Source: a virus | Strand: one strand, 5' to 3' | IMG/VR virus record: IMGVR_UViG_3300025120_000212 | Location: 1 to 36,117 of that record | Length of the DNA: 36,117 nt | Shown here: positions 1 to 36,117 of the stretch, in pieces | Position numbering within the stretch: the first letter of the stretch is position 1 | Layout: each line of letters begins with the position of its first letter | The notes under the pieces: model-generated | The model's input: the letters and a program-made list of their open reading frames with translations, nothing else | Told to the model about the DNA's origin: nothing | The model's database searches: none | Position numbers and translations under genes: made by a program

Positions 1-7
1 ATTTCAT
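1..7 (-). CDS. start of a gene running off the left edge
   Basis: An ATG at 7-5 on the minus strand is preceded by an AAAGAAAGTGATTCG leader, which other early genes of this window also carry just before their start codon, and by a sigma70-type promoter at 38-66. Only two codons (Met-Lys) are visible, so no product can be given. The context predicts a small early gene. Confidence 0.4.
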
Positions 8-37
8 ATCGAATCACTTTCTTTATTACCTACTACC

Positions 38-66
38 TTTATAGTATAAATAGAGGTGAATGTCAA
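38..66 (-). promoter_or_regulatory. sigma70-type early promoter for the gene leaving the left edge
   Basis: On the minus strand a perfect -35 TTGACA (66-61) lies 17 nt from a -10 TATAAA (43-38). It belongs to the same leftward promoter family as those at 3114, 4379, 8710 and beyond, but its spacer differs and lacks the extended -10 TG. The spacer holds the plus-strand late promoter box. Confidence 0.65.
45..52 (+). promoter_or_regulatory. T4-type late promoter TATAAATA
   Basis: TATAAATA is an exact match to the T4 late promoter -10 box recognised by the gp55-type late sigma factor. It is the only plus-strand copy noticed, and it sits 33 bp before the start codon of the only plus-strand gene. 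It lies inside the spacer of the opposing early promoter. In AT-rich DNA this 8-mer occurs by chance a few times per window, so its position is the main support. Confidence 0.65.
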
Positions 67-84
67 CCCTTGTGAGAGAAATAA

Positions 85-732
85 ATGGAAAATTTTAAAA
101 CTATAATGATAAGAGTCAAAGGTAATGATATATCTGAAGCATATGCACAATATTGCTCTAAATCTTGGATGGGGTTTAATTTAAGATATTGGGATGCTGT
201 CACACCAAACACTCTCTCTCAACAATCAGGATTAACTTTTGGTAAAAGAGGAAATGGTGCAGAACTTACTGATACTGAGAAAGCTTGTTTCTATAGTCAA
301 TATCGTCTTTGGAAAAAATGTGCGATTGAGAAAAAACCTATATTGATTTTAGAACATGATGCATGGTTACAAAATCCAGCCCCTATAACCTTTAATCCAA
401 ATTTACAAGTTCAGTATTTCGGGCAACACGCTATGGAAGCAGTGATGTTTCATCCAGTGTTCTGCCAAAAAATATTAGATCACGTATCAAATAATCCTGT
501 TACTGGACCAATGACTTTAGTTGATGGCTTGTTGGGCTACTTTAAAGTTAAAGAGCAAAGTAGATATGGGTTACCTCATGCGAGATATATGGGAAAGTTG
601 GCACCAGTACATTCTGTAATAGATCCTAGTATAGGAACCACTGTTGCTCATCAATCAGGAACTACTGTAGATAGATTAAAAGACGATGAAGATTTGTTTA
701 GATTGGTAAATGTTAGAAATAATACCCAATAG
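85..732 (+). CDS. GT25-like glycosyltransferase, lone plus-strand gene
   Basis: The 215-residue product resembles the glycosyltransferase family 25 (LPS biosynthesis) fold, whose members transfer sugars from nucleotide-sugar donors. A TEK-cysteine-aromatic-Ser segment with a following LW (about 64-76) leads into a hydrophobic strand ending in EHDA (90-93), the likely metal- and donor-binding acidic motif (EDD/EHD in the family). The closest relative in the window is the product of 19937-20566, which shares LTFG, TEK, LW.KC and EHD in the same order. It is the only gene on the plus strand and overlaps the end of the methyltransferase-like gene tail to tail by 20 bp. A late promoter box at 45-52 suggests late expression. 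The acceptor is unknown: host LPS or a virion glycan are both possible. Confidence 0.75.
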   Translation: MENFKTIMIRVKGNDISEAYAQYCSKSWMGFNLRYWDAVTPNTLSQQSGLTFGKRGNGAELTDTEKACFYSQYRLWKKCAIEKKPILILEHDAWLQNPAPITFNPNLQVQYFGQHAMEAVMFHPVFCQKILDHVSNNPVTGPMTLVDGLLGYFKVKEQSRYGLPHARYMGKLAPVHSVIDPSIGTTVAHQSGTTVDRLKDDEDLFRLVNVRNNTQ

Positions 733-1309
733 CCATAAATCTTGTATAGTTATCTAGTTTTTTCCTACCTTTATAAAGTGTCTGAGTTAAATTATTCTGT
801 TTAGCTAATTGATTTTCGCTATCGACACAGTTTATATGCTGATCTTTTATAGCCCTATAGTCGTTAGATTGTAGAGCATACGTAGGTCCATACACCGCTG
901 GTATATCCTTCATGTGTTCGCAACTAGTATTGATTATCAAATCATAAGATTGATGGTCAGAAAACTTTGTAGCATCCATAGTGATACTGCTATAGTTTTT
1001 AAATAAATTGTTAACTTCAAAGTAAATATCTCTGTCCCTGTGACAATCTGTATTATTATCTAAAAAGTCAAAGTGTTCAACGTCACAGTGTGTTGACATA
1101 AGTTCATATAAGAGTAAAGAGTTCCAACTCCCTAATACAAGAACTTTCTTCCAGTTCATATTAACATTGGATATCTCTTGCACTAGCCAAGACTTACATT
1201 CTATTTGTTTAGGTCTGAAACTCTCTAATAATTCTTTTGCATCTATTTTACTTTTGATCATAGCAAAACCTGTTTCAGCTACTCTACCTAAAACTTTTTC
1301 ATCTATCAT
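713..1309 (-). CDS. class I SAM-dependent methyltransferase-like protein
   Basis: The 198-residue product has a Rossmann-type start, VLVLGSWNS at about 56-64, in the place of the glycine-rich SAM-binding motif I. An acidic strand follows (DFLDNN, 81-86), then DLIINTSCEHM (123-133), which resembles motif IV with the EHM seen in many small-molecule or sugar methyltransferases. Motif I has a single glycine, so the assignment is moderate. The start ATG overlaps the stop of the upstream kinase-like gene (ATGA), implying translational coupling. It ends the short operon that begins at 3088. Substrate unknown. Confidence 0.6.
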   Translation of the reverse strand: MIDEKVLGRVAETGFAMIKSKIDAKELLESFRPKQIECKSWLVQEISNVNMNWKKVLVLGSWNSLLLYELMSTHCDVEHFDFLDNNTDCHRDRDIYFEVNNLFKNYSSITMDATKFSDHQSYDLIINTSCEHMKDIPAVYGPTYALQSNDYRAIKDQHINCVDSENQLAKQNNLTQTLYKGRKKLDNYTRFMAIGYYF

Positions 1310-1848
1310 ATTGTCTCTTTCAATATAGGAATCAGATCGTGATTAATCTTTGATAGCCAAGTATCTATCTCATATTCAGCGCATTGTTTAAACCTCTGCC
1401 GCCGTTTACTCATCCACTTAAAATCAAATATGATAAGTTGATTACCATTTCTACTCATATTGGCTTTGGCACCGTTGTATTTGTAAACACCAACATCTCT
1501 GAAGTATCTATAAACATCTATAATTTGATCTTCTATATTCATTCCACTGTAGTTTTGTTGTAGTAAATCTGGCCCATAATACTCTAATGTAATTGAACGA
1601 TCTTCTTCATTATAATCCACAAGTCTAGGAGTCCATGGCATATCTTGAAACATCTTCATATATGTCACTTCTGATTTCCATCGTCTATGTAAAAACAACT
1701 CTTTCTTATCAATTCGATTTCCACTACACGACAACCCACCATTAATGTAACGTCTTTTAATAAGAGTTTTATCTTGATTAAGATATAAGGAAGCAACAGT
1801 TCCTAACTTATGATGATTGTGATGTGGAAAGAATGGATACCAAGTCAT
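1306..1848 (-). CDS. protein-kinase-fold protein with a degenerate catalytic loop
   Basis: The 180-residue product looks like a shortened kinase fold (aminoglycoside phosphotransferase / LPS-kinase type). A strand with TLIKRR (28-33) could supply the ATP-binding lysine, a helix carries E60, a hinge-like LEYYGPDLL lies at 88-96, and IIFDFKW (139-145) occupies the DFG/DFD position. The catalytic loop, expected as HxDxxxxN, reads GVYKYNGAKAN (120-130), so the base Asp is missing. It may be a pseudokinase or a binding protein. It lies between the PLP-enzyme and methyltransferase genes in one operon, which suggests a shared small-molecule or glycan task. Confidence 0.5.
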   Translation of the reverse strand: MTWYPFFPHHNHHKLGTVASLYLNQDKTLIKRRYINGGLSCSGNRIDKKELFLHRRWKSEVTYMKMFQDMPWTPRLVDYNEEDRSITLEYYGPDLLQQNYSGMNIEDQIIDVYRYFRDVGVYKYNGAKANMSRNGNQLIIFDFKWMSKRRQRFKQCAEYEIDTWLSKINHDLIPILKETI

Positions 1849-1855
1849 TGTGTCA

Positions 1856-2659
1856 CTACTGTTTCTCTATATTTTGAAAAAACTTTTTCACGTTTGGGTT
1901 TAGCATTTCAGATATACACACTCTGTTAATATCATCATCACGTTTACAATCATTATATCTATTAAAGTAATCCAAACCAAATATCACAGTACTTGATGGT
2001 ATAAGGTTATATTCTTCGCATACTTTTAGTTGTGCATTTCTATATGTATCATATGCCCAATCAGGGGATCTATTTAAAATCAAGTCAAGATGTAGGTTTG
2101 CCTGTGTGATTAATGGGTAGTGCCATCTGTCGTAATGTTTACAAGGGAAGTTATCTTTAGTGAACAGCATACCAACCCTGTGCAACCCTGTCCCAAAAGT
2201 TTTGGAAAGACTAAAGCATACGCTGTGAATGTTTCTAAACTTTGAGAAGTCAAAATCTATGCCACCACAGATACCAAAAAATGCACAATCTACGAATATA
2301 GGTTTATTGTACTTGTCGGCAATCTTTAGTAGTTCCATGGCACAGTTACCCGTAGCACTGAATGGATGGCTGACAACTATACAATCAGCCTTAGTCAAAT
2401 CGTAAGTTACATTCTTGTTTACTAATTGATGATAACCATACTCGCCTTTAAATATTCCTATAGTCTTATACAGTCCATACAGTTGATTAAACGCATCTGT
2501 TACCCCAGATACGACAACAGGCGCAGTGTTATCTACGCCCTTCACGGGTTGATTTGAACTGTGTATCCAATCGTAGTAAGTGTCCCTAAATTCTTTATAT
2601 TTTCGGTAGTCAATAGGGACTGCTATATCAATCGGTAGTGCCTGTCTACTGTAGAGCAA
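1856..2659 (-). CDS. PLP-dependent fold-type I enzyme (aminotransferase-like)
   Basis: The 267-residue protein shows the ordered landmarks of aminotransferase class I/II-type PLP enzymes: SHPFSATG (97-104) in the place of the NPxNPTG loop, D124 in IFVDCAFF for the pyridine nitrogen, the candidate Schiff-base lysine K153 in FSLSKTFG, and R161 in GLHRVG for the phosphate. It is shorter than the usual 350-400 residues, with a reduced C-terminal domain. The start is a TTG placed directly after the TAG stop of the preceding gene and in the same frame; there is no in-frame ATG before residue 108. Initiation would rely on reinitiation, or the UAG could be read through. Substrate unknown. Confidence 0.65.
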   Translation of the reverse strand: MLYSRQALPIDIAVPIDYRKYKEFRDTYYDWIHSSNQPVKGVDNTAPVVVSGVTDAFNQLYGLYKTIGIFKGEYGYHQLVNKNVTYDLTKADCIVVSHPFSATGNCAMELLKIADKYNKPIFVDCAFFGICGGIDFDFSKFRNIHSVCFSLSKTFGTGLHRVGMLFTKDNFPCKHYDRWHYPLITQANLHLDLILNRSPDWAYDTYRNAQLKVCEEYNLIPSSTVIFGLDYFNRYNDCKRDDDINRVCISEMLNPNVKKFFQNIEKQ

Positions 2660-2881
2660 CTACTTCTCTTTCTTTATAGAATCTATTTCAGCATACCGCT
2701 CTTTTATTTTCTCTATCATCCCAGACGTAGCGTGACGTTTAACGCACTCATTACGCCACGCCAGCATCATACCCTCATACTTATCACTTGCATCAATAAC
2801 AGCATCTGCCATAGCAACTAGATCATCCCAGACTTTAATTCGTGCATTTAATTCTTCTGGTGTGGGCATCATACTTGGCAT
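2660..2881 (-). CDS. hypothetical 73-residue protein
   Basis: A short, charged, mostly helical protein with Met/Ala-rich centre and Lys/Glu-rich tail. I do not recognise a family. The start has a good ribosome-binding site (GGAG, 9 nt before ATG). Its TAG stop is immediately followed, in the same frame, by the TTG start of the PLP-enzyme gene, so the two form one frame split by a single UAG. It is second in the operon from the promoter at 3114-3142. Confidence 0.6.
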   Translation of the reverse strand: MPSMMPTPEELNARIKVWDDLVAMADAVIDASDKYEGMMLAWRNECVKRHATSGMIEKIKERYAEIDSIKKEK

Positions 2882-2887
2882 TTCAAA

Positions 2888-3088
2888 TTACTCCTTCACC
2901 CATGTATCAAATTCAGTGCCTTTCCAGTGCCAGCCCTGAGACATTTTATATACCTCATATGCTACAAGAACTTTATGAGGTTGACCAATGTAGTTTCCAT
3001 TGTCCATATTCTCAATTAACCAATCGAAGCTCTTACCGAAGTATTCACTCCGCTTATTGAGAACAGTCATTGCACCTTTAATTTTCAT
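2888..3088 (-). CDS. hypothetical 66-residue early protein
   Basis: First gene after the early promoter at 3114-3142. An in-frame GTG lies three codons upstream, but the ATG at 3088 is better placed: AAGGAG lies 8 nt before it, in the repeated leader AAGGAGTGATTCG. The product (starting MKIKGAMTVLN) is basic at the N-terminus with several aromatic residues. No known domain recognised. Confidence 0.6.
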   Translation of the reverse strand: MKIKGAMTVLNKRSEYFGKSFDWLIENMDNGNYIGQPHKVLVAYEVYKMSQGWHWKGTEFDTWVKE

Positions 3089-3113
3089 TCGAATCACTCC
3101 TTATTACTCTTAT

Positions 3114-3142
3114 AGATTAGCATACGTTTAACTTGATGTCAA
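3114..3142 (-). promoter_or_regulatory. early promoter, extended -10 type
   Basis: On the minus strand: TTGACA (3142-3137), a 17-nt spacer TCAAGTTAAACGTATGC, then TAATCT (3119-3114). The TGC before the -10 makes it an extended -10 promoter. The spacer is nearly identical to those at 4379, 10290 and 11165. The -35 contains the TGA stop codon (3141-3139) of the upstream asparagine-synthetase-like gene. It serves the operon 3088-713. Confidence 0.8.
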
Positions 3143-3834
3143 CCCCTAACATTCATAGAATTTGGATATCGACCTTTTTGTATACTAAAATTCTTTTTGG
3201 TTTCGTCTACAGCAAAGTTCTTAGATCTCATATATTCTTCAAACGGTTGTTTGTAGTTTGCTCTCATATCAGGATGAAGCAAATAAAATTCCAAGAATAC
3301 TTCATTTCTTAGCAAAGGAAATATTGTCTGTATATTAAAATGATTATAGGCTCTATGAGAATAATGCATGAATTCACATAGTAACATAAAGTTATTAGTA
3401 TAAAATTCGTCAGTTCCTAATCCAGAATATAGATATGAGTTAGGTATATGTTTACTTAAAATGAAATGACTTTGAGGTCGATACTTACCAAATTCAGCAT
3501 CAGTAAATCCAGCCTTTTCCATATCATCCCATGCTTCATTTACTTCAGCATCTGTTTGATCTGGGATAATTTTTGTTGGAACATCTAAGTATTTTATTCT
3601 ATCATGTAAAACATCAAGGTTCTCATTACCTTCCACGCAACATAGAGTGAACTTTTTATTAGAAGCATGAAGAGCCGTTGCTATAGTTCCACTATCTGTG
3701 CCACTCCCCATACCAAGTACGGGAATGGCTTCAGATGGATAACATATATCAACAGCATATTCTATAGCTTTAAAGAAGTCTGAATAACTAGTTTTGTAAT
3801 TTACCACCAGCCTTTTACCATACCAATCGTCCAC
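3139..3834 (-). CDS. asparagine synthetase C-domain-like amide ligase (PP-loop)
   Basis: The 231-residue protein matches the synthetase half of AsnB-type enzymes, which use ATP to activate a carboxylate for amide formation. GMGSGTDSG (41-49) stands in for the pyrophosphate-binding SGGxDSS loop, and SGLGTDE (137-143) for the conserved SGxGGDE. The N-terminal glutaminase domain is absent, so it would need free ammonia, another amine donor or a partner. The start is a GTG at 3834, overlapping the small membrane ORF. The stop TGA is embedded in the -35 of the next promoter. The actual substrate is unknown; an amidated sugar or cell-surface residue is possible. Confidence 0.65.
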   Translation of the reverse strand: MDDWYGKRLVVNYKTSYSDFFKAIEYAVDICYPSEAIPVLGMGSGTDSGTIATALHASNKKFTLCCVEGNENLDVLHDRIKYLDVPTKIIPDQTDAEVNEAWDDMEKAGFTDAEFGKYRPQSHFILSKHIPNSYLYSGLGTDEFYTNNFMLLCEFMHYSHRAYNHFNIQTIFPLLRNEVFLEFYLLHPDMRANYKQPFEEYMRSKNFAVDETKKNFSIQKGRYPNSMNVRG

Positions 3835-3893
3835 ATTAAAATAAGACCAACAATAATAATTCCGTATACATAATTTTCTAGTAAGTTTTTCAT
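3801..3893 (-). CDS. 30-residue single-pass membrane peptide, overlapping genes on both sides
   Basis: A small frame begins at ATG 3893, sharing bases with the TAA of the upstream gene (TAATG), with GGAG 7-8 nt before it. It encodes a short N-terminal stretch, a hydrophobic segment (YGIIIVGLILMWTIG, about 9-23) and a Lys-Trp-Trp end. The last 34 bp overlap the ligase gene in another frame. It fills the only gap in this operon. It may be a real membrane peptide or only a coupling leader for the ligase gene. Confidence 0.45.
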   Translation of the reverse strand: MKNLLENYVYGIIIVGLILMWTIGMVKGWW

Positions 3894-4144
3894 TATATAC
3901 TCCGTATCCACTTGAGTTCTTTTTGAAAGTCTTCGATCATACCTTCAGTGGCCCAAACAGCCCTTTGGCCTTGATCAGAAGGATCTTTCTCTTGGGCAAC
4001 TAATAGTTGACTGAGATTATTTTGACAAGCCTTGATCCAGATTAAAACTTGCTTTTCCATTTCAGATGGTCCTTCAAGCATATCTCCCATGTCAAGTTTG
4101 GCAGATTCTAATGGTTGATGAATGTCTTCTATCCGCTGTATCAT
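3893..4144 (-). CDS. hypothetical 83-residue helical protein
   Basis: A Gln/Glu/Met-rich protein that should be almost all helical. It has a central hydrophobic helix face (VLIWIKACQNNLSQLLVAQ) and a Trp-containing C-terminal helix. No known domain recognised. It lies second in the operon from the promoter at 4379-4407, 2 bp after the preceding stop, and its own stop overlaps the start of the small membrane ORF. Confidence 0.6.
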   Translation of the reverse strand: MIQRIEDIHQPLESAKLDMGDMLEGPSEMEKQVLIWIKACQNNLSQLLVAQEKDPSDQGQRAVWATEGMIEDFQKELKWIRSI

Positions 4145-4146
4145 TA

Positions 4147-4347
4147 TTACACCATATCCATAGGATCAGTTTTAACAAAAGCGTGTTGTGGGTTTTTATA
4201 TCCCATGCTCTCTACTTCATCGAAACCATAGAGAATCATACCTTCTAGCAATGGATTTTCGCCCTTCTCATACTCAACAAGATCATACCCTACTGGAATA
4301 GAACCTTCAAAACTGTCAATGTCGATTTTCATAACTTGCGCTTGCAT
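4147..4347 (-). CDS. hypothetical 66-residue early protein
   Basis: First gene behind the early promoter at 4379-4407. An acidic protein (starting MQAQVMKIDIDSFEG) with no recognised domain. The ATG at 4347 follows the leader element AAGCGAATCATT, a variant of the AGTGATTCG leader of other early genes. A second ATG five codons in is a possible alternative start. Confidence 0.55.
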   Translation of the reverse strand: MQAQVMKIDIDSFEGSIPVGYDLVEYEKGENPLLEGMILYGFDEVESMGYKNPQHAFVKTDPMDMV

Positions 4348-4378
4348 AATGATTCGCTTTCTATCTTATTACTCCTAT

Positions 4379-4407
4379 AAGATAGCATAAGTTTAACTTC
4401 ATGTCAA
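4379..4407 (-). promoter_or_regulatory. early promoter, extended -10 type
   Basis: Minus strand: TTGACA (4407-4402), a 17-nt spacer TGAAGTTAAACTTATGC, then TATCTT (4384-4379). The spacer matches the family at most positions, including the TGC extended -10. It drives 4347-3139. It sits just beyond the end of the late operon that stops at 4417; no terminator hairpin is visible between them. Confidence 0.75.
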
Positions 4408-4416
4408 GTGTTATTT

Positions 4417-4644
4417 TTAAGTTCTAGAGTCCCAATGAGTTTTACTTAACTCTCCACGAAGGGCTGTTTCTCCAGTTTTACGCACTTCAGTATAAACTTT
4501 GTGCGTTCCATCAGTCCTAATACCATTGGTTTGCTTCTGCCACAATGGTCTTAGTGGACTAGTTGCTCCGGGGTCTGATGGTGAGTTATTATACTGCCAA
4601 CCAGTTGCGGCTCCAGCACCATTAGTTACATTTACAAATGCCAT
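4417..4644 (-). CDS. conserved hypothetical 75-residue protein, last gene of the late operon
   Basis: The product starts MAFVNVTNG, has a Gly/Asn/Pro-rich first half with GWQYNN and WQKQTNG, and ends in a basic RKTGETALRGELSKTHWD segment. I recall similar small proteins in T4-like marine phages, without a proven role. The ribosome-binding site (GAGGA, about 7 nt before ATG) is good. It follows the three possible capsid-targeted genes by 12 bp and is probably transcribed with them from the late promoter at 6792. A small virion protein is one possibility. Confidence 0.6.
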   Translation of the reverse strand: MAFVNVTNGAGAATGWQYNNSPSDPGATSPLRPLWQKQTNGIRTDGTHKVYTEVRKTGETALRGELSKTHWDSRT

Positions 4645-4656
4645 GATTGTTTCCTC

Positions 4657-5055
4657 TTAATATCTAATGATTTTGTTTGGCGTTTTGAAGTTTTTCTTAC
4701 GCATTATTGTTTTCATCACAACATCAAACTCATCATTACGTTGGTCATACGTGACTGCAACAGGAATGTTCAAGTCTTTCTGAATGTCTTTCACAACAGC
4801 TTCAGCACCCGCTATGCCCTTCAGAGACTTGCCCTGCTTTGCATAGATCTTCTTAATGAACTCTGCTAGTTCTTTGAGCGTTATACAAGGATTGTTACGC
4901 TCATCACTCATACGATCAGCAAAGTGTCTGGTGAACTTGAAGTCAATATCAAACTTCTTAAACAGTTGATCAACAATCTTTTCGAACTGTTGTATCTGCT
5001 TCATGCCTATCAGGTCACACTGTGCCTCTGTTAAGTGTTGTTTGAATGACAGCAT
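4657..5055 (-). CDS. small conserved phage protein with a capsid-targeting-like N-terminus
   Basis: The 132-residue protein begins MLSFKQHLTE, fitting the T4 capsid-targeting pattern (aromatic at 4, hydrophobic at 8, Glu at 10). The body carries FTRHFADRMSDERN (41-54), a hydrophobic pair of helices, and a C-terminal MKTIMRKKNFKTPN (114-127). I recall this T-R-H-F...D-R...R-N family from many tailed phages. The His/Arg cluster followed by beta strands could be a BECR/RelE-type nuclease fold, but this is a guess. The ATG at 5055 overlaps the upstream stop (TAATG); a TTG two codons earlier is less likely. A role as an injected effector is inferred from the N-terminus and operon. Confidence 0.65.
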   Translation of the reverse strand: MLSFKQHLTEAQCDLIGMKQIQQFEKIVDQLFKKFDIDFKFTRHFADRMSDERNNPCITLKELAEFIKKIYAKQGKSLKGIAGAEAVVKDIQKDLNIPVAVTYDQRNDEFDVVMKTIMRKKNFKTPNKIIRY

Positions 5056-5966
5056 TACCAATCAATTCCTTTAGGAACATATTTAGTAATCTTCATACGG
5101 ATATCTTTTTCTAGTTTTGCTACTGGTGTCGGTGGTTTACCTCTACGTTTGACATAGAAGTAGTTCGCATCTACAACATACTGTCCACCTTTACCTGACT
5201 TAGCAAGATTGCTATCAACACCAATTTTATTAAATGCAAACGCTATGTCTCCATCCATATATTTACGTAGACCTTTACCCATATTGAGAATATCATTCAT
5301 AGTAGCAGAAGCCCCTCTATGAGTATTCACTAGAATATCTGCGGGAACTACACGTCCTCTCTTAGGGTCTTTGTTCTGTGTCTTTGCAACTTCAATATCG
5401 TTTACCACCCAAACAATGTGGACATTCTCTTTAGGATATCCGATAGCAGATACTTGTCGTGTAATCTTCTCTAACTTCTGCAAGTCTTTTAAAGTCACAT
5501 CAAATATTATATTAGGTTTTCTATCAGGTGGCGCAGTCATTATAGAAGTATACAAAGTCTTCATTCGCCTATCATCAAGATTTAAATAGTCACCTACAAT
5601 AGCATGAAGTTTACCAACATTGTCTTCATTGCTTAAGTTAGATCCTATTTTTTTTATGTCTTTACCTAAGTCTTTCTTCACACGCTTTTGAATCATAGGA
5701 GAAGCAACTGCAAGTCTTTTTAGTTCATCTACATCAAAAGTATAACCTTCAATGCCTACCAGAGTATCCTTCACAAAACCTTTACCTGATCCAGCACCAC
5801 CAGCCATGATAACCACGTTACCAAACTTAGGATAGGCTTTACCACCAAATGTAATAAGTTTCTCTAATAGTTCTTCGTACTGCGCTTCGATATACTGTTC
5901 CCTGATAGGATCAGATACCTTTACACCATCTACTAGTTCGTCTATGAATGAAGAAAAATTTTGCAT
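5055..5966 (-). CDS. P-loop kinase-like protein (zeta-toxin-like) with a capsid-targeting-like N-terminus
   Basis: The 303-residue protein begins MQNFSSFIDE, matching the ten-residue targeting pattern. It then carries a clear Walker A loop GGAGSGKG (56-63) after a hydrophobic strand. FDVDELK (77-83) and NIIFDVT (152-158) resemble the Asp-containing strands of small-molecule or zeta-toxin-type kinases. DPKRGRVVP (200-208) supplies basic residues typical of a lid. The substrate could be a nucleotide, a sugar nucleotide or a protein. The gene overlaps both neighbours by TAATG, so all three are translationally coupled. Confidence 0.7.
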   Translation of the reverse strand: MQNFSSFIDELVDGVKVSDPIREQYIEAQYEELLEKLITFGGKAYPKFGNVVIMAGGAGSGKGFVKDTLVGIEGYTFDVDELKRLAVASPMIQKRVKKDLGKDIKKIGSNLSNEDNVGKLHAIVGDYLNLDDRRMKTLYTSIMTAPPDRKPNIIFDVTLKDLQKLEKITRQVSAIGYPKENVHIVWVVNDIEVAKTQNKDPKRGRVVPADILVNTHRGASATMNDILNMGKGLRKYMDGDIAFAFNKIGVDSNLAKSGKGGQYVVDANYFYVKRRGKPPTPVAKLEKDIRMKITKYVPKGIDW

Positions 5967-6766
5967 TACTTTAATCCCTCAGGAAATAGTTTTTTAAGAT
6001 CATCAGCATTATCTAAACTATATTTACTCTTTGCTTTGGTCAACATTCTTCCTTGTAATCTAAGACCAGCCGCTCTTGCTGGAGTTTTCTCAGGTTCAGT
6101 GTTAAAGAATAACTTACTACCAGCAAATCTAAGTCCCATTTCAACTTGAACTTCTGCTTTTAATTCTGGAACATCTAATCTCAAAGGATTTTTTCCCATG
6201 TAAAATAGACCAGCCCCACCAACTTGAATATAGTACACACCTTTTTTATTATAGTGATTAACAATAAACTTCGTTGACATTTTAATATTGGTAGCAATCT
6301 TGCCAGTAAGACCTTGTTTTTTTAATTCGCCTCTTGCCTCAGTAGATACTTTTATAGGAACTCCAGATATATGTTTAGTAAACTCTCTTGGCTCTGTTTT
6401 TCTTGCCGCTTTAATGTAATCATTAATGGCACTTCTTTTAGAGTTAGCCGCTTTAAACATAACATCTAAATCGTCAGGATCAAATTTATCTCCAACAGGA
6501 CTAAACACACCCGATGCCATATCGTATCGAAAAGATCCACCACCCATTTGATCTTTTGCTGATGCTTTTATTTCTATATTAAATGGTTTACCATTATAAG
6601 TTGCTTCTATATCACCAGCACCTTGATTGCTAAAACCAGCACCGGGCTTATCTCCTACATTCAATCCTCTTATCTTTGCGCTTTTCATTGCAGTATGAAC
6701 TTTTAATTCATACTGAAGACCCTTTGATCCAACGGTCTCGTTCAAATAGTTAAGGAATGATTGCAT
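5966..6766 (-). CDS. PD-(D/E)XK nuclease-like protein with a capsid-targeting-like N-terminus
   Basis: The 266-residue protein begins MQSFLNYLNE, the best match in the window to the T4 capsid-targeting peptide. It continues with a helix containing E20, then GAGFSNQGAGDIE (42-54) and FNIEIKAS (62-69). Together E20, D52, E65 and K67 fit the E...D...ExK core of restriction-endonuclease-fold enzymes (Holliday resolvases, restriction enzymes). The C-terminal half is basic with several strand-like stretches. It is first after the late promoter 6792-6799. It could be a head-packaged nuclease that acts on host DNA right after injection, or a DNA-processing enzyme used during head filling. Confidence 0.65.
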   Translation of the reverse strand: MQSFLNYLNETVGSKGLQYELKVHTAMKSAKIRGLNVGDKPGAGFSNQGAGDIEATYNGKPFNIEIKASAKDQMGGGSFRYDMASGVFSPVGDKFDPDDLDVMFKAANSKRSAINDYIKAARKTEPREFTKHISGVPIKVSTEARGELKKQGLTGKIATNIKMSTKFIVNHYNKKGVYYIQVGGAGLFYMGKNPLRLDVPELKAEVQVEMGLRFAGSKLFFNTEPEKTPARAAGLRLQGRMLTKAKSKYSLDNADDLKKLFPEGLK

Positions 6767-6791
6767 AAGATTCTACTCTACTGTTTCATTG

Positions 6792-6799
6792 TATTTATA
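6792..6799 (-). promoter_or_regulatory. T4-type late promoter TATAAATA
   Basis: An exact TATAAATA on the minus strand lies 26 bp before the start codon of the nuclease-like gene, the spacing expected for a T4 late promoter. It follows the terminator-like hairpin at 6828-6862. It should drive 6766-4417. Confidence 0.7.
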
Positions 6800-6827
6800 A
6801 CACTTTATTACTTGGGATAAAAGAGAT

Positions 6828-6862
6828 GTTGGGAGCCGTTTGGTTATCACGAAACTCCCAAC
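6828..6862 (-). terminator. probable terminator after the tRNA operon
   Basis: GTTGGGAG and CTCCCAAC form an 8-bp stem with a 19-nt loop that can pair further (GTTT/AAAC). On the minus strand it is followed by ATCTCTTTTAT, a modest U-rich tract. It lies between the tRNA transcription unit and the late promoter, as expected for separating early from late transcription. Confidence 0.5.
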
Positions 6863-7006
6863 TTAAATCACTGGCACCCAGCTTTCCGCTATCTCTGTAG
6901 CGTAGTCGTAACCCAGATAGGGGGCTATTTTTTTGTGGTAGTGACACCACTTCAAATCATTGGGGATTGCCCCCCAACTAGAGCCAGAACAACTGGCACA
7001 CGGCTC
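6863..7006 (-). other. hairpin-rich non-coding spacer next to the tRNA
   Basis: No frame of note lies here, but inverted repeats follow one another: CTATCT/AGATAG (6889-6920), GTGGT/ACCAC (6935-6950), TTGGGG/CCCCAA with a 6-nt loop (6960-6977), and GCCAG/CTGGC with a 5-nt loop (6983-6997). Between the last and the tRNA, AGAGCC (6980-6985) can also pair with GGCTCT (7002-7007), which reaches the CCA end. It could be a structured RNA, tRNA 3' trailer folds, or a compound terminator. T4 also carries stable RNAs of unknown role beside its tRNAs. Confidence 0.4.
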
Positions 7007-7083
7007 TGGTGGTCTCTACTGGACTCGAACCAGTAGCCTACTGCTTAGAAGGCAGTTGCTCTATCCAGTTGAGCTAAGAAACC
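7007..7083 (-). tRNA. tRNA-Arg, anticodon UCU, CCA encoded
   Basis: A canonical 77-nt cloverleaf: acceptor GGTTTCT/AGAGACC with one G-U pair, D stem GCTC/GAGC, anticodon stem ACTGC/GCAGT with loop CTTCTAA (anticodon TCT at 7049-7047), five-base variable loop, T stem ACTGG/CCAGT with loop TTCGAGT, discriminator A and genomic CCA. It reads AGA, a common Arg codon in AT-rich phage genes. It lies 8 bp after the 65-residue gene and is probably cut from the early transcript starting at 8738-8710. Confidence 0.97.
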
Positions 7084-7091
7084 TATAACTA

Positions 7092-7289
7092 TTAATTTGT
7101 AGAAGGTGGGGTCTGGACGTAGCACACGTCTCCATTAGCGTCTTCTAAATAGACTTCATTGCGATAATGAGGTTTTCTACAACCTTCAATAACTTCCCAC
7201 GTGTAACCATTGTTAGCATTTTCCTGTGTAACAGTAAAGAACTCTTCATTCTCTGCCGCCCACAAACCTAGCATTAAACCGAATAACAT
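7092..7289 (-). CDS. hypothetical 65-residue protein with hydrophobic N-terminus
   Basis: A short protein starting MLFGLMLGLWAAENEEFF, with an N-terminal hydrophobic stretch too short to be a sure signal peptide. Aromatic and Asn-rich residues and two cysteines (GCRKP and VCYVQ) follow, ending in a Pro/Thr tail. A good ribosome-binding site (AAAGGA) precedes ATG. Family not recognised. It sits between the IscA-like gene and the tRNA in one early operon. Confidence 0.55.
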   Translation of the reverse strand: MLFGLMLGLWAAENEEFFTVTQENANNGYTWEVIEGCRKPHYRNEVYLEDANGDVCYVQTPPSTN

Positions 7290-7301
7290 TTTATTTCCTT
7301 T

Positions 7302-7589
7302 TTAAACTCCAAAACTTTCTCCACACCCACAACTGGCTGTGGCATTTGGATTAACCACTTTTAAATAAGATCCACCAAGTTCATTCACATAGTCTATAGT
7401 GCAACCAAAAACAAACATCTCAGCCATAGGATCAAGCCAAAGGTTTTCTATGGTAGCGTCTTTATCTGTGACACCCCACTCATATTGGAAACCAGCGCAA
7501 CCACCACCCTTTACGGCTAGTGATACGTTTGGTTTTCCGACTTCTTTCATATATTTCTTAGCATCATCAGTAAGAGATATACTAGCCAA
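7302..7589 (-). CDS. A-type iron-sulfur carrier (IscA/HesB family)
   Basis: The 95-residue product fits the HesB/IscA fold, which holds Fe-S clusters or iron and passes them to target proteins. The three conserved cysteines are present: C31 in GGGCAGFQY and C87/C89 in the C-terminal SCGCGESF. The region GGSYLKVVNPNATAS is also typical. I place the start at a TTG (7589): AAAGGA lies 8 nt before it, the protein then begins MASISLTDDA as family members do, and it overlaps the upstream stop TAG. A longer ATG frame exists but lies inside the upstream gene. Possible clients are Fe-S proteins such as the radical SAM enzyme at 21085-22044; that link is inference. Confidence 0.9.
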   Translation of the reverse strand: MASISLTDDAKKYMKEVGKPNVSLAVKGGGCAGFQYEWGVTDKDATIENLWLDPMAEMFVFGCTIDYVNELGGSYLKVVNPNATASCGCGESFGV

Positions 7590-7809
7590 AACTATATTCC
7601 TTTGGACCAAAATGATGCTCCAGAACATCAATCTTATCTTGAGCGGAAGCAATCTTGTCGAGTTCGCTATCTACTGCTTCAAGAATATCAGAATGTTCTC
7701 CGATACCAACTGAGTTCTCAAAGTATATCTTAACATTAGCTTCTGCTAATCCAATGATACCTTCGTAATATTTTATTAAGCCTTTTCTAATGTGAACTTC
7801 ACTAGACAT
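7582..7809 (-). CDS. hypothetical 75-residue protein preceding IscA
   Basis: A helical, acidic protein (starting MSSEVHIRKGLIKYYEG) with a central VGIGEHSDILEAVDSELDKIASAQDK segment split between two helices. I recall similar proteins beside HesB genes in marine phages, without known function. Its TAG stop overlaps the TTG start of the IscA gene, so translation is coupled, which suggests a shared role such as a carrier partner. The ribosome-binding site is GGGAG. Confidence 0.6.
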   Translation of the reverse strand: MSSEVHIRKGLIKYYEGIIGLAEANVKIYFENSVGIGEHSDILEAVDSELDKIASAQDKIDVLEHHFGPKEYSFG

Positions 7810-7832
7810 TATTATATATCTCCCTAAGATAT

Positions 7833-8279
7833 TTATTTTTGGAATGGAACGTTGTAACGCTTGCCATTTAGAAAAAACCTAATAGTTGAATGACTATAAG
7901 TTTCTATATTACTGTTCTGGTATACTGTGATATCGTTACAATGTACTTCAGTCTTATATCCAGTAACCCTAGTCTTCTTACCATTCTCGTTTGCAATGAT
8001 GCCACCAATTACTGCACCAGCCGCCGCACCTTTATCTTTTTTAGTAGCGGCCTTTCCTAGTAAGCCACCTAGCAGTATACCCGCCAACAGATCTCCACCG
8101 CTTGCGCCTTGGCTTTGTTGATATATAGGAACGTTTACATCTTGGCATCTACGTTCAGTTACTGGAACGGATTGAGTCACAAGCTTAGTGTGATCGTAAA
8201 TTTTAATATTAGTTACGTCACTTGCATGGGCTGGACTACAAAATCCTAAGACCATCAAAAATGCTAGTGAGTGTTTCAT
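7833..8279 (-). CDS. exported glycine-zipper protein
   Basis: The 148-residue precursor has a signal peptide (MKHSLAFLMVLGFCSPAHA, likely cut after AHA at 19). It has a glycine-zipper region at about 61-93 (GG..LAGILLGGLLG, then GAAAGAVIGGIIA) like that of the 17-kDa surface antigen/OmpA-type glycine-zipper family, and two outlying cysteines (C45, C114) that could form a disulfide. It probably acts in the host envelope, where such proteins insert in or bind the outer membrane; superinfection exclusion is one possible role. Ribosome-binding site AAGGAG. It is second in the operon from the promoter at 8710-8738. Confidence 0.75.
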   Translation of the reverse strand: MKHSLAFLMVLGFCSPAHASDVTNIKIYDHTKLVTQSVPVTERRCQDVNVPIYQQSQGASGGDLLAGILLGGLLGKAATKKDKGAAAGAVIGGIIANENGKKTRVTGYKTEVHCNDITVYQNSNIETYSHSTIRFFLNGKRYNVPFQK

Positions 8280-8289
8280 AATGTTCTCC

Positions 8290-8682
8290 TTAAGAACCTG
8301 TTGTTAACTCTATAGTTCCATCGTCATTCATAGTGAAGTCTTCAATAAAAGAATGATGTGTTCCAGATTGTTTAATAACACTCTCAGCCGCTTTCCATAA
8401 ATCTAACCAAGTATCTCCACCAACAAAAGAAGAATATACTGCTGAAGACCTGTGACCACCATCAAGAAGGTCAGCCGCAACTTCTTCATCACTTGCGTTT
8501 AGATCAACGGTTTCATAAACAACTTTCTTACCAGCCGTTTTAATAGCCGCTTCAGCATACACATCAGATACCTCATAGATAGACCATGTAGTATTTAGAC
8601 CTTCAGTGTGCCTAACTTCATTGAATTTTTCCATTTGATTTGTAAAATGTTCGTTAGCGGCAAGTTGTGTCATAGATGTCAT
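8290..8682 (-). CDS. hypothetical 130-residue early protein
   Basis: A soluble acidic protein starting MTSMTQLAANEHFTNQM, with Thr/Asp-rich strands at the C-terminus (FTMNDDGTIELTTG). No domain recognised. AAGG lies 6 nt before the ATG. It is the first gene from the early promoter at 8710-8738 and leads a unit that ends in the tRNA. Confidence 0.6.
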   Translation of the reverse strand: MTSMTQLAANEHFTNQMEKFNEVRHTEGLNTTWSIYEVSDVYAEAAIKTAGKKVVYETVDLNASDEEVAADLLDGGHRSSAVYSSFVGGDTWLDLWKAAESVIKQSGTHHSFIEDFTMNDDGTIELTTGS

Positions 8683-8709
8683 AATAAACCTTTTTCTGAT
8701 TACAGAATC

Positions 8710-8738
8710 ATATTAGCATACGTTTAACTTAATGTCAA
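8710..8738 (-). promoter_or_regulatory. early promoter, extended -10 type
   Basis: Minus strand: TTGACA (8738-8733), 17-nt spacer TTAAGTTAAACGTATGC, then TAATAT (8715-8710) preceded by TGC. Drives 8682 through the tRNA at 7007. The upstream HAD gene stops 4 bp away. Confidence 0.8.
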
Positions 8739-8741
8739 CCC

Positions 8742-9326
8742 TTAAGTTAACATTTCGTAAATTTCTTTCCAGCCATAAACTACTGGAGCTTTACCACTAT
8801 AGCCATAGTTGTGTTCGTGTCCAATCAGGACACCATCTAACCCCAACTCAATACCAAGGTCAACGTTCTCTGGCTTGTCTTCAACCCACAAACACGCACT
8901 ACCAGCATAAGGATACAGAGCCTCATCTTTGTCGGCACCAGTGTCGAGATAGACATACCGCTCAAAAACAGTATCTCCGAACAACTCCCGAAGGTTTTTA
9001 GTCCGTAAGTGCTGGGCATAAGGATCATCACTCAAACTAGTAATGGCATGGAATACATATCCATGTTCCTCATGAAGCTTCTTCACATACTTGATTGCGT
9101 CCCGTAAAGGTGGCATCTTCCGAACTTGAGCACTCTCGTTAAACATCCGAACTAGCTTCTTGCTCTCAGCCTTTTCAAGGCCATACTTAACGTTAATGTC
9201 GTAGACACCAGTTTCGACTATTGAATAGCCATGCCGATGCATCCACGAGTCAAAGCCGTACTCCCAATCAAGGAGAACGCCATCACAGTCAGTCAAAATA
9301 GTTTTGTTACTTGATACATGAATCAT
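8742..9326 (-). CDS. HAD-superfamily phosphatase-like protein
   Basis: The 194-residue protein carries HAD motif I as LTDCDGVLLDW (11-21; nucleophile D13, acid D15), motif II at ITS (95-97), a candidate motif III lysine around K133, and motif IV as LWVEDKPEN (146-154). These support a Mg-dependent phosphohydrolase of about the size of 5'-nucleotidase or polynucleotide 3'-phosphatase-type HADs. The substrate cannot be read from the sequence. It stands as a single-gene unit with its own early promoter (9351-9379) and an AAGGAG ribosome-binding site. Confidence 0.8.
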   Translation of the reverse strand: MIHVSSNKTILTDCDGVLLDWEYGFDSWMHRHGYSIVETGVYDINVKYGLEKAESKKLVRMFNESAQVRKMPPLRDAIKYVKKLHEEHGYVFHAITSLSDDPYAQHLRTKNLRELFGDTVFERYVYLDTGADKDEALYPYAGSACLWVEDKPENVDLGIELGLDGVLIGHEHNYGYSGKAPVVYGWKEIYEMLT

Positions 9327-9350
9327 TTATTTTTCTCTCCTTACAGAATC

Positions 9351-9379
9351 ATATTAGCATACTCTTGACTTAATGTCAA
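9351..9379 (-). promoter_or_regulatory. early promoter, extended -10 type
   Basis: Minus strand: TTGACA (9379-9374), spacer TTAAGTCAAGAGTATGC (17 nt), TAATAT (9356-9351). The -35 contains the TGA stop (9378-9376) of the preceding gene. Drives the HAD gene. Confidence 0.8.
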
Positions 9380-9813
9380 GAGGTTTCTGTAAGTTTATAA
9401 GGTTTATTCCACTTACCAATGTTGATACCCATGAAGTAAGCACTATCAAAATAGTCAGTCATGATATCATCATTATTGTAATACATAGTTCCCCGCATTG
9501 CAACTTGAAGTTCATTAATAAACTTCTCTACAATGGTCAACTCCCGATCATAAGGTTCGTAAACCCGATAAGGATTTTCTTGGTAATGGCCAGTGGTAAT
9601 CTTTCTACCATACCAGCTTATGTTACCACGCTCAACTTGTTTTTTTGCTTCAGCATTATAGATGCCAATGAAATCGATATCACCTTCTTTGATGTTCACA
9701 TTTAAAGAAGTGTTATGATTAATAGAAATCGTACCTTTAACTCCAAACTTTTTCAAAACAGATTTGATTGCTGGAGCAAGTTCTTTTTTCATTTCTTGGG
9801 TAATGTATGCCAT
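9376..9813 (-). CDS. conserved hypothetical 145-residue protein
   Basis: Starts MAYITQEMKKELAPAIK, followed by FGVKGTISI and INHNTSLNVNIKEGDIDFIG, an alternating strand pattern. A Tyr/Asp-rich C-terminal half contains NNDDIMTDYFDSAYFMGINIGKW. I have seen similar proteins in phages and bacteria, with no assigned role. Single-gene unit with its own early promoter (9843-9871), and its TGA stop is part of the next promoter's -35. Confidence 0.65.
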   Translation of the reverse strand: MAYITQEMKKELAPAIKSVLKKFGVKGTISINHNTSLNVNIKEGDIDFIGIYNAEAKKQVERGNISWYGRKITTGHYQENPYRVYEPYDRELTIVEKFINELQVAMRGTMYYNNDDIMTDYFDSAYFMGINIGKWNKPYKLTETS

Positions 9814-9842
9814 TTAGAATCACTTTCTCTTGGTTACATTTT

Positions 9843-9871
9843 ATATTAGCATTTATTTAACTTGATGTCAA
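9843..9871 (-). promoter_or_regulatory. early promoter, extended -10 type
   Basis: Minus strand: TTGACA (9871-9866), spacer TCAAGTTAAATAAATGC, TAATAT (9848-9843). Drives the gene 9813-9376. It directly follows the hairpin at 9884-9923. Confidence 0.8.
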
Positions 9872-9883
9872 GTAAAAAGATGT

Positions 9884-9923
9884 GCAGTAAGATGCCATGA
9901 CTAACCATAAGTCCACTTACTAC
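9884..9923 (-). terminator. possible intrinsic terminator
   Basis: On the minus strand GTAGTAAG can pair with CTTACTGC (8 bp, one G-U) around a 24-nt loop that itself holds GACT/AGTC. CTTTTTAC follows 4 nt later. The U-tract is short and displaced, so it would be a weak terminator. It stands between the stop of 9933-10265 and the next early promoter. Confidence 0.4.
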
Positions 9924-9932
9924 ACTAGGTGA

Positions 9933-10265
9933 TTATTTTAGATAATGTGGTCCTGTCCAAGAAACACTATAATCACCGTTTACGATATTACCACGTGCGG
10001 AATTTCTTGTAGGACTCGCCCAACTCGCTGGCTTTAAAATATCTCCGATTTTAAACTTACTGTCGTTTTCAGTGTTGACTACAAAGCCCCACACAGAACC
10101 ACCAGACATAATCTTAATATATTTTTTGCCTACTTTAAACTTAAGACCTTCGTTAAATGTAGTAATCATATTACTACGGATTTCTGGATCACCGTTTGAC
10201 CAGTTCTTTAGTTCAGCATAAGACGCTTTGATATCGTCCAGAAGATTTTCAATCGAATCATTCAT
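9933..10265 (-). CDS. conserved hypothetical 110-residue protein
   Basis: N-terminal acidic helix (MNDSIENLLDDIKASYAELKNW), then a strand-rich part with KVGKKYIKIMSG, FKIGDILKPASWASPTRNSARG and VSWTGPHYLK. The KP.SW...ARG...SWTG pattern is one I recall from marine phage proteins of unknown function. It looks like a small beta-barrel, possibly nucleic-acid binding, but no family is assigned. AAGGAG precedes the ATG; its own early promoter is at 10290-10318. Confidence 0.6.
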   Translation of the reverse strand: MNDSIENLLDDIKASYAELKNWSNGDPEIRSNMITTFNEGLKFKVGKKYIKIMSGGSVWGFVVNTENDSKFKIGDILKPASWASPTRNSARGNIVNGDYSVSWTGPHYLK

Positions 10266-10289
10266 AATATTTCTCCTTATTACCCCATC

Positions 10290-10318
10290 ATATTAGCATA
10301 AGTTTAACTTGATGTCAA
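10290..10318 (-). promoter_or_regulatory. early promoter, extended -10 type
   Basis: Minus strand: TTGACA (10318-10313), spacer TCAAGTTAAACTTATGC, TAATAT (10295-10290). Drives 10265-9933. Confidence 0.8.
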
Positions 10319-10326
10319 GTCTTTTT

Positions 10327-10614
10327 TTAGGCCACATAACATGGATTAATTTTAGCCATTATCTCAGAGATTTCATCTTCGTCAACAAGCTTTAACAAAA
10401 GTTCTTGAGTGGCTTTGAGTTGATCTTTTATATTATCAGCCTCGTGCTTACAATAAACTAAATGCTCTTGGAGATGTGAAATTATTTTATCATCATCCAA
10501 ATCTTGAATATCGTTGCCACGTACAGCATCTTCCATGATAGTTTTTGCATTTTCTATAATGCTATCAAGATCACTAGCAATACACTGTATTTCAGTTTTC
10601 ATAACTTCGTTCAT
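10327..10614 (-). CDS. hypothetical 95-residue helical protein
   Basis: An acidic, almost wholly helical protein with heptad-like hydrophobic spacing (IASDLDSIIENAKTIMEDA and HEADNIKDQLKATQELLLKLV), so a coiled coil is likely. No family recognised. Good ribosome-binding site (AAGGA, 6 nt). It follows 10624-10932 by 9 bp in a unit led by the promoter at 11165-11193. Confidence 0.6.
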   Translation of the reverse strand: MNEVMKTEIQCIASDLDSIIENAKTIMEDAVRGNDIQDLDDDKIISHLQEHLVYCKHEADNIKDQLKATQELLLKLVDEDEISEIMAKINPCYVA

Positions 10615-10623
10615 AATATATCC

Positions 10624-10932
10624 TTATTGAATACTTCTATAATATCCAGCTTCCATAACATAGTAGCCTTTTGCTTCAACATTAAATACTTCGCCCTCAA
10701 TCAAAACTATTTCAAGTGATGAACCAGTGAAATAGGAACAGGCATCTTTCATTAGAGTTTCTTCAGTGCAATCAATTTTAGTCTTGATCGGCATCTTCCA
10801 GTTATCCATATCCTCTGTGAGTTTATCAAAAGCTTCTGCTAACTGACCATGGGTAAATCCATTGCCACTCACAACTTTATTGTTTAACGATTCTGTTGAA
10901 AACCCATGTAGCGGTAGATTAGTTACTTGCAT
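10624..10932 (-). CDS. hypothetical 102-residue protein
   Basis: Starts MQVTNLPLHGFSTES. A FTHGQLAEAFDKLTEDMDNWK helix is followed by a strand-rich second half with IEIVLIEG-like hydrophobic strands and YYVMEAGYY. The mix suggests a small alpha/beta domain. Not recognised. GGAG lies 9 nt before the ATG; second gene of its early unit. Confidence 0.6.
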   Translation of the reverse strand: MQVTNLPLHGFSTESLNNKVVSGNGFTHGQLAEAFDKLTEDMDNWKMPIKTKIDCTEETLMKDACSYFTGSSLEIVLIEGEVFNVEAKGYYVMEAGYYRSIQ

Positions 10933-10938
10933 AATGAT

Positions 10939-11139
10939 TTACTCCAACGAAGAAAAATCATGTGAACTAACATGACTTTTTTCCAAAAACAAAGAAGCAC
11001 TTTCCATGCTGAAACTCCGAACAGAAGCCCACTCGCCACTGTTGCTCAACTCACCATGCAACTTCCTTGACGCCGCTTGACTTAATGAAGAGACTAAATG
11101 AAAGTCTCCGTTAGGATTTTTTGCTTCTACTTGCCACAT
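10939..11139 (-). CDS. hypothetical 66-residue early protein
   Basis: Starts MWQVEAKNPNGDFHLVS and continues as a Ser-rich, partly helical protein resembling a small strand-helix-strand domain. I choose the ATG at 11139 over the in-frame GTG three codons upstream because AAGGAG then stands 8 nt away, as at 3088. First gene of its unit. Confidence 0.6.
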   Translation of the reverse strand: MWQVEAKNPNGDFHLVSSLSQAASRKLHGELSNSGEWASVRSFSMESASLFLEKSHVSSHDFSSLE

Positions 11140-11164
11140 ACGAATCACTCCTTGTTACTCTTAT

Positions 11165-11193
11165 AGATTAGCATATGTTTAACTTGATGTCAA
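11165..11193 (-). promoter_or_regulatory. early promoter, extended -10 type
   Basis: Minus strand: TTGACA (11193-11188), spacer TCAAGTTAAACATATGC, TAATCT (11170-11165). It overlaps the last codons and TAA stop of the small gene 11179-11322. Drives 11139-10327. Confidence 0.8.
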
Positions 11194-11322
11194 GTCCTTT
11201 TCTTCTTTTTCAACCCAAAATCTTATACCAATCAAGTGGGGGCTATCTTCATTTGGACGTGTTGTTACAATATATTCTATACCCAAATTCTTTAGATGCG
11301 CTGTAAGTTCTTTAGCAGTCAT
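11179..11322 (-). CDS. small 47-residue protein ending inside a promoter
   Basis: The frame from ATG 11322 has AGGG about 7 nt upstream and encodes MTAKELTAHLKNLGIEY followed by strand-like VTTRPNEDSPHLIGIRFWVE and a charged tail. The coding pattern (helix, strand, turn, strand) looks protein-like. The last codons, Leu-Thr-Ser-Ser, and the TAA stop lie in the -35 and spacer of the next promoter. Function unknown. Confidence 0.6.
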   Translation of the reverse strand: MTAKELTAHLKNLGIEYIVTTRPNEDSPHLIGIRFWVEKEEKDLTSS

Positions 11323-11335
11323 TCAATATCCCCTA

Positions 11336-11509
11336 TTACTTTTCAAATCGAACCATAGAATCCAGTAAAGGATCATCAGGTTCTAGGTTTATTCCTAGTG
11401 CAGATAAATCTGTCTTACTGGCACTATCACGTTTTGTCCACCCACTTAAAGTTTCATTTGAAATATCGTCAATAGGACCATCATCACTATTTGTATGATT
11501 GTCTAACAC
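11336..11509 (-). CDS. small acidic 57-residue protein, GTG start
   Basis: A frame opening at GTG 11509 with AAGGAG 9 nt upstream overlaps the end of the ligase-like gene by 23 bp. The product is acidic (DNHTNSDDGPIDDI near the start, then LSGWTKRD and LGINLEPDDPLLDSM). No ATG is available before the upstream in-frame stop. It fills what would otherwise be a gap, and its stop lies 13 bp before the next start. Function unknown. Confidence 0.5.
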   Translation of the reverse strand: MLDNHTNSDDGPIDDISNETLSGWTKRDSASKTDLSALGINLEPDDPLLDSMVRFEK

Positions 11510-11783
11510 TTTCAAGTGCTCCTTTTATTTGTGATGGATATTCTCCAGTGTACGTCCCAGCCTCTAACATATCTTTATTTAGAAAGTCTTTGTGTACATG
11601 AGATATATTATCCCACTCGTTTAGTATTCTTTTGGCAAGTCTGTCAAAAGATCCGTCAGTTAATATAGGATCGTCTTCTTCATAATAAGCATAAGATGCC
11701 ATAAGATACCATGGCACTGTCATGTTTGAATTACTGTCAATAATATCAATACACACCTTGTCTAGCTCGTTACTTACTTCCAC
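11487..11783 (-). CDS. hypothetical protein resembling the Ia segment of NAD-dependent DNA ligase
   Basis: The 98-residue protein contains YAYYEEDDPILTDGSFDRLAKRIL (31-54). This resembles the YYV.D.P..SD.EYD.L pattern of the N-terminal Ia region of bacterial LigA, which binds the nicotinamide part of NAD. The adenylation domain itself is missing, so ligase activity is not expected. Small proteins of this type occur in T4-like phages. The start is GTG (11783), supported by AAAGGA 8 nt upstream; it overlaps the peptidase-like gene by 14 bp. Confidence 0.5.
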   Translation of the reverse strand: MEVSNELDKVCIDIIDSNSNMTVPWYLMASYAYYEEDDPILTDGSFDRLAKRILNEWDNISHVHKDFLNKDMLEAGTYTGEYPSQIKGALESVRQSYK

Positions 11784-12141
11784 TTAGGTATTCCTTTAAT
11801 AGTTCCTTCTCCATCGCATGGGCTTCAACCTCTTGCCACCGATCTTCGTAATCACTCTCAAAATCCATAACAAGATACTTGAGGTATTGGCTTACGTGAA
11901 CTAGTTCATGTAGAACTGTAGTTATTAAATCTGTTATGGAAAGAGTTCTGTTAAGACGAATGGTAAAATCCTTATCGTCTTCAAACATTACATCACCGCA
12001 AAGTCCTTCTTTGTTGATGGCTTGAATATTTATATAAACAGCATCTTCTGAAGGGAACAACTTCTTTGCCGCAAACCCTATAGCGGAGCAAATCAAGTCT
12101 TGTCTTTTTTGGGAAAATCTACCTTCGAACTCAACTATCAT
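11770..12141 (-). CDS. small zinc-metallopeptidase-like protein (HExxH)
   Basis: The 123-residue protein has a helix TTVLHELVHVSQY with the zinc-site motif HELVH (78-82) and a second helix WQEVEAHAMEKEL (102-114) that can supply the third ligand (E or H). This spacing fits small SprT-like or minigluzincin-like peptidases of phages. Target unknown. It is first after the early promoter at 12167-12195 and overlaps the next gene. Confidence 0.7.
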   Translation of the reverse strand: MIVEFEGRFSQKRQDLICSAIGFAAKKLFPSEDAVYINIQAINKEGLCGDVMFEDDKDFTIRLNRTLSITDLITTVLHELVHVSQYLKYLVMDFESDYEDRWQEVEAHAMEKELLKEYLSGSK

Positions 12142-12166
12142 AAGAATCTCTCGTTGTTACACGTAT

Positions 12167-12195
12167 AGATTACACTATGAATCTTTTATTGTCAA
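12167..12195 (-). promoter_or_regulatory. early sigma70-type promoter
   Basis: Minus strand: TTGACA (12195-12190), 17-nt spacer, TAATCT (12172-12167). The spacer differs from the family core and lacks the TGC extension. The TGA stop of the long glycan operon (12194-12192) lies in the -35. Drives the peptidase-like unit. Confidence 0.7.
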
Positions 12196-12824
12196 CCTCT
12201 TTTATGAGTATAAACCTCAACGTTATCAGGTAGTTGTATTTTAGATTGATCGTGGTTGTGATGTAAAACGAATCGGATATCTTTAAACTCACCAAATATT
12301 CCGTTCCAAATAGGTCTCCACCTGTCTGCTAACCTTACGTTGTTAGTAGCCTCTCTATCAGACTGTAATACAAAATCGGTATAACTTCTTAAGTTCATAT
12401 CAAATATAGAGTCAAATCCATACATATGGATCTCTTCAGGCTTTAATCTATTTGCAGTGTAATGAACTGCTAGGTGACCACAGTTGAAGTTTGTATACAT
12501 ATTTCCTTCGTTCTCATCAGGAAACAGTTTAGTGTATGGTGGTAGATATGTGTAGAACTCTTTTATCTTATGACCAAATCGCATCTTAAAGTTGCCATTG
12601 TTTTGATCATACCAGATCTTAGGTCTATAACCTAGTACCCAATCTCCGGGGATTTCTACACTGCCTTCAGTGAGTGCCGCTGACATTTTAAAGTCAACGA
12701 TACAAGACGCAAATAGATTTGGTATAGACATGGGTGGTTGATTACAAGCAATCTTAATACCCTTGGAAGGTGTATACAACTGCGCCTGATCACCATTACC
12801 TATAACATGGGCAACTCTACTCAT
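12192..12824 (-). CDS. conserved phage protein, possible glycosyltransferase (GT29/DUF115-like)
   Basis: The 210-residue protein starts MSRVAHVIGNGDQAQLY, a nucleotide-binding-like strand and loop. It continues with IKIACNQPP, IPGDWVLGYRP, NFNCGHLAVHYTANRLKPEEIHMYGFDSIFD and RWRPIWNGIF. The GxG start and the HMYGFDS segment are reminiscent of sialyltransferase-like or DUF115-like proteins. It lies at the end of a glycosyltransferase operon, but the assignment is tentative. I place the start at ATG 12824, overlapping the stop of 12817-13512 (ATGAGTAG); upstream frame extension lies inside that gene. Confidence 0.5.
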   Translation of the reverse strand: MSRVAHVIGNGDQAQLYTPSKGIKIACNQPPMSIPNLFASCIVDFKMSAALTEGSVEIPGDWVLGYRPKIWYDQNNGNFKMRFGHKIKEFYTYLPPYTKLFPDENEGNMYTNFNCGHLAVHYTANRLKPEEIHMYGFDSIFDMNLRSYTDFVLQSDREATNNVRLADRWRPIWNGIFGEFKDIRFVLHHNHDQSKIQLPDNVEVYTHKRG

Positions 12825-13512
12825 TATTCCAATAATCCTTAATCCATACCTGAGGCTCAAATGTTGCCATTGGAGTTTCAATAGTTTCAGTAAAAGCTTG
12901 CTCTATGCTTGGGCGTCCATGAAATACCACGATAGCAACATCCTTGCTTGGTGGGTTTGGATACACATCATACTTATAAGACTTTAATTTGTTCCAATAT
13001 TTGTTCTGAAGAAGTGTTCTCTGGTATGGATTAATGACAGATGATAAGTATTCGCCATCACCTCTAAAGGTATCTACTACATTGTCATAGGATAGAACAA
13101 AGGTAGGCCATATAAAAGACACTGGAGTCGCACTCCATGCCATAACACCAGTTTGTAGAACGTTCTTTAAGTGCGGTTGATGAGCGTTAACGGCACCTAC
13201 ATCTTCGATACCCATAAACCATGATCTGTCTTCTAACAGCCAATCGATATTACTTGTGATGATAGTATCTAGGTCTAGGTAAACCATTCTCTCATTAGTA
13301 AACTGTGCTGGATCAAACAACTGTAGTTTATTCCACCACCCTTCGTATCCGGGCTTTAGTATTTTAGTTTCAATACCTTTAATACCCTTGTCAGAATAGC
13401 ACACAAACCTATGAGGTATTGTAGTGTTTCGTTCAACTGCCGCTTTCAAATTGTAAACATAATCTAAGGAAAACTTTGTTCCCCAATGCACACAGGCAAC
13501 TGTAACTGTCAT
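12817..13512 (-). CDS. GT-A fold glycosyltransferase with DxD motif
   Basis: The 231-residue protein has an N-terminal strand (TVACVHWGTKFS), GWWNKLQLF (58-66) and YLDLDTII (78-85). D80-x-D82 is the metal/nucleotide-sugar motif of GT-A enzymes. GVMAWS and the late IVVFHGRPS segment match the galactosyltransferase-like proteins often seen in marine phages. Donor and acceptor unknown. It is packed between two other glycan genes with no usable gap. Confidence 0.75.
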   Translation of the reverse strand: MTVTVACVHWGTKFSLDYVYNLKAAVERNTTIPHRFVCYSDKGIKGIETKILKPGYEGWWNKLQLFDPAQFTNERMVYLDLDTIITSNIDWLLEDRSWFMGIEDVGAVNAHQPHLKNVLQTGVMAWSATPVSFIWPTFVLSYDNVVDTFRGDGEYLSSVINPYQRTLLQNKYWNKLKSYKYDVYPNPPSKDVAIVVFHGRPSIEQAFTETIETPMATFEPQVWIKDYWNNE

Positions 13513-13513
13513 A

Positions 13514-14161
13514 TCAAACGTCCTCTATAATATAATCCTCAGAGTACATATGTTTCGCCAAGCATCCTTCAGTCTTTTGGATAGTTGAGAAACTTTCTCT
13601 GACCTCAACAGGCCAAGGATAGTACTCTTCTAAAAATGGAAAGGTATCTAGATTAAGAAATATGTCTGTCGGACTTGCTTCTAACCTAGCCCTCTCCACT
13701 AGTTGTTTTGCTCCCCTTGGATTTAACCTATAGGCGTGAGCACCGGGGAAGTATCTCTTGGAAGTTAATGGATTTGTTCCTAATGTGCTAGGTGTAATCC
13801 ACTTACCATAGGATGGCTTTCCAAGAGATATGCAACCATTATAACTCATTTCTGGGATGGGGTCAACTACTATTGCGTCATGCTCAAAGATAGTTGCTTC
13901 TTCGTTTGTTTCAGCCACCATCTGCCACAGGGAAAAGTGTGAACAGAAAGCCGCTCTAGCATTGTCTTCTCTAGAATACTTATTATTGTTGAAACCAATA
14001 TCGTTTATCTTTTGTTCTTTGATAAACTCCTTACAGTCTGATGGAATGTAAGCATCATAGTAGTCTACTTCTAAGTCAAACTTAGCGGCAGACTCTATAC
14101 ATTTAGTTGCGGCAATTAAAGAGTTGTCATTCTCACGAATAGTAATAACGAAATTTTTCAT
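13514..14161 (-). CDS. GT25-like glycosyltransferase
   Basis: The 215-residue protein shows the family layout: N-terminal strand NFVITIREND, YYDAYIP (34-40), REDNARAAFCSHFSLWQ (64-80) as the E/A..SH...W helix, then ATIFEHDAIVVDP (89-101) with the acidic EHDA motif. PGAHAYRLNPRGAKQL further on matches the typical G..AY.....A..L region. Sugar transfer from a nucleotide donor is expected; specificity cannot be read. One of five EHD-bearing paralogues in the window. Confidence 0.8.
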   Translation of the reverse strand: MKNFVITIRENDNSLIAATKCIESAAKFDLEVDYYDAYIPSDCKEFIKEQKINDIGFNNNKYSREDNARAAFCSHFSLWQMVAETNEEATIFEHDAIVVDPIPEMSYNGCISLGKPSYGKWITPSTLGTNPLTSKRYFPGAHAYRLNPRGAKQLVERARLEASPTDIFLNLDTFPFLEEYYPWPVEVRESFSTIQKTEGCLAKHMYSEDYIIEDV

Positions 14162-14163
14162 AG

Positions 14164-15012
14164 TTAACCTTGTGTCGTAGACTTTATACCTTGAAGTTCT
14201 GTTATAAACGGATACATTTGTTTTATTTGATTTGCGAATAGTTGTTTACACATCAATGCGTCATTAGGCCAAAGCCCAATATCTTGAATTTTTCGTAAAA
14301 GTTTTTGAGCCATTTTATTTGAAATATAATATGCTGAGTTTCCAGCAAGACCTTGAGGCGCATCTTTATTATCATCAACCCAAGGTGCATCAATAACTTT
14401 ATTTCCAGAAAATACAATTCCACTATTTTCAGATTCTTTTAAAACTTCATTATAATATATTGAGGATTTTCTAGTAGCACCTTTAGGATTATTCAAACCA
14501 ACAATCCCATAACTATTTAAAACATCATACTTGTCTGGTTGGTCTTTTTCTACGTTCTCGAAAGCATTAAACCTCTTTACGAACAAAGCATCATGTTCTA
14601 ATACAATGCTTGGAAACTGAGTAGCCAGACTAAACATCCAACATCTCATATGAGAAACCATACAAGATATAACTTTTTCTATATCATTAGCACCATAACC
14701 AGTTAGGTGTAGTCCAGTAGTCAAATCTATTCTTTTTTCACCTTTTTGAGGATACTTCCAATCTTTTTTTTCTAAGTTAAAAATTTTTAAGTCTCTTTTT
14801 AAAGTTTCTGGAGTAGTTGCTGGAACTATCACTGGTTGTAAATTACTATCGGTGTCTCTTATAGATTGTATTAGTCTTCTAGCACCAGCCGTAGACTCAG
14901 AATTATTAATATCGCATATAATATATGCTGGTATTTGGTGATGTTGATACCACTCCATTTTCGGGGGCGGTTGACTCTTATTTACATCATCCAGTATTTC
15001 TTTTAAAGACAT
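14164..15012 (-). CDS. GT25-like glycosyltransferase
   Basis: The 282-residue protein is the longest paralogue. Landmarks: IPAYIICDINNSES near the start, VISCMVSHMRCWMFS (114-128) as the SH...W helix, PSIVLEHDALFV (134-145) with EHDA, and APQGLAGNSAYYISNKMAQKLL near the C-terminus. An extra 70-residue region before the SH helix sets it apart from its neighbours. It follows the methyltransferase gene by 4 bp. Confidence 0.8.
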   Translation of the reverse strand: MSLKEILDDVNKSQPPPKMEWYQHHQIPAYIICDINNSESTAGARRLIQSIRDTDSNLQPVIVPATTPETLKRDLKIFNLEKKDWKYPQKGEKRIDLTTGLHLTGYGANDIEKVISCMVSHMRCWMFSLATQFPSIVLEHDALFVKRFNAFENVEKDQPDKYDVLNSYGIVGLNNPKGATRKSSIYYNEVLKESENSGIVFSGNKVIDAPWVDDNKDAPQGLAGNSAYYISNKMAQKLLRKIQDIGLWPNDALMCKQLFANQIKQMYPFITELQGIKSTTQG

Positions 15013-15016
15013 ATCT

Positions 15017-15592
15017 CTACCTTCTTTTTAAAACAGTGTATCCAACATTCTGTTCGTTTCTCTCAATTATTTCCCAAGGATAATCAAGACAGAAGTTCTG
15101 CATACAATCATAAAGCCTTGAATCTTTTTTACCATGTAGGATACTGGTATCATGGGCTATGATATATTTATAAGTATTTGAATGATGTAATCTTAACTCT
15201 TGTATCATATGTGTAGGATGATGTAATGAGTCAATCATTAGCATATCTGTTTTAGCAGTTGACTTCATACTAAGAGAACTTATCTCCATTACCTTTAAGT
15301 CTATATCATTTTCTTCAGCATACTTTTCAGCCAAAGGTTGTAGGAATAACTTGTATCTACTAGTATCAATATCAACTAATCGAACACTGCTTGGTTTACA
15401 CAATAAGGCTGTGGATGCTGTTCCACCCTGATGTGTACCCAACTCAGTGTAGGTGTCGCAATCAACCATATACTTTTTGATAGCATCATGTATCCCACAA
15501 TAGTATTCACCATGTGCCTCTTCTTGCTGACGTATGATCTCTTTGTTAAATTCTTCTACAGATTTTACGTGACCTAGTTCTGAATTAATCAT
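15017..15592 (-). CDS. class I methyltransferase (Methyltransf_24 / CmcI-like)
   Basis: The 191-residue protein has TYTELGTHQGGTAS (47-60) as SAM-binding motif I, VRLVDID (70-76) as the acidic strand, DMLMIDSLHHPTHM (116-129) and IIAHDTS (144-150). This order (LG..GGS, D.D, D.L.ID..H, HD) fits the Methyltransf_24 and cephalosporin-hydroxylase-like group, whose members often modify sugars. I choose the ATG at 15592, which has TGGA upstream and overlaps the epimerase stop by 8 bp; the longer frame begins inside the epimerase gene. Confidence 0.75.
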   Translation of the reverse strand: MINSELGHVKSVEEFNKEIIRQQEEAHGEYYCGIHDAIKKYMVDCDTYTELGTHQGGTASTALLCKPSSVRLVDIDTSRYKLFLQPLAEKYAEENDIDLKVMEISSLSMKSTAKTDMLMIDSLHHPTHMIQELRLHHSNTYKYIIAHDTSILHGKKDSRLYDCMQNFCLDYPWEIIERNEQNVGYTVLKRR

Positions 15593-16535
15593 GATTTTTT
15601 CCAAAGTAGTTTCTATACCATTGAATGAAGTTACCAACTCCTTGTTCCATTGGTGTTGTAGACTTATAACCTAGTTTCTCAATCTTAGTAGTGTCTGACC
15701 AAGTTTCTTGTGCATCCGCTGGGTGTAATGGTCTTAGCACTTTCTCTGCTTTTTTATCTAGGTTCTTTTCAATCTCATAGATGAAATCCATTAAGTTGAC
15801 TTGTCTACCATTACCAATACAATAGGTTTCTCTGTTAGTCATGTTCTGAGATACTAACCAGATCCCCTGCACGATATCGTCAATATATGTGAAGTCTCGC
15901 TTCATGTCTCCATTATTAAAAACTTCTATAGCATTGTCTGCCAAGATGTTTTTAGTGAAGTCAAACAGAGCCATATCAGGTCTACCCCAAGGTCCATACA
16001 CAGTGAAGAACCTTAGGCACACTGCGTTAGCAATCTTAGATATATTGAACATATCCTCTGTGGTCTGCTTGGTGTATCCATACGGACTTAGTTGTGGTCC
16101 TAACTTTACATCAGGAGACCAAGGTAGAGGATTGCCATGCATAACGCAACTGGTAGAAGCAAACATAACATCAGGTATGTTTGCCTCTTCGCAAGCTTTA
16201 ATAAGGTTGTTAGTGCCTGTGATATTGTTATCGATGTATTCATCAGCGTGATCCATAGAATATCGCACACCAGCCATAGCCGCTAAGTGTAGAACGAGAG
16301 TTGGAGCAAGATTGCCTACAAGTAAAGACATAGAAGTGGCATCACGTAGATCTCCTTCGTGTACGGTTATACCATACTCATTCTTTAGATGCATCGCTCT
16401 ATCGTATTTTAGTTCTGGATCATAGTAGTCGTTGAAGTTATCAAAACCACAGACCTCATAGCCTTCTTTTTTAAACCTGATAGCAGTGTGAAATCCAATA
16501 AACCCTGCCATGCCTGTGATCATAATCTTTTTCAT
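15585..16535 (-). CDS. NAD-dependent sugar epimerase, UDP-glucuronate 4-epimerase-like
   Basis: The 316-residue enzyme is a short-chain dehydrogenase-type sugar epimerase. It has GMAGFIG (8-14) for NAD, DNFNDYYDP (32-40), HLAAMAGVRYS (83-93), catalytic S129 and Y152xxxK156, RFFTVYGPWGRPDMA (175-189) and MKRDFTYIDDIV (211-222). The last two blocks are typical of UDP-glucuronate 4-epimerases, which make UDP-galacturonate. It would supply an unusual donor sugar to the surrounding transferases. ATG overlaps the stop of the upstream gene (ATGA). Confidence 0.9.
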   Translation of the reverse strand: MKKIMITGMAGFIGFHTAIRFKKEGYEVCGFDNFNDYYDPELKYDRAMHLKNEYGITVHEGDLRDATSMSLLVGNLAPTLVLHLAAMAGVRYSMDHADEYIDNNITGTNNLIKACEEANIPDVMFASTSCVMHGNPLPWSPDVKLGPQLSPYGYTKQTTEDMFNISKIANAVCLRFFTVYGPWGRPDMALFDFTKNILADNAIEVFNNGDMKRDFTYIDDIVQGIWLVSQNMTNRETYCIGNGRQVNLMDFIYEIEKNLDKKAEKVLRPLHPADAQETWSDTTKIEKLGYKSTTPMEQGVGNFIQWYRNYFGKNHD

Positions 16536-17098
16536 TTAGCTATCCCACAAATAAATATTACGCCACCGTGTTGTATACCATCTCTCCAGATCTCTTCAAC
16601 AATCATTCCTTTATCTCCAATCAATGATGATATTTCTTTGTTAGTAGCATCCAAAGGATCTTGACGGTGACCTCTACTACTTCTTTCAGAATACTCCAAG
16701 AATATTTTTCCTTGAGGATTAAGTTGATCTCTCCACGTAGTAATAGTTTTTTCTGGATCTATAGTATGATCAAATGAGTTGGAGTATATAATATCAGCCT
16801 TACCAATCCACTTCTCTACGGGAAATGTAAAGTCGTGGTGTAGTGTCATAGGAAACTGTGTTGCGGTCTCACTGATCTCTGTCCCGATAATATAAGCATT
16901 AGGACAGTTATCTTTAAAGTATTGCTGTTCCGTTCCATTCCTAGTCCCATGACATATTATAAAAGCGGGATAAGGCTTGTGTTCACAAATCCTTTTTATA
17001 GTATGAGGCTTTACATATCTCCACGTAAGTTTCTCTTTATTGGTCCAAGTCTGTGCTTCTACATAATCATCGTAGTCTTCATACTCATAAACTCTCAT
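16532..17098 (-). CDS. class I SAM-dependent methyltransferase
   Basis: The 188-residue protein has AFIICHGTRNGTE (45-57) as a phage-style motif I, AYIIGTEIS (68-76) as the motif II strand, a DF (89-90) after the second strand, and ADIIYSNSFDH (101-111) as motif IV with a DH instead of the usual EH. GKIFLEYSE follows. It is likely to methylate a sugar or another small group in this operon. The start overlaps the preceding stop as TAATG. Confidence 0.75.
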   Translation of the reverse strand: MRVYEYEDYDDYVEAQTWTNKEKLTWRYVKPHTIKRICEHKPYPAFIICHGTRNGTEQQYFKDNCPNAYIIGTEISETATQFPMTLHHDFTFPVEKWIGKADIIYSNSFDHTIDPEKTITTWRDQLNPQGKIFLEYSERSSRGHRQDPLDATNKEISSLIGDKGMIVEEIWRDGIQHGGVIFICGIAK

Positions 17099-17775
17099 TA
17101 AAAGTAAACTCCTGATGTGGTCTTAGGAATATATTCTAGTTCAGTCTTCAAAGCACCACGATGTGTATCCCATTGGCTTTCGTCTAAAGCATTACCACCG
17201 ACAACAGCATTGCCAGTTTTATATGGGGTTATCTTTATTTCCTCGTATGAGTTTATATATCTATTCATATTATCATGCCCTGCGAATCCTATCTTATCAT
17301 ATATCGCATTATATTTCAAGGCATATGTTGGATTACAAGTATAGCCATGTGTGGCCTGTTCTCTGGCACACAGGTTAACAACTCTAGAAGTATATGGTTG
17401 ATTTAAGTCTAAAGGTCTTCCAACAATAGCATCGTGTTCTAATACTATGGCAGTATGTCCTTTATCTATAATCTTCTTACGAACCTGATAATGACTCATA
17501 GTCATACATTGTTGCATAACAATCATTCGGTTTTCTATTTCTTTGGTAGGTTCTTTACCCGCCTTTCTTCTGTAGTTGCCAAGAAGTCTTTCTCTATAGT
17601 CCTCTCTCACTTCCCACATAGGGTAAAACTCTTCTAGAGTGTAAGGAGTGATGGCATCAAATAATATAGGGTTGACATTGTTTGCTTTACAAGTATCATA
17701 CGCCCTTTGAGTAAGCTTCTTAATCTTATCAGTGCCAAAAGTATTAATGGTTGTTATGATATAAGCATCAAACAT
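17098..17775 (-). CDS. GT25-like glycosyltransferase
   Basis: A 225-residue protein starting MFDAYIITTINTFG. PILFDAITPYT (36-46) is followed by MIVMQQCMTMSHYQVRKK (84-101) as the SH helix and HTAIVLEHDAIVGRP (107-121) with EHDA. A central insertion of charged residues (about 60-83) is specific to this copy. I choose the ATG at 17775, which shares bases with the TAA of 17775-18587 (TAATG); the longer frame starts inside that gene. Confidence 0.8.
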   Translation of the reverse strand: MFDAYIITTINTFGTDKIKKLTQRAYDTCKANNVNPILFDAITPYTLEEFYPMWEVREDYRERLLGNYRRKAGKEPTKEIENRMIVMQQCMTMSHYQVRKKIIDKGHTAIVLEHDAIVGRPLDLNQPYTSRVVNLCAREQATHGYTCNPTYALKYNAIYDKIGFAGHDNMNRYINSYEEIKITPYKTGNAVVGGNALDESQWDTHRGALKTELEYIPKTTSGVYF

Positions 17776-18587
17776 TATGGGAGATCCCACTCGCTTTGTG
17801 GTTTGTTAACGATAGTGTAATGCCATGGACCGTTGTGGTTGTCTGCGTTCCTGAGTTGTACGTGGCAAAGCTTTGCTTCTCTATCATCTCTACCATCATA
17901 TACGGGTCTAGGAGTCACATCAGAGTTACCAGCATAATGAATGTAGGTATTCCAGCCATGATCCATTTCGGTTATATCCATGTCAGCAATGAACATCATA
18001 GCATGAAGATAGTTCTGATCGATCTGGTAAAATCTAGGAAGGGATGTGCCTCTCATATAGTCTATGTATTCTTGAAACGGCACGAACCCTTTACGTGCCT
18101 TCTCTCTACCCTCAGGTGAATACATTACAACACCAGTATTAAAGATCTTCATATCACCATTATCGTTCAATGGCATATCTACTTTATATTTGGTTTTAAG
18201 ATAACTGTTCCAAAGCTTGTCTGTCTTGTTATTGAAGATGCCCTCGCCTCTTCCTCTGGTTATCTCTTTATGCTCTTCTCTACAGATACCAATATCGCCA
18301 ATCTTCTGATCAAAGATACTTTCTTTTAAACAGTCTACTGAGAATACATCTGTATCCGCAAATAGAATGTTGTCATACTCTTCAAACCTTTCTGCCCATA
18401 TAGGTTCAAAGGCATTATAGTATGTTGGAATGTCGCAATACATCTGCGCCCAATAAGGATCTGTTTTAAAAATATACTCAGCACCAATACGATCAGCATA
18501 GTTCTTCATGTTCTCTACGCCGTACTTGACTGCCTCACCGGGTTTGCCTAGCCAATACTGATATATTAAGTTCTTCTTTTTTACCAT
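17775..18587 (-). CDS. GT-A (GT8-like) glycosyltransferase
   Basis: The 270-residue protein begins with LIYQYWLG and a MKNYADRIGAEY segment (27-38), then NILFADTDVFS (73-83) with the D78-x-D80 metal motif, FNTGVVMYS, QIDQNYL and a late HVQLRN. Its N-terminus resembles that of 19177-19980 (LIYQ..., YADRIGA.Y), so the two look like paralogues. Overlaps both neighbours by a few bases. Confidence 0.75.
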   Translation of the reverse strand: MVKKKNLIYQYWLGKPGEAVKYGVENMKNYADRIGAEYIFKTDPYWAQMYCDIPTYYNAFEPIWAERFEEYDNILFADTDVFSVDCLKESIFDQKIGDIGICREEHKEITRGRGEGIFNNKTDKLWNSYLKTKYKVDMPLNDNGDMKIFNTGVVMYSPEGREKARKGFVPFQEYIDYMRGTSLPRFYQIDQNYLHAMMFIADMDITEMDHGWNTYIHYAGNSDVTPRPVYDGRDDREAKLCHVQLRNADNHNGPWHYTIVNKPQSEWDLP

Positions 18588-19180
18588 GGTCGATTTGCCT
18601 CTATCACTGCCGAATGAAATGCCCTCACTTGACCTACTGTATCAATGTTCTGAAACTCAGGCAATCCACTTTCCTGATATTTCTTTTCCTTTACATTAAT
18701 ATACCCTATTTCTTTCATTGTGTCAACAAGTTCTTTCTTACTCCAGATGTGCTTGTGCTCTCCATTCTGCCATAATATACCTTCTGCACATTGATCTTGT
18801 ATTCGCATATTCTCTGTTTCCTTGGGAGCAAAGTTATGCTTCTTTACATAGATGTTATAATAATGTTGAACCCACTCATGATTACTTAAGTCTTCTTCTT
18901 GGCGTAACCACTTAACAAACTCCATAGGGGGCCAAACAGTTCTGATAGTTCCAAGAGGTTTCATTACACGTAACATCTCTTTTAGAAAGTTAATGCCTTC
19001 ATCCTTGGTCAAATGCTCTATGAAGTGTTCGTTATAAACTCCACTATAGGTCTGATCATCTACACCCTTCATAGGGAGATCTGTCATATCGTAGACCATA
19101 ACTCCCTGCATCTTTACATCACGAACAGCATCCCAATTTAATCCACGTTGTTTGGAACCAGCGATCTCTAGAAATCTCAT
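18581..19180 (-). CDS. class I SAM methyltransferase, COG4627-like
   Basis: The 199-residue protein has LEIAGSKQRGLNWDAV (4-19) where COG4627 proteins have LHLG.G....GW.NVD, then YDMTDLPM (30-37), GVYNEHFIEHL (47-57) and MLRVMKPLGTIRTVWPP (69-85). All match the small methyltransferases often found with sugar-biosynthesis genes. Motif I is degenerate. The start overlaps the upstream stop (ATGA). Confidence 0.75.
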   Translation of the reverse strand: MRFLEIAGSKQRGLNWDAVRDVKMQGVMVYDMTDLPMKGVDDQTYSGVYNEHFIEHLTKDEGINFLKEMLRVMKPLGTIRTVWPPMEFVKWLRQEEDLSNHEWVQHYYNIYVKKHNFAPKETENMRIQDQCAEGILWQNGEHKHIWSKKELVDTMKEIGYINVKEKKYQESGLPEFQNIDTVGQVRAFHSAVIEANRPW

Positions 19181-19980
19181 CGCATATCCTTTATGTTTAC
19201 TAACTTGGCAAGTTCTTCAATGTTCTCTCCTTCCATGGGCAGAACAGTTTTGTGGAAGAAATGTATGAAGTGTGCTTCTTGAAGTTTATCATTAGGAACG
19301 GCATTATACAAACCATTCCATTTCCAATCCAAATGCTTAAGACGCATCTTCTCTTCTCGAACCCAAGTGTTAAGAAGTGTCTGATCTGTTGACCACTTCC
19401 ATGGACCTAGACCATCAATGAATGGTTTGAACCTTGGTCTACGTAAGAACTGTGCTGGTGTTTCTCCGTTAAGGAAATCGCCCATAGACTTATTCATTAA
19501 CATCATACCCATGTTAAAGAACTCTGCGCCATGCTTGTTCCACTTCCAATCAACATTCTTGATTGTTTGATACTGCATACGAGAGTAGTTTGTGATCTTC
19601 TGTAGATACTGATCGTTCAATGGCATCTGACGTTCTATAACACCAGCGAAGTCATAGTCACTACTGATCTCATCAAAGATGTTTGGTGCTGTTTCTCTGA
19701 TGTAGATATCACCGTCAATCAATGCTATCTTGTCATAGGATCTGAAGTATGCAAAGGCATTCTCTTTCTCATAGATGGGAAGGAACCCGCCATACTTACC
19801 ATAGGATTCAGTTGATCTATTTGTTTGGAAAATGTCAGGCTTAATCATAAGAATAGGATGCCGCTGAACAACATAGTCAGCCCCTATTCTATCAGCATAT
19901 GCCTTAACTGATGCAGTACAAAAGTCGTAAAGTTTCTTACGCTTGCCCGTGTATACTTGGTATATCAATGTTTTCATCAT
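19177..19980 (-). CDS. GT-A (GT8-like) glycosyltransferase
   Basis: The 267-residue protein has an N-terminal strand TLIYQVYTGKR, VKAYADRIGADY (25-36), DKIALIDGDIYI (83-94) with D89-x-D91, FFNMGMMLMN, STDQTLLNTW and HFIHFFHK near the end, the last probably a metal-binding His region. It is a paralogue of 17775-18587. The first 44 bp overlap the end of 19937-20566. Confidence 0.75.
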   Translation of the reverse strand: MMKTLIYQVYTGKRKKLYDFCTASVKAYADRIGADYVVQRHPILMIKPDIFQTNRSTESYGKYGGFLPIYEKENAFAYFRSYDKIALIDGDIYIRETAPNIFDEISSDYDFAGVIERQMPLNDQYLQKITNYSRMQYQTIKNVDWKWNKHGAEFFNMGMMLMNKSMGDFLNGETPAQFLRRPRFKPFIDGLGPWKWSTDQTLLNTWVREEKMRLKHLDWKWNGLYNAVPNDKLQEAHFIHFFHKTVLPMEGENIEELAKLVNIKDMR

Positions 19981-20566
19981 CTAAACCTATAAAATTTCTT
20001 TTTGGAGATTGGTGATCAATGGTATTTAGTCCATCAAAACAAATCTGATTTATATAAAAGTAGTCTTTCATTTTTTGCTGTGCTCTAGAGTTTAATATAT
20101 CTGCAATAAACCCATCACTATTAATATTTATTTCTCTGCTAACAGCATTAGCAACTAATCTTTCTGCAACTGGTGGTGTTAAATAGTAACCAGATCCAAC
20201 AGTCATATTATTAGATTCAGAACTATATGAAAGAAACTTGTATCCTTCTTTAGTCATGTCAGGTAATGGCTTCATAAGTTTTGAGTCATGCTCTACTATA
20301 GTAAGTGAGCCTTCTCTAACACACTTACACCATAAATCGAAGTGGCTATACCAAACTGATTTTTCAGTAGAGGTAAAAGGTCTTTGCTCTCTTCCCTTTG
20401 TTTTAATACCAAATGTTAGTTGGTTTCTATATACTAAATCTTTTGGAGTTGTCGCTTCATGCAGTTTAGGAGTTATGCCGTGGTTTTTCCAAGACCCTAT
20501 AAATTCTCTAACATACATTTGAGAAATAGGATGATTAGACATAGCAATCATATAAACAGGTTTCAT
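19937..20566 (-). CDS. GT25-like glycosyltransferase
   Basis: The 209-residue protein shows LTFG (50-53), FTSTEKSVWYSHFDLWCKC (64-82) and LTIVEHDSKLM (88-98) in the same order as the product of 85-732, its closest paralogue here. GSGYYLTPPVAERL corresponds to the usual G..AY.....A..L block. The donor is unknown. AT content is high even for this window, as in its upstream neighbour. Confidence 0.8.
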   Translation of the reverse strand: MKPVYMIAMSNHPISQMYVREFIGSWKNHGITPKLHEATTPKDLVYRNQLTFGIKTKGREQRPFTSTEKSVWYSHFDLWCKCVREGSLTIVEHDSKLMKPLPDMTKEGYKFLSYSSESNNMTVGSGYYLTPPVAERLVANAVSREININSDGFIADILNSRAQQKMKDYFYINQICFDGLNTIDHQSPKRNFIGLDDENIDIPSIHGQA

Positions 20567-20569
20567 TTA

Positions 20570-21088
20570 TTAAATATTTAAATCGAAACGATGTTTACCA
20601 ATAAGGTGCAGACGATCTGCGGGAGCTTTAAAAATATCATTACTTTTATCTAAAATACTTTGCGCTCCAATATGATCCATTATATGAAAATAATCAGTAT
20701 CTATTGTATTTTTTGGATCACCAGAATGAAGTTTTCTTTTATTTAATAATATGGATTTTGGTATATCATTTCTTAACTGACTTACACTAGAAAAAGCTAT
20801 TATAAAATGTTTTTCTAACTTTCTTGCTTTTAATAAAACTGACCAGTATGCATACCATTGAAGAACACCGTTCAAGCCAACGTCTTTTTCTCTCACATCT
20901 AATTTAAATCCCATATCATTATTTTCTATTTTATTAATTGTTGGGTAGTACTGTATAGTTGGAGCATATCCAAACACCCTAAACTCTGCGACTAGTTTCT
21001 GTTTGGCTCTTATATGAGAATCTTTGTTTGCAGATGTTAAAATAAACACCCTAGTATCTTTAGGTAAGTAAAAAGGATCTTCTATCAT
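20570..21088 (-). CDS. degenerate GT25-like protein lacking the acidic motif
   Basis: The 172-residue protein has the outline of the GT25-like copies: N-terminal strand TRVFILTSANKD, a helix GVLQWYAYWSVLLKARK (74-90) in the place of the S-H...W helix, then HFIIAFSSVSQL (94-105) where the others have an EHD. The metal/donor residues are therefore absent, and the C-terminal region is short. It could be a catalytically inactive partner or a decaying copy. Starts by ATGA overlap with the radical SAM gene. Confidence 0.45.
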   Translation of the reverse strand: MIEDPFYLPKDTRVFILTSANKDSHIRAKQKLVAEFRVFGYAPTIQYYPTINKIENNDMGFKLDVREKDVGLNGVLQWYAYWSVLLKARKLEKHFIIAFSSVSQLRNDIPKSILLNKRKLHSGDPKNTIDTDYFHIMDHIGAQSILDKSNDIFKAPADRLHLIGKHRFDLNI

Positions 21089-22044
21089 CTGTAATCATCC
21101 AAGTTAAAGTTTGTGCCATACATTTTATAGTTTTCACGCCCATGATTAGTATACACTAAAACTTCAGGATCGTCAATCAAGAAGTCGCAACTCTTACAGA
21201 AATCAGGATAGTCTCCTGTCTCGTGTTGCTTTCTTAGTTTATTATAAGCATCACCATTAAATATTTCTTCAAGTGTATTTAGTGAACCATGACCTAATAC
21301 TGCTTCATCATCCCTTCCTAGAACCTGACAACAAGGATGTATTGCACCAGTAGCAGTATCGATGCCCCCAGCCCTAATAACAAGATCAGGAGAAAAAGGT
21401 CTTCCACAGGTTTTCTTTTCACCCAATCTATCATACGTTGGATCATATACACCGCTCCAGTTATGCATCTTCCATATCTCTGTGTCTACATTTGCAGACT
21501 TTACAATCTTTTGATACTCAGCAACCTCATAATCTATGTTATTATTATCTAACACTAAATGATATGTAGCAACAACACAATCAGATTTGGAACTAATAGT
21601 GTATCGTTTCATATCATGTAGATTAGTTATTACCTTATAAAAGTTATCACTATTCATCCACTCCTTATATTTATCATAGTTATAACCTACAATGCTAAAT
21701 CTAAAGAAATCTAATCCAGCATCAACACATTCCTTCATAAAGTTACCGTTCATACGATAACCATTAGAAAATATGACTGCCTTTGCTTTATGTTTTTTTA
21801 CTACGGCAATGTATTCTGCTAGGTTTCTATTGATTGTAGCTTCACCAGAACCATCTAGGTTTACTACATTAAGTCCAGCCTCAACACATTGTTCAACATA
21901 ATCCTCAAACTCAACAAGAGGCATCCGCTTCATCCAGTTTTTACCACGTGCTCCAGTTGTTCCATCTTCATTAGTTTGTGGACACATCTGACAAGTGTAG
22001 TTACACCCACCATTTATCTCAATAACGGCTCTATCTATTTGCAT
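21085..22044 (-). CDS. radical SAM protein with SPASM/Twitch-like C-terminal cysteines
   Basis: The 319-residue protein has the radical SAM 4Fe-4S motif C14-x3-C18-x2-C21 in GGCNYTCQMCPQ. A GSGEAT block (65-70) matches the SAM-binding GGE region, and FSNGYRM follows. In the C-terminus C213, C238/C239 and C283/C286 are arranged like auxiliary-cluster ligands of SPASM or Twitch domains. Such enzymes modify peptides, sugars or amino acids by radical chemistry. No precursor peptide is visible nearby. It sits among glycosyltransferases, so a sugar or glycan intermediate is a reasonable guess. Confidence 0.85.
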   Translation of the reverse strand: MQIDRAVIEINGGCNYTCQMCPQTNEDGTTGARGKNWMKRMPLVEFEDYVEQCVEAGLNVVNLDGSGEATINRNLAEYIAVVKKHKAKAVIFSNGYRMNGNFMKECVDAGLDFFRFSIVGYNYDKYKEWMNSDNFYKVITNLHDMKRYTISSKSDCVVATYHLVLDNNNIDYEVAEYQKIVKSANVDTEIWKMHNWSGVYDPTYDRLGEKKTCGRPFSPDLVIRAGGIDTATGAIHPCCQVLGRDDEAVLGHGSLNTLEEIFNGDAYNKLRKQHETGDYPDFCKSCDFLIDDPEVLVYTNHGRENYKMYGTNFNLDDYR

Positions 22045-22872
22045 TTAAAATCCATTTACAAATCTAAAGAAAACATTTTTATAGTTTTCTGCTCTTTCTG
22101 TTGCCGACTCAATTAAGTATTCCAACTTCTTCATATCTGTATCTATATAAAAACTTTTATTTTTATCGATCTTGACTGCCGCTGGGGTATGCCACCTAGT
22201 TATAGATGAATTACTAAGAACTATATGAGGTTTAAATAAGTTCTTAGCCATATAGTGCCACATACCTTCATATGATAAACAGCACTCGCAAGTACGTATA
22301 TGATACAAGGCTTCATGTATAGGAGTTCTATAATCTATCTCAGTAATATTGTATCCAAAATCTTGTAACCTATCGATAAGTCTCTGCCACTCAGAATCTA
22401 ATAGCATCGACTTGCAATTAGCCATTTGTTGTTGCATATTACTAGTAGGTCTCCATAAGGTTATTTTATTATCTTTTGGAGTAGTATCTATAGTAGGGTC
22501 TAATGCCCAATAGCGATATAGTTCAGACATATTATATCTGGTCACACCTTGGTAAAACTTTTTATATAATTCGGTATCTTTACTATCAAATACATATTCA
22601 ACGTCTACAATATCTTTCCACATATATCTACTACGAATGTATTCAACTCTTTCAACAACGCTCTCAGGATCTTCATAGTGATGCACGTAATCTTTGGGGT
22701 GAAAGAAATGTATCTGAAACTTAGTAGGCTTTTGATTAGCAAACGCTCTCATGTAAGCAATATTAAGACCGTACATACTGTCACCGATACCAACAGTAGT
22801 CTTCCAACGTATGGAATCTAGGCCATGATTATCTCGCCAGTTCCCTATCCAATGATTCCATAGGTCGCTCAT
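22045..22872 (-). CDS. GT-B-like glycosyltransferase (GT9/heptosyltransferase-like)
   Basis: The 275-residue protein has TTVGIGDSMYGLN (25-37), close to the GIGD start of heptosyltransferases, then HFFHPKDY and KITLWRPTSN in the inter-domain position. A C-terminal half with CECCLSYEGMWHYMAKNL and PHIVLSNSSITRWHTP resembles the donor-binding side of GT-B enzymes. Likely transferase in the glycan locus; family assignment is tentative. It overlaps the upstream gene by 44 bp. Confidence 0.6.
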   Translation of the reverse strand: MSDLWNHWIGNWRDNHGLDSIRWKTTVGIGDSMYGLNIAYMRAFANQKPTKFQIHFFHPKDYVHHYEDPESVVERVEYIRSRYMWKDIVDVEYVFDSKDTELYKKFYQGVTRYNMSELYRYWALDPTIDTTPKDNKITLWRPTSNMQQQMANCKSMLLDSEWQRLIDRLQDFGYNITEIDYRTPIHEALYHIRTCECCLSYEGMWHYMAKNLFKPHIVLSNSSITRWHTPAAVKIDKNKSFYIDTDMKKLEYLIESATERAENYKNVFFRFVNGF

Positions 22873-23068
22873 AATAATCTACAATCTCTTTTGCTAAACC
22901 CATAGCTTCGTTGAAGTTTTTACGGAACCGATTATTCTTATGACCGTTTTCAATAAAGTTCTTTAGGTTATTTATGTCACCATCATAACTAGGTAAATCG
23001 TATGATTTCCTATATGACACCATAGATTCCCATTCGAACCTTCTGTTTAATATTTTAGCTAGACTCAT
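22829..23068 (-). CDS. hypothetical 79-residue protein
   Basis: Starts MSLAKILNRRFEWESMV. A basic, Asn/Tyr-rich, helical protein with an acidic C-terminus (IVDYYERPMESLDRELAR). No family recognised. I prefer the ATG at 23068 to the GTG two codons upstream: AAGGA is then 8 nt away, in a GTGATT leader like those of the early genes. Lies between the oxygenase and glycan genes. Confidence 0.55.
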   Translation of the reverse strand: MSLAKILNRRFEWESMVSYRKSYDLPSYDGDINNLKNFIENGHKNNRFRKNFNEAMGLAKEIVDYYERPMESLDRELAR

Positions 23069-23079
23069 AATCACTTTCC

Positions 23080-23670
23080 TTAATATCTAAAAGATTCTTC
23101 ACCAAATTCTCCAATTAATTCTCTATCAACTTCAAAATTTATGTTAGAAGATATTATAGTTTTCCTGAGATTACTTTTAATAATAGGGGATCTATGAGCT
23201 AAAAAGGTAGGAAAGAATAATATGTCACCTTCTTTAACATCAAACTGTCCATAGTTTAAAAATTCTGTAGCTTCTGTCATTTCAGGCAACTCGATATAAT
23301 ATATATAAGCCCAATGACCACCATGTTGATGCCAACCGAAATCAGAGCCTTGCAAATATTGTTGAAACCATGGGGTAAATGTGTGCTCTAATTTTAAACC
23401 ATATATGTCACCAATCTCTTCAATAGGAGATAGTAATATATTTTCTAATAAGGTTTTATATGTTCTTGGTTCTTTAGGAATATCATAATCATAGTAATAC
23501 CCAGATTCGTTAATCTCAATATTATTGTCTGCTTTCATCTGATCTATTGATGATAGCAGTTTAGGTTTCCAATAATCATGATCTTCTACAGAAAATATAT
23601 GAACGTGATCTGGTAACTTAGCCTTGGAGTTGTTGGTTGTCAAGGTCTTCGAAATCGTTTTCATCATCAT
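23080..23670 (-). CDS. 2OG-Fe(II) oxygenase-like protein
   Basis: The 196-residue protein fits the double-stranded beta-helix of 2-oxoglutarate/Fe(II) oxygenases: GWHQHGGHWAYIYYIELP (112-129), EGDILFFPTFLAHRSP (147-162) and NLRKTIISSNINF (167-179). Candidate ligands are H114/H116 and H159 for iron and R169 for 2-oxoglutarate. The usual HxD appears as HxH. Related proteins (TIGR02466-like) are common in marine phages, with unknown hydroxylation targets. The start overlaps the upstream gene by 53 bp; ATG triplets at the start make the exact start unsure by two codons. Confidence 0.8.
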   Translation of the reverse strand: MMMKTISKTLTTNNSKAKLPDHVHIFSVEDHDYWKPKLLSSIDQMKADNNIEINESGYYYDYDIPKEPRTYKTLLENILLSPIEEIGDIYGLKLEHTFTPWFQQYLQGSDFGWHQHGGHWAYIYYIELPEMTEATEFLNYGQFDVKEGDILFFPTFLAHRSPIIKSNLRKTIISSNINFEVDRELIGEFGEESFRY

Positions 23671-23803
23671 ACATCACTTCATTCAACTGTTGCTTACCAC
23701 TATCATTCGACACTTCTCGTATACGAATATCACCATTCAAAGATTTAATTTTCTGATTTCCGCTTTTTTTATTACGAGGATCGTATCTAGTATATTTTGT
23801 CAT
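23618..23803 (-). CDS. hypothetical 61-residue protein
   Basis: Starts MTKYTRYDPRNKKSGNQK: a basic first half, then an acidic tail (YDDENDFEDLDNQQ). The ATG at 23803 has GAGG 5 nt before it and lies after the phoH stop, so it is preferred over an earlier ATG inside phoH. Probably disordered. Function unknown. Confidence 0.6.
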   Translation of the reverse strand: MTKYTRYDPRNKKSGNQKIKSLNGDIRIREVSNDSGKQQLNEVMYDDENDFEDLDNQQLQG

Positions 23804-23814
23804 TTTAGCCTCTC

Positions 23815-24510
23815 TTAATATCCTAGCATTTCTTTTGTCATAATATAATCTCTTACAAAATCTGAGCGAACAATATCTTCCCAACCAAAGTTCACTATAG
23901 TAAAGTTCTTTAACTGTTCAACTATCTGTAGAAACTTTATAATACCATTTCTCTCATCATCGAACTTAAAATCACTTTGTTTAAAATCTCCTGCAAATAT
24001 AATCTTACTATGCTTACCAACACGAGTTATAATAGAATCCAACTCGTGGAAGTTAAGGTTCTGCATCTCATCTACTACTATCACACAGTTGTCATAAGTA
24101 GTTCCTCTGATAAAAGATGTTGAGTCAAAAGATATTTGACCTGATGTTAACATTTTATTGTATGATGCCTTATCTCCAAACAGTTCATTACAAATGTTTT
24201 TGTAAGGAGAAGTAAACGCATCTTCTTTCTCTTCCTTTGTTCCGGGCAAGAACCCCATGTCTCTTGTAGGAACCATGGATCTTACTATAACTAATCTGTC
24301 ATAGTCTTGCTCTTCTAGCACATCTTCTAACGCAAGGTATAAAGCCATAAAGGTTTTACCCGTACCAGCCGACCCCGTGAGAACTAGATTATCCCCTTCA
24401 TCCCACGACTTGAAAGCCACTTCTTGATTAGTGGTTAAAGGATCATGCTGAAGCAAGTCGCCTAATCTAACAGTCATAGAGTTATTCAAACTCTTCACAC
24501 GTTTATTCAT
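23815..24510 (-). CDS. phoH: PhoH-like P-loop ATPase
   Basis: The 231-residue protein is a PhoH-family ATPase: Walker A GSAGTGKT (46-53), VIVRSMVPTRDMGFLPG (74-90) with the conserved R..vp....GFLPG, Walker B VIVVDEMQN (143-151) and FAGDFKQSD (172-180) sensor-like motif. PhoH is widespread in marine phages; its true role is unsettled, with RNA-related or phosphate-stress roles proposed. It is short, lacking the extra domains of bacterial PhoH2. The start lies 1 bp after the preceding stop. Confidence 0.93.
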   Translation of the reverse strand: MNKRVKSLNNSMTVRLGDLLQHDPLTTNQEVAFKSWDEGDNLVLTGSAGTGKTFMALYLALEDVLEEQDYDRLVIVRSMVPTRDMGFLPGTKEEKEDAFTSPYKNICNELFGDKASYNKMLTSGQISFDSTSFIRGTTYDNCVIVVDEMQNLNFHELDSIITRVGKHSKIIFAGDFKQSDFKFDDERNGIIKFLQIVEQLKNFTIVNFGWEDIVRSDFVRDYIMTKEMLGY

Positions 24511-24511
24511 A

Positions 24512-24745
24512 TTATACGTCTATCTTACTTTCTCTACCAGCACCAGAGTTTACCTTACGGAGAACATCTTTCCAACCATCACCAGCTTTGTTCTGAGTTG
24601 AACCATGTTGTGATATGAATGTAGGTGTTATCAACTTTTGTTTCCACTCACCCTTAGACAAGAAATCATCACGCTCTGTTACTGACATGAACATTTCTTT
24701 TTCTTCATTATTTGACACATTTATCATTGTATATGTAGGCATCAT
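24512..24745 (-). CDS. FmdB-like small phage protein
   Basis: The 77-residue protein starts MMPTYTMINVSNNEEKEMF and continues with a SVTERDDFLSKGEWKQKLITP helix and a GDGWKDVLRKVNSGAGRESKI tail. It matches the T4-like phage version of FmdB-type regulators (MPTY.f.n...ge, then DGWK.vL.ki), which have lost the zinc-binding cysteines. Role unknown. Its stop is directly followed by phoH. Confidence 0.65.
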   Translation of the reverse strand: MMPTYTMINVSNNEEKEMFMSVTERDDFLSKGEWKQKLITPTFISQHGSTQNKAGDGWKDVLRKVNSGAGRESKIDV

Positions 24746-24759
24746 TATAACCTTTTAAA

Positions 24760-24909
24760 TTATGCGGCTTCCAACCTTAATTCCAGAAAATCACGTTTAC
24801 GTTTTAACTTTAAAACTAAATCCATCTTACCTTTTTCCTTTACTTTATTTATGTATAGGTTTAAATCTTCTAAATCTTTTCTGAGTCTCTCATGTTGGAT
24901 TCTACTCAT
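24760..24909 (-). CDS. small basic 49-residue helical protein
   Basis: Between 24745 and 24930 a short frame starts at ATG 24909 with GGAG 5 nt upstream. It encodes MSRIQHERLRKDLEDLNLY, KVKEKGKMDLVLKLKRK and a RDFLELRLEAA end. Hydrophobic residues fall at helical spacing and the charge is strongly basic. It may be a short coiled-coil or nucleic-acid binding peptide. No family recognised. Confidence 0.6.
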   Translation of the reverse strand: MSRIQHERLRKDLEDLNLYINKVKEKGKMDLVLKLKRKRDFLELRLEAA

Positions 24910-24929
24910 ATCGTCTCCCATATTACTTG

Positions 24930-25364
24930 TTATTTAACGATTAGGTCTGGAAAAGCCTCCTTTACTAGTTTCTTTGTAATACCCTTGATAGGCATATGTT
25001 TATTGATCATACCCACAAGAAGATCTGCATCTCTTGGGTGTACTGTTTCAAGTATATCTAAAAACATCTTTTCTCTTTTTACGGCTGGCATCTTAGCACC
25101 AGAAGTGTTGGGTAAGAAATACGCAAACTTTCTATTATGAGTAGTTAAATTTGATGGCACTGATCTAACATCAGCGGGTTCATAAGGAACCTTACCAGTA
25201 GGCAAGTTCCATTCCACCAGATCATCAAAGGTGCCACGCAATACATCTTTCATTGCCCAATTATTATTATTCTTTTGTAAGATTTGTATTTTGTCTGTGC
25301 GACTTTTTGCTTTAGATACTTGATCTAAAATTTCAAACACCATCCAAGTTGTCTTATTAACCAT
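24930..25364 (-). CDS. DUF6433-like conserved T4-type phage protein
   Basis: The 144-residue protein has the features I recall for DUF6433: MKDVLRGTFDDLVEWNLP in the first third, DVRSVPSNLTTHNRKFAYF (66-84), KREKMFLDILETVHPRDADLL (96-116) and the ending GITKKLVKEAFPDLI. The family is conserved in T4-like phages without a known role and often lies beside DNA-metabolism genes. It starts 1 bp after rnh. Confidence 0.75.
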   Translation of the reverse strand: MVNKTTWMVFEILDQVSKAKSRTDKIQILQKNNNNWAMKDVLRGTFDDLVEWNLPTGKVPYEPADVRSVPSNLTTHNRKFAYFLPNTSGAKMPAVKREKMFLDILETVHPRDADLLVGMINKHMPIKGITKKLVKEAFPDLIVK

Positions 25365-25365
25365 A

Positions 25366-26211
25366 TTAAATAAAGTCCTCTATATCCTCAAGTAACATTC
25401 GGCATCTGTTCTCTACTAAGTAAGGAAACACTTTGCTTCTGTTGTTCACTATATTATCTTGTTCATCAAAACTATTTAGTATTTTAGATTTTACCAAACT
25501 AGGAGTTTCTTCTAAATCTATTAACTTTTTATTACGGCAATAGTTTCTATAAACCTCATCGCCCATAGCTTTGATATCTTCTACTAAAGTATCTATAGTA
25601 GTTTGACGCAGGGGTGTTTGACGTATTCCTTCTACAAAGCAATTATCGTTGCTAAGAACATTAGGCACACCATCTGAAGTATCACCTTTTAATATCAACT
25701 CCAATAGTTGTTGTCTAGGATTATTTTCTACAACAAAGGTTTTCTTTAAGGGAGAGTATTGTTTTACATTATTATACTTCTGTAACTGTGCGAAGTCTTT
25801 ATCTGAAGACACGATCATTATAGGTTCATTCTTACCAAACTCTTGTGATGCATCTACTAGAGTTCCTATAACATCGTCTGCTTCACATTCATCTATGAGA
25901 ACAGTCTTGTACGGAAAGTGTTCACCAATCTCATCATAAACCTTAGAAGTTATTCTAAAGAGTTCTTTCCAATCAGTATTATCTTTCTTACGATTGGCTC
26001 CACGTTTAAACTTGTAGTTAGGGAAGTATTCTTTACGCCAGTTCTTTCTGCCATCACCACACACAACTATTTCACCGTATTTGTCTTTAAACTTATTACG
26101 ATACATTCTTACGTTGTTTAAGATGAGATGCCTAAACAAATCCTCATTCATCTCATCTTTCTGTAGTATCACACTTCCGATAGCTACAGCATTATAATCA
26201 ATCAAAATCAC
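25366..26211 (-). CDS. rnh: RNase H / 5'-3' flap exonuclease, T4 rnh-like
   Basis: The 281-residue protein resembles T4 RNase H (305 residues), a FEN-1-family nuclease that removes RNA primers and short flaps on the lagging strand. Acidic residues of the two metal sites are visible: D5, D53 in VVCGDGRKNWRKEYFP, E108/E110/D112/D113 in DECEADDVIG, D137/D139 in VSSDKDF, and D177/D180 in KGDTSDGVPN. The start is a GTG at 26211 with AGGAG 8 nt upstream. It is the first gene of the long operon. Confidence 0.93.
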   Translation of the reverse strand: MILIDYNAVAIGSVILQKDEMNEDLFRHLILNNVRMYRNKFKDKYGEIVVCGDGRKNWRKEYFPNYKFKRGANRKKDNTDWKELFRITSKVYDEIGEHFPYKTVLIDECEADDVIGTLVDASQEFGKNEPIMIVSSDKDFAQLQKYNNVKQYSPLKKTFVVENNPRQQLLELILKGDTSDGVPNVLSNDNCFVEGIRQTPLRQTTIDTLVEDIKAMGDEVYRNYCRNKKLIDLEETPSLVKSKILNSFDEQDNIVNNRSKVFPYLVENRCRMLLEDIEDFI

Positions 26212-26267
26212 TGGTCTTACTCCTAATATAATATGGATATACTATCCACCTCAAAAACCTTTAGTTT

Positions 26268-26295
26268 ATTATATACTAATCTGACGATTCGTCAA
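26268..26295 (-). promoter_or_regulatory. sigma70-type promoter for the long rnh-glycan operon
   Basis: Minus strand: TTGACG (26295-26290), 16-nt spacer, then a consensus -10 TATAAT (26273-26268). The leader to the GTG of rnh is about 50 nt with no clear fold. No other promoter or terminator is obvious until 12192. Confidence 0.7.
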
Positions 26296-26303
26296 CCCTT
26301 TTT

Positions 26304-26807
26304 TTATCCATCATGAGGGTCTTGGTTTAAATGTCTGTGTTTTTCAGCCATTAAGATTACCTGTTTAGCATACTCAGCTTTGTCAACAACACCTTCTTCA
26401 AGTAGCCGTTGTCTATTAACTTCATGTGCCGCTATAGTATCTTCTTTAGATCCACCAGAGTATGGAACACAATGTCCTTCTTCAGTTAAGATCTCTGTGA
26501 CCTTACGCCCATCAGGTACACGAAAGTCTCCAAGAATACGTCCAAACTTACCCTTCATGTCTTCGCCATGTCTATCTTCTGTTGTGATTAGTTTACCGCC
26601 ATCTTTCATAAGTTCTATCAGTCGAGCCTTTGCCGCTTCGCCAAATAGATCTTCTACCTTATCAGATGTTCTTGACTCAGGTGTATCGATACCCATGATC
26701 CTTACTCGTTCATCTTTAAGACAAACACCAAATCCTAGATCGATATCGACATCTACTGTGTCTCCATCTAGAACCTTGATTACTACTACGTCATATTCAT
26801 TTTGCAT
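26304..26807 (-). CDS. thermonuclease-like (SNase) protein
   Basis: The 167-residue protein is a staphylococcal-nuclease-fold protein. VLDGDTVDVDIDLG (12-25) carries the metal-site aspartates, RVRIMGIDTPES (34-45) the catalytic arginine and DTPE, and FGEAAK and KFGRILGDF (87-95) the second arginine. The core active-site residues look intact, so it is probably an active Ca-dependent nuclease that could help degrade host DNA or RNA. I choose the ATG at 26807, preceded by GGGGAAATAAA and starting 1 bp after the GIY-YIG stop, rather than an upstream ATG inside that gene. No signal peptide. Confidence 0.88.
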   Translation of the reverse strand: MQNEYDVVVIKVLDGDTVDVDIDLGFGVCLKDERVRIMGIDTPESRTSDKVEDLFGEAAKARLIELMKDGGKLITTEDRHGEDMKGKFGRILGDFRVPDGRKVTEILTEEGHCVPYSGGSKEDTIAAHEVNRQRLLEEGVVDKAEYAKQVILMAEKHRHLNQDPHDG

Positions 26808-26808
26808 T

Positions 26809-27216
26809 TTATTTCCCCAGTATATGTTTACGGTGTATTTTTCCTCCAATAAATGCATTATAATATTCGTCAGGTTTTAAGAGAACATCTCTTTCTATCT
26901 GATATTTCATTTCATAGTATGAGCACAAGCCTTTTGTCTTGCAAAGTCTTAGTATCTCTCTTTTGAAGTTTTCTGCCCCTTTAGTTTCCACTAGCATTTT
27001 TACTTCGGTGCTACTGCCATAGTATTTACGCCAATCGCTCTCAGAACGGCTCCTAATGGCTCTCTTACGTGTCCTAGTGATAGGGAGCTTCTTTGGCTTC
27101 CAAAAGAACTTCTTGCCAATGTATTTCATACCAGTGTCTAACTCAGTTATCTGATACACAAATCCTTGATACTCTTCTGGTGTTTCATCAAACACTTCAT
27201 CATCATAATACCACAT
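26809..27216 (-). CDS. GIY-YIG family nuclease-like protein
   Basis: The 135-residue protein carries FVYQI (19-23) and MKYIGKKFF (30-38) in the place of the GIY and YIG halves. Basic residues, DWRKYYGSST (61-70), NFKREIL (83-89) and a helix with E102 (YYEMKYQIE) for the metal glutamate follow. It is a stand-alone catalytic domain without an obvious DNA-binding partner domain. It could cut DNA in recombination or host breakdown, or be homing-derived. The ATG directly follows the U-tract of a terminator hairpin, and no strong Shine-Dalgarno is present apart from GGGG inside the stem. A late promoter box overlaps the hairpin. Confidence 0.75.
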   Translation of the reverse strand: MWYYDDEVFDETPEEYQGFVYQITELDTGMKYIGKKFFWKPKKLPITRTRKRAIRSRSESDWRKYYGSSTEVKMLVETKGAENFKREILRLCKTKGLCSYYEMKYQIERDVLLKPDEYYNAFIGGKIHRKHILGK

Positions 27217-27250
27217 AAAAAAATAGCCCCACTATTACATGGGACTATTT
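27217..27250 (-). terminator. intrinsic terminator hairpin, also covering the next start
   Basis: On the minus strand AAATAGTCCCA pairs with TGGGGCTATTT (11 bp, one G-U) around an 8-nt loop, followed by a run of U ending at the ATG of the nuclease gene. It should end most transcripts coming from nrdJ and the zinc-ribbon gene. The only Shine-Dalgarno-like bases of the next gene (GGGG) are in the 3' arm. Confidence 0.85.
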
Positions 27251-27253
27251 ATA
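27246..27253 (-). promoter_or_regulatory. T4-type late promoter overlapping the terminator
   Basis: An exact TATAAATA (27253-27246) overlaps the 5' arm of the hairpin. A late start 6-7 nt downstream, near 27240, would leave out that arm, so the late message could not form the hairpin and the start region would be free. Confidence 0.7.
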
Positions 27254-27254
27254 A

Positions 27255-27389
27255 TCAATCTTCTAGTTGTTCAAAGTACAAGGGAGACCCGCACATCGGA
27301 CAATATTGAGGAACCTCTTCACTATCCACAACTAATACTTGTGTCTCAGTTTCGCAAGCAATACACTCTGCCCAATATTCTTCTTCCAT
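27255..27389 (-). CDS. 44-residue zinc-ribbon protein
   Basis: The frame from ATG 27389 has AAGGAG 6 nt upstream and begins 10 bp after the nrdJ stop. The product holds two CxxC pairs, CIAC (9-12) and CPMC (30-33), spaced as in a small zinc ribbon, in an acidic background. Its TGA stop is 1 bp from the late promoter box. Similar small ribbons occur next to phage nucleotide-metabolism genes; the role is unknown. Confidence 0.75.
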   Translation of the reverse strand: MEEEYWAECIACETETQVLVVDSEEVPQYCPMCGSPLYFEQLED

Positions 27390-27399
27390 GTCTTACTCC

Positions 27400-29628
27400 T
27401 TAAAAGGTTATTTCACAAGCACCACCTTGGCAAGCAATCGCACCCATAGTGTCTATGTCAGTGAACCTCTTCTCAGCAAGCTCCCCAACAAAGTCTATTG
27501 GCTTAATGTTTTGCTGGATCTTCTCCCACTTGTGTAGAAGGAAAACATCCTTAAGGCAATACTCCGTCTCTTTCAAATCGTTCATGAAGTAGTTATCAGC
27601 AAACTTATTAAATCTACGTAGCCATTCAGCACGTTGATCCGACACTTCGCCAAGATACTCAGGTGGAGTTTGAGCTACCATTGTAGCTTCCCACAAGTCA
27701 CGGAATCCAGCCTTGCGAGTATCTACGATAAGACCTGACGCAAACAATGCGGCCTTACCATACTTTTCCACAATTTCCTTTTCTGACAATACTTCTGTCA
27801 TTGGAGCCTGTGCAAAGTCTTTATCACCCATACCAGCCAAGAAACTAATACCAGCAAAGCTATGACGGTTTTCGAAAACATAGTCTTCGATCTCAGACCA
27901 TTGATGCGGCATTACTGTTACAGTGTTGGATACATTGTGACGTGTCTTTGGGTTAGCGCATAACTCAACATTTGTGCCAGCCTCTACCCAATTATTTTGA
28001 ACCAGCTTAACTTTTTCCAACAACTCTGTTGCATACAAGTCTTCCCGATACAAAGAACCCTTAGGTGAAATGATTGGGAAACCTACACAGTAATCAGTGT
28101 TGTTAGATGACCATACAGACTCTTCAACCATGTATGGATTAGTTTTCGCTATTAACTGTCCAACCTCAGTATCTTTGTTAAGTTGAATATGGCGAATGTA
28201 GCGTGGGCTATGCTCACCATGAATACCAGATGCTGTTTGTAAAAGAACTGAAGCGTTACCAGATGGCTTTACACACGTGGTTCTGGCGGCGGCATTAATA
28301 CCAATAAGTTTAGCAACCTCTTTGTTAACTTTCTTAACAATCTCTGCGCCTTCACGCTGAACTTCTGCATCCAGCAATATTTCTGGATTATTCATCCAAC
28401 CTGTGACCGACACACCTAACAATGCTTCACGCTCAAATATTTTTTTACTTGTTTCTGTTAGGTATTTGAAATCAGTATAACCAGCTTGAAGCGTTCCCAT
28501 AATAGCACCTGTACGACACGCCTTAAAGAACTCTTCTTTAGATGTACACTTAGAGCCATTGATCTCTGTTAAGTTACATCCCTGCCAACCACTCTCTCCA
28601 TCTATCTGTGGAAACATTCCAATCTCGACACATGGGTTAGTAGTAATATCTTTGTCATCCACAAAGAAGAAACCGGGCTCTCCAAACTCTTTGATGGACT
28701 GCATGATATCTCTAAAGTCTTCACGCTTGATCTCATCTCGTACAATAACCGCTGAGTTGTTAGAACGTCCACGCTGTGGATTATCAACAAACCAGTTACC
28801 TGTTTTAGCACTAATCATTTCTTCATCGTCTGCACTGAACAAGCAGATCGTTGCGGATCGTCTTACACCACCAGCCAACACTGCATCTGAACCATGCATT
28901 GCTATATCGTAAATGTGAATAGGCTTTAGGCGAGTAGCACCATTTAGAACTTGTGATTGAATAAGATGTTCAATTTTATCTAATGCTCTACGCAATGGCT
29001 CTGGACCGGGGGCTTTAAATCCACCATTAATCATAGCACCCTTTGGACGCACATGAGTAAGATCGAAATATACCTTACGGCCTTCCATCTCAGGGAACTG
29101 ACCACCACCAACAAAGTATGATGACATTAGTGCTCCAAGAGCATCAGCCCATCCTTCGATAGAGTCTTCTACTACCCAACCCTTTGCTTGCTTCTTACGT
29201 TCTGCTATATCTGGCATTTTGTCGGCATGATGCTTTTGCACTGAGAAACCAGCCCCTGCGCCACAGAGAAGCACGTAGAACAACTCTGAGAAAAATCGTG
29301 GGCGGTCAGCATACGTTGAAGTGCAGTTGTACATCCGCATCATGTGCTTCAATAGCTGGTCTCCACCAAACTGTAATGCTCTCTGTGCGCCTAGAGCATA
29401 CTTCAACTTATATGATGCTTCTGCTTCATCTATTAATAGAGCGAGTTCAGGACTCATCTTCTCTTCGTAAAAATCTCTGTGCATTTCCATAACACGTGAG
29501 ACTGAATCGTCCCAACTTTCATAACGTTCTTTTGTATCGTCCCACCTACTATATCCTTCGTAGAATTTAGTTTCGGACATGAGATTCCTTGTATCCCTAT
29601 CTCTATTGTTGTTGACAAGCTTGAGCAT
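27400..29628 (-). CDS. nrdJ: class II (adenosylcobalamin-dependent) ribonucleotide reductase, monomeric RTPR type
   Basis: The 742-residue enzyme reduces ribonucleotides to deoxyribonucleotides using coenzyme B12 as radical source, so it works without oxygen or an NrdB subunit. Its length is close to the Lactobacillus leichmannii RTPR (739). Visible landmarks: NCTS (101-104) with a candidate redox cysteine, GGVRRSATI (253-261), the active-site NPCVEI (331-336; N, thiyl-radical C333 and E), GCNLTEI (350-356), and the C-terminal CQGGAC pair (C733/C738) that passes electrons from thioredoxin. The host must provide or import B12. ATG 29628 has GAGG upstream. It has its own promoter and leader. 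Confidence 0.96.
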   Translation of the reverse strand: MLKLVNNNRDRDTRNLMSETKFYEGYSRWDDTKERYESWDDSVSRVMEMHRDFYEEKMSPELALLIDEAEASYKLKYALGAQRALQFGGDQLLKHMMRMYNCTSTYADRPRFFSELFYVLLCGAGAGFSVQKHHADKMPDIAERKKQAKGWVVEDSIEGWADALGALMSSYFVGGGQFPEMEGRKVYFDLTHVRPKGAMINGGFKAPGPEPLRRALDKIEHLIQSQVLNGATRLKPIHIYDIAMHGSDAVLAGGVRRSATICLFSADDEEMISAKTGNWFVDNPQRGRSNNSAVIVRDEIKREDFRDIMQSIKEFGEPGFFFVDDKDITTNPCVEIGMFPQIDGESGWQGCNLTEINGSKCTSKEEFFKACRTGAIMGTLQAGYTDFKYLTETSKKIFEREALLGVSVTGWMNNPEILLDAEVQREGAEIVKKVNKEVAKLIGINAAARTTCVKPSGNASVLLQTASGIHGEHSPRYIRHIQLNKDTEVGQLIAKTNPYMVEESVWSSNNTDYCVGFPIISPKGSLYREDLYATELLEKVKLVQNNWVEAGTNVELCANPKTRHNVSNTVTVMPHQWSEIEDYVFENRHSFAGISFLAGMGDKDFAQAPMTEVLSEKEIVEKYGKAALFASGLIVDTRKAGFRDLWEATMVAQTPPEYLGEVSDQRAEWLRRFNKFADNYFMNDLKETEYCLKDVFLLHKWEKIQQNIKPIDFVGELAEKRFTDIDTMGAIACQGGACEITF

Positions 29629-29706
29629 CTAGCACCTCGTTAAGTGAATAATTATCGGCCCCGCTAGTCCGTATAACTAGCAGTCGAATTAGTGTTTGTA
29701 TCTTAT
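29629..29706 (-). promoter_or_regulatory. structured leader of nrdJ
   Basis: The probable 5' UTR holds a hairpin, GCTAGT/ACTAGC with a 7-nt loop (29681-29663), followed by GGGGCC. A further GCTAG lies between the Shine-Dalgarno GAGG and the ATG (29633-29629) and could pair with the same CTAGC arm. This allows two exclusive folds, one masking the start. I do not see the consensus boxes of a cobalamin riboswitch. The palindromic nature of GCTAGC makes chance pairing easy. Confidence 0.35.
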
Positions 29707-29712
29707 TGGTGT

Positions 29713-29741
29713 AGTATATAGTAAAACTAATAATCTTACAA
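29713..29741 (-). promoter_or_regulatory. probable sigma70 promoter for nrdJ
   Basis: Minus strand: TTGTAA (29741-29736), 17-nt spacer, TATACT (29718-29713). It lies beside a small perfect inverted repeat ACCACA/TGTGGT (29741-29755) and an A/T-only stretch (29756-29786) after the carbamoyltransferase gene. The inverted repeat touches the -35 and could be an operator. Confidence 0.5.
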
Positions 29742-29777
29742 CCACATATTGTGGTAAATATATATTTTTATTTTTTT

Positions 29778-31229
29778 TTATTTAAAAACTTTAATACCAG
29801 TTTGATAACTAAATGAAATTCCATCTTCATGATCATTAGCCATTGGCAATCCCCTAACATTAAGAGAAGTGTTAAGAAGCATTGGTATGCCTGTCATACT
29901 ATAGAACTCTTCTAAAATAGGACGTAGTATAGATTTGCTTTCACTGTGAACTGTTTGAACACGAGCGGTTCCATCAACATGAGTCACTGACTTATAGTCA
30001 TGTAGTGCTTTTGCAGTGTATTGCATATATCTATTAGTCGGTCCTTCGAAGTATTCATCAACAAACTCTTCTAGAATAGCTGGCGCAAAAGGTCTAAACT
30101 TCTGTCTGTTCTTCACTTTATTAACTGTATCTTTTATATCAATAAGTGGGTTAGCAAGTAAACTTCTATTGCCTAATGCTCTGGGTCCAAACTCTGCTTT
30201 ACCGTTTAAGACCCCAGCTATGTTTTCAGTCATTAGATATTCAGCCACACGTTTAGGATCTACTTCATTATTGGTATCTAACCCTAGATAGTTGTCAACC
30301 CAATTAAGTCTATTCTTTCCAGTTTCTAAAGCCCATGTTCTAGCGGCGGCACCAAGAGATGACCCACCATCACTAGGATTTGCCGCAATCCACATATCAT
30401 CAAATAAATATCTTATTTTACTATTGACAGTTATATTTTGAGCAACTCCACCACTATAGCATAGCTTGCTACCATACTCTCTAGCCTTAGTCGCAAGTTT
30501 TAGTATTTCTTCTTCTGCCCATGCTTGTAGAGACGCCGCTAAGTTATAGGGTTCTGTTTTTACATACTTGGATAAATTATCAGATAAAACATTTCTGTTA
30601 TTCCAATATGGACGTGAATATCGAAATTCTTCTACGGAAATCCTTACAGCTTCCAATAAAGTCGGTTCACCATAAGACGCCATTCCCATTACAATATATT
30701 CTTCTTCTAAAGCTCTGTAGCCAAGTATTTTTGTTACAAGAGCGTAAACAGTCCCAATCGAATTAGGATACACATCCTCATGCAACAAATCAAAATTGGA
30801 GTTCATAATAGTGGCTGTTTGATATTCCCCATAACCATCTATGGTGAGTATCACTGTGTCCTCTGACGATTCCCAAGGGCGAGTGTAAAACGCTCCAGCC
30901 GCATGAGATTCATGATGTAGACATTTTTTAGAATAAGTATATTTTTTCTCACCACCAAACCTAGCTTTATACTTTTCTAGTTTTTCATACCACTCCCCTT
31001 CAAAAGTACTTAGCACCTTATGAGCGGTATCTAAACGAAGTTGAGTATCTTCATAGAAGGTAACTAAATCATCATTTTGTATCATATCATATAGACTATG
31101 ATGTAGCACAGGGTCATTTTTTATTTTACTATACCGCTCACTTTCAGCGGCAAACGATACTCTACCATCTTCTTCAATGAACGCAATACTGGCGTCATGG
31201 AAGTCATCACTTATTCCACAGTATCTCAT
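29778..31229 (-). CDS. NodU/CmcH-family carbamoyltransferase
   Basis: The 483-residue protein belongs to the O-carbamoyltransferase family (NodU, TobZ, CmcH), which makes carbamoyl adenylate and moves the carbamoyl group to a hydroxyl, usually on a sugar or antibiotic. Landmarks: HHESHAAGAFYTRPW (105-119) with the metal His residues, LTIDGYGE (128-135), GGVAQN (260-265), EFGPRALGNRSLLANP (346-361) and KFRPFAPAIL (377-386). It ends soon after LNTSLNVRGLPM and is shorter than many members (about 550-600). Such genes are frequent in marine phages. The acceptor is unknown; glycans made by the locus at 12-23 kb are candidates. Confidence 0.93.
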   Translation of the reverse strand: MRYCGISDDFHDASIAFIEEDGRVSFAAESERYSKIKNDPVLHHSLYDMIQNDDLVTFYEDTQLRLDTAHKVLSTFEGEWYEKLEKYKARFGGEKKYTYSKKCLHHESHAAGAFYTRPWESSEDTVILTIDGYGEYQTATIMNSNFDLLHEDVYPNSIGTVYALVTKILGYRALEEEYIVMGMASYGEPTLLEAVRISVEEFRYSRPYWNNRNVLSDNLSKYVKTEPYNLAASLQAWAEEEILKLATKAREYGSKLCYSGGVAQNITVNSKIRYLFDDMWIAANPSDGGSSLGAAARTWALETGKNRLNWVDNYLGLDTNNEVDPKRVAEYLMTENIAGVLNGKAEFGPRALGNRSLLANPLIDIKDTVNKVKNRQKFRPFAPAILEEFVDEYFEGPTNRYMQYTAKALHDYKSVTHVDGTARVQTVHSESKSILRPILEEFYSMTGIPMLLNTSLNVRGLPMANDHEDGISFSYQTGIKVFK

Positions 31230-31233
31230 AGTT

Positions 31234-31629
31234 TTAGGGGGTTTCTGTCACAGGCTCTTCTGTTAAAGCTTCTTCATAGTAACCTATGATAGCCTGTGTG
31301 TCTTTGATATACCTACGCATCTCAGCAATGCCAAGTGCTAGGTTTTCATATCCTTTAGGAGTAATAGCAAAGAAAACTACGTTACCAGTGTTTGCTTCTA
31401 GTTCCGCTAGTTTTTCTTCTAGGTTTTCTTCAGTAACCACATACCAATCAACAGGTGGAAACTTGACTGCTTTAGGTCTCTCCTGAATAGGTATACTCTG
31501 TTTGGTATACTCAGTCTGAACAACTACCTCTGCTTCAGGTGCTCTACTGCAACTCCACAGTAGGAACGGTAATGTTACTAGGAGGAGTGGTTTCAGATTC
31601 AATTCTGTCAAGTAGTTTAGTGACTGCAT
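31234..31629 (-). CDS. outer-membrane spanin lipoprotein (Rz1-like)
   Basis: The 131-residue precursor has a lipoprotein signal: NLKPLLLVTLPFLLWSC, with lipobox LWSC and lipidated C27. A Pro-rich linker and a helical domain (VDWYVVTEENLEEKL, ITPKGYENLALGIAEMRRYI) follow. With the overlapping inner-membrane partner it would form the spanin that fuses inner and outer membranes at lysis. I choose the ATG at 31629 (AAGGG 6 nt upstream); the frame also opens at 31659. It overlaps the i-spanin gene in another frame by 86 bp. Confidence 0.8.
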   Translation of the reverse strand: MQSLNYLTELNLKPLLLVTLPFLLWSCSRAPEAEVVVQTEYTKQSIPIQERPKAVKFPPVDWYVVTEENLEEKLAELEANTGNVVFFAITPKGYENLALGIAEMRRYIKDTQAIIGYYEEALTEEPVTETP

Positions 31630-31957
31630 TGTCAACCCTTTCTTCAAGTCCTTGTGCATTCGTTAATGCTTCCATAGTCAAATCAATTTTAGCAAACACG
31701 CCTCTAAGTTTATCTAAATGTGATTGCGATTGCTGTAGTCTTTTACTTAAATCTTTATTTAACTGTTCATTTTTCTTTTGATCTGCTTGCATATTCTCAA
31801 CAGTTGCTTGTAAGGTTTCTGTAGCAGATTTTAGTTTAACGTTATTTTCTCTCAGTGTATTTATAGTAGCCTCTGACCAGAGATAGTAACTATAGCCACC
31901 ATAGCCTACACCACCCAATAAACCAGCTATAATAATAATTAAGTATAACTTAGCCAT
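31544..31957 (-). CDS. inner-membrane spanin (Rz-like)
   Basis: The 137-residue protein has one N-terminal membrane anchor (LYLIIIIAGLLGGVGYGGYSYY, about 4-25). A long periplasmic coiled coil (about 30-125) rich in Gln, Lys and Leu follows, with a short Thr/Pro tail. Size, topology and the out-of-frame overlap with a lipoprotein gene fit an i-spanin. The ATG overlaps the upstream stop region by 8 bp. Confidence 0.75.
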   Translation of the reverse strand: MAKLYLIIIIAGLLGGVGYGGYSYYLWSEATINTLRENNVKLKSATETLQATVENMQADQKKNEQLNKDLSKRLQQSQSHLDKLRGVFAKIDLTMEALTNAQGLEERVDNAVTKLLDRIESETTPPSNITVPTVELQ

Positions 31958-32150
31958 TGTTCTCTAAATGCCTTCTATACATTGCCAATAGTCTAGGTGG
32001 TTTATCTTTCTTACGTCTACGATCAGTCATGTTTATTGGAACACCCAACTTACGTCTTAATACATTTGTGGGGAGCCTTTTCCTTGGACCCATGTCTTTA
32101 GTGTCATGTGGAATACCAGCATCAGCGGTAGTTGTGACTTCTTCTTTCAT
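31950..32150 (-). CDS. conserved hypothetical 66-residue basic phage protein
   Basis: Starts MKEEVTTTADAGIPHDTKDMGP, then a very basic NVLRRKLGV / DRRRKKDKPPRLL / YRRHLENNG stretch. I recall the TTADAGIPHDT...MGP start in T4-like marine phages, with unknown role. Overlaps both neighbours (ATGA at its start). AGGAG lies 10 nt before the ATG. Confidence 0.6.
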   Translation of the reverse strand: MKEEVTTTADAGIPHDTKDMGPRKRLPTNVLRRKLGVPINMTDRRRKKDKPPRLLAMYRRHLENNG

Positions 32151-32764
32151 CGTATCAGTTCTCCTACAGAAACGTATACGTTCCTCTTAGTCCTTGCGTG
32201 TGTAACTTCGTATATATTTATACCAAACAGGCATCCTACTGGATAACACTCATCATAGACTTTAACGTTGTCTCTGGCATTTACCATTTCATCTAACGTA
32301 TCATTTAAAAGTTTTTCGTTCATTACTTTATAAGATCCGGGGGATAGCCGTTCATCTTCAAGTACAAACCATTCACTTTGCTCTGTCAAGAAGTCTGCTT
32401 CAGTAACGCCTAATACTTTTAAACTCTCCAGAAGTTTCCCTTGAGGCATACTAAACTTTTCTTTTAGTAGAAACAATGCGGCGGCATATGAAGCAAGTTT
32501 ACTTCCACCACCCGGAGCCTTCGCCATGATCTTTTTTATATTAAAGACAAGTTTATGGAATGGTGTATAGTAGTTACGATAGTTGTCTCTATCTTCCATA
32601 CTATCAAGAGTAAAAGATTTTTGTCTCTTACCCTTCGCATCTATAATGCCTAGTTTAAATGCTTCGGTATCTTCGAATGAAGTCGTAAGTAGTCTTAAGA
32701 ACCTGAAGGTGTATACTAAATCACCCGCTCTTTTTAGCATACCTTCGGTTTGTAGCATACGCAT
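32147..32764 (-). CDS. conserved hypothetical protein, 205 residues
   Basis: The product starts MRMLQTEGMLKRAGDLVYTFRFLRLL and contains YYTPFHKLVFNIKKIMAKAPGGGSKLASYAAALFLLKEKF, which I recall from T4-like marine phage proteins without a known role. The C-terminal part (DECYPVGCLFGINIYEVTH) is strand-rich. The ATG at 32764 follows the stop of the small membrane gene by a few bases. A longer frame reaching 32854 overlaps that gene with an unlikely hydrophobic start, so I reject it. Confidence 0.65.
   Translation of the reverse strand: MRMLQTEGMLKRAGDLVYTFRFLRLLTTSFEDTEAFKLGIIDAKGKRQKSFTLDSMEDRDNYRNYYTPFHKLVFNIKKIMAKAPGGGSKLASYAAALFLLKEKFSMPQGKLLESLKVLGVTEADFLTEQSEWFVLEDERLSPGSYKVMNEKLLNDTLDEMVNARDNVKVYDECYPVGCLFGINIYEVTHARTKRNVYVSVGELIR
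32215..32222 (-). promoter_or_regulatory. possible late promoter for the spanin unit
   Basis: An exact TATAAATA on the minus strand lies 65 bp before the start at 32150, inside the upstream coding region. Spanins should be made late, so the position is sensible, but the box encodes ordinary codons (Ile-Asn-Ile) and may be fortuitous. Confidence 0.35.
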
Positions 32765-32768
32765 TATA

Positions 32769-32930
32769 TTACTCTGCTTTCCACATAGTCCAACAGCCGT
32801 ATGCGATAGCACCAACAGCGGCAAGTTTAATAAAACTGGTTGCAAACAAAGCAACTATTCCTATACCTATGAGAACTGCACCGTCCATAGTAGTGCGTTC
32901 ATCTATACGGTTTTTAATCCAGTTCCTCAT
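32769..32930 (-). CDS. 53-residue small membrane protein
   Basis: A frame at ATG 32930 shares bases with the TAA of the upstream gene (TAATG). The product has a charged start (MRNWIKNRIDERTTMDG), then a long hydrophobic stretch (AVLIGIGIVALFATSFIKLAAVGAI, written here only to show it is about 25 residues of membrane type at 18-43), and ends WTMWKAE. One long or two short membrane helices are possible. Its stop lies 4 bp before the ATG of the next gene, so it sits snugly in the operon. Function unknown; holin-like size is noted but not claimed. Confidence 0.7.
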   Translation of the reverse strand: MRNWIKNRIDERTTMDGAVLIGIGIVALFATSFIKLAAVGAIAYGCWTMWKAE

Positions 32931-33298
32931 TATATGTCCCTCAGTCTTTCTATTACTTTTTTGTCCATTTCGATATCAGTGTATTCATCATTCCTAATAG
33001 TTTTTAAGAATATTAAGAATGGCTTCAATGCTTCCCAATACTTATCATTCATATGAAACTCTAACATCTTTAGAGACGGTTTAATATCAAATACATTAAA
33101 TATCACGATAAGATGATTTAATATAAGTCTCTCAGCCAATTCACCAGTATTATAGTAACGATTTAACAGACGCTTCAAGTACATAAATCTCTTAAGATCA
33201 TCATAAAACTCTTCAGCATCTATCACGTTTGGTTTATAATAATGTTTAGCCGCATACAAAAGTATATTGCTATCATCTAAAGTATCAAATAGTTTCAT
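32930..33298 (-). CDS. conserved helical phage protein, 122 residues
   Basis: Starts MKLFDTLDDSNILLYAAKHYY, with EEFYDDLKRFMYLKRLLNRY and LILNHLIVIFNVF. This is a pattern I know from many T4-like phages (MKLF...LYAAKHY...FY.DLKRFKYLKRLL...RLILNHL), of unknown function. It is all-helical and conserved near structural or packaging genes. Its stop overlaps the start of the membrane gene. Confidence 0.7.
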   Translation of the reverse strand: MKLFDTLDDSNILLYAAKHYYKPNVIDAEEFYDDLKRFMYLKRLLNRYYNTGELAERLILNHLIVIFNVFDIKPSLKMLEFHMNDKYWEALKPFLIFLKTIRNDEYTDIEMDKKVIERLRDI

Positions 33299-33330
33299 TT
33301 TCCATCCAAGTTAAATCTCTTTGATTTTAT

Positions 33331-33756
33331 TTAGGACAGTAAATCCTTCATAGTTTTGAGTAAAGACTTTTTAGTTTTACGCCTATCTAACTCAATACCG
33401 TGTTCACGACCAAGTGCTTCAAGTTGTAGTTTGTTCATATCTTTTAAACTATCAACATCAGTATGATCAAACGACATAGCATCTTTTGATACAGCCGCTA
33501 CGCTTGGCATATCCACATTTGTCATAGTATTACTTACAAATCCAGATGCCGCCATTCTTGATTCTTCAGCATCCCATTTACCTTCAACAATAGTAATATC
33601 ATCAGCGGTTACTGGCATATTAGCCTTTTGCCATTCATCAATTTGCGCCTGAGTAAATCTAGAAGAAACCATAACCTCTCCTGATGGACTTACCCAACCC
33701 TGACTTAGTACTGGTGTAGCATCACTGCACCAGTTTGGTGCTTCAATAGTCTTCAT
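33331..33756 (-). CDS. hypothetical 141-residue protein with SAP/Rho-N-like C-terminus
   Basis: The N-terminus (MKTIEAPNWCSDATPVLSQGW) and a Met/Ser-rich middle are not recognised. The C-terminal stretch LKDMNKLQLEALGREHGIEL followed by DRRKTKKSLLKTMKDLL (105-141) resembles the short helix-turn-helix of SAP or Rho N-terminal-type nucleic-acid binding motifs, seen at the ends of many phage structural proteins. Good ribosome-binding site (AAGGGA). Confidence 0.55.
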   Translation of the reverse strand: MKTIEAPNWCSDATPVLSQGWVSPSGEVMVSSRFTQAQIDEWQKANMPVTADDITIVEGKWDAEESRMAASGFVSNTMTNVDMPSVAAVSKDAMSFDHTDVDSLKDMNKLQLEALGREHGIELDRRKTKKSLLKTMKDLLS

Positions 33757-33757
33757 A

Positions 33758-34636
33758 TTACTTTCCCTTCATTGGTGTTGCAGAAGGCATAATCTTCTTA
33801 TCACCTTTCATGTTGTCAGATGGACGTGCCTTCGTTGATGGACCCGCTCTTCCAGCCTTACTAACATCGTCATGACCTTTTGCTTCAGTGTCATCTACTT
33901 GAACGTTATCTGTGTGAGACTTTACGAAATCATCTTCACCTTTAGAAGCAGTTTCTCCAGCCTTTTCGCCCTCAGGCTTTTTACGAGCCTCAATAATACG
34001 AGCATAGACTGTTGGCATAACCGACTCAGCCATTCCACCGTCAACTTCACCCTTATTGTCTTTCTTGTCTTTCTTGTCCTTAGAAGGATTCATAACGATA
34101 TCTTCTTCGTTTTGCTCTTTCTTTTCCCATGGTGCTTTCTTAAGGCTAACAAGTTTTTTGCCCTTCGCACTAGAGGCAGAAGCCTTTGCCAATTTCTTGG
34201 CAAGTTCTGCTTTTTGTGATTCGTCCATTTTAGTTTCCTCTACTCCTTCGTTTTTCTTCTGAGCCGCCAAGTAACTTTCTTTAGGCGTCCAATATGAAGC
34301 TTGCAGATTTTGTGAATCATTTTCACAGTTACAATCTGCATCTGGATTTTTTTGCTCACAACCGCAATCTTCGCAGACCATAGTTCCTTCGTAAGCTTCT
34401 TCAACATCCTCATTTTTCTTATCTTCATCTTTCATAGCTTTCTTAACAGTCTTACGGCGATTGTGAAGATACTCATCAGATTTGTCTACGTCACCATCGT
34501 TGTCAATGTCTCCATCTTTACGATCAGCGGCATCATCCTTGTTCAATGCTTTCGCATCTACTGGATCTAGTTTCTTTTTTTCGTTTAGGTTGACTTCTGC
34601 ATATGCCTCAATCAACTTAGTAGTTACATTGCCCAT
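33758..34636 (-). CDS. acidic/basic low-complexity protein with EF-hand-like loop, possible virion or core protein
   Basis: The 292-residue protein is rich in Lys, Asp, Glu and Ala. At 41-57 it has DGDIDNDGDVDKSDEYL, matching a calcium-binding EF-hand/dockerin-type loop (DxDxDG/D...D..E). At 86-104 five cysteines (C88, C91, C93, C102, C104) sit close together and could bind metal. The rest is low in hydrophobic residues and probably disordered. Proteins with this loop are common near T4-like head genes. LNE (17-19) could be a prohead-protease type site (hydrophobic-x-Glu). Role as a head or scaffold protein is inferred. Confidence 0.55.
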   Translation of the reverse strand: MGNVTTKLIEAYAEVNLNEKKKLDPVDAKALNKDDAADRKDGDIDNDGDVDKSDEYLHNRRKTVKKAMKDEDKKNEDVEEAYEGTMVCEDCGCEQKNPDADCNCENDSQNLQASYWTPKESYLAAQKKNEGVEETKMDESQKAELAKKLAKASASSAKGKKLVSLKKAPWEKKEQNEEDIVMNPSKDKKDKKDNKGEVDGGMAESVMPTVYARIIEARKKPEGEKAGETASKGEDDFVKSHTDNVQVDDTEAKGHDDVSKAGRAGPSTKARPSDNMKGDKKIMPSATPMKGK

Positions 34637-34647
34637 TTTGTTTCTCC

Positions 34648-34926
34648 TTAAACCATAAGTTGAGCGGCTATTGATCCCACGATAGCCACTAAGCCTATCC
34701 AGAACAATTTATTAATAGTGTTTACTGTACGTGCATTATCATCAACTGTTTTTTCAATTCTATCAAGTTTTTCTGAGAACTTATTCATACGTTCCCAAGA
34801 GTTAGTTCTATACTCATTATATGAATCTATTTTTTCTTCAAAACGAGCTAAAGCAACTAGTACTTCGCCCATCTTATCTAGCTTCTCTTCGATTCGATCT
34901 AACCTTTTACCTGTTGTGTCTGCCAT
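34648..34926 (-). CDS. coiled-coil protein with C-terminal membrane anchor
   Basis: The 92-residue protein has heptad repeats (RLDRIEEKLDKM, ARFEEKI, KLDRIEKTVDDN) and a C-terminal membrane segment INKLFWIGLVAIVGSIAAQL (70-89). It resembles XhlA-type haemolysin/holin-associated proteins of phages. It may help with lysis together with the spanins, or anchor something at the inner membrane. Good ribosome-binding site (AGGT) and short spacing to its neighbours. Confidence 0.65.
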   Translation of the reverse strand: MADTTGKRLDRIEEKLDKMGEVLVALARFEEKIDSYNEYRTNSWERMNKFSEKLDRIEKTVDDNARTVNTINKLFWIGLVAIVGSIAAQLMV

Positions 34927-34945
34927 TTAAGTACCTATATTTCTA

Positions 34946-35254
34946 TTACCATTTTACTTTATCAGCCCAATAAGCGGCAGACATTTTACCCTTTGCTATA
35001 TTTTTCCCATGTCGGGCTTTAAAAGATTTCCTTTTAGCTTTCATCTTAGAAGACTCACCTTTCTTAGGATCACCCGCCGTTGAAGCACCCTGTTCTCCAA
35101 AACGTATTGTTTTGATATTGCTACCATCTTTGGCAACAACAATATGAGACTTCTTAGGGTGACTTGGTGTCCCTTTAGGTTTATTAAAACCAGACACACC
35201 AGCACGAGCTAGTCTTGGGTCTTTTTCTTCAAAGAAAGTTTTAAAAGTTTTCAT
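34946..35254 (-). CDS. DUF6321-like protein with capsid-targeting-like N-terminus
   Basis: The 102-residue basic protein has the landmarks I recall for DUF6321: RAGVSGFNKPKGTPSHPKKS (17-36), IRFGEQGAS and a KSFKARHGKNIAKGKMSAAYWADKVKW end. Its first residues MKTFKTFFEE closely resemble the T4 targeting peptide MKTYQEFIAE (F4, F7, Glu at 10). A basic, DNA-compatible protein packed in the head would fit. Start follows the upstream stop by 2 bp. Confidence 0.7.
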   Translation of the reverse strand: MKTFKTFFEEKDPRLARAGVSGFNKPKGTPSHPKKSHIVVAKDGSNIKTIRFGEQGASTAGDPKKGESSKMKAKRKSFKARHGKNIAKGKMSAAYWADKVKW

Positions 35255-35256
35255 TT

Positions 35257-36117
35257 TTAACTCTCAGGTTTATCATGGGTATAACCCATCTTTTTCATAC
35301 GCAAATGATCTTCTTCTTTTTCAGCCTTGTGAGCTTCGCCAGTTTTAGGATCATACATCATGTGTGGAGTAAAGTCTTCTCTTCTAGCCATCTTATCAGC
35401 ACGTTGACGAATAGAACTAAGTTGCTTCTGAGTATTAGTCATCTTCTTAGGTTTATTATACTTCGCCATATGTGCGGCCATCTTCTGAGGATCAATCTTA
35501 GGTGCGGCTTCCATCTGCATAGAGTGCTGTCCAGTTTTTCTTACCTTTTCAGCTTCTTTGCTTGATTTATAAGGTTTACCTTGATTTGTAAAAACGCCCT
35601 TAGTCATACGCTGAACTTGATATCCCTTGTTACCAGCCTTGGCAACATTAAGGTGTTTTCTAACTTCAGGATTATTCTGTCTGGCAAGATCGATAATACG
35701 AATAGTTCCTTCAGGAGATTTTGCTTCCTCTACAGATTCTTTTCGCAATGAACTTGCCGCTCTATTGACTCCCATTGCCTTCATCTTAGCAAGTTTCATG
35801 CCATGTTTATTAGAAGTTGCTTTATCTTTTGCCGCTCCAGCACTATTACCTCTCATGCTATTTGCCGCTGAACTATTCGCCGCTCTATCCTGTTTATCTT
35901 TTCTTCCAGCAACTGCTTTGTTATACAAGTCAGGAGATATTTCTCTAACAACAGACTTCATTTCTTCCTTCATAGGGTATCCAACATCTTGTTTCTTATT
36001 GGACTTAACAATCTTCAAAGTTTTCTTATCTTTGATACTCATTGGTGGAAGCTCTGCGCTTGAGATAGATTGCTTGGCACCAGCCTCAGAAGATGCTTTT
36101 GCGACAACCTGATTTTT
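35257..36117 (-). CDS. basic structural-type protein, 5' end outside the window
   Basis: The frame stays open to the right edge of the window. The ATG at 36042 has no good ribosome-binding site and 25 in-frame codons precede it, so the true start probably lies outside; 286 residues are visible. The protein is rich in Lys, Ala, Met and Ser, with SVVREISPDLYNKAVAGR, PEGTIRIIDLARQNNPEVR and the ending HMMYDPKTGEAHKAEKEEDH..., a tail I recall at the ends of several marine T4-like phage proteins. No catalytic motif. Likely a virion or core-associated protein. Confidence 0.6.
   Translation of the reverse strand, partial: KNQVVAKASSEAGAKQSISSAELPPMSIKDKKTLKIVKSNKKQDVGYPMKEEMKSVVREISPDLYNKAVAGRKDKQDRAANSSAANSMRGNSAGAAKDKATSNKHGMKLAKMKAMGVNRAASSLRKESVEEAKSPEGTIRIIDLARQNNPEVRKHLNVAKAGNKGYQVQRMTKGVFTNQGKPYKSSKEAEKVRKTGQHSMQMEAAPKIDPQKMAAHMAKYNKPKKMTNTQKQLSSIRQRADKMARREDFTPHMMYDPKTGEAHKAEKEEDHLRMKKMGYTHDKPES

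Follow-up and report, generated by a model that had tools for sequence, protein, structure and literature searches.

PeSL cassettes of T4-type phages consist of an early promoter and a stem-loop, so that promoter and terminator are brought together in a short intergenic unit ahead of different genes. In T4 I-TevI, segB and gene e, and in Aeh1 mobE, the late promoter is part of the 5′ strand of the hairpin which hides the ribosome site on early or middle RNA (PMC2988022, PMC3014915); in the accounts of gene e, I-TevI and segB, a terminator is no part of the logic. T4 late promoters sit at −13 to −6 (PMC1524935). The initial annotation of the DNA analyzed here had pointed out a likeness to I-TevI and lysozyme e, and the published accounts bear out that both genes use the hairpin/late-promoter layout (PMC3014915, PMC2988022).

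The locus to be compared with these systems lies on the minus strand of a viral DNA of 36,117 nt, the whole of which is referred to below as the window. Its features are, in the direction of transcription:

27400-29628, minus strand: nrdJ-like ribonucleotide reductase gene (phrog_367, E = 2.5e-92), presumably the head of the unit ended by the terminator
27258-27389, minus strand: 44-aa CPxCG zinc-ribbon ORF directly upstream of the element, with two CxxC motifs and a strong Shine-Dalgarno (SD) sequence, AAGGAG
27253-27246, minus strand: T4-type late promoter box TATAAATA, exact consensus, retained in relatives with differing stems
27250-27239, minus strand: hairpin 5′ arm AAATAGTCCCAT, overlapped by the box (from folding, terminator search and covariation)
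27240, minus strand: predicted late transcription start, with the box at −13 to −6 (geometry from PMC1524935), giving a 24-nt leader
27238-27233, minus strand: hairpin loop GTAATA
27232-27221, minus strand: hairpin 3′ arm GTGGGGCTATTT, containing an SD-like G-run at 27230-27227
27223-27217, minus strand: U-run of the putative intrinsic terminator, seven U, ending at the SegE ATG
27216, minus strand: SegE ATG
26809-27216, minus strand: SegE-type GIY-YIG endonuclease gene, 135 aa (PF19835 SegE_GIY-YIG, phrog_447)
26304-26807, minus strand: SNase-like gene directly after the SegE stop (PF00565, E = 6e-9 for ORF 26304-26858), with its presumed start at ATG 26807

The arrangement of hairpin, box and U-run ahead of SegE is confirmed. 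The stem spans 27250-27221 and has 12 bp, including two G-U pairs, with four GC; it had been described as an 11-bp stem, which is one pair short, but both the U-run reaching the ATG and the overlap of the box with the 5′ arm stand as first described. The 101-nt context is not unusually stable overall (z = −0.43), so what stands out is the local hairpin with its U-run.

The product of the gene behind the hairpin matches PF19835 (SegE_GIY-YIG) with E = 4.8e-35 and 120.9 bits, above the curated cut-off of 25, residues 2-123 aligning with profile positions 1-123; its match to phrog_447 has E = 2e-40. The protein is a GIY-YIG nuclease, as had been noticed from the sequence, but it is of the SegE type and has no particular kinship to I-TevI. 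Other start codons were considered for SegE and rejected: an upstream in-frame start is absent, the Pfam alignment begins at residue 2 and nearly all relatives retain ATGTGG. With relatives in at least 769 phage records, the gene looks more like a settled than a mobile one. The family is often called ‘NAD synthetase’ (phrog_447, many GenBank records), a label without support from the Pfam match. On either side of SegE, the 44-aa ORF matches Zn_ribbon_8 below the cut-off, and the SNase-like gene is likely the second gene of the SegE late unit. Since a strong sigma-70-like site lies at 26295-26268, ahead of the next unit, an early region may here enclose a late island made up of SegE and the SNase-like gene. 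The window also contains five near-identical sigma-70-like sites (TTGACATNAAGTTAAA..TATGCTAATAT) at 4407, 8738, 9379, 9871 and 10318 (−); a near-palindrome, TTGAC..GTTAA/GTCAA, lies over the −35 of these five and is possibly an operator.

A strict terminator search of the 36-kb window (at least 10 bp, at least 4 GC and a TTTT tail) returned a single match, the hairpin upstream of SegE, and 40 Markov-shuffled windows contained a mean of 0.0 strict terminators, whether the box was required or not. The GC-containing stem followed immediately by a U-run is what is looked for in an intrinsic terminator. On these features, the hairpin is first of all a predicted intrinsic terminator. The initial annotation had read it as such for nrdJ; the gene directly upstream is the zinc-ribbon ORF, so the unit it would end is nrdJ plus the zinc ribbon.

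With respect to initiation, the T4 position of −13 to −6 predicts a late start within the hairpin, in agreement with what had been proposed. From this predicted start the late RNA would lack the 5′ arm, without which the hairpin cannot fold. TAAATA boxes are present 20-32 nt before six ORFs of the window, versus about 0.04 expected per distance. Besides the SegE box, TAAATA boxes lie 24-29 nt before ORFs at window positions 6798, 5086 and 33334 (−), and two of these ORFs seem to share their N-terminus (MQSFLNYLNE and MLSFKQHLTE). A gp55-like sigma gene occurs in the contigs of four long relatives out of 13, and there is none in the 36-kb window, itself a fragment. No −35/−10 promoter is listed at the element, so the early sigma-70 promoter of a PeSL cassette was not found there: the present promoter would be late and overlaps the stem, whereas that of PeSL is early and adjacent. 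What the two would have in common is a promoter and a terminator within one compact intergenic unit placed ahead of various genes. The box and the gp55-like gene of the long relatives resemble the T4-type late promoter (gp55, gp33, gp45), a free-standing promoter that is here nested in a putative terminator stem.

Folding of the SegE element gave a hairpin of about −15 to −15.5 kcal/mol, versus −2.0 kcal/mol for the leader only. The SD-like bases had been placed solely in the 3′ arm, and this was found to be the case: the G-run is paired in the read-through RNA, with an unpaired probability of about 0, and mostly free in the predicted late RNA, where the value is 0.85-0.98 for three of its four Gs. 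The run is weak, its anti-SD duplex being of only −5.5 kcal/mol, 17th of 45 window genes. Across SegE elements, the medians are −13.3 kcal/mol for the hairpin, −0.6 kcal/mol for the leader alone and −6.4 kcal/mol for the anti-SD duplex.

For a comparison across relatives, at least 160 SegE loci were taken from viral contigs, some contigs being represented twice, and gave 97 distinct upstream regions; counts from this collection refer to the matches listed and are not to be taken as frequencies. Hairpin and box occur together in 40 of the 97, with a U-run of at least five U in 31 and little U-run in nine. In hairpin elements, 21-32 nt separate the box from the ATG. Three regions have the hairpin without a TAAATA box; in nine a TAAATA box is present but no hairpin was detected, and the remaining 45 have neither under strict criteria. 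In many of these 45, TATATA ends some 5 nt ahead of the ATG (L071, L258, L302, L320 and others). TATATA-N5-ATG showed no genome-wide enrichment in the contigs tested, where SegE has TATATA, so this variant is not yet established as a late promoter. A minority (e.g., L027, L037, L041) keep the gene with no stem and neither box, a finding that had been named beforehand as one that would speak against the switch; it indicates that the family can do without the switch, and does not show that this window lacks it. In two reverse-strand loci (L051, L201) an extra gene, with a product beginning MHSFKNYITE or similar, is placed exactly between the element and SegE; in their close relatives L059 and L060 the element directly precedes SegE. 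In L040, L042, L043 and L044, four contigs identical in upstream sequence, SegE appears to begin at an ATC that is preceded by GGAG.

Compensatory changes in the stem, which had been suggested as a check in related phages, were found: sequences diverge widely and pairing stays. In an alignment of 11 SegE elements (A2, used instead of the first MAFFT alignment, A1, which misaligned three shifted stems), 96.7% of cells are paired and covariation is 0.278, versus 0.170 shuffled and at most 0.117 when slid; the SegE rows have common ancestry, so the shuffles overstate significance. An alignment of 11 elements before other genes (A3) is 100% paired, a percentage inflated by its having been chosen by hand from pattern matches with good folds ahead of open frames; its covariation is 0.535, versus 0.111 shuffled.

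The elements before other genes came from a pattern scan. Among the matches listed, the element precedes a gp4-like head-closure gene, a gp25-like baseplate gene, a neck/adaptor gene (phrog_211) and other phage genes, and it usually lies 14-28 nt behind another gene of the same strand. A looser pattern scan gave a match list that was mostly chance-like. Megablast of the locus against phage records gave no match, and Rfam found nothing at the locus. The box-stem-CTATTT form was absent from the 12 phage records scanned (T4, KVP40, Syn9, P-SSM2, P-HM1, S-SSM4, HTVC008M, Melnitz-3, C48C1, B23, OC and phiN3), four of which contain five loose pattern matches.

Among the nine box-only SegE regions, one (L046) forms a stem once the whole element is folded, another (L319) has the box 12 nt from the ATG, and in the remaining seven TAAATA ends exactly 5 nt before the ATG. 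The same spacing was found before 12 annotated genes of HTVC008M (KC465899; loci L447-L449), many of them late structural genes, including gp2, gp3, gp4, gp25, gp48 and the tape measure gene; when ORFs were called mechanically, 11 had the box at this distance, versus about 0.1 expected. A leaderless late mRNA is predicted from this layout. Late promoters have been reported as not found by earlier methods in the group of HTVC008M (PMC7029224). Marine T4-like phages may have two interchangeable late-gene layouts, a start-guarding terminator with a nested late promoter or a box placed exactly 5 nt ahead of the ATG, with SegE genes switching between both and HTVC008M using the leaderless one for many structural genes; we consider this proposal about equally likely to hold or to fail.

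For the locus itself, we regard as probable a composite element: an intrinsic terminator, its U-run touching the next start codon, carries a T4-type late promoter within its 5′ arm. Such an element would end the RNA of the nrdJ unit, start the late SegE RNA and mask the SegE start before then. Its anatomy, conservation, covariation and recurrence can be read from the sequences, and termination, the late start site and translational masking are what we infer from them. Before late transcription, RNA running through nrdJ and the zinc-ribbon gene would fold the hairpin and terminate, and in read-through RNA the sole SD-like bases would be trapped by pairing in the stem. At late times, a gp55-type polymerase would initiate at about 27240; the resulting RNA, with its short leader and no 5′ arm, would not terminate and would leave the G-run open, so that the nuclease would be translated, and probably also the SNase-like gene behind it.

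That the hairpin is a plain bidirectional terminator, in which TATAAATA arises only because an A-tract pairs with the U-run, seems very improbable. A 3′ arm ending in CTATTT does force AAATAG in the 5′ arm, but the leading T of TAAATA never varies even though it is mostly unpaired, L276 has its box outside the stem, and in L014, L036 and L038, a branch nested among hairpin-bearing rows of the tree, the hairpin is gone and the box is kept 5 nt before the ATG. As judged from these sequences, the box is under its own constraint and no by-product of the stem; the boxes ahead of other window ORFs likewise speak against a by-product. A translational switch exactly like that of I-TevI, with no terminator function, is also unlikely. 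The layout is indeed that of gene e and I-TevI (PMC3014915, PMC2988022), yet a U-run follows the stem in most of the hairpin-and-box elements (the 31 of 40 above) and also before unrelated genes, and the hairpin is the only strong terminator in the window. What the initial annotation had taken from I-TevI is supported in part: the sequences are in keeping with the layout, the predicted late start in the hairpin and a covarying stem, but do not support the switch as a general explanation, since the same element stands before other late genes whose 3′ arms lack an SD.

A compact terminator plus late promoter, in which start masking has no role, is a narrower form of the composite-element reading, and the confidences in the two overlap; we hold it as a tentative possibility. 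Several elements before gp4-, gp25-, neck- and other genes have a C-rich 3′ arm, a leader without SD and a phage gene ending just upstream, which indicates that the shared function would be that of terminator and late promoter, masking being only an extra in SegE. SegE 3′ arms, by contrast, are mostly G-rich: G exceeds C in 23 of 27 SegE elements, which are related and not 27 independent events, versus 4 of 14 where the element precedes another gene. Furthermore, some SegE hairpins that have lost the U-run (L016, L075) retain the stem, with GGAG-type bases in the 3′ arm, which would be expected if masking plays a role. Within the composite element, it is thus plausible that ribosome-site masking is an addition in SegE, outside the shared function.

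Compared with the hairpin-masked late genes of T4, the present element likewise has a predicted late promoter within the hairpin's 5′ strand and may hide the ribosome site in a similar way, and GIY-YIG endonucleases are among the users in T4 as well. It differs in that its hairpin is also a putative intrinsic terminator, in its weak SD and in its recurrence before several other genes. In marine relatives of T4, a single 40-base stretch appears to stop one RNA, start the next one late and hide its start codon until then, and the same stretch appears to recur before several phage genes. If true, this would extend a textbook case of T4 control to uncultured ocean phages, with terminator, late promoter and ribosome-site mask combined in 40 bp of sequence that is employed repeatedly ahead of different genes. 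Late promoters in pelagimyophages, where earlier searches failed, could also be sought by a sequence rule: the box lies at −5 or inside a terminator.
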